Below are positions 1 to 61,018 of a stretch of DNA of 61,018 nt, in pieces. Position 1 is the first letter of the stretch. Each line of letters opens with the position of its first letter. The notes under the pieces were generated by a model, which ran no database searches, was not told the DNA's origin, and saw only the letters and a list, made by a program, of their open reading frames with translations. A program made the position numbers and the translations under genes. The stretch comes from Actinomycetota bacterium (GTDB lineage Bacteria > Actinomycetota > Actinomycetes > Mycobacteriales > HKI-0501): NCBI GenBank assembly GCA_030840805.1, contig JAVEDU010000008.1, positions 1 through 61,018 of the forward strand, in the 5' to 3' direction.

Positions 1-1213
1 GAAACGCGGACCGGTCCACGTGTTCAACGCCGTCGGCCTGGCGGGGCTGACCTCGACGATCACGTTCGACCCGCTGACCGGCTGCACGGACCCGGTCGCC
101 GCCACCGAACGCGCCACCGACCTCCTCACCGCCGCCAGCACGAACACCGCGGGGGACCGGGAGTTCTGGGAGAACCAGGGCCGCCGGGTCCTCGCCGCCT
201 TCCTGCACGCCGCCGCCCTCGGCGGCCTGGGCATGCGGGACGTCCTCGCGTGGGTCGCGAGCCCGGACACCGCCAAGGCCGAGGTCACGTCGCTGCTGCG
301 CAGGAGTCCGGAGCCGTCGTTCGTCGAGGACGCCACCCAGTTCCTGGAGACCAACGACCGGACCCGCTCGTCGATCACCTCCACGATCATGCCCGCCCTC
401 GGCTGGCTCACCTCCGCCACCGCCCGGGCCGCCGCGAGCGGCGGCACCCCGTTCGACGTCGCCGAGCTGCTGCGCACCCGGGCCACCGTGTACCTGCTGG
501 GGGCGGAGGAGACCCACACCGCGCCGCTGGTCGCCGCCCTCACCGGGTACATCGCCCGGCAAGCCCGCCGCCTCGCCGCCACCCGACCCTCGGGCCGGCT
601 GGACCCGCCGCTGACCCTGGTGCTGGACGAGGCCGCGCTGATCTCCCCGGTCCCGCTGGAGTCCTGGACCGCGGACATGGGCGGCCGCGGCGTCACGATC
701 ATCGCCGCGTTCCAGTCCCGCGCCCAGCTGATCGCCCGCTGGGGCCCGGTCGGCGCGGCGATCATCCTCAACAACTCCGGGGCGGTGCTGCTGTTCGGCG
801 GGACCCGGGACAAGGCCGACCTGGAGTACTTCTCCACCCTCGCCGGGGACCGCGACGAACCCGTGGCCGCCTACGACCAGCTGGGGCAGCTCACCTCCCG
901 CACCGTCCGCAAGGTCCCCGTCCTCGCGCCGTCCCAGCTCGCGAACCTGCCGGCCCGCCGGGTCGTCGCGTTCCGCCGCGGCATGCCCGTCACGGTCGGC
1001 CGCGCCCAGATGGCCTGGACCCGGCGTGACGTCCGCGCCGCCGTCCGCGCCGCCCGCCGCGAGGGCCGGGAGGTGTTCCGCGGCGCGGAGCGGGTGCTGC
1101 GCGTTCACGCCGTCCGCGTCGACAACTCCGGCGCGGACAGGGCCGGACACGGCGCGGACGGGGCCTGGGCGGACACGACCGGACAGGAGGTCCCGGCCGA
1201 TGCCGACCACTGA
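1..1213 (+). CDS. TraG/VirD4-like type IV coupling protein, C-terminal part
   Basis: The reading frame is open from the first bases of the window, so the gene begins upstream and only its C-terminal ~400 residues are seen. Features of the TraG/VirD4/TraD coupling ATPase family are visible: a short stretch ending FDPLTGC near the start, and a Walker B-like LVLDEAAL followed by a segment on the ring-interface pattern (GRGVTIIAAFQSRAQL), then ILNNSGAVLLFGG. Walker A must be upstream. These proteins dock the relaxase-DNA complex to the mating channel at the inner membrane. The basic, low-complexity C-terminus overlaps the next gene. It fits with the relaxase two genes downstream. Family assignment is firm; the exact subfamily is not. 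Confidence 0.85.
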   Translation, partial: KRGPVHVFNAVGLAGLTSTITFDPLTGCTDPVAATERATDLLTAASTNTAGDREFWENQGRRVLAAFLHAAALGGLGMRDVLAWVASPDTAKAEVTSLLRRSPEPSFVEDATQFLETNDRTRSSITSTIMPALGWLTSATARAAASGGTPFDVAELLRTRATVYLLGAEETHTAPLVAALTGYIARQARRLAATRPSGRLDPPLTLVLDEAALISPVPLESWTADMGGRGVTIIAAFQSRAQLIARWGPVGAAIILNNSGAVLLFGGTRDKADLEYFSTLAGDRDEPVAAYDQLGQLTSRTVRKVPVLAPSQLANLPARRVVAFRRGMPVTVGRAQMAWTRRDVRAAVRAARREGREVFRGAERVLRVHAVRVDNSGADRAGHGADGAWADTTGQEVPADADH

Positions 1214-1514
1214 CCGGCCGGACCCGCGGACCACCCTGACCGCCCGCACCGTGCGGCGCCGGTCCGGACCGGTCCACGTCATCACGACCCTGCCCGCCGT
1301 CCGGACCCCGGTCATCGCCCGCGCGGCCGTCCCGGACTGGCCCCGCGGCTGGACCGTCCGTGTGACCGACGGACCGATCCACATCTGCACCTACCCGCCG
1401 ATGCCGCTGTGGTCCGCGTGGGCGCTCGCCCGGTCCGCCCGCCGCTGCTGGCCGAACTGGCAGACCCACCTCACCCGCGCGCGCGACGCCGACCGGGGGA
1501 GGGACCGTGGTTGA
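1200..1514 (+). CDS. Small hypothetical protein in the conjugation operon
   Basis: A 104-residue ORF with ATG at 1200, preceded by a good AGGAGG ribosome site at 1187-1192 inside the end of the coupling-protein gene. The frame is open further upstream, but the ATG with this ribosome site is the sensible start. The protein is basic with an internal patch PRGWTVRVTDGPIHICTYPP and a Trp-rich end. No domain is recognised. It overlaps its upstream neighbour by 14 bases and its downstream neighbour by 8 bases, so it is probably co-translated with the mobilisation genes. Function unknown. Confidence 0.6.
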   Translation: MPTTDRPDPRTTLTARTVRRRSGPVHVITTLPAVRTPVIARAAVPDWPRGWTVRVTDGPIHICTYPPMPLWSAWALARSARRCWPNWQTHLTRARDADRGRDRG

Positions 1515-2160
1515 CCACCGGCGGCTGGTCCCCGGCGGTGGCACCGACGAGCAGCTGACCGCGCTCGGCCGCGACGTCGAGCGCACCAGCCGCCGCCTCG
1601 GCGCCCTGGAGACCATGCTGGCCGACCTCGCCGCCGACGTCGCCGCGCTCGGCGAGCACCTCGCGCAGGCCGACGCCGCCGACCGGATGCGGTCCTGGCT
1701 CGCGGCCGGCGGCCCGGCCGGCGCGGCGGAGCTGCTGACAGACCTGATCGACTGGCTCGACCGGGTCTACCTGCACTACCCCGGCCCCGGCGGCGGCCCG
1801 GGATGGCTGCCGTCCTGCTGGCTGTGGCACCCCTGGGCAGTCGAGGAACTGCTGTGGCTCCGGCACGCCCACCACGCCGCCTACGACGGCCCCCGCGCCG
1901 CCTGGGCCAAGGCCGCCGACTGGCACGAACGCATGCGCCCCGGCGTCGCCGCCCGGCTCGCCGCCGCCCTCGGCAGCTGCGAACTCAGCCTCCACACCCG
2001 CCCTGATGCGACCAGCCCGGGCGTCCCACTCGCGGCCGCCGCCGACGCCATCGCCTGCTGGGCCGTCACCGGCCTGAAGACCACACCCCCGGCACCGACC
2101 GGCGACCAGCTCACCGACGCCGACGACCACGCCCGCACACGACACCGACGACGCCCCTGA
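1507..2160 (+). CDS. DUF4913-like hypothetical protein
   Basis: A 217-residue protein starting at GTG 1507 behind GGGGAGGGA. Residues about 15-60 form a predicted helical, heptad-like stretch. The central part (LIDWLDRVYLHY, then a Trp/Cys/His segment WLPSCWLWHPWAVEELLWL) resembles DUF4913, a family common on actinobacterial plasmids and integrative elements, usually next to conjugation genes. Role unknown. The short C-terminal tail is Arg/His-rich. It ends about 220 bases before the relaxase start and lies in the same orientation. The DUF match rests on motif pattern only. Confidence 0.6.
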   Translation: MVDHRRLVPGGGTDEQLTALGRDVERTSRRLGALETMLADLAADVAALGEHLAQADAADRMRSWLAAGGPAGAAELLTDLIDWLDRVYLHYPGPGGGPGWLPSCWLWHPWAVEELLWLRHAHHAAYDGPRAAWAKAADWHERMRPGVAARLAAALGSCELSLHTRPDATSPGVPLAAAADAIACWAVTGLKTTPPAPTGDQLTDADDHARTRHRRRP

Positions 2161-2381
2161 ACTGCACCCCTCAACCGCTACTCACAGTCACCACAGAGCC
2201 AGAGCCGAACACCGAAAACACGACCAAGAACCGAGCCAGAACACGAGCCAGAACAACAGCGACGAGCCCACCCAAGATCAACAACTCAAGATCAAAGAAG
2301 GACCCGGACCCATGCATCCCGATGACATCGGCACCCCGCCGGCCTCTCCGGGACCGGCGGATCGACACCGGAAAGGACGCC
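2161..2381 (+). other. AC-rich, repeat-containing region before the relaxase; candidate oriT or promoter
   Basis: This 221-base gap is strikingly A/C-rich and poor in G and T compared with its surroundings. It contains repeated GAGCCAGA words (near 2197, 2233 and 2247) and a pair of AAGATCAA words (near 2274 and 2288). No convincing gene is present; the frame open from 2322 is only an upstream extension of the relaxase frame. A base-skewed, repeat-bearing gap immediately before a MobF relaxase is a common place for oriT, which is inference here. The ribosome site for the relaxase (GGAAAGGA, 2370-2377) lies at the end. Confidence 0.4.
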
Positions 2382-5300
2382 ATGCCCGCCAGTTGCGCCC
2401 GCGGCTTCGACTGTGACTATCTGTTGAAGGAGGTCGCCGCCGGGCGGGAGGGGTACTACACCGGCGAGGTCCGCGGCGAGCGGACCGGGCTGGAGCCACC
2501 CGGGGTGTGGGGCGGCCGCGGCGCGGCCGCGCTGGGCCTTACGGGCGTGATCGACCCTGTCCTGATGCACGCCCTCTTCACGCATCGCCTCGACCCCCGG
2601 GATCCGAAGGCGCACGACCCGGCGACGTGGCACCAGGCGGCCCGCCTGGCGTCCCGGCAGGCGCTGCCGACGACCGCGGAGCGGTACGCGGCGCTGCGGG
2701 CGAAGGAGCCGCGGGCCGACGCGGACCGTCGCGCGCAGATGCGCGCGGAGGCCGCGGCCGGCCGGCAGCCGGTCGTGTTGTTCGACCTGACGTGGTCCGC
2801 CCCGAAGGGCGTCGGCGTCGCGTACGCCGGGCTGCGGGCCGCGGAGCTGGAGGCCCGGGAGCGGGGCGACGTCGAGGCCGCCGCGGCGTGGCAGGCCGAG
2901 ATCGCGTGGATCGACGCACTGGCGCTGGAGACACACAAGGTCCAGATGGGCTACCTCGAGGAGCACGCCAGCTACGCCCGGGCGGGGCATCACGGCAACG
3001 GGCAGGGCAGGTGGATCGACGCGGGCCTGTCCTACGGGTCGTTCGTGCAGCACGAGGCCCGGCCGACGGCCGAGCACGCCGAGGGCCGGGGCGGGGACAT
3101 GCACATCCACGTCCACGGCCCGGTGGCGAACGTCGCCCTGTGCTCGGACGGCAAGGCCCGGACCCCGGACGCGACGCTGCTGTATCAGCACTTCGGGGCC
3201 GCCGGCATGACGGCGGACCGTCATTTCGAGGCGGCGTTCACCGAGCATTTCAGGGTGCCGTTCGCGGAGCTGCCCGGCGGGCGGGGCCGCGACCTGCACC
3301 CGTCGGTGGTGTCCTACGCCCTGACGGACGAGTTCTCGTCCCGGACCCGGGCCGTGGCGCGGGCCGAGGAGGCGAAGTTGTCCGCGTTCCGCGCCGAGCG
3401 CGGCCGGGAGCCGACGGCGCGGGAGCGGGGCCGTATCCACGACCAGGCCGGGACCGGGTCGCGGCTGTCGAAGCTGCACGCCGGGCAGACGCCGGACGGG
3501 CAGACCCGGGGCTGGGACACCCAGGCCCGTCAGGCCGGACTGGGCCCCCTGTCCGACGTCGGCGCGGCGGTGACCGCGCGCCGGGGCGCCGAGGTGCCGG
3601 CGGCGGCGCTCGTCCGGGAGGAGGTCCTGGCGCGGACGTTGCACCTGCTGACCGCTGGCGACGCCGACGCGAGGACGAGGCCGACGGACGGCCAGGACCG
3701 CGCCGTCACGGCCAAGGCCGCGTGGAGCAGGTCCGATGCCCTGTTCGCGCTCGGTAAGTGTCTGCCGCCGAACCTCGGCATCGCCCCGGACAAGGTCGGA
3801 GCGCTGCTGGAGGGCCTGACCGACGAGCTGCTGGGGCACCCGGACACGGTCCAGCTGACCCCAGAGCCGCGCGCCGATCACCTGCCTCCGGCGGCCCGGC
3901 TGGCCGACGGGTCGTCGATCTTCGCCCGGCCGGGTCAGGTCCGGTACGCGACCCGCGGGACGCTGCTCGCGGAACAGGTCCTCAGGGAGGCTGCGGTCGA
4001 GCGGGGCGCCTGGCAGCTGACCGCGGACCAGGCGCAGACGGTGATCGACGATTACGCGGCGAACGGGACACCACTGGGCGCCGACCAGGCCGCTGCGGTG
4101 GCCGGGGTCCTGACGTCGGGGGCGCGGCTGGAGGTCCTGTCCGCGCCGGCGGGCACGGGCAAGACGTTCACCGTCGGCGCGATCGCCCGCGGCGTCCACA
4201 CACCCCGGTCGGACGGCGCCACCGGTGGGCGCATCATCGGCCTGGCGGTGTCCCAGAACGCGACCGAGCTCCTGGCCGGGGAGGGACTGGACGCGGCAAG
4301 CAACGTGTCCGCGTTCCTCGCGGCCCAACAGCGCATCGCGGAGGGCCGCGGCCGAGACGGTGACGGCGCCCTGATGCCGTCCGTTCACGACATGCTCGTC
4401 CTCGACGAGGCCAGCATGGTCGCGACGGCGCAGCTGGCTGCGGTCCACGAGCGGGTCCGGGACACCGGCGCGAAGCTGGTCCTCGTCGGGGACGCCGCGC
4501 AGCTGTCCGCGATCGGCGCCGGCGGCGCGTTCCGCGACCTGACCGAAATCGCGCCCCGGTACGAGCTGACCGAGGTCCGCCGGTTCGACGCCCCGTGGGA
4601 GGCCGCGGCGTCGCTGCGGCTCCGCGACGGGGACCCGACGGTCGCCGCCGAGTACGACAAGCACGGCCGGATCGTCGACGGCGGCACCCGGGAACAGGCC
4701 CACTACCTGGCGGCCCGGGACTGGGTCGCCGACCGGCTCGCCGGGTACGACTCGCAGCTGATCGTCGGCTCGAACGCCGACGCGGCCCGGTTGTCCGGGT
4801 ACGTCCGGGAGGAACTGGTCCGGCTCGGCGTCGTCGCCGCGGACGGGGTGAGGCTCGACCTGCAGGGCACCTACGCCGGCGTCGGGGACCGGGTCGAGTA
4901 CCGGCTCAACGGCTGGCAGCTACGCGGCTATGAGGGCAACACCACGGTGCCGGTGAACCGGCGCAGCGGGGAGGTCGTCGAGGTCCGCGACGACGGCGGG
5001 ATCATCACCGCCACGCCGGACGGGCAGCGCCTGGTGCTGCCGAGCAGCTACGTCGGGGATCACCTGTCCCTCGCGTACGCCTCCACGGCGCACGCCGTCC
5101 AGGGCCGTACCGTCGACCGGACCCGCAACGTCGGGGTCACGGACCTGTACGTGCCGATGACCCGTGGCCGGGAGAGCAACACCGCGTACATGATCACCCT
5201 GCCGCTGGCGGCGGACGCGAAGCCGGGGCAGACCCGCGCCGTCGACCGGCTGGACGCCCGCGCCGAGTTCGCCCGCTTGGTGGCCCAGTCCGCGGAGCCC

Positions 5301-7313
5301 ACGGACCTGTCGGCGCACGCGGTCCGGGAGCGGGCCGAGGCCGAGGCCCGTTCGGCGCGGACGCTGCTGGCGGAGCTCCGCGAGGACCTGGACCTGGCCC
5401 TCGCCCGCAGCACCGAGAACGCCCTGGACCGGCTCGCCGCCGCCGGGCGGCTCACCGTCGAGCAGCGGCAGCAGATCGCCGCCGACCCCGCGTACCGGTC
5501 CCTCGACCAGCTGCTGCAGGTCGCGGAGCTGGCCGGCCATGACCGGGCACGGGTGCTCACCGACGCGATCGGCGCCGGATTCCTCGACAATGCCCGCTCG
5601 TACGCGAAGGTGCTGCACCACCGGGTCCACGCCCAGCTCGACGGGCAGCTGACGCCGCACCTGAGCGACCTGCGGGAGCTGATCCCGGCCGGGCACGACC
5701 CGGCATGGACCGGGCGGCTCGTCGACGACGTCAACCGGCTCGACAACCGCCGCCAGGAACTCGGCGAGCAGACCGCCGTCCGCAGAGACCAGTGGGCCGT
5801 GCGGGCCCTCGGACCGGTCCCCGAGACCGGCCTGGACCGGCTGGACTGGGAGGACCGGGCCGGCTGGGCCGCGCTGGCCCGGGAGGTGCTGGGCCGGGAC
5901 AACGCCGCCGACCCGCTCGGCGCCGCCCCGCCGGCCGGGGACCACCTCGGCCGGGTCCTGTTCCGGACCGGGCACCACGCCCTCGGGCTGCCCGAGGCCG
6001 GCGCGGAGGAGGCGGAGCTGTCCGACGGCGGCCTCTACACCCGCTGGCACGCCTGGCAGCGCGACCTCGACGCGGCACCCCACTACGTCGCGGACATGCT
6101 GTCCGAGACGTACAGCCAGGCCCGGGAGGCCCGGTCCACGGGACTGATCTGGCAGGCGCGGGCGGCCGTCGAGGCCGACCCCGCCGCGGCGGATCGTCTC
6201 CGCGGCGAGGCGGCGGTGAAGCTCGCGACGGCCGACGAACTGGACCGGCGCGCCGCGGAACTGGAGACCGTCGACGGCGCCCGCGCCGCTTGGTGGGCGG
6301 CCACCGCCGTCACCCGGGACCTGGCCGAGCGCGCCCGGATCGAGGCCGCGATGCGCGGGATCGACGTCGACGACCCGGGACCCCGGATCACCGCGGCCGA
6401 GGTGCTGGCCGACCAGGAGACCGCGGCGCGGGCGGAAGACCCGCACCGCGAGGTGACCGACGAACTGGACCTGGCCGCCGCCGCCACAGCCCGCGCGACC
6501 GCGCACGACGAGGCGGTGCACGGGACCGCCCCGGACGAGCTGACCCGGAGCGGCGGGCACGTCGACGTGCTCGACGATGCCGCCGAGGTCGCGGTGACAG
6601 CCGACGCCGACGCCGAACCGGCCGCCGACGCGGGCCGGGAACCCGCTCCCGAGGCGACGGACGGAACGTCCGCCGGCAGCGGGGCCGCTCGGGACTCCGC
6701 GGACACGGCGCCGACGCTCGGTGATCCCGACGCCGGGCAGGAGCCGTCGCGGGACGGCGACGACCCGACCGACGGTCGGTCCGCGCCGAGGACTCGTCAA
6801 TCCGAGGCCCGCGACGCGGCCGAGGACGAGCGCGTTGACACCGCCGACCCGGCGGACGCGTCGTCGGCGGCCGAGGGGGTCGACGAGCAGCGGCCGGCAC
6901 AGGCGAGCCCGCCGTCGCTCCGGGAGACGGCCAGCCGTGCCGAGGGCGAGGACCGGGACCCCGAGCAGCTGCGCCGGGTGCCCGCCCCGGACGAGACCGC
7001 CGCGATGGTCGAACGCGCGAAGGACGCCACCCGGGAGCTGGCGAACCGGGACGCCGAAGACGCGGCCGCGGACGCGGCAGAGGAAGCCGAACGGGCGGAG
7101 GCCGCCGCCCGCGACGCCGCCCAGCCGCCGGCGGCCGGGGCGCAGGACGAGGACGTCTTGGCGCGCGGACCACCCCGCACCGCCCCGAGGGACGCCCACG
7201 CCCGTGCGCGGGCGTGGACGGCACTCGTCAGGTCAGGCCGGCGGGCATCGGCGGGACTGTGCGGCGGCGTTCCGCCGGGACGCCGTCGGCGAACGCGGTC
7301 GCCATGCGGTTGA
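2382..7313 (+). CDS. MobF-family conjugative relaxase-helicase (TraA-like)
   Basis: A 1643-residue protein. ATG 2382 is preferred over upstream ATG 2322 because GGAAAGGA precedes it and the N-terminus then matches MobF starts. The relaxase domain (residues 1 to about 350) has paired tyrosines Y25-Y26 in GREGYY and the metal-binding three-histidine motif H241-I-H-V-H245. The helicase domain (about 570-980) has Walker A GTGKT near 588, Walker B VLDEAS, and a UvrD-like C-terminal motif HAVQGRTVD followed by VPMTRGR. The protein would nick at oriT, stay attached to the 5' end and unwind the transferred strand. The last several hundred residues are acidic, low-complexity and helical. The extreme C-terminus runs across the convergent nuclease gene (86-base overlap) and looks non-native after about 7200, so the true stop may have been lost. 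Confidence 0.92.
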   Translation: MPASCARGFDCDYLLKEVAAGREGYYTGEVRGERTGLEPPGVWGGRGAAALGLTGVIDPVLMHALFTHRLDPRDPKAHDPATWHQAARLASRQALPTTAERYAALRAKEPRADADRRAQMRAEAAAGRQPVVLFDLTWSAPKGVGVAYAGLRAAELEARERGDVEAAAAWQAEIAWIDALALETHKVQMGYLEEHASYARAGHHGNGQGRWIDAGLSYGSFVQHEARPTAEHAEGRGGDMHIHVHGPVANVALCSDGKARTPDATLLYQHFGAAGMTADRHFEAAFTEHFRVPFAELPGGRGRDLHPSVVSYALTDEFSSRTRAVARAEEAKLSAFRAERGREPTARERGRIHDQAGTGSRLSKLHAGQTPDGQTRGWDTQARQAGLGPLSDVGAAVTARRGAEVPAAALVREEVLARTLHLLTAGDADARTRPTDGQDRAVTAKAAWSRSDALFALGKCLPPNLGIAPDKVGALLEGLTDELLGHPDTVQLTPEPRADHLPPAARLADGSSIFARPGQVRYATRGTLLAEQVLREAAVERGAWQLTADQAQTVIDDYAANGTPLGADQAAAVAGVLTSGARLEVLSAPAGTGKTFTVGAIARGVHTPRSDGATGGRIIGLAVSQNATELLAGEGLDAASNVSAFLAAQQRIAEGRGRDGDGALMPSVHDMLVLDEASMVATAQLAAVHERVRDTGAKLVLVGDAAQLSAIGAGGAFRDLTEIAPRYELTEVRRFDAPWEAAASLRLRDGDPTVAAEYDKHGRIVDGGTREQAHYLAARDWVADRLAGYDSQLIVGSNADAARLSGYVREELVRLGVVAADGVRLDLQGTYAGVGDRVEYRLNGWQLRGYEGNTTVPVNRRSGEVVEVRDDGGIITATPDGQRLVLPSSYVGDHLSLAYASTAHAVQGRTVDRTRNVGVTDLYVPMTRGRESNTAYMITLPLAADAKPGQTRAVDRLDARAEFARLVAQSAEPTDLSAHAVRERAEAEARSARTLLAELREDLDLALARSTENALDRLAAAGRLTVEQRQQIAADPAYRSLDQLLQVAELAGHDRARVLTDAIGAGFLDNARSYAKVLHHRVHAQLDGQLTPHLSDLRELIPAGHDPAWTGRLVDDVNRLDNRRQELGEQTAVRRDQWAVRALGPVPETGLDRLDWEDRAGWAALAREVLGRDNAADPLGAAPPAGDHLGRVLFRTGHHALGLPEAGAEEAELSDGGLYTRWHAWQRDLDAAPHYVADMLSETYSQAREARSTGLIWQARAAVEADPAAADRLRGEAAVKLATADELDRRAAELETVDGARAAWWAATAVTRDLAERARIEAAMRGIDVDDPGPRITAAEVLADQETAARAEDPHREVTDELDLAAAATARATAHDEAVHGTAPDELTRSGGHVDVLDDAAEVAVTADADAEPAADAGREPAPEATDGTSAGSGAARDSADTAPTLGDPDAGQEPSRDGDDPTDGRSAPRTRQSEARDAAEDERVDTADPADASSAAEGVDEQRPAQASPPSLRETASRAEGEDRDPEQLRRVPAPDETAAMVERAKDATRELANRDAEDAAADAAEEAERAEAAARDAAQPPAAGAQDEDVLARGPPRTAPRDAHARARAWTALVRSGRRASAGLCGGVPPGRRRRTRSPCG

Positions 7314-8958
7314 CCTCCGCCTGCGCGGCGGCGATTGTCCACAGCTCGGCCCGCGGCGTGCCCGCATGCTGCGGGTCACAGCGCAGCGCGTCGTACCGCT
7401 GCTCGAGGGTCGGCGCCGGCCGGACCGGCAGCAGCAGCGGGCAGCCGTCCGTGAGGCCCAGGAGCCACATGCACGCCTCCAGCGCGCCGTCGGCCCACTC
7501 GTCGTCGGTCACCACAGCGGCGGGGATCGGCACCGTGACCCCGCCTGCGTGCACCGCCGTCATCGGTTCTCCGCCCTCGATGCCGCACATCACCGCGGCC
7601 AGAACCGACGCCCCGCTCGTGCGGTACAGGACCGCGTCGGCCGTCCCGGCCTCCGCGAGGACCGTCCCGTAGTCGGCGGGGCCGGGGCGGCGGGACACCG
7701 GGGCCGGTCCGGCGCCCTGGAGCCAGCCGAGTGTCGCCGCGAACCCGCCTTCCCACAGCCGGTCGGGCTCGGTCTGGTACCAGCCCACCGCGACCCGGTG
7801 GGCCGTGGTGACGTCCGCCGGTGCCGGTGCGGCCCAGGCGGGGACCGTCCCGCGGACGTGGGCGCGCCCGCGGGCGACCACGGCGACGGCGGGTGGTCGG
7901 CGGTCCTGCTCGCGGCGGCCGTGCGCGGCGAGGTATTCCGCCGCGGTGGTCGGTTCGTCGCTCCACGTCACCCGGGGTCGGGGCGGCGCGGCCGTGCAGT
8001 CCCGCCCCAGGACGTCGGCGGCGATGCGGCGCAGGTCCGCGGCCGTACGTCGCGCGCCGAGGAGAGCCAGGTACTCGTCGAGGCCCCACACCGGGAGGAG
8101 TCCCTGCCGGGCCAGGTACCAGCCGACCCGGTCGATCCGGTGCCGGTCGTCCCAGTCGAGCAGCGCGTACCCGGCGAGCTGGTACGCCTCCAGCTCGCCC
8201 AGCCGGTCCGGGTGCACGGTCGCCTTCACGTCGACGAGCAGGCCGCGGGCGATCCAGTCCCCGTCGGCGTGGCCGACCGCGTCCGACCCGGCGAACGTCG
8301 GCCCGGCGATGACGTCGCCCGACGAGACGGCCGCCCGCACCGGGGAAAGGCCGGTGTCGGCGCGGGTGACCATCGCCGTCAGATCGTCGACGACGTACCG
8401 CGGAACCGCAGCCAGGAGCGTGGCGAGGGTGATCGGGCCGTCATCGCCCGCGTCGGCGAGGACGAGCCCGGGGCGGCCGCTGCGGTACACCTCGACGTAC
8501 TCGGCGGCGAGGTAGACCGCCCGGCACAGCTGCGCTTCCGCCGCCGGCGACAGGGGCACCGGCCGGGACCGGGCGCACGGCATGTATGCGTCGGTGAGCT
8601 GGTCCAGCAGCTCCAGCAGTGCCCAGCCGGCGGTCTCCACGTCGGCCGCGGTGACGGCCGGGGGGCCGCCGGAGTTCGCGGCGTCGGTCAGGCGGGCCGA
8701 CAGGGCGACGCCCCGCGGCAGCGCCTCGTCCTGAGACGGGTCGGAGGTCAGGGCCAGGCGCAGCCGCAGGTCGATCGCGGTCCCGATCGTGGCCCACGGC
8801 GGCTGCTCCCCGGCCGGAACCCGGGGCCGGATCGTCGCGGGCCGCTCCGGAAGGGCGGACCGGTAGGACCTCAGCACGGCGTCGGGATCGGGAAGCTCCG
8901 CAGCAAACAGCCGCGCCAGCGGCGACGACGGGTCCCGCAGCTGCGAGGTCAGCGTCAT
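7228..8958 (-). CDS. PD-(D/E)XK-like nuclease-family protein
   Basis: Read on the minus strand, 576 residues from ATG 8958; a GTG at 9027 would add 23 poor residues. A GTAIDLRLRL motif near residue 60 and a later cluster HADGD...VDVKAT (about 231-247) followed by QLAGYALLDW (from about 260) match the D, (D/E)XK and Q signature spacing of PD-(D/E)XK nucleases in mobile elements. This suggests a metal-dependent DNA nuclease, with substrate unknown. The C-terminal half carries no recognised domain. It is convergent with the relaxase and overlaps its 3' end. Similar proteins occur on actinobacterial conjugative plasmids, which is family knowledge rather than a search result. Confidence 0.6.
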   Translation of the reverse strand: MTLTSQLRDPSSPLARLFAAELPDPDAVLRSYRSALPERPATIRPRVPAGEQPPWATIGTAIDLRLRLALTSDPSQDEALPRGVALSARLTDAANSGGPPAVTAADVETAGWALLELLDQLTDAYMPCARSRPVPLSPAAEAQLCRAVYLAAEYVEVYRSGRPGLVLADAGDDGPITLATLLAAVPRYVVDDLTAMVTRADTGLSPVRAAVSSGDVIAGPTFAGSDAVGHADGDWIARGLLVDVKATVHPDRLGELEAYQLAGYALLDWDDRHRIDRVGWYLARQGLLPVWGLDEYLALLGARRTAADLRRIAADVLGRDCTAAPPRPRVTWSDEPTTAAEYLAAHGRREQDRRPPAVAVVARGRAHVRGTVPAWAAPAPADVTTAHRVAVGWYQTEPDRLWEGGFAATLGWLQGAGPAPVSRRPGPADYGTVLAEAGTADAVLYRTSGASVLAAVMCGIEGGEPMTAVHAGGVTVPIPAAVVTDDEWADGALEACMWLLGLTDGCPLLLPVRPAPTLEQRYDALRCDPQHAGTPRAELWTIAAAQAEVNRMATAFADGVPAERRRTVPPMPAGLT

Positions 8959-9044
8959 GCCGTCGGACGGTAGCCCCGCGCTCCGACACACGCGAGCAGC
9001 GCACGGCGGCGCGGACTGTCCGGTCACGGACCACGAGCCAATAC

Positions 9045-9091
9045 CCGGCCCTGCGGGCCACTCCGGTGCCCAACTGCGCCGGGCGCTGACA
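9045..9091. repeat. Dispersed imperfect direct repeat, copy 1
   Basis: A segment beginning CCGGCCCTGCGGGCC and ending GCGCTGACA recurs in diverged form at 12347-12392. The two outer words are identical and the middle is diverged. This copy lies between the divergent nuclease gene and the NERD gene. Both copies are within the mobile element. Role unknown; a cis-acting site is possible. Confidence 0.5.
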
Positions 9092-9131
9092 CTGCTGGTG
9101 GCCCCGACCTTGGTCCGCTCCAGTCGCGGCG

Positions 9132-9290
9132 ATGTCCGGCCGATGGGGTCTGGTGGACTCGTTGAACAGTCGGTTGGCGACGTGGCAGGCGCAACGCCGA
9201 GGCGGCGCGTCCGCGCGCCGCAAGTACCGGGAGGTACGGCGCGCCTGGCGGCGCCGGGCCCGGCGGGTCTTCGTCACCCTGTGGATCCCT
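9132..9290 (+). pseudogene. Probable 5' coding segment of the NERD gene, out of frame
   Basis: From ATG 9132 a basic N-terminal sequence (MSGRWGLVDSLNSRLATWQA, then an Arg-rich stretch ending RVFVTLWIP) is read in frame 3. It leads straight towards the hydrophobic VLIVSGVL of the NERD protein, which is in frame 1. Removing one base from the CCC run at 9287-9289 would join the two frames. The simplest reading is one gene, 9132-9939, with a one-base insertion or a sequencing error. If real, the NERD protein loses its basic N-terminus. Confidence 0.55.
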
Positions 9291-9300
9291 CACCGCCACG

Positions 9301-9939
9301 GTGCTGATCGTGTCGGGCGTGCTCTCCAAGATCTGGCCCTCGTGGGCGTACTGGTGCGGCGTCGTGGCCGGCTGCGTCATGGCGGTAACGGTTGCTCTCC
9401 ACCAGAGCCCTCCCGGGTGGGTGGAGAACTGGCAGGTCGGCGCCTGGGGTGAGGAGTGGACCGCGAAGGAGGTCGCCAAGCTCGCCGCGGCCGGTTGGGT
9501 GATGCTCCACGACCTGCGCCGCAGCGGCGGCGGGAACGTCGACCACGTCCTGGTCGGCCCCGGCGGGGTGTTCGTGCTGGACTCCAAGAACCTCGACGGC
9601 GAGGTCCGCGTCGACCGGGACGCCATCTCGCTGACCCGCCCCGGCGACGAGCGGCCCGCCTACAGCAGTGACCAGCCGGTCCGGCAGGCCCGCGGCAACG
9701 CCGCCCACATCCACGACCTGATCCGGCGTCGCACCGGCCGGGCCCTGTGGGTCCGCGGCGTCGTCGTTCTGTGGGCGACTTTCCCGCAGCAACACGCCCG
9801 CGGGAACAAGGTCGACCTCGTCGCCGGCTCCCATCTCGCCGACTGGCTCACCGCCCAGCCCACTCAACTGACCCCCGCCGACGTCGACGAGCTCGCCGCC
9901 GCCCTTGTCCCGCGGCGGCACCGCCGCACACCGGCATAA
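9301..9939 (+). CDS. NERD-domain protein with N-terminal membrane segment
   Basis: A 212-residue frame from GTG 9301. A hydrophobic segment occupies about residues 1-34. A NERD (nuclease-related) domain follows: GAWGEEWTAKEV near 48, VMLHDL, NVDHVLVGPGGVFVLDSKNLDG near 79-100, matching the G-E, D-H and D-(S/T)-K pattern of this restriction-like fold. NERD proteins are thought to act on DNA and are common on plasmids. GTG 9301 is an arbitrary start inside the membrane segment; the native start is probably ATG 9132 in another frame (see the 9132-9290 entry). The frame ends ahead of a 500-base gap. Confidence 0.75.
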   Translation: MLIVSGVLSKIWPSWAYWCGVVAGCVMAVTVALHQSPPGWVENWQVGAWGEEWTAKEVAKLAAAGWVMLHDLRRSGGGNVDHVLVGPGGVFVLDSKNLDGEVRVDRDAISLTRPGDERPAYSSDQPVRQARGNAAHIHDLIRRRTGRALWVRGVVVLWATFPQQHARGNKVDLVAGSHLADWLTAQPTQLTPADVDELAAALVPRRHRRTPA

Positions 9940-10443
9940 CAGATCACCGCGGCGCGGCCCGCGACCTCCACCGGTGTTGGCCCCGCGGGTACGTTCCGAC
10001 TGCGACCGGACCCGCCCGGATCCCGACTCGGCCGGCGTTACGGGAGGAAGAGACGCTGTCGAACTTCCACGCCTGCGGGGTCGGTGGCGGTCAAGGCAGC
10101 GAAACACGCCCGACGACGTCACCGCGTCGAACCCGGGCGGCCGCAGAAGACGGGGGATCGGCAGGAGCCGCACCGCCGCGGCCGAGGTGGCACTGGCCTC
10201 GACCAGATCAACCTCGACCGTCAGGCCGTATACGGCGAGGTCCAGCGCATCGCGGACTCCTACACCGAGCCCCCTCTCACCATCAGCGACGTGCTGCGGG
10301 CGCTCGAGCGGGATGGGCTTGTCGAGCGGCGGCAGCACTGCGCGCATGACGACCCGGCTTGGGAACATCCGGCACGTGTGTCCGACGGCACCGTGACGGC
10401 GCCAGTCCGCCAGTTCTGTCTGCGGACGAGGGCATCCCTGGCG
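9940..10443. other. Gap with possible remnant ORF
   Basis: There is no confident gene in these 504 bases. A plus-strand frame from GTG 10084 contains a plausible helical stretch (LDQINLDRQAVYGEVQRIAD, then ISDVLRALERDGLVERR, which looks like a winged-helix tail). It has no ribosome site and then runs antisense through the pentapeptide-repeat gene, giving a false repetitive tail. It may be debris of a small DNA-binding protein. No terminator-like hairpin was seen for the NERD gene. Confidence 0.35.
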
Positions 10444-11664
10444 TCAGGAGGGTCGGACGCCAGTCGGCGCAGGCGATGGGAAGCCCTTTACACCGGTCAG
10501 GTCCGCGCCGGCCAAGGTGGCGCGTCTCAGGTTTGCCCGGGTCAGGGTCGCGTCAGTCAGGTCCGCGCCGGTCAGGTCCGCGCCGGTCAGGTCCGCGTGG
10601 GTCAGGTCCGCGTCGGTCAGGTCCGCGTCGGTCAGTTCCGCGTCAGTCAGGTGCGCGAGGGTCAGGTCCGCGCGGGTCAGGTCCGCGTCGGTCAGGATCG
10701 CGCCGGTCAGGTCCGCGAGGGTCAGGTCCGCGTCGGTCAGGATCGCGTCGGGCAGGATCGCGTCGGTCAGGATCGCGCCGGACAGGTCCGCGCCGGTCAG
10801 GTCCGCGCCGGTCAGGATCGCGCCGGTCAGGATCGCGTCAGCCAGGTCCGCGCCGGTCAGGTCCGCGTCAATCGGGGACGCGACGGTCAGGTCCGCTTGG
10901 AGCAGGTCCGCGTGGGTCAGGTCCGCGTGGGTCAGGTCCGCGCCGTTCAGGTCCGTTTCGATCAGGCGCGCGCCGGTCAGGTCCGCGCCGTTCAGGTCCG
11001 TTCCGCGCAGGTTCGCGCTGTCCAGGTTCGCGCGGGTCAGGTCCGCGCCGGTCAGGTTCGCGCTGGTCAGGTCCGCCCGGACCAGGTTCGCGCCGTTCAG
11101 GTCCGCGCGGGCCAGGTACGCGAATCGCAGATCCGCGCCGTGCAGATCCACACCCTGTAGACCTCTCAGACGGTTCAAGACTGTTAGCGCTGCAGCTACA
11201 TCGGTGGGCGAGGGCGGAGGCTCCCCCTTTCGTGGCGGAGTTCTTTTCGGTCGCCCGGCAGGGTCACGCACGAACGCGGCGAGGACCTCGATGATGGTGC
11301 CTTTGTCGTCTTTGGAGTCGTGGGCGAGACGCTGTAGGGCGTAGATGCCGCCGAGGCGCACGGTGACGTTCGCGACGCCGGGGGTGCCGAGTTGTTCGAC
11401 GGCCTTGCTGTACCGGTCGGTGAACTGTCCCTGTCGGGTGAGCGCGGTTTGCTCATTCGCGTCGGAGTAGGACACGGCGACGGAAATCATGGCGCCAAGC
11501 GCAGTGACCAGTGCCGTGCCGACGCCCGCCCAAGCCAGCCAGTCACGCCGCGGCAGACGGCCTGGTCGCCGGTCATCCGCCACGACTCTTCGCCGTGACA
11601 GACGCACCCGGATTCGCGATGCTGACCTCAGCGGCGAACGTGGCCTGCGAGTCGGTCTGGGCAT
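10444..11664 (-). CDS. Membrane-anchored pentapeptide-repeat protein
   Basis: A minus-strand gene of 406 residues from ATG 11664, chosen because GGAGGA lies just upstream; the frame is open to 11868 but adds nothing sensible. An Arg-rich N-terminus is followed by one membrane segment (WLAWAGVGTALVTALGAMIS), then the conserved linker (QFTDRYSKAVEQLG, RLGGIYALQRLA, EVLAAFVRD) found in many actinobacterial proteins of this kind. About 40 A(D/N)LXX pentapeptide repeats then run almost to the C-terminus and should form a right-handed quadrilateral beta-helix. The repeat coding gives a near-perfect 15-base periodicity over 10500-11150. Some pentapeptide proteins mimic DNA, but that role is not shown here. 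Confidence 0.9.
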   Translation of the reverse strand: MPRPTRRPRSPLRSASRIRVRLSRRRVVADDRRPGRLPRRDWLAWAGVGTALVTALGAMISVAVSYSDANEQTALTRQGQFTDRYSKAVEQLGTPGVANVTVRLGGIYALQRLAHDSKDDKGTIIEVLAAFVRDPAGRPKRTPPRKGEPPPSPTDVAAALTVLNRLRGLQGVDLHGADLRFAYLARADLNGANLVRADLTSANLTGADLTRANLDSANLRGTDLNGADLTGARLIETDLNGADLTHADLTHADLLQADLTVASPIDADLTGADLADAILTGAILTGADLTGADLSGAILTDAILPDAILTDADLTLADLTGAILTDADLTRADLTLAHLTDAELTDADLTDADLTHADLTGADLTGADLTDATLTRANLRRATLAGADLTGVKGFPSPAPTGVRPS

Positions 11665-12346
11665 GGGCTCCTCCACAGCGGTACCGCGCGGTCCGTCCGG
11701 GCATCGACCTTGGCCGGGCCAGAATGCCTGGCCGTACACGGCTGCCGCTGGTTTCCCGCCGACCCATGACAAACCACTTGACAAGCACGAGGTCGACAAG
11801 CTGAAGGAGGAGGGATTGTCGGCGACGTCAAGAGCCCGTCCAGATCCACGCCGCACACGATCGCTCAACCAAGTACCAGCGCCAGCACCGACGTGACGAC
11901 GGCGACGAGTGCCAAGACAGTGCTGGCCACGGTCATCTAGAAGGCGCGCTGCGCCAGCGCCTGCGCCGCATGCGTGGCCCGGTCGCGAGACCGCCGCTCA
12001 AGCTCCTCCATTTAGTAAGCCGTGCCGACCGGGTCTGCACGGCAGCTGTCGTGCTCGATGCTCAGGTCCCCATCCGAGGCCCGTCTTAGTTCTGTGATCG
12101 TGCGCACCAGGCGCCACACCATGGGAGAACGTTGCCGCGAGCGGCCGAGCGCGGCCCCGGGTCAGGAGCTGGCTGAGCTCCACGTCGAGGGGGCGCCGCC
12201 GTCCTAATCTCGGCTCAGAGAACCGTGGCCGCCGTGGACTTGCTCGCCGCCGCCCGGGAACCAGACCACCCGGACCCGTGACATCGGTTTCCTTGGCCCA
12301 CCACGCCGCACGGTGCGAAGACCAGGATGCGCTGCGCGCCCAGGGG

Positions 12347-12392
12347 CCGGCCCTGCGGGCCGCACTCGTGCCGGCTGGCGCCGGCGCTGACA
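12347..12392. repeat. Dispersed imperfect direct repeat, copy 2
   Basis: This is the diverged second copy of the segment at 9045-9091, with CCGGCCCTGCGGGCC at one end and GCGCTGACA at the other. It is followed after 11 bases by the left arm of a long-range inverted repeat. Confidence 0.5.
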
Positions 12393-12403
12393 AGCGTCCC
12401 TGA

Positions 12404-12620
12404 CTTCTCCCCCTCCCGGCCGCACAAGTCTGCGGGCGCGGCCCCTGCACGCAACCGGCCTCGCTCCGCGACCAGCCGGGCGCTTGCGAACCATCTTCGG
12501 CTGCGCTCCTTCGTCGCTGAGCCCGCCGAAGATCGTTCTCGACCCGGCCGGCTCCGGGCCGGTTGCCCTCCGGGGCCCTCCTACGCCCGCGGACACCTTG
12601 CTTGCCGGGAGGGGGCGAAG
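12404..12620. repeat. Long-range inverted repeat, 16-bp arms
   Basis: The left arm 12404-12419 (CTTCTCCCCCTCCCGG) and right arm 12605-12620 (CCGGGAGGGGGCGAAG) are reverse complements except for one position. The arms flank about 185 bases that contain another hairpin (12488-12538). The right arm ends about 60 bases before the DUF2958-like gene. A cis-acting replication, partition or transfer site is possible; no protein-coding explanation was found. Confidence 0.5.
12488..12538. repeat. Hairpin with 14-bp imperfect stem
   Basis: The left arm 12488-12501 (GAACCATCTTCGGC) pairs with 12525-12538 (GCCGAAGATCGTTC) with a single mismatch and a 23-base loop. There is no T-run after it, so it does not look like a terminator. 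It is nested inside the 12404/12620 inverted repeat. Confidence 0.5.
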
Positions 12621-12679
12621 AACGGTTGGCCACCCCAGGTCAACGGCCCCGCTCCCGGCAGGAGAAGGGGGCACCGGCC

Positions 12680-13060
12680 ATGACCGACCAGCCCACCACC
12701 CGACCCGCCGACACCCAACGCGACCGGCGCGGCCACGACTTCTACCCACCCGACTCGCAGGCCGCCGCCATCCCGGGCCTGTACGGCACCGAAGGCACCC
12801 CGGCGGGGGAGAAGGTGCTGCACGCGCACTACTTCGCCGCCGCGTGCGACTGGTGGATCGCCGAATACGACCCGGCCACCGGGACCGTGTTCGGCTACGC
12901 CTGCCTCGGCGACCCGCAGAACGCCGAATGGGGCTACCTGCACCTGCCCGGACTCGAACAGGTCAACGTCGGCCACGGCCTGCTGATCGTGGAACGCGAC
13001 CTGCACTGGACCCCCACCCGGGCCGCCGACGCCGCGCTCCCCGGCCGCCACACCGACTGA
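12680..13060 (+). CDS. DUF2958-like protein
   Basis: A 126-residue protein from ATG 12680 with GGAGAAGGGGG upstream; the upstream extension of the frame lacks homology-like sequence. The pattern AHYFAAACDWWIAEYDPATG, then VFGYACLGD, EWGYLHLPGLE and a final VERDLHWTP fits DUF2958 (F..WYxxEyDp, GxxElGYxxLxELe, eRD). That family is found on plasmids and integrative elements and has no established function. It lies 98 bases before the ParB-like gene in the same orientation and is probably part of the maintenance module. Confidence 0.65.
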   Translation: MTDQPTTRPADTQRDRRGHDFYPPDSQAAAIPGLYGTEGTPAGEKVLHAHYFAAACDWWIAEYDPATGTVFGYACLGDPQNAEWGYLHLPGLEQVNVGHGLLIVERDLHWTPTRAADAALPGRHTD

Positions 13061-13157
13061 CCCCCGCCCGGTGCCGCGGCCGCGGCCGCGGCCGCGCCCG
13101 TGGCCCGGCGCCGGGCACCCGGACCCTTTTCTCGTCTCGTCCACGCAGGAGGACACC

Positions 13158-14624
13158 ATGTCCGACCAGACCCACCCCACCCCCGACCGGCCACCGGCCG
13201 CCGAGTTCGCCATGCTCGACCCGGCGACCCTGCTCACCGACCACAACCTCCGCCCACCCCGCACCGACGCCGCGTTCGCCGACCTCGTCGCCTCCATCCG
13301 CGAGCACGGCGTCCTCGTCCCGATCGTCGCGACCCGCGACCACCAGGGCGTGCGGGTCCGGTGCGGGCACCGCCGCGCCCTCGCCGCCGTCGAGGCCGGA
13401 CGAGAGATGGTGCCGGTCGTCGTCTACACCGGCGCCCTCACCGACGCGACCGCCGCCGAGGTCGACCGGATCCTCGGCCAGCACGCCGAGAACACCCACC
13501 GAGTAGGGCTCACCACCGGCGAAACCGTCGCCGCGTTCGGGCAGCTCGCCGCGCTCGGCGTCACCCCGGCCCGGATCGCCCGCCGGTCCAAGACCCCCCG
13601 CCGCACCGTCGACGCCGCGCTGGCCGCCGCGGGGTCGGAGGTCGCGTCCAAGGCGACCGGGCGGTGGGACTTCCTCACCCTCGACGACGCCGCCGCACTC
13701 GCCGAGTTCGACGACGACCCCGACGCCATCAAGCAGCTGGTTACCGCCGCCAAGACGGGGGAGAACACCGCCCACCTCGCACAGCGCCTCCGCGACCAGC
13801 GCGCCACCACGACGGCGATCGCCACCCTCGCCACCCAGCTCAAGGCGGCGGGCGTGCCGGTGATCGCCGAGCCGCCCTACGACGAGAAGACCATCCGCCG
13901 CCTCGAGCACCTCCGCCACGACGGGAAGCCCCTCACGGCTGAGTCCCACGCCGCCTGCCCCGGGCACGCCGCCTACGTCAAGCGGTCCTGGGGCCAGGAG
14001 AAGGCCGAGACGGTGTACGTGTGCGTCCACCCCCGCCTCCACGGCCACACCGACCTGAACAGCCGCACCCCGGCAGCCGACCGGCCCACCAGCGACCAGG
14101 AGAAGGCCGAGCGGCGGCGGATCCGCGCCAACAACGACGCGTGGCGCTCCGCCGAGAAGGTCCGCCGCGCCTGGCTGCGGGACTTCCTCACCCGCCGGAC
14201 CCCACCCCAGGGCTCGGGAGCGTTCGTCGCCACCGCCCTCGCCCACGGCGACCACGCCCTCACCCGGGCGTTGACCAACGGCCACCATCGTGCCCGGGAC
14301 CTGTTCCGACTCGGCCACCTCACCGACGAACCTGAGAGCACCGTGGACCGCCGGCGGGGCAAGACCCTCACCGGCCTGCTCGACGGCGCCAGCGACAACC
14401 GCGCCCTCGTCGTCGCCCTCGGCATCATCCTCGCCGCCCACGAAGACACCTGGACCACCGACACGTGGCGACGACCCAGCACCGCCAACGCCCGCTACCT
14501 GACGTTCCTCATGACCAACGGCTATACCCCGGCCGAGGTCGAACAGCTCGTCCTCGGCGCCGCCATCCCCGTAACCGGCGCCGACTCGGAACCCGACGCC
14601 GAGGAGGCGGACACAGATCAGTGA
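13158..14624 (+). CDS. ParB-like nuclease/partition domain protein
   Basis: A 488-residue protein from ATG 13158 behind AGGAGGACACC. Residues about 17-110 form a ParB/Srx N-terminal domain: PATLLTDHNLRPP, then IREHGVLVPIVATRD, and the ParB box VRCGHRRALAAVEAG. A helix-turn-helix-like region follows (TGETVAAFGQLAALGVTPARIAR, residues about 118-145). The C-terminal 300 residues are helical, with several Cys/His (AACPGH, VCVHP), and are not recognised. No ParA ATPase is adjacent, so it may act as a DNA-binding regulator or plasmid-type ParB rather than a classical partition protein. A strong hairpin terminator follows immediately. Confidence 0.82.
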   Translation: MSDQTHPTPDRPPAAEFAMLDPATLLTDHNLRPPRTDAAFADLVASIREHGVLVPIVATRDHQGVRVRCGHRRALAAVEAGREMVPVVVYTGALTDATAAEVDRILGQHAENTHRVGLTTGETVAAFGQLAALGVTPARIARRSKTPRRTVDAALAAAGSEVASKATGRWDFLTLDDAAALAEFDDDPDAIKQLVTAAKTGENTAHLAQRLRDQRATTTAIATLATQLKAAGVPVIAEPPYDEKTIRRLEHLRHDGKPLTAESHAACPGHAAYVKRSWGQEKAETVYVCVHPRLHGHTDLNSRTPAADRPTSDQEKAERRRIRANNDAWRSAEKVRRAWLRDFLTRRTPPQGSGAFVATALAHGDHALTRALTNGHHRARDLFRLGHLTDEPESTVDRRRGKTLTGLLDGASDNRALVVALGIILAAHEDTWTTDTWRRPSTANARYLTFLMTNGYTPAEVEQLVLGAAIPVTGADSEPDAEEADTDQ

Positions 14625-14631
14625 GGCTCCC

Positions 14632-14664
14632 GGGCCGGGGACGAGACCACCTCGTCCCCGGCCC
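14632..14664 (+). terminator. Hairpin terminator after the ParB-like gene
   Basis: A perfect 14-bp stem (GGGCCGGGGACGAG with CTCGTCCCCGGCCC) with a 5-base loop (ACCAC) begins eight bases after the stop codon. There is no U-tract, as is usual for actinomycete terminators. Confidence 0.7.
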
Positions 14665-15217
14665 CACCGACCTCGGCCGAGTGCTGGACCACAGCCCGCC
14701 AGCCGCGCGGTGTTCTGCTCCCGCGCGCTAGACAAGCTGCTCAACGACATCGGGAAGGGCCGCACGCCCACGCGCTCCGCGCAGCGTCGGCGCAATGGCC
14801 ACATCGTGGCCGTGATGCGGCTCGAGGACGAGCGGACCCCCTACGAAACGCCACGCGCACCGCGTGGCTGCTCAACCGCCGGGACACTTCCCCGGCGCCC
14901 ATCGAGCTCTGAGACGGCAGCACGGAGCAGTACCCCCAGGGCCGCCTGTAATGAATCTCTAGGAGAGAACGTGCCCAGGAACACGAACAGCGGACCCGCA
15001 GCACGATACGAAGACTTCGGTCGGTTCTCCGCCGGGCGCGGACAACCTGATCCGTGTCCTGGCCGGTCCGTCCGAGCTCAAACGCGTCGCACTGCGGGCG
15101 CAGACCATGGCGGAGCGGCGCAGGATCAGGCCCGCCGCCGGATGACGTCGGTGATGCGGCTCGCCACGGCGATGACGCTTCCTGGGAATTGGCTGCAGGC
15201 GGCGAGTACGTCGTCAG
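14665..15217. other. Gene debris between the ParB and qat modules
   Basis: About 550 bases without an intact gene. Two coding-like fragments are visible in different frames. One, near 14730-14830, reads LDKLLNDIGKGRTPTRSAQ then IVAVMRLED. The other, at 15041-15145, reads DNLIRVLAGPSELKRVALRA and ends at a TGA, but has no start codon in frame after the TAG at 14960-14962. GGAGAGAAC before GTG 14971 looks like a ribosome site, but that frame soon loses coding character. This is probably the scar of earlier insertions at the cargo boundary. Confidence 0.4.
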
Positions 15218-15973
15218 TCAAGCTGGCGGATGCTCACTGTGGTAGCGAAGTCGTTGTTCATTCTGCGCGACAGCCTTCCGAGCTTCACCAGGCGATATAT
15301 CCCAGAGCCGCGCCAGGTGATCGAGTGTTCCGATTAGATCGGAAGGAACAGCTGAGCGGCTCCCGGAGCGAGCGAAGGGACCGTCGGTTTCCAGCAGGAC
15401 GCGTTCCGGCGGGAGCCGTCGGAGCAGCGGTCCGGCCTTCGTCGACCGGACCATGGCTGGGTTGATCGAGAACCAAAGCCCTGCAGCAAGTGCGTCGTCT
15501 ACAGCGGCTAGAGGTCCGGTGTACCAGTGCAGGATCGCTGACACTTGCGCTTGTGCCAGTTGTGCGATGGTCTCTCGCTCGGCACCGCGACTGTGGACGG
15601 TGACAGGTCGAGTTCGCACCTGGGGGTCGGCCAAGATGCTCTCGAATACGCGGAGCTGCTGCTTGCGGGTTTTGACTCCAGCGCGAGAAAAGTCGAGTCC
15701 GATCTCGCCGATCCATGTGGCCTGTGGCAGGAGCCGGAGGAATCTGGCTAGATCGTGAGGAGACGCATTCCCTGCGCGAAGCGGGTGAAAGCCCAGAGCG
15801 ACGTCGAGACCGTCGCGTCGACCCAAGCGAGTGCGCAGGAGGCGGTACTTGCCGGGATCCTCGGTCACCGCGATCACGTGGATCCCTGCGCGGTGGGCGT
15901 CCTCCAGCACGGCGACCGGGTTGTCGTAGGCGTCGATATGGCAGTGGGTATCGGTCAACACTGGAACAGTCAC
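15218..15973 (-). CDS. qatD: QatD, TatD-family hydrolase of the Qat anti-phage system
   Basis: 251 residues, minus strand, GTG start at 15973 overlapping the qatC stop by four bases (GTGA). TatD-type metal ligands are all present: H10 and H12 in DTHCHID, E90 in IGEIGLDF, H127 in TVHSRG, H149 in ILHWYTG and D197 in LLETDGPF. TatD proteins are metal-dependent nucleases/hydrolases with a TIM-barrel fold. On its own it could be a housekeeping TatD. As the last of four overlapping genes behind a KAP ATPase, a QatB-like and a QueC-like gene, it is the D component of the Qat defence system described experimentally in E. coli. The metal site looks intact. Confidence 0.92.
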   Translation of the reverse strand: MTVPVLTDTHCHIDAYDNPVAVLEDAHRAGIHVIAVTEDPGKYRLLRTRLGRRDGLDVALGFHPLRAGNASPHDLARFLRLLPQATWIGEIGLDFSRAGVKTRKQQLRVFESILADPQVRTRPVTVHSRGAERETIAQLAQAQVSAILHWYTGPLAAVDDALAAGLWFSINPAMVRSTKAGPLLRRLPPERVLLETDGPFARSGSRSAVPSDLIGTLDHLARLWDISPGEARKAVAQNEQRLRYHSEHPPA

Positions 15974-17340
15974 GATCGAGATTCCAGCAGCTCAGCCAGA
16001 GCCCCGCGCGCTCCACCCGCAAGCCAGGCGCGAAGCTCGGCGAGTCCACGTCGCCAGACGCCGGTGAAGGCGGCGCGCTCGCCTTGTGGGAGCGGGCCGT
16101 TGCGCAGGACGTCGCGATCCGGTCGATCCGCGAAGGCTCCGGCGATCACGGCCCGCAGGTCGGCTCCGCGGCGGCTTCGACGGTTGAGAAGGATCGTGAG
16201 GTCCTGCTCGTCGAAGACGTTGTAGGCGTACTCGTCATGGTCCCATTCCACGTGCGCCAGCGAGGCGCGGCGAATCAGACAGGGGAAGCAGTATCCGCAG
16301 TTGCCCTGCTTACGGCCAACGTACCGGGCCGTCTCGGGATGTGAGCAGGAGACGCTCAGTGGGGCAAGGCGCCGCAGCAGTTCCGCGTTCCGGGATTCTG
16401 CGAGTATCTCGCCCTTGGTGCGCAGCCGGTACGGATTGATCACCGGGTTCGGAACGCCGATCGCGGTGGCGGCAGTGGCGAGTTGGCGCATGAAGTGTGG
16501 ATGGGTGGTGCGGGTGCTCGCGCTACCCACGCGGGCTCGGGTGAGGGGCACGTTGATGCCGATGAAGCCGTTTTCCGGCACGTACACCGGCGTCTCTGGT
16601 CCGTCAGCGGAGGCGAGCGCCAGGGCGGTGGACAGGAAGAGCAGTGACCGAGATCGAGTGGTGTTCTCGCGTGTCCTGGGAAGCGAGCGTGCCTGGTGGA
16701 CGTTGGCCGGTGCGGGCCGCAGGTAGAGGCGGCGGGAAGTGATGCGCTCGGCGCCGTAGTGTGCGTTGAGTTCGTCGAGGAGGCGCTGCTGGGCGGTGGA
16801 TGCCTGTCCGCCTTCGTGGTGGGACAGAAGGCACAGCCGCCGTTTGGGATCCTCTTCCAGAAGATCGATGACGCCGCACAGCGAGTCGAGACCACCTGAG
16901 AACAGGCACACGCCGTCCACGTCGAGCCCGATCGGCGGGTCATCGGTGCGAACGCCGGCCGCGCCGGCGAGCGGGTGCCGCTCGGAGCCGTAGGGACTAA
17001 TCTCCCAGTGGTCACCGGTCAGGAACCGGAGCGCCGCCTCGAAGCCTGCGCCGCCCCAGGCGGCAGTTTCTTCGACGGGAAGTCGGAGGGTGACCTCCCT
17101 CGTCCAAGAGTCCGGTGTGCCGCGCCGCTCGGTGGTCTTGTCCGCGCAGTACACGGCCGCGCCCAGCAGGAAGAGGTCGGCGGCTGGCCGGGGTGGTCGC
17201 CAGCCAGCAAAGAAGTCCGCTCCAGTGTCGCTGGCTTGGATCGTGGCCGCGGTCCGCGCCGGGGCCCAGTCGAGCAGGCGGACGTCGTCGGGTTGGGTCA
17301 CAGCGGTGGTCAGATCGGTGCGCACGAGATAAGTGGTCAC
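15970..17340 (-). CDS. qatC: QatC, QueC-like PP-loop enzyme of the Qat anti-phage system
   Basis: 456 residues, GTG start at 17340 overlapping the qatB stop by four bases. The PP-loop ATP-pyrophosphatase motif SGGLDS is at 148-153, preceded by a ~140-residue N-terminal extension absent from housekeeping QueC. A four-cysteine zinc site in the QueC pattern is complete: C332, then C348-GY-C351-FP-C354. QueC makes 7-cyano-7-deazaguanine, and the Qat homologue is thought to act on a nucleobase or protein target within defence. No other queuosine or deazapurine genes are nearby, which argues against a tRNA or DNA modification cluster. The length and extension agree with QatC. Confidence 0.92.
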   Translation of the reverse strand: MTTYLVRTDLTTAVTQPDDVRLLDWAPARTAATIQASDTGADFFAGWRPPRPAADLFLLGAAVYCADKTTERRGTPDSWTREVTLRLPVEETAAWGGAGFEAALRFLTGDHWEISPYGSERHPLAGAAGVRTDDPPIGLDVDGVCLFSGGLDSLCGVIDLLEEDPKRRLCLLSHHEGGQASTAQQRLLDELNAHYGAERITSRRLYLRPAPANVHQARSLPRTRENTTRSRSLLFLSTALALASADGPETPVYVPENGFIGINVPLTRARVGSASTRTTHPHFMRQLATAATAIGVPNPVINPYRLRTKGEILAESRNAELLRRLAPLSVSCSHPETARYVGRKQGNCGYCFPCLIRRASLAHVEWDHDEYAYNVFDEQDLTILLNRRSRRGADLRAVIAGAFADRPDRDVLRNGPLPQGERAAFTGVWRRGLAELRAWLAGGARGALAELLESRS

Positions 17341-18074
17341 TGTGCGTCTCCGTCCAGTCCTTGCAGGGCCTCGTAGGTCATGCGAACGGCGTCCTCGGCG
17401 ATCTGGCGTCCCTCCGGGCCAGCCCAGTCAACTGTGAAGGGGTCGTTGGGGATGCGAAGCGAGACCAGAACCCGGATGATGTCGCGCATTTCCGCGTCGG
17501 CTTGGCGGACGGCGTGCGGGTCGGTGATGCGGCTGAGGCGTTCGGCGATGACCGGAACCCGGTTGTAGACGTACTGGGCGAGGAACGTTTCCAGCAGGGT
17601 GGGCAGGTTTTCCCGGGAGATGGTCATCTCGGCGGTGTCCGTCAACTCTGCCCAGGTATCAGCGTCTCCGAAGACCTCATCCAGCACGTCGCACGCGGCG
17701 TCGCGGGCGGCTTGGGAGTCCAGGTCGTCGCCGTCTCCGGCGATGAAGGTGATCAGTTCGTCGAGCACGTCGAACCGGTTCCGGCCGACGAGGGCGGCCA
17801 GTCCCAGGGAGGTCAGCGTGTCTTCAAGCCCGGGTCCGCCGACTCCAGCAAGCAAGGCACCGAGACGCTGGACGCCGGCGCGCCCGGCACGAGCGCCGGC
17901 TGCAGCACCACCAGCTCCGCCCAACACGGGAACGTGGCGAGCTAGCACCCGCTGGGCATGTGTATGGGTGCTCGGAGACCCAGAGGTAAGCCCGCGCACG
18001 TAGGACGCTGTCGCGTGCTTAAGTGGGGTCCACGCTCCGCCGCTGCCCGCAGTGCGATCCGCCGAGGTGCCCAT
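17337..18074 (-). CDS. qatB: QatB of the Qat anti-phage system
   Basis: 245 residues, ATG at 18074 overlapping the qatA stop (ATGA). The N-terminus has the QatB-like pattern MGTS...GSGGAW, followed by a Gly/Ala-rich stretch (GGAGGAAAGARAG) and a mostly helical C-terminal half. There are no catalytic motifs, as known for QatB, whose biochemical role is unclear. Identification rests mainly on position between the KAP ATPase and the QueC-like gene, on size and on the N-terminal pattern. The Gly/Ala segment could be a flexible or membrane-associated element. Confidence 0.87.
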   Translation of the reverse strand: MGTSADRTAGSGGAWTPLKHATASYVRGLTSGSPSTHTHAQRVLARHVPVLGGAGGAAAGARAGRAGVQRLGALLAGVGGPGLEDTLTSLGLAALVGRNRFDVLDELITFIAGDGDDLDSQAARDAACDVLDEVFGDADTWAELTDTAEMTISRENLPTLLETFLAQYVYNRVPVIAERLSRITDPHAVRQADAEMRDIIRVLVSLRIPNDPFTVDWAGPEGRQIAEDAVRMTYEALQGLDGDAQ

Positions 18075-20086
18075 CAGCGTCGGCCGCTGCGTCGTTGTGC
18101 CTCACGCGCGGCGCTGATAACGCTCTTCAGGCCAGGTGCGTCGCTGCTTTCCCACCGGTCGAGCAGGGCGGACACCGTCGGGTTACCTACAGGGAGCCGA
18201 AGGACGGCGTTCGCGGCCTGCGCGCGTGGGACGGCCTCGGATGGGATCCGCATCAAGGCGTCGCAGATCACCGGCAGGGTGTCGGGGGCACGCTCAGCGA
18301 GTTCGAGCGCGGTGACGAAAGCCGGGCCGCCCGGTCGACGCGCCAGCACCTCCACCAACGCCTCCACGAGCTGGACACGCTCGGCATTAGGGAGCTTTCC
18401 GATCTCGTCACATGCGAGCCGTCGCTGCCCGGCAACCTCGGCCTGCGCCCTGGTGAGAAGCTCCTGCAGGTGCGGAGGTAGCCGCGTGACGGCGATGCTG
18501 AAGGCGAGCTTGTCGCGGGAATAGGTGAAGTACGGCGCTAGGTCAATCTCGCCGAGCGGAGGCTCCAACCGGAGCCACGCACGCACGTGGGGTTTGACCG
18601 ACCACGCCTGTACTTCTTCGGCGACCTGCGGCTGTTGGGTAGCCTTTCGCCCCCGCTTGGAGGTCGGTGATCGGCGAGCCCCCGAAGACTCGTCGGCGGT
18701 GTCGGCCACATCTTGCTGAGATGTGTCCCCATCGCCGCCCGGTTCGAAGGTGGTCGACCCACCTCGCGCGATTGACTCCGCAGCCGCGAGCTCCGAGATG
18801 GGGCCAAGTCCGGTGAGTTGCCAGTCGAACAGGCGCTGGAAGTCGCTGAAGTGTTGTTCCTCCAGGACCATGAGCTTGGCGAGGACGGGCAGCTCGAGGG
18901 TGATCTTCCGGCGCTGCGCGCTGCGGTGCTTGAGCAACAGGTTGTTAAGAAACCGCTTGAGCTGCCTCGGGTTCCCCCGCAGTCCGCCCCCGAGGACCTC
19001 AGCGATGCTCGCCGCCCAGTTCAGGTCGCGCACCAGGTCGGGCGGCACGTCGCCGAGGACGGCTCCGGCCATGCCGACGGTGAACGCCACCTGCAGGTTA
19101 CCGGCCTCGCGGCGCCGGCGGGTCTCGTCCACGACCTTGGCGAACTGTGCATCATCGAGGTGCAGTTCGGCCAGCAACAGGTTGACGTAGGTGTCGGCCT
19201 CCGGGGCGGACAGAGGCGGGATAGCCACTTTGAGCTGCAGCATCTTCTCCAGATAATCGGCACCGATCCCAGCGCCGTCGGGCCGCCGCAGCTGCGGGTA
19301 GCGCGAGTCAATCGCGGACTCCACGACCGCCTGGTTGGCCGCCAGGACGTAGGCGGTCTTGGGGGTATTGAGGAAAAGCCGGATCGCCTCGAAGGTGTCC
19401 ACCACGGTCTCGGGAAGGCACCGGTCGAGGTCATCGATAAACACAACCACGGCGTCAAGGTGTTCCAGCGTCGAGACGACCTTTGCGAACTCCGCCCGGA
19501 ACCGCCCTGCGTCCGTGATCGCCTCGGCCGGGCCCTCGCCCGACACCGGCTGCTCAGCCTTGGGATCTTCCAGCAGCTTGTTGGCCTCGCTCGCTGCCGC
19601 ATTCACGCCCGCCCTGGTCAAATCCAAGACCTGCGGATCCATGCCTGAATCCATCGCCAGAAGCGCAAGAGGAGCCGCGGCTTGCGCGGTAGACACCGCG
19701 ACCCGCCCGCCCCTGCGCCCCCACCGACCGAGGCCCTGAGCGAATCTGCGGAGCCTGGACATCTGTTCCTGCTGATCGCCGCCGGCTCGTGCGCCGACCG
19801 CGTCGAGCACGGTCGTCATCAACGCCGCTTTGACGTCGTCGTAGTCCTCGTACTGCCAGGGGCTGAACTCGACACACACGTACCGCGACGGCGACTCCTC
19901 GTCGTCACGGATCTTCAGCAGCTCCTGCCGGGTGATCCGCATCAGGCTGCTCTTCCCGGAGCCCCAATCCCCGAGCAGGCCCACCGTCAGCGGGAGCAGC
20001 CGCGGCTCTGTGAGTGCCACGAAGAGGGTGTCCACCAGGAAGTCGAAGCCGAGAAGGTCAACCTCGGTTTCATTGTCCGCCCACAT
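18074..20086 (-). CDS. qatA: QatA, KAP-family P-loop ATPase of the Qat anti-phage system
   Basis: 670 residues, ATG 20086 with GGAGCGGGG upstream. KAP NTPase features are clear: Walker A GDWGSGKSS at 39-47, EFSPWQYED (73-81) typical of KAP proteins, Walker B VVFIDDLDRC ending near 223, and a sensor region ending GNPRQLKRFLNNLLLK. A charged, disordered linker with a K/R patch (SKRGRK) separates the ATPase from a helical C-terminal region. It is the first gene of a four-gene operon with ATGA/GTGA overlaps throughout, which implies translational coupling and fixed stoichiometry. The 217 bases upstream hold no clear gene and probably carry the promoter. Confidence 0.92.
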   Translation of the reverse strand: MWADNETEVDLLGFDFLVDTLFVALTEPRLLPLTVGLLGDWGSGKSSLMRITRQELLKIRDDEESPSRYVCVEFSPWQYEDYDDVKAALMTTVLDAVGARAGGDQQEQMSRLRRFAQGLGRWGRRGGRVAVSTAQAAAPLALLAMDSGMDPQVLDLTRAGVNAAASEANKLLEDPKAEQPVSGEGPAEAITDAGRFRAEFAKVVSTLEHLDAVVVFIDDLDRCLPETVVDTFEAIRLFLNTPKTAYVLAANQAVVESAIDSRYPQLRRPDGAGIGADYLEKMLQLKVAIPPLSAPEADTYVNLLLAELHLDDAQFAKVVDETRRRREAGNLQVAFTVGMAGAVLGDVPPDLVRDLNWAASIAEVLGGGLRGNPRQLKRFLNNLLLKHRSAQRRKITLELPVLAKLMVLEEQHFSDFQRLFDWQLTGLGPISELAAAESIARGGSTTFEPGGDGDTSQQDVADTADESSGARRSPTSKRGRKATQQPQVAEEVQAWSVKPHVRAWLRLEPPLGEIDLAPYFTYSRDKLAFSIAVTRLPPHLQELLTRAQAEVAGQRRLACDEIGKLPNAERVQLVEALVEVLARRPGGPAFVTALELAERAPDTLPVICDALMRIPSEAVPRAQAANAVLRLPVGNPTVSALLDRWESSDAPGLKSVISAAREAQRRSGRR

Positions 20087-20303
20087 CGCCCCGCTCCGTC
20101 CGACGCCGAACTCGAGGTATTCGCTCCTCGGCCGCCGCGGCCGAAGGCGAAGTCGAGGATAGATCGATCGTCAGCGTCGATGGTCATTTTCACATCCGTG
20201 CCGCTGCAGGTTATGCACCATTGAGGGGCAAAGCGGACAGCAATCGAGTAATCGGCGCGCGCAGGGTTGTCCATGATGGGGACCGCCCCGGTCAGGGACG
20301 TGA

Positions 20304-20615
20304 CTACGCGTCCAGCTTCTCCTTCTGGTGGGTGGCCTGTGCAGCACGGGTCGCGTTGATGACGGCGTCCACGAAGACATCGTCCTCGGCCAGTTCGTCG
20401 AAGCCCGAAGTGTGTTCGGCCCGCCCTTGGAGTTCGTGTACCGCCTCAGCGAGGTCGTCGAGCCATTCGCGCATGCGCTTGTTGTAGGTCCAGCCCATGG
20501 CGACTGCGAAGGCGACTGCCAACGGGCTGCCCACGACCGGCACGGCGCCGGCAGCGGCCGTGATTGCGTGCTCTGTCAGTTCTCGAGCAGTGGACGTCTC
20601 CGGGGGCTTCTGCAC
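20304..20615 (-). CDS. Truncated small membrane-associated protein upstream of qat
   Basis: A minus-strand frame. Its coding-like core starts about at GTG 20615; the frame is open to ATG 20780, but the added residues are Pro/Arg-rich and lack a ribosome site. The core reads ELTEHAITAAAGAVPVVGSP followed by a hydrophobic AVAFAVAMGW, then an acidic helical part (MREWLDDLAEAV, DDVFVDAVINATRAAQ) and stops at HQKEKLDA. In my recollection, proteins with this start continue well beyond EKL(D/E)A, so it is probably truncated by the stop at 20304-20306. It lies on the same strand 217 bases upstream of qatA and could be an old neighbour or an accessory of the defence operon. Function unknown. Confidence 0.5.
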   Translation of the reverse strand: MQKPPETSTARELTEHAITAAAGAVPVVGSPLAVAFAVAMGWTYNKRMREWLDDLAEAVHELQGRAEHTSGFDELAEDDVFVDAVINATRAAQATHQKEKLDA

Positions 20616-20969
20616 GAGCGAATTGTCGGTGAAGATCGACTTCCGGCGTGGGCGAACCCACGATCGGGGCCGACCCGGCACACCTGGCGGCGAGCGGCCC
20701 GGCGTGGGCCGGGTCGTGCTTGCGGGCGCTGGAGCGGGACCCCACCCGGCACTGGCCGGCAGAGGTTCACCGTGTCTCATGTGCTAGCTCTGCTCATACG
20801 CGGTGGCAGCCCGTGCCGTGACATGGTTCGTGACACGAACTGTGGCTATCCCAGTCAGTTGACGAACCTCAGGACTGGTTGTGCGGAGGCATAGCCGCAG
20901 GTAGACGGCGCGGAGGTCTACCTCCAGCTCCCTCATAATCCCTTGGTCATGTCTAGGGACCATCGGCTC

Positions 20970-22412
20970 CTAGAGCGGCTTGACGTTGACATCTACAGGA
21001 CGAGTCGAGCTGACGACCGCGCGACGACCCCTCGAGACGTCGACCAAGCCTTCGGCTTGGAGCAACGCCATGGCGCGGTGCGCAGTACCTACTGCGACAG
21101 TGTGCTTCTGGGCAAGCGCGACAACAGTCGGTAGCTGCTCGCCTGGACCGAAGACGCCGCTCGCGATCGCGTCGCGCAGCTCTGCAGCGATGGTTTCGTA
21201 GGGGCTCATCGGACGCTCTGGCGCCACTACATGCTGGGGCATGATTCCGGCCATCGTGTCCGCGGCCCGCTGGCCGGCCGCGTCGACCCACGCCGCGTAG
21301 ATCCTCAGCGTTGTCGCTCCACCGCTGCCGTGGCCCAGCCGGCCGGCCACGGTCCGCAGGTCGACGCCGGCGGCGAGCAGCTCGGTGGCGGAGTAGTGCC
21401 GCAGCGAGTGCAGCCGGGTGGAGCGCAGCTTCAGCTTGATCGCCAGCCGCCTGTACCGCTGGGTGAGGGAGTGCGGTGGGTAGGGAGCCGAGCCGTCCGG
21501 CGCGGGGGAGAAGAGCCACGCCTCGTCGTCCAGGTCGCAGCCAAGCGCGGCGCACCGCGTCCCGACCATGTCGCGATGCGCTCGCAGGAGGCCGACGGTG
21601 CGCTCGTCCAGGGCCACCCGGCGGTGCTGTCCCGTCTTGGTCTCCTTCTCGCGGACGCCGGCCTTCGGCTGTGCGTTGGCCCGCTGCACGAGCAGGGTGC
21701 CGCGTTCGAAGTCGACGTGGGACCACCGCAACGCGCTCACCTCGCCACGCCGCAGGCCCGTCACCATCGTCAACCACAGCAGGAGCCCCCAGTCGGGATC
21801 GGCCCACGCGGTATTCAGCAGCGCGGCGGCCTCCGCGGCACTCGGTGGATCAGGATCCGGCCGGCTGGGGGAGGGCGCCCGCGCCAGTGAGGCCCTGTTC
21901 ACGCCGAGGTGCCGCCACCGGACCGCCAACTCCAGGGCGCCGCTGAGGATGAAGTGGATCTTCCGCACGGTGCTGCTGCTCAGTGGCCGGCAGGTGTGGC
22001 CAGCGCGCCGCCGCCCGCCGCACAGCTCGCGGCACTGCTGGAGCCTCGCGTAGAAGCGCTCCAGCATCTCGGCGTCGAGCTTGGCCGCGAGCAGGTCGCC
22101 GAAGGCCGGTGTGATGTACAGCCGGATCAGGTCGTCGTACCGCTCTCGCGTGGTCTCTCCGAGCTTCGCCACCTGGAGCCACTGCGCGATCGCCTGGCTC
22201 ACCGTCAGGGCCGACTTGGGGTGCGTCTCCTCGTCGACCTGCCGCTGGAGCTGGGTGAGGGCGACCTCGGCCTCGGCATAGCTCCCCGCCGTAGCCTTCA
22301 GCCGGCGTTCTTTGCCCGTGAGCGGATCCGCGCCGCCATACACGATCGCGCGGAAGCTGCCGGAGGGGAGCTCCTCGATGTGCCCGCGGGGACGCCGCTT
22401 GCGGGGTGGCAC
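20970..22412 (-). CDS. Tyrosine integrase with C-terminal GntR-type HTH domain
   Basis: 480 residues, GTG start at 22412. An N-terminal Arm-type DNA-binding region and core-binding domain (about 65-165) precede the catalytic domain with R221 (TGLRRGE), K259, H335-xx-R338 (LHSLRH), H361 (LGH) and nucleophile Y372 (RIYAAW). After about residue 400 there is a complete GntR-like winged helix (SPYETIAAELRDAIASG, PGEQLPT, VGTAHRAMALLQAEGLV, residues about 402-467). The recombinase should integrate and excise the element at the adjacent tRNA-Arg. The HTH may let the integrase bind and regulate its own locus or act as a directionality element. The fusion is in one uninterrupted frame. The gene starts 112 bases from the tRNA 3' end. 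Confidence 0.95.
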   Translation of the reverse strand: MPPRKRRPRGHIEELPSGSFRAIVYGGADPLTGKERRLKATAGSYAEAEVALTQLQRQVDEETHPKSALTVSQAIAQWLQVAKLGETTRERYDDLIRLYITPAFGDLLAAKLDAEMLERFYARLQQCRELCGGRRRAGHTCRPLSSSTVRKIHFILSGALELAVRWRHLGVNRASLARAPSPSRPDPDPPSAAEAAALLNTAWADPDWGLLLWLTMVTGLRRGEVSALRWSHVDFERGTLLVQRANAQPKAGVREKETKTGQHRRVALDERTVGLLRAHRDMVGTRCAALGCDLDDEAWLFSPAPDGSAPYPPHSLTQRYRRLAIKLKLRSTRLHSLRHYSATELLAAGVDLRTVAGRLGHGSGGATTLRIYAAWVDAAGQRAADTMAGIMPQHVVAPERPMSPYETIAAELRDAIASGVFGPGEQLPTVVALAQKHTVAVGTAHRAMALLQAEGLVDVSRGRRAVVSSTRPVDVNVKPL

Positions 22413-22477
22413 GGGAGCACCGTAGACCGGTTCGTTCCACGAACCGTTCCACGACGGCGCCGATGGCCGAGACGACG

Positions 22478-22514
22478 AAGGCCCCTCACCGCGTTTCCGC
22501 TGGTGAGGGGCCTT
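22478..22514 (-). terminator. Terminator between tRNA-Arg and the integrase
   Basis: A perfect 13-bp stem (AAGGCCCCTCACC with GGTGAGGGGCCTT) with an 11-base loop lies just past the tRNA 3' end. It would stop tRNA transcription before the integrase gene, which lies on the same strand. Confidence 0.8.
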
Positions 22515-22524
22515 GTCAGAAGAG

Positions 22525-22596
22525 TGCCCCCGGCAGGATTCGAACCTGCGCCACCGCCTCCGGAGGGCGGTGCTCTATCCCCTGAGCTACGGGGGC
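22525..22596 (-). tRNA. tRNA-Arg (anticodon CCG), probable attachment site
   Basis: Read on the minus strand, the acceptor stem GCCCCCG/CGGGGGC, D-arm GCTC...GAGC, anticodon stem CCGCC/GGCGG with loop CTCCGGA (anticodon CCG) and T-arm GCAGG-TTCGAAT-CCTGC all pair. The discriminator is A, and no CCA is encoded. The integrase lies directly downstream of the 3' end, so the 3' half of this gene is the likely att core. The matching copy at the other end of the element is not in the window. Confidence 0.95.
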
Positions 22597-22651
22597 TCGG
22601 GACGTCGGAAAGACTATCAGCCGACCCGGCCGCCCCGCGCCGACGGGTCGG

Positions 22652-23446
22652 TCAGGACGGCAGCGGCCGCGCGCCGCGCTTCTGCAGGAACGCCAGGAGC
22701 ACTCCGAGCTCGCTCTGCTGACCGTCGACGATCCGCTGTGCGAGGTCCCGCACCTCCGGCCGGGAGCCACGCTCGACGGCCACCTCGGCCATCGCGATCC
22801 CGGCCTCGTGATGCCGGATCATGTACTGCAGGAACAGGATCTCCTTGGCCTTGCCGGTGGCCTGCCGCAGTCTCGCCAGCTCGGCGGAGGTCGCCATCCC
22901 CGGCATGAGTCCGTCCGGGCGCAGCTGGTGCGGCCCCGCCGAGCCTCCGTGGTCGTGCCCGGCCATCCACACCATCTGCGGCTGTGAGCCGGTTGGGGAC
23001 AGCCCCCACGTGTCGAGCCAGGCGTGCATCACGCCGAGCTGACCCTGCTGGGTGAGCCCGATGTCGACCGCGACGCTGCGCAGCTCGGGGTCGCCCGTGG
23101 CCGCGTGGATCATCATTGCCATGTCGACGGCCTGCGCGTGGTGCGACCCCATGTCCCGGGCGAACCCGGCGTCCACCGAGGTGTCACCCGGGTACGACGG
23201 GCGCCCCAGCAGGACGCCCGCGCCGAGCCCTACCAGCAGGGTCAGCGCGGACACGAGCGCCATGACCACGAGCCCGTAGCGCCGGGCCGGCCCCTCCTCG
23301 AGGTCGTCCAGGTCGTCGATCTCGTCCGGCTCGGAGAGATCGTCCGGCTCCTGCCTCGATCGGTCGCCGCTGGTGATGGTGGGTCCGCCTCTCGGGTCGT
23401 CAGGCCGCCGAGGGCGCGGTACCGGTCTGCGTGACGCCGGAACCAC
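22652..23446 (-). CDS. DUF305-family membrane-anchored protein
   Basis: 264 residues from GTG 23446, overlapping the upstream DUF3105 gene by 47 bases; no better start is available in frame before the membrane segment. A Pro/Arg and acidic cytoplasmic head is followed by one membrane helix (LVVMALVSALTLLVGLGAGVLL, about 58-80). Two DUF305 half-repeats come next, with FARDMGSHHAQAVDMAMMI and FLQYMIRHHEAGIAMAEVA. The DM.xHH and M.xHHxxA motifs are the ferritin-like metal-binding signature of this family, often linked to copper. An HDHGG patch lies between them. It probably forms a two-gene unit with the DUF3105 gene. Confidence 0.88.
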   Translation of the reverse strand: MVPASRRPVPRPRRPDDPRGGPTITSGDRSRQEPDDLSEPDEIDDLDDLEEGPARRYGLVVMALVSALTLLVGLGAGVLLGRPSYPGDTSVDAGFARDMGSHHAQAVDMAMMIHAATGDPELRSVAVDIGLTQQGQLGVMHAWLDTWGLSPTGSQPQMVWMAGHDHGGSAGPHQLRPDGLMPGMATSAELARLRQATGKAKEILFLQYMIRHHEAGIAMAEVAVERGSRPEVRDLAQRIVDGQQSELGVLLAFLQKRGARPLPS

Positions 23447-24113
23447 AGGTCGCCAGCGGCTCCACGGTCGCCGCCTTGCGGAAGCCCTTGATGAACTCGT
23501 CCACCCGCGGGTCGTCGGCCTTGTCCAGCTTCAGCTGGAAGCCCCAGGCCTGCATCGACACCGGCTTGTCGAGCCCCGGGTAGGGGCTCATCAGGATGAA
23601 GTCCGTGCCGCTGACCTTCTTGGCCAGCTCGTCGACCTGAGCCTTGGGGAGATCCGGGCGGTACGTGATCCAGACCGCGCCGTGCTCCAGGCTGTGGACG
23701 GCGTTCTCGTTGGGGATCTGGGCGCCGTACACGTCGCCCATGCAGTTCTGCCAGCGCCCGTTGTGGTCCCCGCCGACGGGCGGCGAGAGCTTGTACTGCA
23801 CCTTGCCCGCGACGTGGTTGCGGGTGAGCATCTTCGGGTCCTGCTTGCGGTAGTTCACGATCCCGGCGATCTCCTGCGCGGGCCGCTCGCCGAACGGCTT
23901 GCCCGCCTTGTTCGCCTGGAGGGCCGCGTACGTGATCACGCCGGCCGCGAGGACGACGACGGCCACGCCGAGCGAGATGAGCCCCCACGGACGGGGTGCC
24001 TTGACCGGCTTGAGGGGCTTTCGGACGCCCTTGCCGGATCGGCCGGCGCCGCCGGACCGGTTGCCGGGCTTGGAGCCGGACGCGCCGGACCGCTGGGTGG
24101 TGTTCGGAGCCAT
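23400..24113 (-). CDS. DUF3105-family membrane protein
   Basis: 237 residues from ATG 24113. A basic N-terminal tail of about 42 residues precedes one membrane segment (WGLISLGVAVVVLAAGVITYA). The exported part matches DUF3105: IVNYRKQD, NHVAGKVQYKLSPPVGGDHN, a Cys-containing MGDVYGAQI and VHSLEHGAVWITYRP. The conserved His, Cys and Glu residues suggest a metal or thiol role, but none is established. The partner DUF305 gene overlaps its 3' end and the pair is transcribed away from argS. Confidence 0.88.
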   Translation of the reverse strand: MAPNTTQRSGASGSKPGNRSGGAGRSGKGVRKPLKPVKAPRPWGLISLGVAVVVLAAGVITYAALQANKAGKPFGERPAQEIAGIVNYRKQDPKMLTRNHVAGKVQYKLSPPVGGDHNGRWQNCMGDVYGAQIPNENAVHSLEHGAVWITYRPDLPKAQVDELAKKVSGTDFILMSPYPGLDKPVSMQAWGFQLKLDKADDPRVDEFIKGFRKAATVEPLATCGSGVTQTGTAPSAA

Positions 24114-24214
24114 GGGGACCTTTCGGGCGGGTGTCCGCGCCTGGCGCAGGGCAGGGCGTCCTAGTCAGTGGTACACCCCACGGTAACGCGTCGGAACCAG
24201 TCCATGTGCCTCGG

Positions 24215-24220
24215 TAGCAT
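24215..24220 (+). promoter_or_regulatory. Predicted -10 box of argS (leaderless)
   Basis: TAGCAT lies three bases before GTG 24224 and six before the adjacent GTG 24227. With the usual spacing, transcription would begin at or next to the second GTG, giving a leaderless mRNA. No ribosome site is present. Confidence 0.45.
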
Positions 24221-24223
24221 TGG

Positions 24224-25882
24224 GTGGTGACCCCTGCCGAGTTGTCCTCTGCCGTCCTGGCCGCCACCCGTGGCGTGTTCGCCGACCGCGGACTCGACAC
24301 GACGGTGCTGCCGGACACCCTGGCCGTGGAGCGCCCGCGCAATCCCGACCACGGTGACTACGCCACCAACGTCGCCCTCCAGGTCGCCAAGCGTGCCGGG
24401 GTGCCGCCGCGTGACCTGGCCGGCTGGATCGCCGAGCGCCTGACGAGCACGCCGGGCGTCAAGTCCGCGGAGATCGCCGGCCCCGGCTTCCTCAACCTCC
24501 GGCTCGACGCCGCCGCGGCCGGTCGGCTGGCGCAGTCGATCGTCGAGGCCGGGCCGCGATACGGGCACGGGGAGTCGCTCGGGGGCCAGCGGATCAACCT
24601 GGAGTTCGTCTCGGCGAACCCGACCGGCCCCATCCACATCGGCGGGGTCCGGTGGGCCGCGGTCGGCGACGCGCTCGCGCGGCTGCTGGAGGCAGCGGGC
24701 GCGGAGGTCACCCGCGAGTACTACTTCAACGACCACGGCGCCCAGATCGACCGGTTCGCCCGCTCGCTGCTCGCGGCCGCCAAGGGTGAGCCCACGCCCG
24801 AGGACGGGTACGCCGGGGCGTACATCGGCGAGATCGCGGCGAAGATCGTGGCCGCGAACCCGGGCCTCCCGGACCTCCCCGACCCCGAGGCGCAGGAGAT
24901 CTTCCGCCGCGAGGGCGTCGAGCTGATGTTCACGGAGGTCAAGCAGAGCCTGAAGGACTTCGGCGTCGAGTTCGACGTGTACTTCCACGAGGACTCGCTG
25001 CACGAGACCGGCGCCGTGGAGAAGGCGATCGCCCGGCTCCGCGAGCAGGGCCACATCTTCGACCACGAGGGCGCGGTCTGGCTGCGGACGACCGACTTCG
25101 GGGACGACAAGGACCGGGTGCTGCTCAAGAGCGATGGCGCCCCGGCCTACTTCGCGGGCGACGCGGCGTACTACCTGGACAAGCGGAGCCGGGGCTACGA
25201 CGTCGCGATCTACATGCTCGGCGCCGACCACAGTGGATACGTGAGCCGGCTGAAGGCGCTCGCGGCGTGCGCCGGCGACGACCCGAACCGGAACATCGAG
25301 GTCCTCATCGGACAGCTCGTGAACCTGGTCCGGGACGGCCAGCCGGTCCGGATGAGCAAGCGGGCGGGCACCGTGGTCCTCCTGGAGGACCTCGTCGACG
25401 CGATCGGCGTGGACGCGGCCCGGTACGCCCTGGCCCGGTACAACACCGACTCCACCATCGACCTCGACCTGGACCTGTGGACGCGGCGGACGAACGACAA
25501 CCCCGTCTTCTACGTCCAGTACGCCCACGCGCGGATCAGCTCGCTGCTGCGCAATGCGGCCGACGTGGGCGTCGGGCGGGGCGAGCTGCGGCCGGAACTG
25601 CTCGACCACGAGAAGGAGGGCCTCCTCCTCGGCGCGCTGGGTGAGTTCCCCGCCGTCGTGGCGAGCGCCGCCGAGCTCCGGGAGCCGCACCGGGTCGCCC
25701 GCTACCTGGAGTCACTCGCCGGGACCTACCACCGCTTCTACGACAACTGCCGGGTCCTCCCGATGGGCGACGAGGAGCCGACCGACACCCACCGGGCGCG
25801 GTTGTGGCTGTGTGAAGCCACCCGGACCGTGCTCGCCAACGGCCTGGGCCTCCTCGGCGTCAGCGCTCCCGAACGGATGTGA
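24224..25882 (+). CDS. argS: Arginyl-tRNA synthetase
   Basis: 552 residues; class I enzyme that charges tRNA-Arg. The Arg N-terminal domain (about 1-100) is followed by the catalytic core with the HIGH-motif variant HIGG (138-141, in [20 protein letters not shown]), which is usual in actinobacterial ArgS, and MSKR at 377-380. The C-terminal DALR anticodon-binding domain contains the family signature [15 protein letters not shown]. The start is GTG 24224 or GTG 24227; a -10 box close by favours a leaderless start at 24227. The gene ends one base before lysA, and the unit argS-lysA-hom-thrC is a familiar actinobacterial operon. A tRNA-Arg gene lies 1.6 kb away. Confidence 0.98.
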
Positions 25883-25883
25883 C

Positions 25884-27263
25884 GTGAGAGTTCACCCGGC
25901 TGGTCCGGCGCACGCGGATGTCCTGCCGGCCTCCACCCCCGGCGGCCCGCCCGACGACCTCAACGCCCTTCATCCCCTGGTCTGGCCGCGGACGGCCGCG
26001 CGCCGCGACGGTGCGCTCACCGTCGGCGGCGTCGACGTGCGCGACCTCGCCACCGAGCAGGGCACCCCGGCGTTCGTCCTCGACGAGGCCGACTTCCGGG
26101 CGCGCGCGCACGTGTTCCGCACCGCGTTCGCCGGGGCCGACGTCTACTACGCGGGCAAGGCGTTCCTGTCCACGACGTTCGCGCGGTGGATCGCCGAGGA
26201 GGGTCTGAACCTCGACGTCTGCACCGGCGGCGAGCTGGCCGTCGCGCTCAAAGCGAACTTCCCGACCGAGCGGATCGCCCTCCACGGCAACAACAAGTCC
26301 ACTGTGGAGCTGCAGCGTGCGGTCGACGCGGGCGTCGGGAGGATCGTGCTGGACTCGTTCGCCGAGATCGTCCGGATCGCCGACATCGCCGCCGCGGCGG
26401 GGGTCCGGCAGAAGGTCCTGATCCGCACCACGGTCGGTGTCGAGGCCCACACCCACGAGTTCATCGCGACGGCCCACGAGGACCAGAAGTTCGGCTTCTC
26501 GCTCGGCTCCGGCGACGCCGCCGAGGCGGTACGCCGGGTGCTCGCGCTCCCGTCGCTGGAACTGGTCGGGCTGCACAGCCACATCGGCTCGCAGATCTTC
26601 GACACGGCCGGGTTCGAGGTGGCGGCGCGCCGGGTCGTCGGGCTCCTCGCGGACCTCCGCGACGAGCACGGCGTCGAGCTGCCGGAGCTGGACCTCGGCG
26701 GTGGCCTGGGCATCGCCTACACGCCTGCGGACGACCCGCCGGAGCTGCACGAGTTCGCCGCCGGCCTGCGCACGATCGTCGCCTACGAGTGCGGACGCCA
26801 GAACCTGCCGGTGCCGCGGCTGTCCGTCGAGCCGGGCCGCGCGCTGGTCGGGCCGGCCGGGATCACGCTGTACGAGGTGGGCACCGTCAAGGACGTCGAC
26901 GGCATCCGCACGTACGTGTCGGTGGACGGCGGGATGAGCGACAACATCCGCACCGCGCTGTACGACGCGGAGTACAGCTGCGTGCTCGCGTCCCGTGTCT
27001 CGGACGCCCCGCCGATGCTCGCCCGGGTGGTCGGCAAGCACTGCGAGTCCGGCGACATCGTCGTCAAGGACGTGTGGCTGCCCTCGGACACCGTGCCGGG
27101 CGACCTGCTCGCGGTGGCCGCCACCGGCGCGTACTGCCGGAGCATGGCCAGCAACTACAACCACGTACCGCGACCTCCGGTCGTGTCCGTCGTGGACGGT
27201 GCCCAGCGGGTGCTGGTGCGCCGCGAGACCGAGGACGATCTGTTGCGCCTGGACGCCGAATGA
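25884..27263 (+). CDS. lysA: Diaminopimelate decarboxylase
   Basis: 459 residues from GTG 25884. It makes L-lysine from meso-diaminopimelate with pyridoxal phosphate. The PLP lysine is K92 in VYYAGKAF. Fold type III motifs are present: [15 protein letters not shown], the glycine loop [18 protein letters not shown] and the substrate-binding CESGD near residue 390. The length is usual for actinobacteria. It follows argS by one base and its stop overlaps the hom start (ATGA). Confidence 0.98.
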
Positions 27264-28582
27264 CCCACGTGAACAACGCCCCCGTCCGGATCGCCCTGCT
27301 CGGCTGCGGGACGGTCGGCGCCGAGGTGGTCCGGCTGCTGCACCAGCACGCCGGTGACCTCGCCGCCCGTATCGGCGCGCCGCTGGAGATCGCCGGGATC
27401 GCGGTACGCCGCCTCGGCCGCGACCGTGGCCCGTTGCCGGTGGACCCGGCGCTGTTCACCACGGACGCCGCCGCACTGGTCGCCAGGGACGACGTGGACC
27501 TCGTGATCGAGGTCGTGGGCGGTATCGAGCCGGTGCGCACCTGGCTGGTCACCGCGCTGGAGAGCGGCAAGAGTGTGGTGACCGCCAACAAGGCGCTGCT
27601 CGCGGAGGACGGCGCGACGCTGTACGCGGCGGCGACGCGCGGCAACGCCGACCTGTACTACGAGGCGAGCGTGGCCGGGGCGATCCCGCTGCTGCGGCCG
27701 CTGCGCGAGTCGCTGCACGGGGACCGGATCACCCGCGTGCTGGGCATCGTGAACGGCACGACGAACTTCATCCTGTCCGCGATGGACGCGACCGGCGCCG
27801 GCTTCGCGGACGCGCTGGACGAGGCGACCGCGCTGGGGTACGCCGAGGCCGACCCGACCGCGGACATCGAGGGCTTCGACGCCGCGGCGAAGGCGGCGAT
27901 CCTGGCGTCGCTCGCGTTCCACACCCGGGTGACCGCGGCGGACGTGCACCGCGAGGGCATCACCGAGGTGACCGCGGCCGACGTGGCGAGCGCGAAGGCG
28001 ATGGGCGCCACGGTCAAGCTGCTGTGCATCGCCGAGCGGCACACCGACTCGGGCGGCCAGGAGAGCGTCGGCGTGCGGGTGCACCCGGCGATGATCCCGC
28101 GCTCGCACCCGCTGGCCGGGGTGGGCGACGCCTTCAACGCCGCGTTCGTCCAGGCGGACGCGGCGGGTGAGCTGATGTTCTACGGCCGCGGCGCGGGCGG
28201 TGCCCCGACCGCGAGCGCCGTGCTCGGCGACGTCGTCGCCGCCGCGCGGAACCGGCTCTCCGGGGCGCGGGCGTCGAACGATTCCGCGTACGCGGACCTG
28301 CGGGTGCGGCCGATGGGGGAGACCCTGACCCGCTACCACATCTCGCTCGACGTGGCCGATGTCGCCGGTGTGCTGGCGACCGTCGCCTCGTCGTTCGCCG
28401 AGCACGGGGTGTCGATCCAGACGGTCCGGCAGGAGGGCCACGGCGGCGACGCGACGCTCGTGGTCGTCACCCACACGGCCACCGACGCGGCCCTGTCCGC
28501 CACGGTGGAGTCGTTGCGCAAGCTGGAGATCGTCCGCGACGTGCTGAGCGTCATGCGGGTCGAGGGAGAGGAACCGCAGTGA
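27260..28582 (+). CDS. hom: Homoserine dehydrogenase
   Basis: 440 residues from ATG 27260. It reduces aspartate semialdehyde to homoserine, the branch to threonine and methionine. The NAD(P) motif is [10 protein letters not shown] (13-22), and the catalytic domain has [18 protein letters not shown] and [21 protein letters not shown]-terminal ACT domain (about 355-435, starting [15 protein letters not shown]) should give feedback control by threonine. It overlaps lysA and thrC by four bases each. Confidence 0.98.
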
Positions 28583-29658
28583 GCGGACCTGGTGTGCGGT
28601 CGAGCCGAGCCTGGCGCGGGCTGATCAACGAGTACCGGGACCGGCTCCCGGTCTCCGACGCGACGCCGAACATCACGCTGCGGGAGGGCGGCACGCCGCT
28701 GCTCCCCGCGCCGGTGCTCTCGGAGCTGACCGGCTGCGAGGTGTACCTCAAGGTCGAGGGCCTGAACCCGACCGGGTCCTTCAAGGACCGCGGCATGACG
28801 ATGGCGTTCTCCAAGGCCGCCGAGGAGGGCGCCAAGGCGGTCATCTGCGCCTCCACCGGGAACACCTCGGCGTCCGCCGCGGCGTACGCGGCCCGGGCCG
28901 GCATGGTCTGCGCGGTGCTCGTCCCGTCCGGCAAGATCGCGATGGGAAAGCTGGCGCAGGCGCTGGTGCACGGCGCCCAGCTGCTACAGGTCGAGGGCAA
29001 CTTCGACGACTGCCTGGCACTCGCCAGCAAGCTCGCCATCGACTACCCGGTCAGCCTGGTGAACTCGGTCAACGAGTACCGCATCCAGGGCCAGAAGACC
29101 GCGTCGTTCGAGATCGTGGACGAACTGGGCGACGCCCCGGACGTGCACTGCCTGCCCGTCGGCAACGCCGGCAACATCACGGCGTACTGGATGGGCTACA
29201 AGGAGTACGCCGAGGACGGGATCGCGACCCACCGGCCGAAGATGCGCGGGTTCCAGGCGGCGGGTGCCGCTCCGCTGGTGACCGGCAGGGTCGTCGAGAA
29301 CCCCTCGACCATCGCGACGGCCATCCGGATCGGCAACCCGGCCTCGTGGACCCGCGCCCTCGACGCCCGGGACGAGTCCGGCGGCGCGATCGAGGCGGTG
29401 ACCGATCGGCAGATCCTCGCCGCGTACCGGCTGCTGGCCCGCCGCGAGGCAGTGTTCGTCGAGCCCGCGAGCGCCGCGTCGGTGGCCGGTCTACTCGCCG
29501 CGCGGGAGGCCGGGACGATGGAGCCGGGCCTGCGCGTGGTGTGCACCGTCACCGGGAACGGGCTCAAGGACCCGGACTGGGCGATCAACGGCGCGCCGAA
29601 GCCCCTTACGGTACGCGTGGACGCGCACGAGGCGGCGTCCAAGCTGGGCCTCGCCTGA
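28579..29658 (+). CDS. thrC: Threonine synthase
   Basis: 359 residues from GTG 28579. It converts O-phosphohomoserine to threonine. The PLP lysine is K69 in PTGSFKDRG; the phosphate-binding STGNTSAS and the [13 protein letters not shown] segment are intact, with TGNGLKDP at the C-terminus. The length suits the short actinobacterial type. thrB (homoserine kinase), which often follows, is absent here: a DUF3352 gene comes next, so thrB must be elsewhere. Confidence 0.97.
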
Positions 29659-29716
29659 ACAACTCGGCGAGGAAGGCCCGGGGCGTCGGTCCCGGACAAC
29701 ACGAGGGAACCAGAAA

Positions 29717-31195
29717 ATGACATTCACCCCGGACGGGGTGCCCGTCGAGGGCACGCCCGCGGCGGAGCCTGCGCCGGCAAAGTCGGGCGTCTCCAAGAAG
29801 ATCGTCGCGTTCGGCATCGCCGGCGTGGTGGCGCTGGGCGCGCTGGGCGTGGGCGCGGCGTACGCCGCGTACTCCGTCTTCGGCGGCGGCGGCGCGCAGC
29901 CGGAGGAGGTGCTGCCCGGCAACGCGATCGCGTTCTCGAAGCTGGACCTCGACCCGAGCGCGGACCAGAAGCTGGCGCTGTACCGGCTGACCAAGAAGTT
30001 CCCCACCGTCTCCGACAAGGTCAAGAGCGAGGAGTCGTCCATCCAGGACGCGATCTTCGGGTCGATCTTCGAGGGCGACAACTTCGGGCTGACCTACGAC
30101 GACATCAAGCCCTGGCTCGGCAAGCGGGCGGCGGTGGCGGTGTTCCCGGCCAGCTCGACCGATGCGCCGGTCGACGTGGCCGTGGTGCTCGCGGTGACCG
30201 ACCGGGACAAGGCGAAGGCGGCGCTCGACGGCGCGGAGGACGTCGGGTACGCGTTCGCGGAGAAGGACTTCGTGATCCTGTCCGAGACCGACGCGATGGC
30301 GAAGAGCATCGTCGACGGCGGCAGGAAGGCCACCCTCGCCGACGCGAAGGACTTCGGCACCGATGTGGACAGCCTCGACGGCGACCAGGTGTCCGTCGCG
30401 TGGGCCGATCTCGGAAAGGTCCGGGAGCTCGCCGAGAAGAACAGTGCCAGCGACGCGGACCTCAGGGCGTTCAGCGACGCCGTGGGCAAGAACCTCCAGG
30501 GCCGGATCGTGCTCGGCCTGCACGCCGAGAGCGACTACCTGGAGCTGCAGGGCAACGCGGTCGGCACCGGGGACGCCACGGCCAAGCTCGGCACGGGCAA
30601 CGCCGGTGAGCTGCTCGCCGCCGCCCCGGCCGGGGCCGTGGCCGCCGCCTCGGTCAGTGGGCTCGGCGACGTGCTCACCGAGGCGTACAACCAGGTCTCG
30701 GCGAACGGCGGCGACTTCGCCGACACGCTCGGCGAGCTGGACGGCGTCGGGCTCGACCTGCCGGGCGACCTGAAGACGATCCTCGGGTCGGAGACCGCGG
30801 TCGTGGTCACCGATGCCGAGGAGCCGAACGTCGGCGTCGTGACGCGCAACGAGGACCCGCAGAAGTCGCTGGACGCGGTGTCCCCGCTGGTCGACCTCGC
30901 CGGTCCGGACGCGTTCCGGGCCGAGCGCACCGATCGGGGCCTGGTGGCCGCCACCGCCCCGGACCTGCTGGCCGCGCTCCGGGACGGCAAGGGCAACCTC
31001 GCCGGGTCGGACAAGTTCACGCAGGTCGTCGCGGACCCCGGCGCCGCCGTGGTGGCGTACGTGGACCTCGCCGCGTTCATCGACGCGAACCGCGATGACC
31101 CGGACTACGCGGACATGAAGGCCCTCAAGGCCGCGGGGCTGTCCGTCCGGGGCGGGGACGACGCGTCGTTCCGCCTCCGGCTCAGCTTCCGGTAG
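29717..31195 (+). CDS. DUF3352-family membrane-anchored protein
   Basis: 492 residues from ATG 29717. A short cytoplasmic head precedes one membrane helix (IVAFGIAGVVALGALGVGAA, about 28-50), then a large exported domain typical of DUF3352 (LPGNAIAFSKLDLDPSADQK near the start; repeated FxxxLD and D(R/K)DKAKAAL elements). Such proteins are common in Actinobacteria and have no assigned function. It begins 58 bases after thrC and may be read through from it. A GC-rich hairpin follows. Confidence 0.85.
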   Translation: MTFTPDGVPVEGTPAAEPAPAKSGVSKKIVAFGIAGVVALGALGVGAAYAAYSVFGGGGAQPEEVLPGNAIAFSKLDLDPSADQKLALYRLTKKFPTVSDKVKSEESSIQDAIFGSIFEGDNFGLTYDDIKPWLGKRAAVAVFPASSTDAPVDVAVVLAVTDRDKAKAALDGAEDVGYAFAEKDFVILSETDAMAKSIVDGGRKATLADAKDFGTDVDSLDGDQVSVAWADLGKVRELAEKNSASDADLRAFSDAVGKNLQGRIVLGLHAESDYLELQGNAVGTGDATAKLGTGNAGELLAAAPAGAVAAASVSGLGDVLTEAYNQVSANGGDFADTLGELDGVGLDLPGDLKTILGSETAVVVTDAEEPNVGVVTRNEDPQKSLDAVSPLVDLAGPDAFRAERTDRGLVAATAPDLLAALRDGKGNLAGSDKFTQVVADPGAAVVAYVDLAAFIDANRDDPDYADMKALKAAGLSVRGGDDASFRLRLSFR

Positions 31196-31205
31196 GCACC
31201 GAACG

Positions 31206-31248
31206 CGCCGCGGGCCCGGCTCCCCTCGTGGGGGCGGGGCCCGCGGCG
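31206..31248. terminator. Bidirectional hairpin between DUF3352 and SURF1 genes
   Basis: Arms CGCCGCGGGCCC (31206-31217) and GGGCCCGCGGCG (31237-31248) are perfectly complementary, with a shorter C/G-rich inner stem. It lies ten bases after the DUF3352 stop and downstream of the convergent SURF1 gene. Confidence 0.7.
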
Positions 31249-31403
31249 TTCCCGGGCGCGGACGTTCTCGGGTTCTCGGCCCCGCTCCGGGTGCGTTCCC
31301 TGCCCCGGCGCCTGGGCCCGCGCCCGCGCGCCCCGACCCGCGCGTACCCCGGCCGTGACCATGAGTCGCTTGTCGTACGGGAGCAGCGAAAAGGGACTCA
31401 TGA

Positions 31404-32198
31404 TCACCGGGACAGTGTCGGCTCCCGGGCCGGTTCGCCGCCGGCGTCCCCGGCCTCCTTCTTGCGCTTGCGCGTCTCCAGCACGATCAGCAGCACGTAC
31501 CCGCCCACGGCCATCACCGCGAAGGTGAACCACTGGTACGCGTACGACTCGTGGTTCCCCTCCTCCAGCGCACCCTGCGGGATCGCGACCGGCGCGGGCC
31601 GCGCGGCGGCGGGCGTCTGCTCCAGCTGCTCCACGTACGCGTCGTACGTCGGCCGGCCCACCCGCTCGGCCAGTTGCTCCGGCAGGATGCGCGTCACCGA
31701 CAGGAAGCGGCCGACGTCGGCCGGCCGCGACGGGCCGGTACCGGTCTCCGGCATCCGCACCCGGCCGACGACGGTGACCTCCCCCCGGGTCGCCGCGGGG
31801 ACGGCCGGCGCCTGGTCGGCCCGGGGCGCGGCCGGCACCCAGCCGCGGACGACGAGCAGCACCGGCCCGGCACCGGTCACCAGCGGCGTGATGACGAACG
31901 CGCCGTTGTCCGCCCCGACCTGGCGGCCCCGCACGACGATCTCGTGGTCGGTGTCGAAGTGACCGGTCGCGGTCACCCGCTGGTACTCCACGTCGGCCGC
32001 GGGGGGTCGTTCCGTGCTGAGCACATCGGCCGCGGCGGACACGGTCTTGTCGCGATTGTCCAGGATGCGGACGTTCTCGGTCCGGACACTCTCCAGCCTC
32101 CGCAGCTGCCAGAAGCCCAGCGAGACGAACGAGACCGCGAAGACGACGCAGACGATGCCGAAGATGACCCACTTCGGGCGGCGCAGGAACGACAGCAC
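31404..32198 (-). CDS. SURF1-family cytochrome c oxidase assembly protein
   Basis: 264 residues from GTG 32198. The frame is open to 32441, but that part overlaps the cobalamin riboswitch and precedes the natural N-terminus (LSFLRRPKWVIFGIVCVVF). There are two membrane helices, one at the N-terminus (WVIFGIVCVVFAVSFVSLGF, followed by WQLRRLE) and one near the C-terminus (WFTFAVMAVGGYVLLIV). SURF1 signatures are present: YQRVTATGHFD, GRQVGADNGAFVITPL, VVRGWVP and the NHESYAYQWFTFA segment. SURF1 proteins help insert haem into the oxidase. It is transcribed divergently from the cobalamin operon. Confidence 0.93.
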   Translation of the reverse strand: MLSFLRRPKWVIFGIVCVVFAVSFVSLGFWQLRRLESVRTENVRILDNRDKTVSAAADVLSTERPPAADVEYQRVTATGHFDTDHEIVVRGRQVGADNGAFVITPLVTGAGPVLLVVRGWVPAAPRADQAPAVPAATRGEVTVVGRVRMPETGTGPSRPADVGRFLSVTRILPEQLAERVGRPTYDAYVEQLEQTPAAARPAPVAIPQGALEEGNHESYAYQWFTFAVMAVGGYVLLIVLETRKRKKEAGDAGGEPAREPTLSR

Positions 32199-32274
32199 GT
32201 CACGACGGTACGCCGACGGAGCCGCGCCGTATGGCAGGGGTGACCTGTCTCCCAGCCCGGTGGCTTTGACTACC

Positions 32275-32445
32275 GCCCCCACGTGGGGAAACATGACGCC
32301 CGGAACGGCAGCGGAGGAAGACCGGTGAGAATCCGGCGCGGTCCCGCCACTGTCACCGGGTAGCAGACCCCCACGCACGGTCACTGCCGCGAACAGCGGT
32401 GGGAAGGCCGGGGGCGAGCGACGATCCGGGAGCCAGGACACTCCT
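32275..32445 (+). promoter_or_regulatory. Cobalamin riboswitch
   Basis: The core has the conserved elements of the cobalamin riboswitch: GGAAGACCGGTGAGAATCCG and CGGTCCCGCCACTGTCACC in 32312-32360, GGGAAGG at 32401, and the B12-box-like GAGCCAGGACAC (32430-32441). Ends are approximate. It precedes a cobalamin operon on the same strand and should repress it when adenosylcobalamin is bound, probably by occluding translation of the leader ORF, since a ribosome site lies just downstream at 32484-32490. Confidence 0.93.
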
Positions 32446-32499
32446 GCCGTTCCGCTCCGTCGACGCGGGCGTGGTCACCCGCGGGAAGGACTCAGGTCC

Positions 32500-32538
32500 A
32501 TGCTGTTGTGCCCCGAGCTCGCCCGGGTCGGCTCATGA
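32500..32538 (+). CDS. 12-residue leader ORF coupled to the chelatase gene
   Basis: ATG 32500 is preceded by GGGAAGGA at a good distance and encodes [12 protein letters not shown]. Its TGA overlaps the ATG of the chelatase gene (ATGA at 32535-32538). The chelatase ATG has no ribosome site of its own. The leader is therefore placed to receive ribosomes controlled by the riboswitch and hand them to the operon. It is short, so chance cannot be excluded; the ribosome site and exact overlap are the evidence. Confidence 0.5.
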
Positions 32539-34640
32539 CGCCGTACCCGTTCTCCGCGGTCGTCGGTCTCGACGACCTGCGCCTCGCCCTGCTGCTCAAC
32601 GCCGTGTCGCCCGCCGTCGGTGGCGTGCTGGTACGGGGCGAGAAGGGCACCGCCAAGTCCACCGTGGTCCGCGCGCTGGCATCTCTGCTGCCGCCCGTCG
32701 TGGTCGTGGCCGGCTGCCGGTTCTCGTGTGACCCGGCGGCGCCGGACCCCGGCTGCCCCGACGGACCGCACGAGCCCGGGGTCGCGGCGGACGCCCGTCC
32801 CGCGCGCCTCGTCGAGCTGCCCGTCGGCGCGTCCGAGGACCGCCTGGTCGGCGCGCTCGACCTGGAACGCGCCCTCACCGAGGGCGTCAAGGCGTACGAG
32901 CCCGGACTGCTGGCCGCCGCCCACCGCGGCGTGCTGTACGTCGACGAGGTGAACCTCCTCCACGACCACCTGGTCGACCTGCTGCTGGACGCCGCCGCGA
33001 TGGGCCGCGCCCACGTCGAGCGCGACGGGGTGTCCGTGGCGCACGCGTCCCGGTTCCTGCTCGTCGGCACGATGAACCCGGAGGAGGGCGAGCTGCGGCC
33101 GCAGCTGCTCGACCGGTTCGGGCTGACGGTCGAGGTCAAGGCCTCCCGGCAGCCGTCCGAGCGCGCCGAGGTGGTCCGCCGCCGGCTCGCGTACGAGGCG
33201 GACCCCGCGGGCTTCGCCGCCCGCTGGGCCGGCGACGACGCCGAGCTCGCCACCCGGATCGCCGCCGCCCGCGCCCGGCTGGGCCGGGTCGTGCTGACCG
33301 ACGCGGCGCTGCGGCAGGTCGCCCACGTGTGCGCCGCATTCGAGGTCGACGGCATGCGCGCCGACCTGGTGACGGCGCGGACGGCGATCGCGCTCGCGGC
33401 GTGGCACGGCCGGGACGAGGTGCTGGCCGAGGACGTCCGCACGGCGGCGATGCTGGCGCTGCCGCACCGGCGCCGGCGGAACCCGTTCGACGCCCCGGGG
33501 CTGGACGAGCAGGCGCTGGACGACGCGCTGGACCAGGCCGCCGAGGGTCCGGACGAGGACCCGCCGCCGAGCGGCGGCGGGGGACCGGAGGACCACGACG
33601 GGGACTCCGACGCCACCTCCAACGCCTCGCACCCTCCCCGCGCCCCGGACACCGCGGCCACACCTCGCACCGAGGGCGAGACGGCGAGCGCTGCACCGGA
33701 GGCCGGGCAGGACACCGAGGACGGCCCGGCCACCGGCCCCGAGGCCGGTCCCGGTTCGCCCACCCCCCGCGGCGAGAGCGAGGCTGCGGGCGGGCAGCAT
33801 CCCGTCGCCGGTCCCGGGACCGAGCAGGTCGCGTCCGCCGGGGAGCCGTACCGCACCCGGCTGTTCACCGTCCCCGGCCTGGGCGACGGCGCCGCCGGCC
33901 GGCGGTCCCGCGCGGAGACCGGTCACGGCCGGACCACCCGCTCCGAGCGGGCCCGTGGCCCGCTGGGCGCCGTCCACCTGACCGCCACGCTGCTCGCCGC
34001 CGCCCCGCACCAGCGGGCGCGCGGGCGTTCCGGCCCGGGGCTGGTGCTCCGCGCGGACGACCTTCGGCGTGCGATACGCGAGGGGCGTGAGGGCAACCTC
34101 GTCCTGTTCGCGGTGGACGCCAGCGGGTCGATGGCGGCCCGGCAACGGATGAGCGCGGTCAAGGGCGCCGTCCTCTCGCTTCTGCTGGACGCGTACCAGC
34201 GCCGGGACAAGGTGGGGCTCGTGACGTTCCGCGGCCAGGGTGGCGAGCTGGCGCTCCCGCCGACGTCCTCTGTGGAGGCCGCCGCTGCCCGGCTGCGGAC
34301 CTTGCCCACGGGCGGGCGTACCCCGCTCGCCGAGGGGCTGCTGCGGGCCGCCGAGACGCTGCGGATCGAGGCGATCCGCGACCCACGCCGCCGCCCGCTG
34401 CTCGTCGTGGTCACCGACGGCCGGGCGACCGGCGGCGCGCGCCCGCTGGAACGCGCCTCCGCCGCGGCCCGGCTGTTCGGCGGCGTCGCGTCCGTCGTCG
34501 TGGACTGTGAGTCCGGGCCGGTCCGGCTGGGGCTGGCCGGACGGCTCGCCGCCGATCTCGGCGGGGACTGCGTCCGCCTCGGCGAGCTGTCCGCCGACGG
34601 CCTCTCCGGCCTCGTCCGGGAAGCGCGGGGGGCCGCCTGA
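32535..34640 (+). CDS. Putative cobaltochelatase/Mg-chelatase I-D fusion subunit
   Basis: 701 residues from ATG 32535; GTG 32508 is an in-frame alternative without a ribosome site. The AAA+ domain has Walker A GEKGTAKS at 35-42, YVDEVNLL as Walker B and [20 protein letters not shown] typical of ChlI/BchI. A Pro/acidic linker (about 330-450) leads to a von Willebrand A domain with the MIDAS motif DASGS starting at D528 and a later TDGRATGG. This is the ChlI-ChlD type subunit that works with a CobN-like large subunit to insert metal. No cobN is in the window. It leads the cobalamin operon and its stop overlaps cobO by one base. Confidence 0.88.
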
Positions 34641-35254
34641 TGCCGCAGGGACAACCCGCTTCCGTACCGGTCGACGGCCTTACCACCCGCCAGCGCCGCA
34701 ACCGCCCGCTCGTCATCGTCCACACCGGACAGATGAAGGGGAAGTCCACCGCGGCCTTCGGCCTCGCGCTGCGGGGCTGGAACCAGGGCTGGTCGATCGG
34801 CGTGTTCCAGTTCGTCAAGAGTGCCAAGTGGAAGGTCGGTGAGGAGGCCGCGTTCCGGGCGCTCGGCCGGGTCCACGACGAGACCGGCGAGGGCGGCCCG
34901 GTCGAGTGGCACAAGATGGGCGAGGGCTGGTCGTGGACCCGTAAGCAAGGGACCGAGGACGACCACGCCGCCGCGGCGCAGGAGGGCTGGCGGGAGATCC
35001 GCCGGCGGCTCGAGTCCGAGGCGCACGGGCTGTACGTGCTGGACGAGTTCACCTACCCGCTGAAGTGGGGCTGGGTGGACACCGACGAGGTGGTCGAGGT
35101 GCTGGCGAACCGGCCCGGCCACCAGCACGTCGTGATCACCGGCCGCGACGCACCCCAGTCCCTTGTGGACGCCGCGGACCTCGTGGTGGAGATGACCAAG
35201 GTCAAGCACCCGATGGACGAGGGCCAGAAGGGCCAGCGGGGCGTGGAGTGGTGA
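34640..35254 (+). CDS. cobO: Cob(I)yrinic acid a,c-diamide adenosyltransferase
   Basis: 204 residues from ATG 34640. It transfers the adenosyl group of ATP to the corrinoid cobalt. P-loop GQMKGKST at 30-37, followed by the conserved VFQFVKSAKWKVGE and WHKMGEGWSW; YVLDEFTYPLKWGW and a C-terminal HPMDEGQKGQRGVEW are diagnostic for CobO/BtuR. The start overlaps the chelatase stop by one base and the end overlaps cobB by four. Confidence 0.97.
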   Translation: MPQGQPASVPVDGLTTRQRRNRPLVIVHTGQMKGKSTAAFGLALRGWNQGWSIGVFQFVKSAKWKVGEEAAFRALGRVHDETGEGGPVEWHKMGEGWSWTRKQGTEDDHAAAAQEGWREIRRRLESEAHGLYVLDEFTYPLKWGWVDTDEVVEVLANRPGHQHVVITGRDAPQSLVDAADLVVEMTKVKHPMDEGQKGQRGVEW

Positions 35255-36600
35255 CAGCCCGGATCGTCGTCGCGGCGCCGGCCTCCGGGCACGGCAAGAC
35301 CACCGTGGCCACCGGTCTGCTCGCCGCGTTCGCCGCGCGCGGCATGGCGGTGTCGGGGCACAAGGTCGGCCCGGACTACATCGACCCCGGCTACCACGCC
35401 CTCGCGTCGGGCCGGCCGGGGCGGAACCTGGACCCGTTCATGGTGGGTGCCGACCGGATCGCGCCGCTGTTCGCGCACGGTGCGGTGGGGACCGACGTGG
35501 CCGTCGTCGAGGGCGTCATGGGGCTGTACGACGGCGTGACCGGCCAGGGCGACCTCGGCTCCACCGCCCAGGTCGCCCAGCTGCTCCGCGCGCCGGTGCT
35601 GCTGGTCGTCGACGCGTCCGCGCAGGGGCGGTCGGTGGCCGCGCTCGTCCACGGTTTCCGCTCCTGGCAGCCGTCGGTGTGGCTCGGCGGCGTGGTGCTG
35701 AACCGGGTCGGCTCCGACCGGCACGAGACCATCCTCCGGGAGGCGCTGGACGACCTCGGCGTACCGGTGCTGGGGGTGCTCCGGCGGCACGACGCGGCGG
35801 CGACGCCGAGCCGGCACCTGGGCCTCGTCCCAGCGGCGGAGCGGTCGGCCGAGGCCCGGGCCACCGTCGCCGAGCTGGCCGGGGTCGTCGCCGACGGTCT
35901 CGACCTCGACGCGATCCTCGCGCTGGCCCGGTCGGCCCCCGAGCTGGGGGTGGCGCCCTGGTCCGCGGCGGACGAGGTCGGCGAGCCGGTGCCCGGCCGT
36001 CCGGTGGTCGCGGTCGCGGGCGGCCCCGCGTTCACGTTCGCGTACGCCGAGCACGCCGAGCTGCTCGCCGCCGCCGGTGCCGAGGTCGCGATCGTGGACC
36101 CGCTCCGGGACTCGCGGCTGCCCGACGGCACCCGTGCCCTGGTCGTGGGCGGCGGCTTCCCCGAGGTGCACGCCGAGGGGCTGTCCGCGAACGAGCCGCT
36201 GCGCGCCGCCGTCCGTGACCTGGCGAACTCCGGCGCCCCGGTCGCCGCCGAGTGTGCCGGGCTGCTCTGGCTGGCCCGCTCGCTCGACGGGCTGCCGATG
36301 TGCGGGGTGCTCGACGCCGTGGCCGAGATGACGCCGCGGCTGACGCTCGGGTACCGGCAGGCCGTCGCGGTCTCCGCGAGCGTGCTGGCCGCCGAGGGGC
36401 AGCGGGTGAACGGGCACGAGTTCCACCGCACTACGGTCACCCCCCGGGCCGGGGACCGGCCGGCCTGGCAGTGGCAGGGCGGCGCGGCGGAGGGCTTCGT
36501 CGCGGCCGGTCTCCATGCCTCGTACCTGCACCTGCACTGGGCGGGGCTGCCGTCGATCGCGCAGCGGCTCGTCCGGACCGCCGTGCGGGTGACCGCATGA
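35251..36600 (+). CDS. cobB: Cobyrinate (hydrogenobyrinate) a,c-diamide synthase
   Basis: 449 residues from GTG 35251. It amidates the a and c side chains using glutamine and ATP. The N-terminal dethiobiotin-synthetase-like domain has P-loop ASGHGKTT (11-18) and HKVGPDYIDPGYH. The C-terminal class I-like glutamine amidotransferase domain has its nucleophile C335 in AECAGLLWL and a late histidine in GLHASYLHLHW. The last part (GHEFHRTTV) is typical of CobB/CbiA. It overlaps both neighbours by four bases. Confidence 0.97.
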   Translation: MTARIVVAAPASGHGKTTVATGLLAAFAARGMAVSGHKVGPDYIDPGYHALASGRPGRNLDPFMVGADRIAPLFAHGAVGTDVAVVEGVMGLYDGVTGQGDLGSTAQVAQLLRAPVLLVVDASAQGRSVAALVHGFRSWQPSVWLGGVVLNRVGSDRHETILREALDDLGVPVLGVLRRHDAAATPSRHLGLVPAAERSAEARATVAELAGVVADGLDLDAILALARSAPELGVAPWSAADEVGEPVPGRPVVAVAGGPAFTFAYAEHAELLAAAGAEVAIVDPLRDSRLPDGTRALVVGGGFPEVHAEGLSANEPLRAAVRDLANSGAPVAAECAGLLWLARSLDGLPMCGVLDAVAEMTPRLTLGYRQAVAVSASVLAAEGQRVNGHEFHRTTVTPRAGDRPAWQWQGGAAEGFVAAGLHASYLHLHWAGLPSIAQRLVRTAVRVTA

Positions 36601-37334
36601 GCGCCCGGCTGCTCGGCGTCGGCGTCGGCCCGGGCGACCCCGACCTGGTGACCGTGAAGGCGGTCCGCGTGCTGCGCGAGGCCGACCGCGTGTTCGTCCC
36701 GGTGATGTCCGCGGACGAGATGGGCCGCGCGGAGCAGACCGTCCGCGCCCACGCCGGGCACGACCGGATCGAGCGGCTGGTGTTCGCGCTGAACGAGCGC
36801 ACCGACACCACCCGCCGGGAGCGGCACTGGGACGAGGCGGGGCGGCGGGTCGCCGACTACCTGCGCGCCGCGGGTCCGGCGACGACGGCGGCGTTCGCCA
36901 CGATCGGCGACCCGAACGTGTACTCCACCTTCACCTATCTCGCCCAGACCGTGGCGGACCTGCTCCCGGACCTCGAGGTCGAGACCGTCCCGGGCATCAC
37001 CGCGATGCAGGCCCTCGCGTCCCGCAGCGGCGTACCGCTGGTCGAGGGCACCGAGTCGCTGACCCTGCTGCCGCTCGCCCGCGGCACCGACGGGCTGGCC
37101 GAGGCGCTCGCCGCGGGCGGCAGCGTGGTCGCGTACAAGGGCGGCCGGGTGCTGGACGACGTGGTCGACGTCGTCCGGGCGGCGGGCCGGCTGGACGACG
37201 CCGTCTTCGCCGCGCACCTGGGCCTTCCCGACGAGCTCGTCGCGCCGCTGTCCGAGGTGGACACCTCGACCGCGCCGTACCTGTCCGCCGTGCTCGTCCC
37301 GGGCCGGCGTGAATCCCGTGGAGGAAAGCTGTGA
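36597..37334 (+). CDS. cobI: Precorrin-2 C(20)-methyltransferase
   Basis: 245 residues from ATG 36597. This SAM-dependent tetrapyrrole methylase starts with LLGVGVGPGDPDLVTVKAVR. The order of motifs (VFVPVMS, TIGDPNVYSTFTYL, ETVPGITAMQALAS) is that of CobI/CbiL. It methylates C20 of (cobalt-)precorrin-2, the first committed corrin methylation. It overlaps cobB and cobM by four bases. Confidence 0.95.
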   Translation: MSARLLGVGVGPGDPDLVTVKAVRVLREADRVFVPVMSADEMGRAEQTVRAHAGHDRIERLVFALNERTDTTRRERHWDEAGRRVADYLRAAGPATTAAFATIGDPNVYSTFTYLAQTVADLLPDLEVETVPGITAMQALASRSGVPLVEGTESLTLLPLARGTDGLAEALAAGGSVVAYKGGRVLDDVVDVVRAAGRLDDAVFAAHLGLPDELVAPLSEVDTSTAPYLSAVLVPGRRESRGGKL

Positions 37335-38137
37335 CCACCACCGGCCGTGTGACGTTCGTCGGAGCGGGTCCCGGCGCCGCCGACCTCATCACGCTCCGCG
37401 GCGCCCGGGTGATCGGCGAGGCGGACATCGTGGTGTGGGCGCGGAGCCTGTGCCACCCCGACATCCTCTCCCACGCCCGTCCGGACGCCGAGATCGTCGA
37501 CTCCGCGGAGATCCCGCTGGAGGGCGTGGTCGCGATCTACGAGCGAGCGGTACGCGACGGGCTGCACGTCGCCCGGGTGCACTCCGGCGACCCCGGTCTG
37601 TGGGGCGCGGTGGCCGAGCAGATCGAGCGCTGCCGCGCGCTGGGGCTGGGGACCGAGGTCGTCCCCGGGGTGAGCGCGTTCAGTGCGGTGGCGGCGATCG
37701 TGCAGCGCGAGCTGACCGTCCCCGAGGTCGCGCAGTCGGTGATCCTCACCCGGCTCGGCGGCGGCAAGACACCGATGCCCGAGCGGGAGAGCGTCCGTGA
37801 CTTCGCCCGCCACGGGACCACGATGGCGATCTTCCTGTCGGCGGCACGGTCGGGTCAGGTCGTCGACGAGCTGCGCGAGGGCGGGTACGCCGAGGACACC
37901 CCGGTCGTGGTGGCGTACCAGGCCACCTGGCCGGACGAGCTGATCGTGGAGTGCACGGTCGGCACGCTCGAGGAGACCGTCAAGGCGCACAAGCTGTGGA
38001 AGCACACGCTGTTCCTGGTCGGCCCGGCGATGGGCGGCACCGTCGACACGCGGTCGCACCTGTACCACCCCGGGCACTTCCACGGGTTCCGCAAGGCGGA
38101 CCGGGAGGCCCGCAAGGTCCTCAAGGGCGGCCGGTGA
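37331..38137 (+). CDS. cobM: Precorrin-4 C(11)-methyltransferase
   Basis: 268 residues from GTG 37331. SAM-dependent methylase motifs: VTFVGAGPGAADLITLRG, VHSGDPGLWGAVAEQ, VVPGVSAFSAVAA, and LTRLGGGKTPMPERE, which is typical of CobM/CbiF. It methylates C11. The end carries a His-containing YHPGHFHGFRKADREAR tail. It overlaps cobI and cbiD by four bases. Confidence 0.96.
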   Translation: MTTTGRVTFVGAGPGAADLITLRGARVIGEADIVVWARSLCHPDILSHARPDAEIVDSAEIPLEGVVAIYERAVRDGLHVARVHSGDPGLWGAVAEQIERCRALGLGTEVVPGVSAFSAVAAIVQRELTVPEVAQSVILTRLGGGKTPMPERESVRDFARHGTTMAIFLSAARSGQVVDELREGGYAEDTPVVVAYQATWPDELIVECTVGTLEETVKAHKLWKHTLFLVGPAMGGTVDTRSHLYHPGHFHGFRKADREARKVLKGGR

Positions 38138-39276
38138 CGGAGCAGCCCGACCTCAGCGAGCCGGACCTTCCGCGTACCGCGAAGGACCGGCCGAAGGCGC
38201 TGCGCACGGGCTGGACGACCGGCGCGTGCAGCGCCGCCGCGGCGAAGGCCGCGACGGCCGCGCTCCGCACCGGGGTACCGCAGTCCACCGTGGAGATCGG
38301 CCTGCCCGGCGGGCGCCGGGTCGGCTTCGTGGTGGCCTCCTGCACGGTCACGGAAACCCGGGCCGCGGCGGTCGTCGTGAAGGACGCCGGGGACGACCCG
38401 GACGTCACCCACGGCGCACACCTGACCGCCACCGTGTCCTGGCGCGCCGAGCCGGGTGTCGAGCTCGACGGCGGCGTCGGTGTCGGCGTGGTGACCAAAC
38501 CCGGGCTCGGCCTGGAGGTCGGCGGACCGGCGATCAATCCGGTACCCCGGCAGATGATCGCCGAGTCGGTCACCGAGGCGCTGGACGGGGAGCCGCGCGG
38601 GGTCCGCGTCGTGATCAGCGTGCCCGACGGCGAGAAGATGGCGCGCAAGACCACCAACGCCCGGCTGGGCATCCTCGGCGGTATCTCGATCCTCGGCACG
38701 ACCGGGATCGTCCGGCCGTTCTCGACCGCGTCCTGGCGGGCCAGCGTCGAGCAGGCCGTGTCCGTCATGGCGGCCCAGGGTGAGCAGACCCTGGTGCTGT
38801 GCACCGGCGGGCGTACCGAGCGCGGCGCGATGGCGCTGCTGCCGTACCTGCCCGAGGTGTGCTTCGTCGAGGTCGGCGACTTCACCGGGGCCGCGCTGCG
38901 GCGGGCGGTGGAGCACGGTCTGCACCGGGTCGTCTTCGTCGGCATGGCCGGCAAGCTGACCAAGCTGGCCCAGGGCATCCTGATGACCCACTACACCCGG
39001 TCCAAGGTGGACACCGGCCTGCTCGGGCGGCTCACCCGCGAGGTCACCGGCGACGACGCGCTGGCCTCCACGGTGGACGGTGCCAATACCGCGCGGCACG
39101 CATACGAGCTGTGGGAGAGCGCCGGAGTCCTGCGGGAGTGCGGCGACGAGCTGTGCGCCCGGGTCGCCGACGTGCTCGCCCGCTTCGGCGAGCAGCGGTT
39201 GCAGTCCGAGGTCGCGATGGTGGACTTCAGCGGGCAGCGCGTGGTCGCGGCCACCCGGGCGGAGTGGGTGGCATGA
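38134..39276 (+). CDS. cbiD: Cobalt-precorrin-5B C(1)-methyltransferase
   Basis: 380 residues from GTG 38134. CbiD signatures are RTGWTTGACSAAAAKAA near residue 29, VKDAGDDPDVTHGAHL, GVVTKPGLGLEVGGPAINPVPR and GISILGTTGIVRPFST. CbiD methylates C1 in the cobalt-early pathway. Its presence with cbiG and cbiX is a mark of that pathway. It overlaps both neighbours by four bases. Confidence 0.97.
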   Translation: MTEQPDLSEPDLPRTAKDRPKALRTGWTTGACSAAAAKAATAALRTGVPQSTVEIGLPGGRRVGFVVASCTVTETRAAAVVVKDAGDDPDVTHGAHLTATVSWRAEPGVELDGGVGVGVVTKPGLGLEVGGPAINPVPRQMIAESVTEALDGEPRGVRVVISVPDGEKMARKTTNARLGILGGISILGTTGIVRPFSTASWRASVEQAVSVMAAQGEQTLVLCTGGRTERGAMALLPYLPEVCFVEVGDFTGAALRRAVEHGLHRVVFVGMAGKLTKLAQGILMTHYTRSKVDTGLLGRLTREVTGDDALASTVDGANTARHAYELWESAGVLRECGDELCARVADVLARFGEQRLQSEVAMVDFSGQRVVAATRAEWVA

Positions 39277-40439
39277 GGATCACCGTGGTGGGCGAGGGCC
39301 AGGCGGTACCCGTCGACGCGGACCTCGTCGTGGGCGGGCGCCGGCACCTCGCGGGTATCGAGGGCGTCCCGACCGTCGAGCTGGGACCGCTCGCCCCGGC
39401 GTTGGACGCCGTCGCCGCGGCGCAGCGCCCCGCCGTCGTCGCCTCCGGTGACCCCGGGTTCTTCGGGATGGTCCGGGTGCTCGCCGAGCGGTTCGGCGCC
39501 GAGGCGCTGGACGTCCGCCCCGGGGTGTCCTCCGTCGCGACGGCCTTCGCCCGTACCGGCATCCCCTGGGACGACGCGGTCGTGGTCAGCGCGCACGGGG
39601 CCGAGGGGGGCCGCTCGCTGCGACGGGCGGTCAACGTGTGCCGCGCGCGGCGCAAGGTCGCCGTCCTCACCGGTCCCGGCGCCGGCCCCGCCGAGCTGGG
39701 CGCCGCGCTCGCCGGGACGAACCGGGTGCTGCTCGTCGCCCAGCGGCTGGGCACGCCGGAGGAGTCCGTGGTCGAGGCGACGCCCGAGGCGGCCGCCGGG
39801 AAGCCCTGGGACCCGCTCAACGTCACGCTGGTGATCGACCCGGACCACGCCGTCGGCGGTCCGGTGTGGACGTCGGCCGACGTGGGCCCGGCCCGCTGGG
39901 CGCTGGACGAGGACGCCTTCACCCACCGGGACTCGATGATCACCAAATCCGAGGTGCGGGCGCTCGCGCTCGCGCACCTGGGACCGCGCCTGGGCGACCT
40001 GGTGTGGGACATCGGCGCGGGCAGCGGGTCGGTCGCGGTCGAGTGCGCCCGGTTCGGTGCCGCCGCCGTCGCCGTCGAGCGGTCCGCCGACGGAGCCGAG
40101 CGGATCCGCGCGAACGCCGCGGCGCACGGCGTCGACCTCCAGGTCGTGCACGGCGAGGCGCCCGACGTCCTGGCGGGCCTACCCGACCCGGACGCCGTGT
40201 TCGTCGGCGGCGGCGGGCCGGACGTCGTGGCCGAGTGCGCGCGCCGCGCGCTGCGGTCGGTCGTGGTCACGCTCGCCGCCGTGGACCGCGTACCGGCGAC
40301 CCGCCGGGCGCTCGCCGACGCGGGCCTGCGGTGCGACGGCGTGCTGCTCCAGTCGTCCCGTCTCGCGCCGCTGCCGGACGATGCCGTCCGGCTGTCGGCG
40401 ACCAATCCTGTCTTCGTGCTCTGGGGGGAACGCCCGTGA
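39273..40439 (+). CDS. cobL: Precorrin-6Y C5,15-methyltransferase/decarboxylase (CbiE-CbiT)
   Basis: 388 residues from ATG 39273. The N-terminal CbiE-like domain (1 to about 200) has VVASGDPGFFGMVRVL and VRPGVSSVATAFAR. The C-terminal CbiT-like domain has a Rossmann SAM motif WDIGAGSGSVAVE near 245-257 and a preceding MITKSEVRALALAHL. The fused protein methylates C5 and C15 and decarboxylates the acetate at C12. It overlaps cbiD and cbiG-cobJ by four bases. Confidence 0.96.
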   Translation: MRITVVGEGQAVPVDADLVVGGRRHLAGIEGVPTVELGPLAPALDAVAAAQRPAVVASGDPGFFGMVRVLAERFGAEALDVRPGVSSVATAFARTGIPWDDAVVVSAHGAEGGRSLRRAVNVCRARRKVAVLTGPGAGPAELGAALAGTNRVLLVAQRLGTPEESVVEATPEAAAGKPWDPLNVTLVIDPDHAVGGPVWTSADVGPARWALDEDAFTHRDSMITKSEVRALALAHLGPRLGDLVWDIGAGSGSVAVECARFGAAAVAVERSADGAERIRANAAAHGVDLQVVHGEAPDVLAGLPDPDAVFVGGGGPDVVAECARRALRSVVVTLAAVDRVPATRRALADAGLRCDGVLLQSSRLAPLPDDAVRLSATNPVFVLWGERP

Positions 40440-42136
40440 TCGGGTTGGTGTACGCCACGGCGGCCGGCCGTGCCGCCGCGTCGGAACTCGCTGTCGCGCT
40501 GGGGCCCGACGCCCGGCTCTACGACGGGCCGCCGGGGGACGGCCTGCGCTCCGCGTGGCAGGAGTGCGACGGGATCGTCGCGTTCCTCGCCACCGGCGCG
40601 ACCGTGCGACTGCTCGCCCCGCTGCTGGCGGACAAGCACACCGACCCCGGGGTGGTGTGCGTGGACGAGGCGCGCCGGTACGCCGTCGCGCTGGTCGGTG
40701 GCCACGGCGGTGGGGCCAACGCCCTCGCCGCGCGGGTGGCCGACGCGCTGGGGGCTACCCCGGTCGTCACCACGGCGACCGACGCGGTCGGGATGACCCC
40801 GCTGGACGAGGCGGCGGCGCTGTTCGGCTGCACCGTCCACGGTGACCTCGCCGGCCTCACCCGTGCGGTGCTGGACGGCGTACCGGTGGCGGTGCGCAAC
40901 CCGCACGGCCTGCCGCTGCCCGCGCTGCCGCTCGCCGACGGCGATCCACAGTGGACGCTCGTGCTGGACGACGCGCAGGCGGTGCCGGCCGAGCGGGAGG
41001 TGCGGATGGTTCCCGCCGACCTGGTCGTGGGCATCGGCTGCGAGCGCGGGGTCTCGGTCGACGAGGTCACCGCGCTGCTGGACCGGCTGCCGGAGCTGGG
41101 GTTCGACCCGGCCGCGATCGGCGCGATCGCCTCGCTGGACCTCAAGGCCGACGAGGCGGCGCTGCTCGCGGTGGCCGAGCGCCTGGGCGTGCCGTTCGTG
41201 ACCCACCCGGCCGCGGTGCTGTCCACCCAGGACGTGCCGACGCCGTCCGAGGTGGTGTCCGCGGAGGTCGGTACGCCGAGCGTCGCCGAGGCGTCCGCGC
41301 TCGTGACCGCCCGCGCCCGGACCGGCGGGGAGCCCGAACTGGTGGTGCCCAAGCAGAAGCAGGGCCGCGTCACGATGGCCGTGGCCCGGGCGCGGTACCG
41401 GGGACGGCTCGCCGTGGTGGGCCTCGGGCCCGGCGCCGCCGACCTGCGCAGCCCGCGGGCCGAGGCCGAGCTGCGGCGGGCCGCCGAGGTCGTCGGCCTG
41501 GACCAGTACGTCGCCCAGATCCGCCACCTGCTCCGCCCCGGCACCCGCGTGCACGCCACCGGGCTCGGCAGCGAGGAGGCCCGCGCCCGCAGCGCCGTCG
41601 ACCTCGCCCGCGAGGGTCGCGCGGTCGCGCTGATCGGGTCCGGCGACGCCGGGGTGTACGCGATGGCGAGTCCCGCCCTGGAGCACGCGGGGGAGGACGT
41701 CGAGGTCGTCGGCGTACCCGGCATCACCGCCGCGCTGGCATCCGCCGCCGTGCTCGGCGCCCCGCTGGGGCACGACCACGCGATGATCAGCCTCTCCGAC
41801 CTGCACACGCCGTGGCCGGCGATCGAGCGGCGCGTCCGTGCGGCGGCCGAGGCGGACCTCGTCGTGTGCTTCTACAACCCGCGCTCGAAGGGCCGGGACT
41901 GGCAGCTCGGCGCGGCCCTCGACCTGATCCGCAAGCACCGTCCCGACGAGACACCGGTCGCGGCGGTACGCCAGGCCAGCCGTCCCGACGAGTCCGTCCA
42001 CATCGCACCGATCGCGGACTTCGACCCCGCCGTGGTCGACATGTACACGACCGTGGTCGTGGGCGCGTCCACCACCAGGCTGGTCGGCGGGCGGATGGTC
42101 ACCCCCCGCGGCTACCGGTGGATGGGTCCCGAATGA
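40436..42136 (+). CDS. cobJ: CbiG-CobJ fusion (cobalt-precorrin-5A hydrolase and precorrin-3B C17-methyltransferase)
   Basis: 566 residues from GTG 40436. CbiG occupies 1 to about 315: central motifs FLATGATVRLLAPLLADKHTDP cut at VVCVDEARRY, GGHGGGANALA, and C-terminal GIGCERGVS with AIASLDLKADEAAL. CobJ/CbiH occupies about 319-566: LAVVGLGPGAADLRSPRA, IGSGDAGVYAMAS, VVGVPGITAALASAA and VVCFYNPRSKGRDWQ. One chain would therefore methylate C17 with ring contraction and then open the lactone ring. The CbiG half is another mark of the cobalt-early pathway. It overlaps both neighbours by four bases. Confidence 0.96.
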   Translation: MIGLVYATAAGRAAASELAVALGPDARLYDGPPGDGLRSAWQECDGIVAFLATGATVRLLAPLLADKHTDPGVVCVDEARRYAVALVGGHGGGANALAARVADALGATPVVTTATDAVGMTPLDEAAALFGCTVHGDLAGLTRAVLDGVPVAVRNPHGLPLPALPLADGDPQWTLVLDDAQAVPAEREVRMVPADLVVGIGCERGVSVDEVTALLDRLPELGFDPAAIGAIASLDLKADEAALLAVAERLGVPFVTHPAAVLSTQDVPTPSEVVSAEVGTPSVAEASALVTARARTGGEPELVVPKQKQGRVTMAVARARYRGRLAVVGLGPGAADLRSPRAEAELRRAAEVVGLDQYVAQIRHLLRPGTRVHATGLGSEEARARSAVDLAREGRAVALIGSGDAGVYAMASPALEHAGEDVEVVGVPGITAALASAAVLGAPLGHDHAMISLSDLHTPWPAIERRVRAAAEADLVVCFYNPRSKGRDWQLGAALDLIRKHRPDETPVAAVRQASRPDESVHIAPIADFDPAVVDMYTTVVVGASTTRLVGGRMVTPRGYRWMGPE

Positions 42137-42321
42137 CCGCACCCGTCGTGATCCGCGGCTGCCAGGGCTGTGGCGCCTGCCTGCTCACCTGTCCCGAACA
42201 CGCGATCCGGCCGTCCGGCGGTGCCCTCCTGGTCCGGGCGGACCTGTGCACCGGCTGCGGGGAGTGCGTGGAGATCTGCCCCGTTGATGCCGTCCACTTC
42301 ACCGAGGAGCTGTCCGCATGA
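42133..42321 (+). CDS. 2[4Fe-4S] ferredoxin in the cobalamin operon
   Basis: 62 residues from ATG 42133, in a frame that is open far upstream and therefore easy to miss. Two complete CxxCxxCxxxCP cluster motifs are present: CQGCGACLLTCP and CTGCGECVEICP. It overlaps cbiG-cobJ and the transporter gene by four bases, so it is a true operon member. A likely job is to supply electrons to a reductive step such as corrinoid cobalt reduction or CbiX cluster redox, which is inference. Confidence 0.93.
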   Translation: MTAPVVIRGCQGCGACLLTCPEHAIRPSGGALLVRADLCTGCGECVEICPVDAVHFTEELSA

Positions 42322-43382
42322 CCGAGGCCGTACTGATCTCCGGCGCGTGGACCCGGGGCGAACGTCTCCGCATCGGCGGCATCCTCGCCGTGATCGCGGG
42401 TCTCCACGTGGCCGGGATCGCCCTGTACCTCGCGTACGCCGGTGATCTCGCCACCGCGGGCGGCGTCGCGGGCACCGGGGTGCTGGCGTACGTCCTCGGC
42501 ACGCGGCACGCGTTCGACGCCGACCACATCGCGGCGATCGACGACACGACCCGGATCATGCTGCTGCGCGGGCGGCGGCCGGTGGGCGTCGGCTTCTTCT
42601 TCGCGATGGGGCACTCCACGGTGGTCGTCGTGCTGGCGCTGCTCGTCGCCTGGGGCGCGTCGTCGCTCACCACCGCCGGTGCGGACCGGCTCCGGGAGTT
42701 CGGCGGCGCCATCGCGACGATCGTGGCGATGGTGTTCCTGCTGATCGTCGCGGCGCTGAACGCCGTGGTGCTCCGCACGATCGTCAAGCTGTGGCGGCAG
42801 CTGCGCAGCGGGGTGCACGACGCGCAGGCGACGGAGCGGGCGCTGCTGTCACGCGGAGCTCTCAACCGCCTGCTGGGCCGCCGGTTCTCCGGCGTGGTGC
42901 GCTCCTCGTGGCACATGTACCCGATCGGTCTGCTGATGGGCCTCGGGCTGGAGACCGCGAGCGAGGTGACGCTGCTGGCGCTTGCCGCCTCGACCGCGGC
43001 GGGCGGCCAGCTGCCGGTGGCCGCCGTGCTGAGCCTGCCGCTGCTGTTCGCGGCGGGCATGTCCACGTTCGACACGGCGGACAGCCTGGTGATGACCCGG
43101 CTGTACTCGTGGTCGTACCGCAACCCGGTGCGCACGCTGTTCTTCAACATGAGTACGACCGCGATGACCGTCCTCATCGCCGCGTTCATCGCGAGCGTGT
43201 ACATCGCGGACGTCCTGGTGGCCTACGCGCACTGGACGGTCCTCACGCCGTACGCGGCGCTCGCCGAGAACTTCGAGCTGTTCGGGTACTGCATCGCCGG
43301 GCTGTTCGCGCTGACCTGGCTCACCGCCTTCGCGGTGTGGAAGGTCCGCCGGTACGACGCCGCGCCGGAGACCGTCCGATGA
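42318..43382 (+). CDS. Nickel/cobalt transporter, NiCoT (HoxN/NixA) family
   Basis: 354 residues from ATG 42318 with about eight hydrophobic segments. The NiCoT signature RHAFDADHIAAIDDTTR lies in the second segment (about residue 63), and GFFFAMGHSTVV, GLLMGLGLETASEVTLL and LPLLFAAGMSTFDTADS are the other family motifs. Given its place in the middle of the cobalamin operon, cobalt is the likely substrate. Control by the cobalamin riboswitch upstream is expected. Confidence 0.95.
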   Translation: MTEAVLISGAWTRGERLRIGGILAVIAGLHVAGIALYLAYAGDLATAGGVAGTGVLAYVLGTRHAFDADHIAAIDDTTRIMLLRGRRPVGVGFFFAMGHSTVVVVLALLVAWGASSLTTAGADRLREFGGAIATIVAMVFLLIVAALNAVVLRTIVKLWRQLRSGVHDAQATERALLSRGALNRLLGRRFSGVVRSSWHMYPIGLLMGLGLETASEVTLLALAASTAAGGQLPVAAVLSLPLLFAAGMSTFDTADSLVMTRLYSWSYRNPVRTLFFNMSTTAMTVLIAAFIASVYIADVLVAYAHWTVLTPYAALAENFELFGYCIAGLFALTWLTAFAVWKVRRYDAAPETVR

Positions 43383-43984
43383 CCCGCGCCATCCACCCGA
43401 TCGAGGTGGAGTCGTACGAGATCCTCCGCTCCCGGGTGCCCACGGCCGACCTGCCGCGGTGGACGCGTGCGGTGACCGAGCGGGTCATCCACTCCAGCGC
43501 GGACGTGTCCTACCTGGACGACCTGGTGTGCGACGAGGACGTGCTCGCCGCCGGGGCCACCGCGCTCGCGTCCGGCGCGCCGCTCGTCGTGGACGCCGAG
43601 ATGGTCGGCGCCGGGATCACCACGTACCCGTCGATGTGCCTCGTTCGCGACCCGGCCGCGGCGGAGCTGGCCGCCCGGACGGGCGACACCCGGTGGGCGG
43701 CGGCCTACGGGCTGGCCGCCGAGCGGGTCGGTCCCGGCGCGGTGTGGGTGGTCGGCAACGCCCCGACCGCGCTGTTCGCGCTGGTGGAGTGCGCCGCCGC
43801 GCCCGCCCTGGTGGTCGGCCTGCCGGTCGGGTTCGTGGGCTCGGTGGAGTCCAAGGCGGCGCTGCGCGCGTCCGGCCTCCCGGCCCTGACGAACCGTTCC
43901 GAGAAGGGCGGCTCGGCGGTGGCCGCCGCCGCCGTGAACGCCCTGCTGTACGGCCCGAATCCGCTGTCCGAGGAGAGCACGTGA
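43379..43984 (+). CDS. cobH: Precorrin-8X methylmutase
   Basis: 201 residues from ATG 43379. It moves the methyl group from C11 to C12 to give (hydrogeno)cobyrinate. The catalytic histidine is H38 in ERVIHSSADVSY. Other conserved parts are DAEMVGAGITTYPS, VVGNAPTALFALVE and GLPVGFVGSVESKAALR. It overlaps the transporter and cbiX genes by four bases. Confidence 0.97.
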   Translation: MTRAIHPIEVESYEILRSRVPTADLPRWTRAVTERVIHSSADVSYLDDLVCDEDVLAAGATALASGAPLVVDAEMVGAGITTYPSMCLVRDPAAAELAARTGDTRWAAAYGLAAERVGPGAVWVVGNAPTALFALVECAAAPALVVGLPVGFVGSVESKAALRASGLPALTNRSEKGGSAVAAAAVNALLYGPNPLSEEST

Positions 43985-44892
43985 CCGACCTGACCCTCAC
44001 CACGCCGCCCGCGCTCCTCATCGTCGGCCACGGCACGAAGGACGAGGCCGGCGCGGACGAGTTCCGCCGGTTCGTCGCGCGGGTGGGCGCGCGGCTGGCC
44101 CGGCAGGGCATCGCGGCCGGTGGTGGCTTCATCGAGCTGTCGCCGCCCCCGCTCGCCGACACGATGGCCGAGCTGGTCGCCGCGGGGCACCGGAGGATTG
44201 CCGCCGTGCCCCTGATGCTGGTCGCCGCGGGGCACGCGAAGGGCGACATCCCGGCGGCGCTCGCCCGCGAGAAGGAGCGCCACCCGGGCATCTCGGTCTC
44301 CTACGGTCGTCCGCTCGGTCCACACCCGACGCTGCTCGGGGTGCTGACCGAGCGGCTGGACGCGGTCCTCGACGTGGCGGACCGTCCGAACGCGATGGTC
44401 GTGCTCGTCGGCCGCGGCTCGACGGACCCCGATGCCAACGCGGAGATCGCGAAGGTGGCCCGCCTGCTGTACGAGGGCCGCAACCTCGCGGGCGTCGAAC
44501 CGGCGTTCGTCTCCCTCGCCGAGCCGGGGGTCCCGGCGGCGATGGAGCGCTGCCGGCGCCTCGGCGCGGAGCGGATCGTCGTGCTGCCGTACTTCCTGTT
44601 CGCGGGCGTGCTGCCGGACCGGATCGTCGCGCAGAGCACCGAGTGGGCGGCGGCCCATCCGGACGTGCCGGTGGCAGTCGCGGGGCTGATCGGGGACTGC
44701 GACGAGCTCGCCGCGATCGTGCTGGAGCGGTACGCCGAGGCGCTGGGCGCCGAGATCCGGATGAACTGCGACACCTGCATCTACCGCGTCGCGCTGCCCG
44801 GGTTCGAGGACCGCGTCGGGGCGGTGCAGAAGCCGCACGACCACCCCGACGACCCGGCGGGCCACCATCACCACCACGCCCATGCGCACTGA
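43981..44892 (+). CDS. cbiX: Sirohydrochlorin cobaltochelatase, long CbiX
   Basis: 303 residues from GTG 43981, with two chelatase half-domains. Active-site histidines are H17 (LLIVGHGTKDEA) and H85 (LVAAGHAKGDIP). Near the C-terminus lies MNCDTC (261-266), the MXCXXC type iron-sulphur motif known from long CbiX, followed by a histidine-rich tail (HHHHHAHAH) suited to metal storage. It inserts Co(II) into sirohydrochlorin, the entry to the cobalt-early pathway. It overlaps cobH by four bases and the next gene by eleven. Confidence 0.96.
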   Translation: MTDLTLTTPPALLIVGHGTKDEAGADEFRRFVARVGARLARQGIAAGGGFIELSPPPLADTMAELVAAGHRRIAAVPLMLVAAGHAKGDIPAALAREKERHPGISVSYGRPLGPHPTLLGVLTERLDAVLDVADRPNAMVVLVGRGSTDPDANAEIAKVARLLYEGRNLAGVEPAFVSLAEPGVPAAMERCRRLGAERIVVLPYFLFAGVLPDRIVAQSTEWAAAHPDVPVAVAGLIGDCDELAAIVLERYAEALGAEIRMNCDTCIYRVALPGFEDRVGAVQKPHDHPDDPAGHHHHHAHAH

Positions 44893-45907
44893 GACGTACG
44901 ACCTGGGCCACCACGGCGATCGTGAGGTCGTGCCCGGGCTGGTCGATCTCGCGGTCAACGTGCGGCCCACCCCACGGTGGCTGGTGGCGGCCGTCGCCGA
45001 GTCCCTGACCGGATTGGCGTCCTACCCGGACCCGGACGCGGCCCGCGCCGCCACGGCGGCCCGGCACGGCCGCCCGGCGGACGAGGTCCTGCTCACCGCG
45101 GGGGCGGCCGAGGCGTTCGTGCTGCTGGCCCGCGCGCTGTCGCCGCGTCGCGCCGTCGTGGTCCACCCGCAGTTCACCGAGCCGGAGGCCGCGCTGCGCG
45201 CCGCGGGCCACGAGGTCGAGCGGGTCGTGCTGTCCGAGGTGGACGGTTTCGTCCTCGGCCCCGCGCTGGTGCCGGACGACGCCGATCTCGTGGTCGTCGG
45301 CAACCCCACCAACCCGACGTCGGTGCTGCACTCCGCCCCGACGGTGGCGGCGCTGGCCCGCCCCGGCCGGGTGCTGGTGGTGGACGAGGCGTTCGCGGAC
45401 ACCGTGCCGGGGGAGCCCGAGTCCCTGGCCGGGCGGCGCGACCTGCCAGGACTCCTCGTCCTGCGCAGCCTGACCAAGACCTGGGGGCTCGCGGGGCTGC
45501 GGATCGGGTACGCGCTGGCCGCGCCCGAGCTGATCCGGCGGCTCGAGTCGGCGCAGCCGCTGTGGGCCGTGTCCACGCCCGCCCTCGCCGCCGCGGTGGC
45601 CTGCGCGGCCCCGGACGCCCGCGCCGAGGAGGAGACGATCGCCCACCGCATCGCCGCCGACCGCGCGTACCTGCTGGACCGGCTGGCCGCGCTGGCGGTC
45701 GAGGTGGCCGCCCCGCCGCGGTCGTCCTTCGTGCTCGTCCGGGTGCCGGACGGTGTCGCGGTGCGCTCCGCACTCCGGGAGCGGGGGTTCGCGGTGCGGC
45801 GCGGGGACACGTTCCCCGGGCTCGGGCCGGACCACCTGCGGCTCGCCGTCCGGGAACCCGCGGTGACCGACGCGTTCGCCGCCGCGCTCGGGGAGGTGCT
45901 GGCATGA
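44882..45907 (+). CDS. cobC: CobC-like PLP aminotransferase-fold enzyme
   Basis: 341 residues from ATG 44882, starting inside the His-rich tail of cbiX. It is a fold-type I PLP enzyme: VVVGNPTNPTSVL, VVDEAFADTVPGE, and the Schiff-base lysine K199 in LRSLTKTWGLAGLRIGY. The same gene type occurs in mycobacterial cobalamin clusters (Rv2231c-like) and is annotated CobC or threonine-phosphate decarboxylase-like; it would supply the aminopropanol-phosphate arm. Activity is inferred from context, since histidinol-phosphate aminotransferases look similar. Confidence 0.82.
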   Translation: MRTETYDLGHHGDREVVPGLVDLAVNVRPTPRWLVAAVAESLTGLASYPDPDAARAATAARHGRPADEVLLTAGAAEAFVLLARALSPRRAVVVHPQFTEPEAALRAAGHEVERVVLSEVDGFVLGPALVPDDADLVVVGNPTNPTSVLHSAPTVAALARPGRVLVVDEAFADTVPGEPESLAGRRDLPGLLVLRSLTKTWGLAGLRIGYALAAPELIRRLESAQPLWAVSTPALAAAVACAAPDARAEEETIAHRIAADRAYLLDRLAALAVEVAAPPRSSFVLVRVPDGVAVRSALRERGFAVRRGDTFPGLGPDHLRLAVREPAVTDAFAAALGEVLA

Positions 45908-47652
45908 GCGCCTTCGCCGAGTCGGACCGCGCCGCCGTCCACCGCGTGATGGCCGAGCGCCGCGACGTGCGTACCGGCTTCCGGCCGGACCCGGTGCCGG
46001 ACGAGGTGCTCCACCGCGTCCTGGCGTCCGCGCACGCGGCGCCGAGCGTGGGTTTCAGCCAGCCGTGGGACTTCCTGCTGCTCCGCGATCCCGCCGTACG
46101 GCGCCGGGTCAAGGAGCTCGCGAGCGAGCAACGTGGACGGTTCGCGGCCTCGCTGCCCGCCGACCGGGCCCGCGCGTTCGGCGCGCTGAAGATCGACGCG
46201 ATTCTCGACACTCCGCTCGACGTGGTGGTCACCTGCGACCCGACCCGCGGCGGCCGGCACGTCCTGGGCCGCTTCACCCAGCCGCGGATGGCGCCGTACT
46301 CGACGGCGCTCGCCGTCCAGAACCTGTGGCTCGCCGCGCGCGCGGAGGGCCTCGGCGTGGGCTGGGTGTCGTTCTTCGACGAGCGTGAGCTGGCCGGGCT
46401 GCTCGGCCTGCCGCCGCAGGTCGAGGTGGTGGCGTACCTGTCGGTCGGGTACGTGACCGAGTTCGCCGCCGAGCCCGAACTGGCCTCCGCGGGGTGGGCT
46501 CGGCGCCGACCGCTCGAATGGGCCGTGCACGATGGACACTGGGGCCGCCGGGCCCTGCCAGGAGAGGAACCCGTGAGCCTGCTCGACGAGACGATCGCCG
46601 CCATCACGCCGCCGGACCCCCGAGCCGTGGCCGCGGCGCGGGACCGGCAGGCCCGGATGACCAAGCCCGCCGGTTCCCTCGGGGTGCTGGAGGACGTGTC
46701 TGTCCAGCTGGCCGGCCTCGCGGGCGCCTGCCCGCCGCCGATGCCGTCGCCGGCCGCCGTCGCCATCTTCGCCGCCGATCACGGCGTCCATGCCCAGGGC
46801 GTGACGCCGTGGCCGCAGGAGGTCACCGGGCAGATGGTCGCGAACTTCCTCGCCGGGGGCGCGGTCGTGAACGCGTTCGCCGCGCAGGCCGGGGCCGAGG
46901 TGGTCGTGGTGGACGTGGGCGTGGCGTCGGAGCTGTATGCGCCCGGGGAGACCCCGCCGCCCGGGCTGCTGCCACGGCGGGTGCGGGCCGGTACCGCCGA
47001 CATGACCGAGGGCCCCGCGATGACCGGCGCCGAGGTCCGGGCGGCGCTGGAGGTGGGTATCGAGACGGCGCGAGATCTCGTCGTGGCCGGGAACCGGTGC
47101 CTGCTCACCGGCGACATGGGGATCGCCAACACCACCGCCTCCGCGGCGCTGATCGCGGCCTTCACCGGCGCCGCGCCCGCCGTGGTCACCGGCCGGGGCA
47201 CCGGCATCGACGACCAGACGTACGTGCACAAGGTCACCGTGGTGGAGCGCGCCCTGGCCCTGCACGGGCTCACCGGTGGGGTCGCCGACCCGATCGAGGC
47301 GCTCGCCGCGGTCGGCGGGCTGGAGCACGCGGCGCTGGCCGGGTTCATCCTCGGCGCCGCCGCGCTCCGGGTACCGGTCGTGCTGGACGGGGTGATCGCG
47401 GGCTCGGCCGCGCTGGTGGCCGCCGCCCTCGCGCCGGACTGCGTGGCGGCGTGCGTGGCGGGACACCGCTCCGCCGAACCGGGACATGCCCGCGCACTGG
47501 AGCACCTCGGGCTCGAACCGCTGGTCGACCTGCGACTGCGGCTCGGCGAGGGCAGCGGCGCGGTGCTCGCGCTGCCTCTGGTCCAGTCGGCGGTCCGTGC
47601 GTTGCGGGACGTGGCCACGTTCGACTCGGCCGGCGTGACGGGAAAGGACTGA
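45904..47652 (+). CDS. cobT: BluB-CobT fusion: DMB synthase and nicotinate-nucleotide:DMB phosphoribosyltransferase
   Basis: 582 residues from ATG 45904. Residues 1 to about 220 are BluB (nitroreductase fold): RRDVRTGFRPDPVPDEVL, SAHAAPSVGFSQPWDF, and GLGVGWVSFFDE. After a short linker, about 223-570 are CobT: PAGSLGVLEDVSVQLAGL, FAADHGVHAQGV, LLTGDMGIANTTASAAL, GRGTGIDD and the catalytic glutamate E549 in LGEGSGA. One chain would make 5,6-dimethylbenzimidazole from FMNH2 and activate it as the riboside phosphate for the lower ligand. The BluB half needs oxygen. The junction has no stop or frameshift. Confidence 0.95.
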   Translation: MSAFAESDRAAVHRVMAERRDVRTGFRPDPVPDEVLHRVLASAHAAPSVGFSQPWDFLLLRDPAVRRRVKELASEQRGRFAASLPADRARAFGALKIDAILDTPLDVVVTCDPTRGGRHVLGRFTQPRMAPYSTALAVQNLWLAARAEGLGVGWVSFFDERELAGLLGLPPQVEVVAYLSVGYVTEFAAEPELASAGWARRRPLEWAVHDGHWGRRALPGEEPVSLLDETIAAITPPDPRAVAAARDRQARMTKPAGSLGVLEDVSVQLAGLAGACPPPMPSPAAVAIFAADHGVHAQGVTPWPQEVTGQMVANFLAGGAVVNAFAAQAGAEVVVVDVGVASELYAPGETPPPGLLPRRVRAGTADMTEGPAMTGAEVRAALEVGIETARDLVVAGNRCLLTGDMGIANTTASAALIAAFTGAAPAVVTGRGTGIDDQTYVHKVTVVERALALHGLTGGVADPIEALAAVGGLEHAALAGFILGAAALRVPVVLDGVIAGSAALVAAALAPDCVAACVAGHRSAEPGHARALEHLGLEPLVDLRLRLGEGSGAVLALPLVQSAVRALRDVATFDSAGVTGKD

Positions 47653-47655
47653 CGC

Positions 47656-48885
47656 GTGTATCCCCTCGGACTCCGGCTCGCCGGACGGCGCGTCCTCGTC
47701 GTCGGCGGTGGCTCGGTGGCACAGCGCCGCGTGCCGCCCCTGCTGGACGCGGGCGCGCAGGTGCACCTGGTGGCGCCGCACCTGACGCCGGCCCTGGAGG
47801 CGTTCGTCGCATCCGGACGGCTGGCCCACTCGATCCGACCCTATGAACCGTCCGATGTGGACGGCGCGTGGCTGGTGCTGGCGCTGACGGACTCGCCCGC
47901 GGTGAACGCGGCGGTGGCCGGTGACGCCGAGGCGCGGCAGACGTTCTGCGTACGGGCGGACGACGCGATGCTTGCCACCGCCTGGACGCCCGCGGTGGGC
48001 CGGCACGACCGGATCACCGTCGCGGTCCACGCCGACCGTGACCCGCGGCGTGCCGTCGCGCTCCGCGACGCGGTCGTCGAGCGGCTGGCCGACGGGTCGC
48101 TGGATGCCGCGTTCGGGCGCGGCGAGCCCCGCACCGGCGTGGCGCTCGTCGGCGGTGGCCCGGGCGACCCCGAGCTGATCACGGTCCGGGGCCGGCGGCT
48201 GCTCGCCCGCGCCGACGTGGTGATCATCGACCACCTCGCGCCGCACCTGCTCCTCGACGAGCTGCCCGCGCATGTCGAGGTCATCGACGCGTCGAAGCTC
48301 CCGTACGGCCGGTACATGGCGCAGGAGGCGATCAACTCCGCGCTCGTGGACCACGCCCTCGCGGGCAAGTTCGTGGTGCGGCTCAAGGGCGGGGACCCGT
48401 TCGTGTTCGGGCGGGGCGGCGAGGAGCTGGAGGCGTGCCTCGCCGCCGGTGTCCCGGTCGAGGTCGTCCCCGGCGTCACGAGCGCGATCAGCGTGCCCGC
48501 GTCGGCCGGCATCCCGGTCACGCACCGTGGGGTGTCGCACGAGTTCGTGGTCGTCTCCGGGCATGTGGCACCGGACGACCCGCGGTCGCTGGTGGACTGG
48601 CCGGCGCTGGCCCGGCTCCGGGGCACGCTGGTGCTGCTGATGGCGGTGGAACGGCTGGCGAAGATCGCCGCCACGCTCGTCGCCGAGGGCCGCCCGGCCG
48701 ACACCCCGGTCGCGGTGGTCCAGGACGGCACGACCACCGCGCAGCGGTCCGTGTCGGGGACGCTCGCGACGATCGCCGCCGATGTGCAGGAGGCCGGCAT
48801 CGGGCACCCGGCGGTCGTGGTGGTGGGCGAGGTCGTGTCGGTGGCGGCGCGGATCGCGGCACGCCTGCCCCCGGGCGACGCCTGA
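47656..48885 (+). CDS. cobA: Siroheme synthase-like uroporphyrinogen-III C-methyltransferase
   Basis: 409 residues from GTG 47656. The N-terminal ~150 residues are a precorrin-2 dehydrogenase (Met8/CysG-N) domain with [14 protein letters not shown]. The C-terminal methyltransferase domain (about 160-400) has [57 protein letters not shown] and the usual SUMT order. It converts uroporphyrinogen III to precorrin-2 and sirohydrochlorin, which CbiX then uses. The CysG central dimerisation part is short here. It starts three bases after bluB-cobT and closes the operon. Confidence 0.94.
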
Positions 48886-48892
48886 TCCCTGG

Positions 48893-48946
48893 TTGTCCAC
48901 AGCCCCGTGACGAGGGGTTCCCGCGGTGTCCGCTTCGCCCTACTGT
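48893..48946 (+). promoter_or_regulatory. Predicted tad promoter with TTGTCCACAG box
   Basis: TTGTCCACAG at 48893-48902 and a -10-like TACTGT at 48941-48946 lie upstream of tadA. The box matches the actinobacterial DnaA-box word TTGTCCACA. The same box occurs 47-49 bases before the -10 of the pilin and ftsE promoters. The -10 is a prediction. Confidence 0.4.
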
Positions 48947-48996
48947 CTGCCGCGGAGGCCGGCCGAGGACCGGCTCCGGTCCCGGGGAGATGACGG

Positions 48997-50223
48997 ATGA
49001 CCGCCGTCGACATCGTCGATGCCGAGGTCCGCGAGCTGATCCGGCGTCGCGGCCTCGATCCGACGCGCGAGCCGGCCGCCGTGCGCCGCCTCATCGACGA
49101 GGTGCTCGCGGACTACTCCGACCGCGCCCTCACCGGGACGCTCCCCGCGCTCGCCGACCCCACCGGGGCGGCGCGGACCGTGTACGACACGGTGGCCGGA
49201 CTCGGGCCGCTGCAACGGTTCCTCGACGACCCGGAGGTCGAGGAGATCTGGGTGAACGGCCCGGGGCGCGTGTTCGTCGCGCGGCGCGGACGCAGCGAGC
49301 TCACCACCACGATCCTGTCCGCGGGACAGGCGGCGGACCTGGTGGAGCGGATGCTCAAGGGCACCGGCCGGCGGGTGGACCTGTCGACGCCGTTCGTGGA
49401 TGCGATGCTGCCGGACGGGTCGCGGCTGCACGTCGTCATCCCGGACATCACGCGCCGCGACCTGGCGGTGAACATCCGGAAGTTCGTGATCCGGGCCGCC
49501 TCCCTGGACGAGCTGGTGGGCCTCGGCACGCTGACCCCACCGGCGGCGGCCTTCCTGGAGGCGACCGTCGTGGCCGGGCTCAACGTCGTCGTCTCCGGCG
49601 GTACGCAGGCGGGGAAGACGACCCTGCTGAACTGTCTCGCCGCGGCGATCCCGGCGAGCGAGCGGGTGATCAGCTGCGAGGAGGTGTTCGAGCTCAAGAT
49701 CCCGGCACCCGACTGGGTCGGGATGCAGACCCGCCAGCCGAACCTGGAGGGCACCGGCGAGATCCCGTTGCGCCGGCTGGTCAAGGAGGCGCTGCGGATG
49801 CGGCCGAGCCGGCTGATCGTCGGCGAGGTCCGCCAGGCGGAGTGCCTGGACCTGCTCATCGCGCTCAACAGCGGCGTGCCCGGCATGGCGAGCCTCCACG
49901 CGAACTCCGCCCGGGAGGCGGTCACCAAGCTCTGCACCCTGCCGCTGCTCGCCGGCGAGAACGTGACGACCGGGTTCGTCGTCCCGACCGTGGCGTCCTG
50001 CGTCGACGTCGTCGTCCACACCGAGGTGGACGGCCGCGGACAGCGGCGCGTGCGGGAGATCGTCGGCGTGACCGGCCGGAGCGAGGGGACCGTCGTGGAG
50101 ACGGCGGACCTGTACGCGACGCGGGCGGGCCGGCTCGTCCGCGCGGAGGGCTACCCCCCGCACCCGGAACGGTTCGAGCGCGCCGGGTACGACCTCGCCG
50201 CCGTGCTCGGGGCCGGGAGCTGA
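48997..50223 (+). CDS. tadA: TadA/CpaF-family pilus assembly ATPase
   Basis: 408 residues from ATG 48997, with GGGGAGA upstream. It is a secretion ATPase of the VirB11/CpaF type: Walker [10 protein letters not shown] from G201, an Asp/Glu-box [32 protein letters not shown] as Walker B and a His box GMASLHANS. It powers assembly or retraction of a Flp/Tad pilus at the membrane with TadB and TadC. The N-terminal domain (about 1-150) is typical for CpaF. It is the first gene of the tad locus. Confidence 0.96.
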
Positions 50224-50224
50224 C

Positions 50225-51085
50225 ATGGGCGCCCTCCTCGGTGCGGTCCTCGGCCTCGGCGCGCTGCTGGTGTGGCAGAGCGTGTCCGCGCCGCCGGGAC
50301 CGCGGCGCCCGCGTGCCGCCGGCCGGCTCCGGCGGCGGACCGAGGGGCTGCGGCAGGCCGGTATCGACGGGGTGACCGGCGGCCAGTTGCTGGCGCTCCA
50401 GGTCGGGGCGGCCGTCCTCGCGCTGGTGGTCGTGCTGACGGTGACCCGGAGCGTCTCGGTGGCGGTGTGCTTCGCGGTGTTCGGTGCGTTCGGGCCCGTC
50501 GTGCTGGTGCGCCGGATGCGTCACCGCCGCCGGGCCGAGCTGCGGGACGTGTGGCCGGAGGTGGTCGACCAGCTCACCTCGGCGGTCCGCGCGGGGATGT
50601 CCCTGCCCGAGGCGGTGGGCGCGCTCGCCGTCCGGGGGCCGGAGTCGCTGCGCCCAGCGTTCGTGCGGTTCGCGGCCGACCATCGCGCGACCGGACGGTT
50701 CTCCGACTGCCTGGACCGGCTGCGCGACGACCTCGCGGACCCCGTCGCGGACCGGGTGTGCGAGTCGCTCCGGATGGCACGGGAGGTGGGCGGTACGGAC
50801 CTCGGCCGGCTGTTGCGTGCCCTGTCGGCCTTTCTCCGCGAGGACTTCCGGACCCGTGCGGAGCTGGAGACCCGGCAGGGCTGGACGATCAACGCCGCGC
50901 GGCTCGCGGTCGCCGCGCCGTGGGTCGTGCTCCTGCTGCTGGCCGGCCAGAGCACCACGCTGGAGGTGTACGACACCGGGCCGGGCCGGGTCCTGCTCGC
51001 CGTGGGCGCGGGCATCAGCGTCCTGGCGTACCGGCTGATGCTCCGGATCGGGCGGCTGCCGGAGGAACGGCGGGTGCTCCGGTGA
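50225..51085 (+). CDS. tadB: TadB-like pilus assembly membrane protein
   Basis: 286 residues from ATG 50225. It is a type II secretion F-like protein with two membrane segments near the N-terminus (LLALQVGAAVLALVVVLTV and the following VAVCFAVFGAFGPVVLV) and one or two near the C-terminus (LAVAAPWVVLLLLAG). The cytoplasmic helical part has the usual WPEVVDQLTSAVRAGMSLPEAV and the mirrored LRMAREVGGTDLGRLLRAL. It forms the inner-membrane platform with TadC. It follows tadA by one base. Confidence 0.92.
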   Translation: MGALLGAVLGLGALLVWQSVSAPPGPRRPRAAGRLRRRTEGLRQAGIDGVTGGQLLALQVGAAVLALVVVLTVTRSVSVAVCFAVFGAFGPVVLVRRMRHRRRAELRDVWPEVVDQLTSAVRAGMSLPEAVGALAVRGPESLRPAFVRFAADHRATGRFSDCLDRLRDDLADPVADRVCESLRMAREVGGTDLGRLLRALSAFLREDFRTRAELETRQGWTINAARLAVAAPWVVLLLLAGQSTTLEVYDTGPGRVLLAVGAGISVLAYRLMLRIGRLPEERRVLR

Positions 51086-52026
51086 GCCCCGGGCCGGCGG
51101 GCGCGCTGCTCGGTGCGCTCGCGTCCGCGGGACTGCTGCTGGCGTGGTCGGGGTCGCCCCCGGCGCGGCGGGTCCGGCTGGACGACCGGCTGGAGCCGTA
51201 CCTGCGGGACGCGCCGCGGCCCTCGGCGCTGCTGGCCCGGGCCGGTGGCGGGGTGTCCACCTGGGGCGCGGCGGGACGGTTGCTCCGGCCGCTCGTGGTG
51301 GACGTGGCGCGGCTGGTGGACCGGGTGTTCGGGGGCGCCCGGACGGTCCGGCGCCGGCTGCACGCACTGGGGGCGGATGCGGACGTCGAGGGGTTCCGGG
51401 TCGAACAGGTCGTCTGGGCCGTGGCCGGGGTGCTCGGGACGGCGCTCGGGGGCCTGGTGCTGGGCGCGGTGGCCGGTTCGGTGGACGCGCTCGCGATCGG
51501 GTTCGCCGCGGTGCTCGGGGGCGCCGGCGGCGCGCTCGCCCGCGACTGGTGGCTGTCCGCGCAGGTGCGGCGGCGAGAGGAGACGATGCTCGCCGAGTTT
51601 CCGGTGGTGGCGGACCTGCTGGCCCTCGCCGTGACGGCGGGGGAGGCCCCGGCGGCGGCGTTGGACCGCGTCTGCCGGCTGTGCCGCGGGGAGCTGGGCC
51701 GGGAGCTGGCGTCCGCGCTGGCGGAGACCCGCGCCGGGGCAGCGCTGCCGGTGGCGCTGCAGTCTCTCGCGGATCGGACGTCGCTGGAGCCGCTCGCGCG
51801 GTTCGTGGACGGCATCGTGATCGCGATGGAACGGGGCACGCCGCTCGCCGAGGTCCTGCGGGCCCAGGCCGTCGACGTCCGGGAGGCGCGAAAACGGGAC
51901 CTGCTCGCGACGGGCGGGCGACGGGAGATCGCGATGCTCGTACCGGTGGTGTTCCTGATCCTGCCGGTCACCGTGCTGTTCGCGCTGTATCCGGGGCTGG
52001 TGAACCTCACGCTGCTCACCCGTTGA
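51082..52026 (+). CDS. tadC: TadC-like pilus assembly membrane protein
   Basis: 314 residues from GTG 51082, overlapping tadB by four bases. It is a second type II secretion F-like protein: EFPVVADLLALAVTAGEAPAAAL, ALQSLADRTSLEPLARFVDGI, and a C-terminal membrane helix (IAMLVPVVFLILPVTVLFALYPG). The N-terminal third contains membrane segments around VVWAVAGVLGTALGGLVLGAV. It is the partner of TadB in the pilus platform. Confidence 0.92.
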   Translation: MSPGPAGALLGALASAGLLLAWSGSPPARRVRLDDRLEPYLRDAPRPSALLARAGGGVSTWGAAGRLLRPLVVDVARLVDRVFGGARTVRRRLHALGADADVEGFRVEQVVWAVAGVLGTALGGLVLGAVAGSVDALAIGFAAVLGGAGGALARDWWLSAQVRRREETMLAEFPVVADLLALAVTAGEAPAAALDRVCRLCRGELGRELASALAETRAGAALPVALQSLADRTSLEPLARFVDGIVIAMERGTPLAEVLRAQAVDVREARKRDLLATGGRREIAMLVPVVFLILPVTVLFALYPGLVNLTLLTR

Positions 52027-52115
52027 GCGCTCGGCGGGCGAGGCGTGGCCGCTGCACCTAGGGTCGGGTCCGAGCCGTCCCGTGATCGAGGACGGCCGCG
52101 ATTCGGAAGGAGCAC

Positions 52116-52550
52116 GTGGTGGGCGAGGACGACCGTCGAGAACACGCTGCGATGAGCGACACCGCCGGTTGGCCGGAGCACGACGATGGGCACTTCCAGG
52201 CCGAGCGCGAGGAGCGTGCGGCACTGGTGAAGCGGTTCCTCGTCGCGATGGACGAGGCCGGCAACCCGGGTGTCGAGCGTGACTTCGGGTCCACGGTCCG
52301 CGAGCTCACCGGCCAGGAGGCGGACCACTACTGGGAGGCGGAGGTCCGCTCGCCGGACGCCGCCGACGAACCCGGCCGAGCGGTGCGCGTGTACACCGAC
52401 GGCCGGCACGGGTGGTCGGACGCGATGACGTACGCCGACCGTCCGCGCGCGCCCGAGGACGAGATCTCCCCTCGGCAGCTCGAGGCGGCGCTCGACGCGC
52501 TGCTGAAGGAGCACGGCGTGTCCTGGCCCAAGGACGGGTCCGGAGGTTGA
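52116..52550 (+). CDS. Hypothetical protein within the tad locus
   Basis: 144 residues from GTG 52116 with an excellent GGAAGGAG upstream. The protein is acidic and soluble, with no membrane segment or signal peptide. Conserved-looking parts are EREERAALVKRFLVAMDEAG and DFGSTVRELTGQEADHYWEA. I do not recognise the family. It separates tadC from the pilin genes, with 89 bases after tadC, so its link to the pilus is uncertain. Confidence 0.7.
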   Translation: MVGEDDRREHAAMSDTAGWPEHDDGHFQAEREERAALVKRFLVAMDEAGNPGVERDFGSTVRELTGQEADHYWEAEVRSPDAADEPGRAVRVYTDGRHGWSDAMTYADRPRAPEDEISPRQLEAALDALLKEHGVSWPKDGSGG

Positions 52551-53296
52551 TCGGCCGCCCGTGACCGCCCCGCGTCCCGGGTACGGGGCGCGTGGCCGCC
52601 GTGGCACTGTCCGACCCGCGTCACACCGCCGGACTTCCGGACGGTCCGCCGTGCCGTCACCCTGGTCGTGGCGGGGGTCGTGTCGTGCCGGGTCGAGGCT
52701 CGGCTCGCCGGTGCTCCCGACGTGTTCCGGATCAGCGACACCGGGTGGCAGCCGCGTTCGCTGCTGATCTCGAAGACGGCGGAGTGGTACTGATTCGTGG
52801 CCCGCTGCGCGGCGGCCGGCAGACCCTCGCCCTGGACGTGCGTCCCGTCGTCGGGATCGAGGAGACCGGCGGCCGCAGGCGGGTGTCCGACGTCGTGGCC
52901 AGCACGGAGACCTTCGACATCTCGGTCGTCGTGCGGGTGCCGCCCGAGGAGGCGGCGCGCGAGGGGCTCGACCGGACGACGGGCCTCCTGCTCACGACGA
53001 GCGGGGTGCTGACCGCGATCGCGGCGGTCGCGGCGGGCGTCCTGGGCTGTGGCGGCTCCGCCGTCCCCGGGGTCACCGGCCGCGGCCGGTGACCCCGGGG
53101 ACAGTCCCGACGTGGGTAGCGCGGGGACCTGCCTGCCGGAGCGGCCGACGAGGTGGTCGCTCGCCGGAGCGGCGGACCGGGGTTGTCCACAGGTGGGCAG
53201 GAGACCGTGGTGCCGGACGGCCCGCTTCTCCTACGCTGGCACTGCCAGACGCAGGGACGCGCCCGGACGAGCGCCTCCCGTCTCCGAGGAGGAGAG
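52551..53296 (+). pseudogene. Region with a probable frameshifted membrane protein
   Basis: Two coding-like segments adjoin in different frames. Frame 3, about 52632-52797, reads FRTVRRAVTLVVAGVVSCRV, then APDVFRISDTGWQPRSLL, and ends with a TGA. Frame 2, about 52765-53092, reads LEDGGVVLIRGPLRGGRQTL, then VSDVVASTETFDISVVVRVP, and ends with a hydrophobic LLLTTSGVLTAIAAVAAGVLG. Together they resemble one protein with a membrane helix at each end and an exported middle. Neither segment has a good start. A frameshift near 52755-52790 would explain this. The last 200 bases hold the pilin promoter. Confidence 0.4.
53183..53237 (+). promoter_or_regulatory. Predicted pilin promoter with TTGTCCACAG box
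   Basis: TTGTCCACAG at 53183-53192 and a -10-like TACGCT at 53232-53237 precede the Flp-like pilin gene. The spacing is almost the same as in front of tadA and ftsE. Confidence 0.4.
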
Positions 53297-53509
53297 ATGG
53301 CGCTCATGACGTGGCTGTGGGTGCGGACGCAGGCCCGGTGGACCGAACTCACCTCGGCGGACCAGGAGCGCGGCGACGTGCCCGGTTGGGTGATGGTGAC
53401 GGTGATGTCGGCCGGCCTGGTCGTCGCGGTGTTCGCGGTGTTCCGCCAGGCGATCGTGGAGGCGGTCCAGACCGCGATCGCCGGGGTGGTCTCCTCCACC
53501 GGCGGATGA
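53297..53509 (+). CDS. Flp-like pilin
   Basis: 70 residues from ATG 53297 behind GAGGAGGAGAG; the longer upstream frame overlaps the promoter. A short polar head (WTELTSADQERGDVPG) precedes one hydrophobic helix (WVMVTVMSAGLVVAVFAVF), then a short amphipathic tail. The layout and position, just before two TadE-like genes, are those of the major pilin of actinobacterial tad loci. The prepilin peptidase site is not the classical G-E-Y form. No TadV peptidase gene is in the window. It overlaps the next gene (ATGA). Confidence 0.8.
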   Translation: MALMTWLWVRTQARWTELTSADQERGDVPGWVMVTVMSAGLVVAVFAVFRQAIVEAVQTAIAGVVSSTGG

Positions 53510-54030
53510 GGCCCCGCGGTGTCGGGCGGGCGGGACGCCGGATGCGGGCGGCGTGCGGTGTCGGGCGGGCGGGACGCCGGTCGCGGGCGGCGGTCGGTGC
53601 GGGGCGGTGCCGGACTCGGTGGGCGACGCTCCGCGGCCGGTGGACGCGCCGCCGGGCCGGTGACGCGGGCTCGGCGGTGGTGGAGTTCGTGCTCGTCTCG
53701 GTCCTGCTCGTCCTGCTGCTGCTCGCCGTCGCCCAGGTCGCGGTCTACCTGCACATCAGGGCGGTCGTCACCGCGAGCGCCGCCGAGGGTGCGCGGTACG
53801 CGGCCAACGCCGACGTCGCCCCGGACGCCGGTGCCGCGCGGGCGGAGGACCTCCTCGGCCGGGGGATGGGCACGGGAGCGGCGCGGCGGATCCGGTGTGC
53901 GGCGGACGGGCCGGGCGCGGACGGGCTCGTCGCGGTGCGCTGCGGCGGTGCGCTGCCGGTCTTCTTCGTGCCGCTCGGCGGCGTCCTGCCCGTCGACGTG
54001 ACGGGCCACGCGCTCGAGGAGGGACCGTGA
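53506..54030 (+). CDS. TadE-like minor pilin with N-terminal repeat
   Basis: 174 residues from ATG 53506, which overlaps the pilin stop. The first ~55 residues are Arg/Gly-rich and include a tandem 13-residue repeat (GVGRAGRRMRAAC, GVGRAGRRSRAAV) encoded by a 39-base direct repeat. The TadE pattern follows: GDAGSAVVEFVLVSVLLVLL with its membrane helix, then VYLHIRAVVTASAAEGARYAA. The rest is an exported domain with two cysteines. ATG 53542 is a possible shorter start. Product likely a pseudopilin of the Tad pilus. Confidence 0.82.
   Translation: MRPRGVGRAGRRMRAACGVGRAGRRSRAAVGAGRCRTRWATLRGRWTRRRAGDAGSAVVEFVLVSVLLVLLLLAVAQVAVYLHIRAVVTASAAEGARYAANADVAPDAGAARAEDLLGRGMGTGAARRIRCAADGPGADGLVAVRCGGALPVFFVPLGGVLPVDVTGHALEEGP
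53517..53594 (+). repeat. 39-base tandem direct repeat
   Basis: Two copies of a 39-base unit starting CGGTGTCGGGCGGGCGGGAC, at 53517 and 53556, are identical over at least their first 25 bases. They encode the 13-residue repeat at the start of the TadE-like protein. Confidence 0.8.
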
Positions 54031-54485
54031 CGGCCGCCGAGCGCTCCACTGAGGACGGTACGGCCGTCGTCGAGTTCGTCTTCGTCGCGATCGTCGTCCT
54101 CGTGCCGTTGATGTACCTCGTGCTGGCCGCCTCGGCCCTGCAGCGGAACGTGCTCGCCGTGACGCAGGCCGCCCGTGAGGCGGGCCGCGCCTTCGCGACG
54201 GCCGAGGACGAGACGGCGGGCCTGGACCGGGCCGACCACGCCGTCCGGGTGGCGCTCACCGACCAGGGCCTCGACGGCGGGGACGCGGCGCTCCGCTGGG
54301 TCGAGCCGGGTGCCGGCTGTGCCGGGCCGCCGGCGGTGCCGACGCTGGAGCCGGGTGCCGAGTTCGCCGCGTGCGTGGTGCGGACCTTCCGGCTCCCCGC
54401 GGTACCCGGGTACCTCGACGCCGGCGGCAACACGGTCGCCGGGGTCTTCACCGTCCACGTCGACGACTTCCGGTCCCGCCGATGA
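54027..54485 (+). CDS. TadE-like minor pilin 2
   Basis: 152 residues from GTG 54027, overlapping the previous gene by four bases. The N-terminal EDGTAVVEFVFVAIVVLVPL fits the TadE domain with its membrane helix, followed by QRNVLAVTQAAREAGRAFATA. The exported C-terminal part has two cysteines (GAGCAGPP and AACVVRTF) that may pair. It is probably a second minor pilin working with its neighbour. Confidence 0.85.
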   Translation: MTAAERSTEDGTAVVEFVFVAIVVLVPLMYLVLAASALQRNVLAVTQAAREAGRAFATAEDETAGLDRADHAVRVALTDQGLDGGDAALRWVEPGAGCAGPPAVPTLEPGAEFAACVVRTFRLPAVPGYLDAGGNTVAGVFTVHVDDFRSRR

Positions 54486-54943
54486 GCCGGGTGCGGACGG
54501 TCCACCCGGTGGCGCGGGAGGACCGCGGCAGCACGCTCCCGTTCGTGCTGCTCTGCTTCCTGCTCGCATTGCTGCTGGTGGCGGGGACGGTGGCCGCGTC
54601 GGCCGCGTTCCTCGCGCAGCGCGACCTCCAGTCCGACTGCGACGGTGCCGCGGTGGCCGGAGCCGCCGCCGTCGACCCGGCCGGCGTGTACGCCGACGGC
54701 GCACTCCTCGACGCGCTGCCGCTCACCACCGTCGCCGCCCAGGACGCCGTCGCGGGGTACGCCGCCCGAGCCGGGCTGGGGGACACGTCGTTTGCCGTGA
54801 CCGTGCCCGTGCCCGTCGACGGCGCCGCGGTCGCCGTCCGGTGCGGCCGCCGCGTGACGGTCCCGTTCGGACCGATGTTCGGACTCGGCGGCGGAGTGGA
54901 CCGGACGGCCGACAGCAGCGCCCGTTCGCCCGTGCGTCCGTGA
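54482..54943 (+). CDS. TadG-like pilus assembly protein
   Basis: 153 residues from ATG 54482, overlapping the previous gene by four bases. REDRGSTLPFVLLCFLLALLLV and the following AASAAFLAQRDLQSDCDGAAVAGA match the N-terminal domain of TadG-like proteins (Rv3655c type in mycobacteria). The remainder is a short exported domain with a second cysteine. It is the last gene of the tad locus. Confidence 0.82.
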   Translation: MSRVRTVHPVAREDRGSTLPFVLLCFLLALLLVAGTVAASAAFLAQRDLQSDCDGAAVAGAAAVDPAGVYADGALLDALPLTTVAAQDAVAGYAARAGLGDTSFAVTVPVPVDGAAVAVRCGRRVTVPFGPMFGLGGGVDRTADSSARSPVRP

Positions 54944-55079
54944 CTCTTCGCGACGCGAGGTGGTGTCCGTGCCGAGGTGGTGGTAATGGGCTCTGGGCCA
55001 ACTCGTGAGTAACCGGGAAGTCCACAGTGGAGTGCCCGGAAATCTGGACGGGCACGCCAGATCGTGACAGCGTGACTAC

Positions 55080-55595
55080 ATGGCGGAGACAGGTCTCAAT
55101 GCGACAGCCGCGGCACTGCTCGGGCTGCTCCACGAGGGTCAGATGACGGGTGGGCAGCTGATGTCGGCTGCGCAGTCGCGGCTCGGTCCGTTCTGGACGA
55201 TGACGCGCAGCCAGATCTATCGCGAGCTCCCTGGGCTGGCCGAGCGCGGGTTCGTCCGCGCCGGCAAGGCGGGCCCCCGGTCGTCCCAGCCGTACGCGGT
55301 CACGGCGGCGGGCAAGCGTGCGTTCACCCGGTGGCTCGGTGAGCCGGCCGGGCACGACCAGTTGCGCAATCCCCTGCTCCTCCGCGCGGTGTTCGGGGAG
55401 GCGGCGGGCCCGAGCCGGCTCGCCGAGCTGTACGCCGCGAAGGCCGAGGAGCACACCACCGGGCTGGCCTCCGTCCGCGACCAGCTGAAGCAGGCGAAGC
55501 AGGAGGGCGACCAGTACGCGCAGGCCGCCCTGGAGTTCGCGGTGATGTACCACCGGGCGGTCCTGAAGTGGTTGGAATCGGCTCCGGGCCGCTGA
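55080..55595 (+). CDS. PadR-family transcriptional regulator
   Basis: 171 residues from ATG 55080. A PadR-type winged helix occupies 1 to about 85 ([53 protein letters not shown]). A C-terminal helical dimerisation domain (Vir-type) runs about 95-170. PadR proteins usually repress transporters or phenolic stress genes and often their own gene. The target is unknown. A sequence GTCCACAG near 55020 and an inverted GTGCCC...GGGCAC (55033-55053) upstream could be an operator. It is followed by prfB. Confidence 0.92.
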
Positions 55596-55600
55596 CCGCG

Positions 55601-55606
55601 TAGTCT
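55601..55606 (+). promoter_or_regulatory. Predicted -10 box of prfB (leaderless)
   Basis: TAGTCT ends eight bases before GTG 55615 and no ribosome site is present, so prfB is probably translated from a leaderless mRNA. Confidence 0.5.
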
Positions 55607-55614
55607 TGCCGGTT

Positions 55615-56724
55615 GTGGCTGCCGCTGATCTGAACGAGGGACTCAAGGCCCTCGACACGACCCTGACCTCGATCGAGCATGTCCTCGATCTCGCCTCGAT
55701 GCGCCGTGAGCTCGCCGAGCTGAACGAGGCCGCCGCGTCGCCCGATCTCTGGGACGACACGGACAACGCCCAGAAGCTCACCAGCCGTCTGTCGTACGTC
55801 CAGGGCGACCTCAACCGGGTCGAGGGGCTGCGTCGACGGCTGGACGACGCCTCGCTGCTCCTGGAGATGGCCGAGGCGGAGGACGACCCGTCGTCGGTCG
55901 CCGAGGTCGAGGCCGAGCTCGGGGCCCTGCGGAAGTCGATCGACGAGCTCGAGGTCCGGACCCTGCTGTCGGGGGAGTACGACGCCCGCGAGGCGCTCGT
56001 GACGATCCGCTCGGAGGCCGGCGGCGTCGACGCCGCGGACTTCGCCGAGATGCTGCTGCGCATGTACCTGCGGTGGGCGGAGCGGAAGGGCTACCCGACC
56101 GAGGTCTACGACACCTCGTACGCGGAGGAGGCCGGGATCAAGTCGGCCACGTTCGCGGTCAAGGTGCCCTACGGGTACGGCACCCTCTCGGTCGAGCAGG
56201 GCACGCACCGGCTGGTGCGGATCAGCCCGTTCGACAACCAGGGGCGCCGGCAGACCTCGTTCGCCGGTGTGGAGGTCGTGCCCGTGGTGGAGCGGACCGA
56301 CCACGTCGACGTCCCGGACGACGACATCCGTGTGGACGTGTACCGCTCGTCGGGTCCGGGCGGGCAGGGCGTCAACACGACCGACTCCGCGGTGCGGATC
56401 ACCCACCTGCCCACCGGCATCGTGGTGTCCTGTCAGAACGAGCGGTCGCAGATCCAGAACCGCGCCACCGCGATGGCGGTCCTGCAGTCGAAGCTGCTGG
56501 AGCGCAAGCGCCAGGAGGACCGCGCGCGGATGGACGCCCTCAAGGACAGCGGCAGCTCGTGGGGCAACCAGATGCGCTCGTACGTCCTGCACCCGTACCA
56601 GATGGTGAAGGACCTGCGGACCGAGTACGAGGTCGGAAACCCGCAGGCGGTGCTCGACGGCGACATCGACGGCTTCATCGAGGCCGGGATCCGGTGGCGG
56701 CGCACCGAGGACGCCACCGCCTGA
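55615..56724 (+). CDS. prfB: Peptide chain release factor 2
   Basis: 369 residues from GTG 55615; the frame is also open to a TTG at 55606. It ends translation at UGA and UAA. The stop-recognition SPF motif is at 204-206 ([13 protein letters not shown]) and the catalytic GGQ at 249-251 (SGPGGQGVN). The reading frame is continuous, so the autoregulatory frameshift found in many bacteria is absent here, as is usual in actinobacteria. The typical neighbour ftsE follows after an inserted surface-protein gene. Confidence 0.98.
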
Positions 56725-57025
56725 CCTCGCCCGTCCGGTGTGTGCCGCGCCCCGTTCGAGCCCCTTGGTGACACCCTCCGTCGCGTCCCGGCAACACACC
56801 GTTTCTTCCCGCAAAGTCCGAAAAATCAGTGCGCGTCCCCCCGTCCCCTAATGCACTGTCGAGCGTTATGTGCATTGTCGGGGCCACAGAGGTTCCGGTC
56901 CTGCCCGCCACCGGTGGGCAGGGGGAGGCTTCGATCCGCGCCACCGTTAATTCGGTCACCTAGGCGGCGCGGGGAGTCAGTGGTGAGACCGGCCCCATTC
57001 GTGTCGAGACCTTGGGGGTCCGGTC
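56725..57025. other. Gap after prfB with inverted repeat
   Basis: No gene is seen in these 301 bases. An inverted repeat AATGCAC (56850-56856) and GTGCATT (56870-56876), separated by 13 bases, may be an operator or small hairpin. The local composition is lower in GC than the surroundings, and a TTAATTCGG stretch near 56947 may belong to the promoter of the surface-protein gene. Confidence 0.45.
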
Positions 57026-59593
57026 TTGGACCGCGTTTGGGTTCCATTCCGTCGTATGACCAGCCTGGTGGCAGCGTCGCTGCTGGGCGCGCTCGCGCTC
57101 GTCGTCGTCGCACTTCCGGCCGACGCCCACACTCCGAGCTTCCAGGTGAGCTGTGACAAGCTCGCCGTCAACCTGCAGAACTACAAGGTCGACCCGGCGA
57201 AGGCCAATCAGGTCGTCGTGACCGTCGGCGGCGTCGTCGTCGCGGCGGAGGAATTCGGCAAGAGCTACACCAAGACGTTCAACCTCCCCACCCACACCGC
57301 CGCGCTGCCGGTCCAGGTCGGCGTCATCGCGTGGGACGCCCCCACCAGCCCGCGGCTGTCGCCCACCTGGACCGGCGTCGCGAACCCGTGTAACGCCGCG
57401 GCCGCCACCCAGGACCTCAGCTTCACCAAGCTCCAGGGCTGCGACTCCACGGCGCTCGACCTCACCGGCATCGGCGAGGAGGCCCGGGCCATCGTCACCC
57501 GCAACGGCGAGAAGGTCTGGTCCGGCGCCGTCGGTGCCAACCAGCTCGCCAGCACGGGCCAGCTCCCGGCGAAGGCCGGCGACGTGTTCCGCGTCGCGCA
57601 GCTGCAGGGCGACAAGCCGGTCGACGTCGGTCAGTTCACCTACGCGCTGCCCGCCACCTGCGCCCCGCTCGGCGTCCCGGCCGACCTGGACCTCACCAAG
57701 CTCGTCAGCTGCGAGGGTGTCGCCCTCACGCTCGACAACGCCGGTCGGTCCGTGAAGGCGGTCGTCCTCCAGAACGGCAAGCAGGTCTGGTCCAAGGCCC
57801 TCGCGGCCAAGGGCGCCCCGATCGCCACCGGCGCGCTGCCCGCGAAGGCCGGCGACGTGTTCGCCGTGACCTACCTCGCGGACAAGCTGGACCAGAAGAC
57901 GCTCGTCAGCCAGTTCGAGTACGAGCTCCCGAAGGCCTGTGCCCTGCCTTCCGTGCCCGGTGTTCCGGCGGTGCCCGGTGTCCCGGCGGTGCCCGGTGTC
58001 CCGGCGCTCCCCGCCGCGAACCTGGACCTCGCGAAGAACCTCAGCTGCGAGGGCGTGGTCGTCACGCTGACGAATGCCGGCAAGTCGGTTCCCGCGGTGC
58101 TGACCCAGAACGGCAAGCAGGTCTGGGAGGGCACCGTCGGCGGTGCCGTGCCGTCCGTCGACACCGGCCTGGTGCCGGCGCAGGCCGGCGACGTGTTCGC
58201 GGTCGAGTACCTCAAGGGCCTCAAGGGGTCGGCGGAGCACGGCAAGAAGGTGGCACTCGGCACGTTCGACTACGAGCTGCCGACGAACTGCCTGCCCGTG
58301 CAGGTGCCCGCGGTTCCGGCCCTGCCGGTGGACCTCGGCGTCACGAAGAACGTCAGCTGCGAGGGCATCGTCCTGACCCTCACCAACGCGGGCGCCCCGG
58401 TGAAGGCGCTGGTCACCCGCAACGGCAAGGACATCTGGGGCGGGACGATCGGTGGCAAGCTCGACTCGCTGCCGACCGGCACGCTGCCCGCCAAGGCCGG
58501 GGACGTCTTCCAGGTCTCGTACCTGACCGACGCGCTGCCCGTGAACCTCGGCCAGAAGTTCGCTTTCGAGCCCTCGTCGCTCTGCTCCGCGGCCAACCTG
58601 GACTTCGACAAGCACCTCGGCTGCGACTTCGCGAACCTGACGCTGGACCACCCCGGTAACCCGGTCCAGGCCGTCATCACCAAGAACGGCAAGGAGGTCT
58701 GGTCGGGCCTCGTCGGGGGCGCCACGCCCAAGGTCGTGACCGACAAGCTGCCGGCGCAGGCCGGTGACGTGTTCGCCCTGTCGTACGCCAAGGGCGACGC
58801 GCTGAAGGAGCTCGGGAAGTTCACCCACGCGGTGCCCGGCTCGTGCTCCCTGCCGGAGGCGACTCCCGCGGCGGCATTCACCGACACCTGCGAAGGGGTG
58901 ACCGCGCTCCTGACCAACCCGGGTCAGGCGCCGCTCACGCTGCTCGTGCAGGCTCGTTCGTCCGCCGAGAACGCGTGGGCGAACGTCGGCGAGGCCGTGG
59001 CCGTCCCCGCCGGGGTCAAGGACGCGGCGAAGATCCCCGTTCCCGCGACGCTCGACGGCACGCAGGTCCGGACGATCGTCGAGGGCACCGACCTCCAGGT
59101 CGGCCAGCTCCACACCTGGACGAAGTCGGCCGACTGCACGCCGTCGGTCCCGACGCCCGACCTGAAGGGTGTCGACGTCGGCCGCGACTGCCAGGACCTC
59201 ACGGTCTCGCTGCCGAACGCGGCCGGTACGGGCAAGCTGGTCTACCTCGTGGAGCACACCGCCGACGCGGCCAAGGAGTACACGGTGCTCCCGGGCGAGA
59301 CGGCGACGTACACCACGCCGCTGCAGGCGGGCCAGGAGCTGGTCGTGACACTGGGCGACAAGGTCCAGAAGATCGACCTCACCCCTGGTGAGGAGTGCGC
59401 GTCCGCTGCACCGGCGCCGGTCGCCTCGGTCAACCCGGAGACGCCGAACGTCCAGGGCGTCACCGTGGCCCGCGGCGGTCTGCCGGTCACCGGCACCAGC
59501 CTCTCCGCGATGCTCGGTGTCGCGGGTGGCCTGCTGGCGATCGGGCTGTTCCTCGCCCTGATCGCCCGCCGCAAGGCGCAGCCGGTGAGCTGA
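57026..59593 (+). CDS. LPXTG-anchored repeat surface protein
   Basis: 855 residues from TTG 57026, which has GGGGG 8-12 bases upstream and gives the signal peptide a charged start ([18 protein letters not shown]); ATG 57056 would remove the positive charges. The mature part consists of about eight repeats of 80-95 residues. Each begins with a cysteine (for example [14 protein letters not shown]), has QNGKQVW, then [13 protein letters not shown], and ends with a second cysteine. This suggests disulphide-stabilised Ig-like domains. A VPGVPA tandem (three copies) links two of them. The C-terminus is a sortase signal: LPVTG at 819-823, a hydrophobic helix and a basic tail. It probably extends from the cell wall; ligand unknown. 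Confidence 0.85.
57952..58011 (+). repeat. 18-base tandem repeat encoding VPGVPA
   Basis: Three consecutive near-identical 18-base units (GTGCCCGGTGTCCCGGCG type) encode VPGVPA repeats, forming an elastin-like, Pro/Gly-rich linker between two cysteine-paired repeats of the surface protein. Confidence 0.75.
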
Positions 59594-59614
59594 GGCTCCC
59601 CGCCTGAGTGACAC

Positions 59615-59651
59615 GCCGGGCCCCGTCCGCATCCCGCGGACGGGGCCCGGC
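59615..59651 (+). terminator. Strong hairpin terminator after the surface protein
   Basis: A perfect 16-bp stem (GCCGGGCCCCGTCCGC with GCGGACGGGGCCCGGC) and a 5-base loop start 21 bases after the stop codon. No U-tract, as is common in high-GC actinomycetes. Confidence 0.8.
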
Positions 59652-59719
59652 CGTGTGCCCGTGTCCGTGCCGAGGTCGGCGCGTACCGCCGGCTTGTCGA
59701 CCTTGTCCCGCGACGCGCG

Positions 59720-59772
59720 TTGTCCACAGGTCCCGCGGGGGGACCGGGCCACGTGCGTCGCGACGGTAGACT
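59720..59772 (+). promoter_or_regulatory. Predicted ftsE promoter with TTGTCCACAG box (leaderless)
   Basis: TTGTCCACAG at 59720-59729 and a -10-like TAGACT at 59767-59772, which ends eight bases before GTG 59781. There is no ribosome site, so ftsE is likely leaderless. The box-to--10 spacing matches those before tadA and the pilin gene. Confidence 0.45.
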
Positions 59773-59780
59773 CAGCTCCC

Positions 59781-60461
59781 GTGATCACCCTCGACCGCGT
59801 GACAAAGTCCTACGGCAAGACGGGGCGCCCGGCCCTCGACGATGTGAGCGTCTCCGTCGACAAGGGCGAGTTCGTCTTCTTCATCGGGCCTTCCGGGTCC
59901 GGGAAGTCGACATTCATCAAGCTGCTCCTCAAGGAGGAGACCCCCACCCGAGGCAAGGTCGCGGTGGCCGGCCGGGACCTCGGCCAGATCCGGAAGTGGA
60001 AGGTGCCGCAGCTCCGCCGGAGCATCGGGTGCGTGTTCCAGGACTTCCGGCTGCTGCCGACCAAGACGGCCGCCGAGAACGTCGGCTTCGCGCTCGAGGT
60101 GATCGGCAAGCCCAACGACGTGATCCGCCGGGTCGTGCCCGAGGTGCTGCAGCTCGTCGGCCTCGAGGGCAAGGAGAACCGCCGCCCCGACCAGCTCTCC
60201 GGTGGTGAGCAGCAGCGGGTCGCCATCGCCCGGGCGTTCGTGAACCGCCCGCTGGTCCTGCTGGCCGACGAGCCGACCGGCAACCTCGACCCGGACACCA
60301 GCATCGAGATCATGCGGCTGCTGGACCGGATCAACCGGACCGGGACCACGGTCGTCATGGCGACCCACGACTCGAACATCGTGAACCAGATGCGCCGCCG
60401 GGTGGTCGAGCTCGACCGCGGCCGGATCGTCCGCGACCAGGCCCGCGGCGTCTACGGCTGA
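59781..60461 (+). CDS. ftsE: Cell division ATP-binding protein FtsE
   Basis: 226 residues from GTG 59781. It is an ABC ATPase with Walker [10 protein letters not shown] (36-44), Q-loop VFQDFRLLP, signature [14 protein letters not shown], Walker [14 protein letters not shown] and a switch histidine in MATHD. FtsE drives the FtsX membrane protein, which activates peptidoglycan hydrolases at division. It is followed by ftsX after 74 bases that include an imperfect GC-rich hairpin. Confidence 0.98.
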
Positions 60462-60535
60462 TCGGCGCCGGGCGGTCCACGCCGCCCGCCGATACCTGAC
60501 GACGCCCCCCGCGCCACCGACTCCCCGAGGAACTC

Positions 60536-61018
60536 ATGCGAGCGAAGTTCGTCCTGTCCGAGGTCGCGACCGGCCTGTTCCGCAACGTGACGATGACGAT
60601 CGCGATGGTGCTCACCACGGCGATCTCGCTGGCCCTGCTGGGCGCCGGCGGCCTGATCCTCACGCAGGTCGACAAGATGAAGGACCTGTTCTACTACCGG
60701 CTCGAGGTGTCGATCTTCCTCAAGGCGGACGTCACCACGGACCAGCGCGACGCGATCCGCAAGCAGCTGTCGTCCGACGCGCTCGTCAAGGACAGCGTCT
60801 ACGAGAACAAGGACCAGGCCTACAACCGGTTCCGCGAGCAGTTCAAGGACTCGCCCGAGCTGGTGAAGAACGTCAAGCCGAAGTCCCTCCCCGAGTCGTT
60901 CCGGGTGAAGCTCAACGACCCGACCAAGTTCGAGGCGGCGGCACAGCGGTACGCGGGCGTGTCAGGGGTGGAACGCGTGGTCGACCAGCGGCGCATCCTG
61001 GACCGATTGTTCGGGATC
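60536..61018 (+). CDS. ftsX: Cell division protein FtsX, N-terminal part
   Basis: The first 161 residues from ATG 60536, running off the end of the window and therefore partial. GAGGAACTC precedes the start. A short cytoplasmic head (MRAKFVLSEVATGLFRNVTM) leads to the first membrane helix (IAMVLTTAISLALLGAGGLIL). The large extracellular domain follows (FYYRLEVSIFLKADVTTDQR, then FRVKLNDPTKFEAAA). FtsX forms a complex with FtsE and hands the signal to cell-wall hydrolases. The three C-terminal membrane helices lie beyond the window. Confidence 0.95.
   Translation, partial: MRAKFVLSEVATGLFRNVTMTIAMVLTTAISLALLGAGGLILTQVDKMKDLFYYRLEVSIFLKADVTTDQRDAIRKQLSSDALVKDSVYENKDQAYNRFREQFKDSPELVKNVKPKSLPESFRVKLNDPTKFEAAAQRYAGVSGVERVVDQRRILDRLFGI

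Follow-up and report, generated by a model that had tools for sequence, protein, structure and literature searches.

The window, by which we mean the whole 61,018-nucleotide stretch of actinomycetotal DNA analysed here, contains four minus-strand genes that form a single operon in the order A-B-C-D. The first, qatA (18074–20086), encodes a 670-aa KAP-family P-loop NTPase (PADLOC QatA, 3.1e-87; KAP_NTPase, 5.9e-38) with Walker motifs (Walker A at residues 39–46, VFIDD at 215–219). It is followed by qatB (17337–18074), which encodes a 245-aa putative acceptor of N-terminal modification (PADLOC, 9.7e-13; NCBIfam, 1.8e-19) that has no match in a Pfam profile search; qatC (15970–17340), a 456-aa PP-loop enzyme of QueC type, extended at both termini (PADLOC, 1.6e-98); and qatD (15218–15973), a 251-aa TatD-family metal-dependent nuclease (PADLOC QatD, 5.9e-51; TatD_DNase, 7.6e-40). 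The original prediction of a Qat gene set at these positions is borne out by the open reading frames and by PADLOC, Pfam and NCBIfam profile searches, with PADLOC and NCBIfam Qat models matching all four proteins. The anticipated catalytic residues are also there: QatC has the PP-loop SGGLDS at 148–153 and four zinc cysteines at 332, 348, 351 and 354, and QatD has all of its metal ligands (HCH at 10–12, GEIGLD at 89–94, H127, H149 and D197). GTGA overlaps join qatB to qatC and qatC to qatD, as had been read; the ATGA overlap proposed for qatA and qatB was wrong, these two genes sharing a single base (TGATG).

The curated NCBIfam cut-offs are naming thresholds, and QatC lies above its own (344.1 bits versus 280), while QatA (346.8 versus 600), QatB (70.4 versus 100) and QatD (201.4 versus 230) lie below theirs. 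In an annotated plasmid operon of D. radiodurans, qatB, qatC and qatD are named as such and the KAP gene is not named QatA. All four genes of the window are full-length, and their dN/dS values of 0.10–0.16 (versus Amycolatopsis roodepoortensis) show that they are under purifying selection. On these values we reject a decayed operon, and the operon is complete and intact, as predicted. Judging from its sequence, it is very likely to be a defence-competent Qat operon.

The operon sits within a 5.1-kb cassette (15101–20209) that blastn aligns, at 84–87% DNA identity throughout, with four Pseudonocardiaceae loci from A. roodepoortensis, A. palatopharyngis, Lentzea albida and Prauserella endophytica (L039, L040, L041 and L047). 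The alignment covers 15101–20209 in L039 and L047, and ends at 20204 in L041 and at 20189 in L040. Its boundaries are sharp, and the flanks are unrelated across the window and all four loci, which supports the predicted mobility of the operon. Moreover, the integrase, the ParB-like protein and a 158-aa ORF of the window are not found in the relatives' stretches of 7.8–13.4 kb, so the cassette seems to move apart from the element that carries it here. The five cassettes have in common a short QatB tail and the qatA leader (20087–20209, minus strand), a probable promoter region. A promoter/terminator scan led no further, its sigma-70 consensus having no site in this leader.

The cassettes differ after qatD. 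In the four relatives, an intact fifth gene follows, encoding an AbiJ_NTD3 protein of 367 aa counted from its ATG (PF18860, 2.7e-59 on the L039 protein); in the window, only a truncated start is present, comprising 31 codons and a stop (15126–15221, minus strand), with a TTG that overlaps the qatD stop. This remnant is recognisable from the DNA alignment and from 30 aa that are 70% identical (E 3e-9). Gene debris had been predicted beside qatD; debris is indeed there, but it includes the start of a gene that is whole in relatives. No recognised gene lies in the approximately 500 bases between this side of the cassette and the ParB-like gene. The fifth gene occurs in only 4 of the 101 loci L018–L118 and is therefore not a core part of Qat. 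In the nearest relatives, it may possibly serve as an extra effector.

A tyrosine integrase of 480 aa with a C-terminal GntR-type DNA-binding domain (20970–22412, minus strand; Phage_integrase, 8.5e-18; GntR, 1.7e-13) adjoins an intact tRNA-Arg(CCG) gene (22524–22596, minus strand; ARAGORN), a probable attachment site as judged by position only. The element backbone also includes a coupling protein of the TraG/TraD type (20–1213, plus strand; TraG-D_C, 1.5e-19), with which the contig starts, and the ParB-like protein (13071–14624, plus strand; ParB_N, 3.8e-7). The operon is lower in G+C than the DNA around it: the 2-kb blocks spanning 14–22 kb have 67–68%, the window as a whole 73%. A second copy of at least 13 bases of the tRNA gene is not present within the window, at whose edge the contig ends. 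Ten left-hand ORFs were searched with Pfam and gave no relaxase and no conjugation ATPase, and a 1663-aa protein has only AAA helicase-type domains. The operon had been described as cargo of an integrative conjugative element; the integrase at tRNA-Arg, the coupling protein and the ParB-like protein agree with that description, which, on the part of the element that the contig covers, is only partly supported.

QatB begins MGTS, with glycine at position 2. Its predicted structure is all-helical, with the first long helix starting at residue 15, preceded by about 14 residues, and P-x-W is absent from residues 6–32. Structure prediction, proposed earlier as a check, gives a fold that at E ≤ 0.001 matches only the QatB chains 9y01_A (Foldseek E 6.3e-5, TM 0.58/0.65, 22% identity) and 9y02_A; the best non-QatB match has E 1.4. 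In QatB of P. aeruginosa and E. coli, by comparison, the tail before the first long helix runs to 30–90 residues. The P. aeruginosa protein has an essential MGTS start, and deletion of its residues 16–22 abolishes defence (PMC13279940). The P-x-W segment of that stretch is needed there; window QatB and the other short-tailed proteins lack it, so function is not simply transferable from P. aeruginosa to them. The long disordered tail with P16/W18 has been described in many members, and is not known as family-defining.

How widespread are short tails? From 584 confirmed relatives, retrieved with two QatC patterns of which one is the ST-x-T motif, we named the 80 loci that rank highest in likeness to the window's QatC. 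QatB frames of 220–330 aa beside qatC were sought by a script that required a G-T-[S/T] start, and with this requirement an MGTS-type start adjoins qatC in 80 of these best 80 loci (79 MGTS, one MGTT). The script itself recovered the frame in 79 of the 80; the last, in L042, was spotted by eye. The tail is short in 28 of the 79 loci measured, always beside qatC, so the short tail is a variant inside the Qat family. In the QatC tree, one branch separates short from long tails, a two-type split that is shown for these loci only, as they are the best 80 of 584 by QatC likeness. Among Actinomycetota beyond the named loci, L024 of genome G067 has a long-tailed QatB, and L019, L020, L026 and L027 have QatB of a third kind; hence short tails are not a rule of the phylum. 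In genomes G254 and G287, QatB was not recognised by profile; an MGTS-type frame was found in G254, and none in G287 or in G341, which has a weak QatB match (4e-5). The short tail is not a miscalled start: both tail types start at the conserved MGTS, and in the window this start overlaps the qatA stop by one base. We know of no short-tailed QatB starting at MGTS in PMC13279940 or PMC13329287, supplements aside.

QatC of the window aligns with the QatC chains 9vlk_A (5.5e-53) and 9zee_B (9.2e-47). P. aeruginosa QatC has Thr278 and Thr280 in place of the Tyr and Asp of enzymes that bind 7-carboxy-7-deazaguanine, or CDG (PMC13279940); at the aligned positions, window QatC has T276 and T278, and no Tyr or Asp. 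The ST-x-T motif is present in 79 of the 81 QatC proteins compared (the exceptions being L073 and L074), a frequency that is partly built in, because the motif was one of the retrieval patterns. A scan of viral contigs with QatC yielded two stretches that fit a pattern, neither of them a relative.

A profile search of the host genome, which is 95.18% complete, found no match for QueD, TGT or QueE, the last with a model that under-scores distant QueE. Canonical QueC was not found either, the sole PF06508 match at E ≤ 0.001 having 22.4 bits (positions 5–60, in a 771-codon frame). The canonical QueC model matches window QatC itself weakly, at 19.3 bits against a cut-off of 22. Given this weak match and the partner genes not found in the host, we reject canonical QueC function in nucleoside modification. 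The original prediction had argued against such a role from the window; that argument is thereby extended to the whole genome. It had not considered that the same gene absences also challenge the usual model of protein deazaguanylation. With an assembly of this completeness, a missed pathway is possible. We know of no Qat host devoid of CDG genes in PMC13279940 or PMC13329287, supplements aside, and the term 'qat' does not occur in the main text of PMC10482375.

We looked for similar cases among other Qat-bearing genomes. Of 49 named Qat genomes, 32 carry a PTPS-family gene; by hand count, these are 15 of 26 with short and 17 of 23 with long tails. The count started from 50 loci, from which L051 dropped out; L049, which comes from the L048 strain, and another 29 of the named loci did not enter it. 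PF01242, the PTPS model, also takes in proteins other than QueD. In one sample of Actinomycetota, PTPS occurs in 6 of 15 QatC-bearing genomes and in 160 of 398 genomes overall, with no association (Fisher p = 1). We took 23 QatC-bearing genomes that lack PTPS further: in 21 of them no PF06508 match exceeds 30 bits, and the other two have matches of 285 and 236 bits. Three further PTPS-less genomes (G151, G289, G385), in which QatA, QatB and QatD were not recognised, were left out of the QueE, QueC and TGT tests. TGT is also missing in 7 of the 21 (G000, G227, G010, G399, G402, G404 and G405), all of which have all four qat genes, completeness not being given for genomes reached via named loci. 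G227, closed in one contig and with a completeness rating of 100%, has the third kind of QatB, and its QatC scores 256.9 bits, below the NCBIfam cut-off. The absence of QueE is the weakest of the pathway tests, since the model gives 19.5–67.2 bits in 19 of 32 genomes, none above its cut-off, and in three of them (G401, G406, G439) the match adjoins a PTPS or QueC gene. This search repeats seven genomes of an earlier QueE search. On sequence grounds, the gene absences in host and survey would speak against endogenous CDG as the substrate of QatC.

The explanation we somewhat favour overall is that a qatABCD operon of the short-tailed branch, which as a cassette entered an element with an integrase at tRNA-Arg, would use QatC to join an acid other than CDG to the QatB glycine. 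QatB and QatC would make up the core. Once Met1 has been removed, Gly2 on the short tail of QatB would enter the active site of QatC, which would activate a small carboxylic acid with ATP and link it to Gly2. QatA (NTPase) and QatD (nuclease) would broaden the range of phages blocked. By analogy with P. aeruginosa, the glycine-acceptor step is likely. That the acid is not CDG seems a reasonable bet, and, as no CDG-making gene was found in the host, CDG of the cell's own making is improbable. The chemistry of the QatC step, and its transfer to the short-tailed branch, are what we infer here. For P. aeruginosa, complex formation and a requirement for the glycine motif and the QatC active site are in print, as are DNA binding by QatA and a narrower range of phages blocked when QatA and QatD are both deleted (PMC13279940; PMC13329287). 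The 2026 structural paper (PMC13279940) leaves open, in its discussion, what it is that QatC attaches to QatB.

Could the acid be CDG after all? This would be standard Qat, with QatC joining CDG to QatB Gly2 much as Cap9 modifies its cyclase, and CDG salvaged from neighbouring cells, supplied by an infecting phage, or made by genes that the assembly lacks or the models missed. E. coli, in which Qat works, makes CDG. QatC and QatB resemble the Cap9 pair in enzyme family and in N-terminal glycine logic, the host assembly is incomplete, CDG could reach the cell from outside or from phage, most of the named Qat genomes counted have PTPS, and carboxydeazaguanylation is the reaction proposed for QatC in PMC13329287. 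However, Thr/Thr replaces the CDG-binding Tyr/Asp, the QatC crystal contained no CDG and activity was not reconstituted (PMC13279940), and full qat operons recur in the seven genomes without PTPS, PF06508 above 30 bits or TGT. We therefore regard CDG as rather unlikely.

Two other readings concern the operon as a whole. The truncated fifth gene, and the roughly 500 bases beyond it in which no gene was recognised, might indicate an inactive or decaying remnant that has lost protection along with that gene; yet the four qat genes are full-length and constrained, the catalytic residues checked are present, and the fifth gene is not core, which makes this very unlikely. Placement between the ParB-like gene and the integrase might instead suggest a non-defence role, such as stabilisation of the mobile element or exclusion of competing plasmids. 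Such a role is hardly plausible, given that the same cassette has unrelated flanks in relatives and that Qat homologues protect against phages (PMC13279940; PMC13329287).

The Qat family itself is already known; three features add to it here: the short QatB tail, a host in which no CDG genes were found, and a cassette whose fifth gene is whole in four relatives and truncated in the window. If the reading of the short-tailed branch as one that modifies QatB with a non-CDG acid is true, the branch would show that a glycine carried on some 14 residues of tether is sufficient. Full Qat operons in genomes where queuosine-type genes were not found provide a natural argument against an endogenous CDG substrate, and these genomes are concrete systems for identifying the real modification of QatB. 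Short-tailed QatB also offers a smaller tool, without the segment essential in P. aeruginosa. It is conceivable, though we hold this more tentatively, that Qat would stand as a type of its own among the N-terminal protein modifications used in immunity.

Like canonical QueC of queuosine synthesis, QatC has a PP-loop and a zinc site; unlike it, QatC has a weak Pfam score and a host in which QueD, QueE and TGT were not found. In type IV CBASS, Cap9 deazaguanylates its CD-NTase (PMC13279940; PMC11996544). The likeness to Qat lies in a QueC-family ligase paired with an N-terminal glycine, in MGGS for the Cap9 target and MGTS for QatB. In contrast to that system, QatB lacks a CD-NTase fold, and QatC carries extensions and is without the Tyr/Asp that recognise CDG. 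Also among the closest known systems are the qatABCD operons of P. aeruginosa and E. coli (PMC13279940; PMC13329287), reportedly described by Gao et al. 2020. The window differs from these in that no CDG pathway was found in its host, and shares with them the four gene families, their order, the MGTS start and fold of QatB, and, in QatC, the SGGxDS loop, the zinc cysteines and Thr/Thr in place of Tyr/Asp.

All four genes of the minus-strand operon at 15218–20086 (qatA-qatB-qatC-qatD) are identified by PADLOC and NCBIfam models, with QatA and QatD also backed by Pfam in the window profile search, and they are arranged as in known Qat operons. The original prediction of a complete Qat set therefore stands, with one small correction. 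The GTGA overlaps of qatB/qatC and qatC/qatD are as described, whereas qatA and qatB, thought to overlap by ATGA, have a single base in common (TGATG). All catalytic residues checked in the window Qat proteins are present. QatC and QatB are 86% and 94% identical to the Amycolatopsis roodepoortensis proteins, and dN/dS against that organism is 0.10–0.16 over the four genes, so the operon has been maintained by selection. QatB diverges most of the four proteins; NF041924, which recovers 29/29 members of the aligned QatB set at E ≤ 0.001, matches it at 1.8e-19. Structure prediction, proposed as a check on this protein, bears out the assignment. The AlphaFold2 model (mean pLDDT 89.5) has two PDB matches at E ≤ 0.001, 9y01_A and 9y02_A (TM 0.58/0.65 and 0.57/0.65, 22% identity), both QatB chains from QatB-QatC complexes; the next-best match has E 1.4.

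The operon was also held to be cargo of a conjugative element. A tyrosine integrase with a C-terminal GntR-type DNA-binding domain lies in one reading frame at 20970–22412, and an intact tRNA-Arg adjoins it, 3′ end towards the integrase. Between them is a near-perfect 37-base palindrome (22478–22514), perhaps a terminator. To the right of the tRNA are chromosomal-looking genes (arginyl-tRNA synthetase, homoserine dehydrogenase, cobalamin synthesis); the left side encodes ParB-like, NERD, pentapeptide-repeat and helicase-type proteins and, where the contig ends, a coupling protein. An integrative element fits these features, and it is possibly conjugative, its other end lying beyond the contig. 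The only recognised domains of a 1663-aa protein (2322–7313) are of the AAA helicase type and start at residue 585; the 580 residues at its N-terminus might contain a relaxase that escaped recognition.

DNA identity of 84–87% to loci of A. roodepoortensis (L039), A. palatopharyngis (L040), Lentzea albida (L041) and Prauserella endophytica (L047) starts at 15101 and ends abruptly at 20189–20209. The window blocks covering this cassette have 67–68% G+C. The window integrase, ParB and a 158-aa ORF are unmatched in the stretches fetched for these four loci. Directly behind qatD, the same loci carry an AbiJ_NTD3 gene (L039:8177–9280, L040:6191–7294, L041:8173–9276, L047:8177–9280). In L039 and L041, the two searched with Pfam, PF18860 scores 2.7e-59 and 4.4e-58, and the C-terminus has a weak DUF559 match, under its cut-off. 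Of this fifth gene 31 codons are left in the window (30 residues 70% identical, E 3e-9), with divergence thereafter. Since it was found in 4/101 loci (L018–L118), it is an accessory gene of this small group.

PMC13279940 describes the N-terminal tail of P. aeruginosa QatB as disordered, 65 residues long and starting with MGTS; defence is abolished there by G2D and likewise by deletion of residues 16–22, which include the conserved P16 and W18. Its text gives QatB tails as 30–90 residues and, for the proteins examined that lack a tail, blames a wrong start in most. Window QatB retains MGTS at its start; in its model the first long helix begins at residue 15, and the only segment under pLDDT 50 is residues 1–8. 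We measured tail length as the distance between Met1 and a reference column, for the window and for 79 named loci; the 80 to which these belong are the best of 584 confirmed relatives by likeness to the window's QatC. In this set lengths are bimodal, 42–48 residues (n = 29, window included) versus 65–119 (n = 51). MGTS-x(9-11)-W occurs in 29/29 short-tailed and 0/51 long-tailed proteins; P-x-W within residues 6–32 occurs in 0/29 of the former, and P-x-W is carried by 45/51 of the latter. QatB of Kibdelosporangium philippinense (L042), outside this measurement, is short-tailed too. Because the short-tailed proteins begin at MGTS, wrong starts do not apply to them, and a miscalled start is ruled out.

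On a tree of the 81 QatC proteins, one branch separates the two tail types (support 88/98); tail type changes once in 90% of 200 bootstrap trees, and 0/500 shuffles are as low, with deep placements unsure owing to long branches and composition differences. Within the best 80, short tails occur in the Actinomycetota, some Bacillota, Desulfobacca and one Vulcanimicrobiota genome, and long tails in other Bacillota (Streptococcus, Peptoniphilus). Beyond that set, one Actinomycetota locus (L024) has a long-tailed QatB as well, and others (L019, L020, L026, L027) have a third kind.

Some QatC-like genes have other surroundings. In three genomes of one genus, such a gene is paired with an MGTS-starting frame of 255–280 codons (L033:4230–6337, L030:4349–6451, L029:4771–6582), and QatA and QatD are unmatched in the 10.5–11 kb fetched around it. 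PADLOC does not match the L033 partner, and BLASTP shows no significant similarity between it and QatB. These pairs may represent a minimal relative of QatBC with just two genes. At L032:4813–6201 and L034:4499–5935 (PADLOC QatC 9.5e-60 and 2.5e-42), no QatA, QatB or QatD match lies nearby; upstream of the L032 gene is a 228-codon MGTS-starting frame. In K. philippinense (L042:1602–5263) the qatA match is split into two pieces about 1.6 kb apart, and this operon may be interrupted.

QatC is thought to couple 7-carboxy-7-deazaguanine (CDG), or something similar, to QatB Gly2. PMC13279940 reports that the CDG-binding Tyr/Asp is replaced by Thr/Thr in QatC, that no CDG was visible in the crystal, and that attempts to reconstitute activity failed; window QatC has T276 and T278 at the aligned positions. 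Profile searches of the window's genome (95.18% complete, 1.3% contaminated) gave no match to PTPS/QueD, TGT or QueE, and the sole PF06508 match (22.4 bits, positions 5–60, 771-codon frame) does not look like canonical QueC. In 14 control genomes, the same searches were positive for PTPS in 9, TGT in 14, QueE in 10 and QueC in 12. Of the four tests, that for QueE is the weakest.

Among 398 Actinomycetota genomes sampled, 15 have QatC at E ≤ 1e-20; PTPS is found in 6 of these 15 versus 160 of the whole sample, showing no association (Fisher p = 1). Among the best 80 of 584 loci, PTPS is missing from 17 of the 49 named Qat genomes. A further set of 32 QatC-bearing genomes included 23 without PTPS: these 17, the window's own (G000), G287, G227, G010, G254 and G341. 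No PF06508 match above 30 bits was found in 21 of the 23, the exceptions being Bacillus sp. ISL-55 (285 bits) and Sphingomonas trueperi (236 bits). TGT was found in 14 of the 21, which may be salvagers, and not in the other seven (G000, G227, G010, A. palatopharyngis, Frankia gtarii, Mycolicibacter icosiumassiliensis and Nocardioides luteus), all of which have the four qat genes. The cleanest case is G227, a single contig rated 100% complete, in which profile searches gave zero matches to any of the four pathway families and QatB, of the third kind, has MGTS. In K. philippinense and P. endophytica, both Actinomycetota, a PTPS gene adjoins a QueE-like radical-SAM gene (62 and 67 bits), with TGT and PF06508 above 30 bits absent from the profile searches; the pair possibly belongs to a deazapurine natural-product cluster. 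CDG may still be supplied from outside the cell or by a phage. The results are evidence, not proof, against endogenous CDG as the general QatC substrate.

The system in the window is of an already known kind, Qat. What appears to be new is that one branch has short tails and that Qat hosts repeatedly show no detectable CDG pathway, and with these findings the question of the QatC substrate becomes directly testable.
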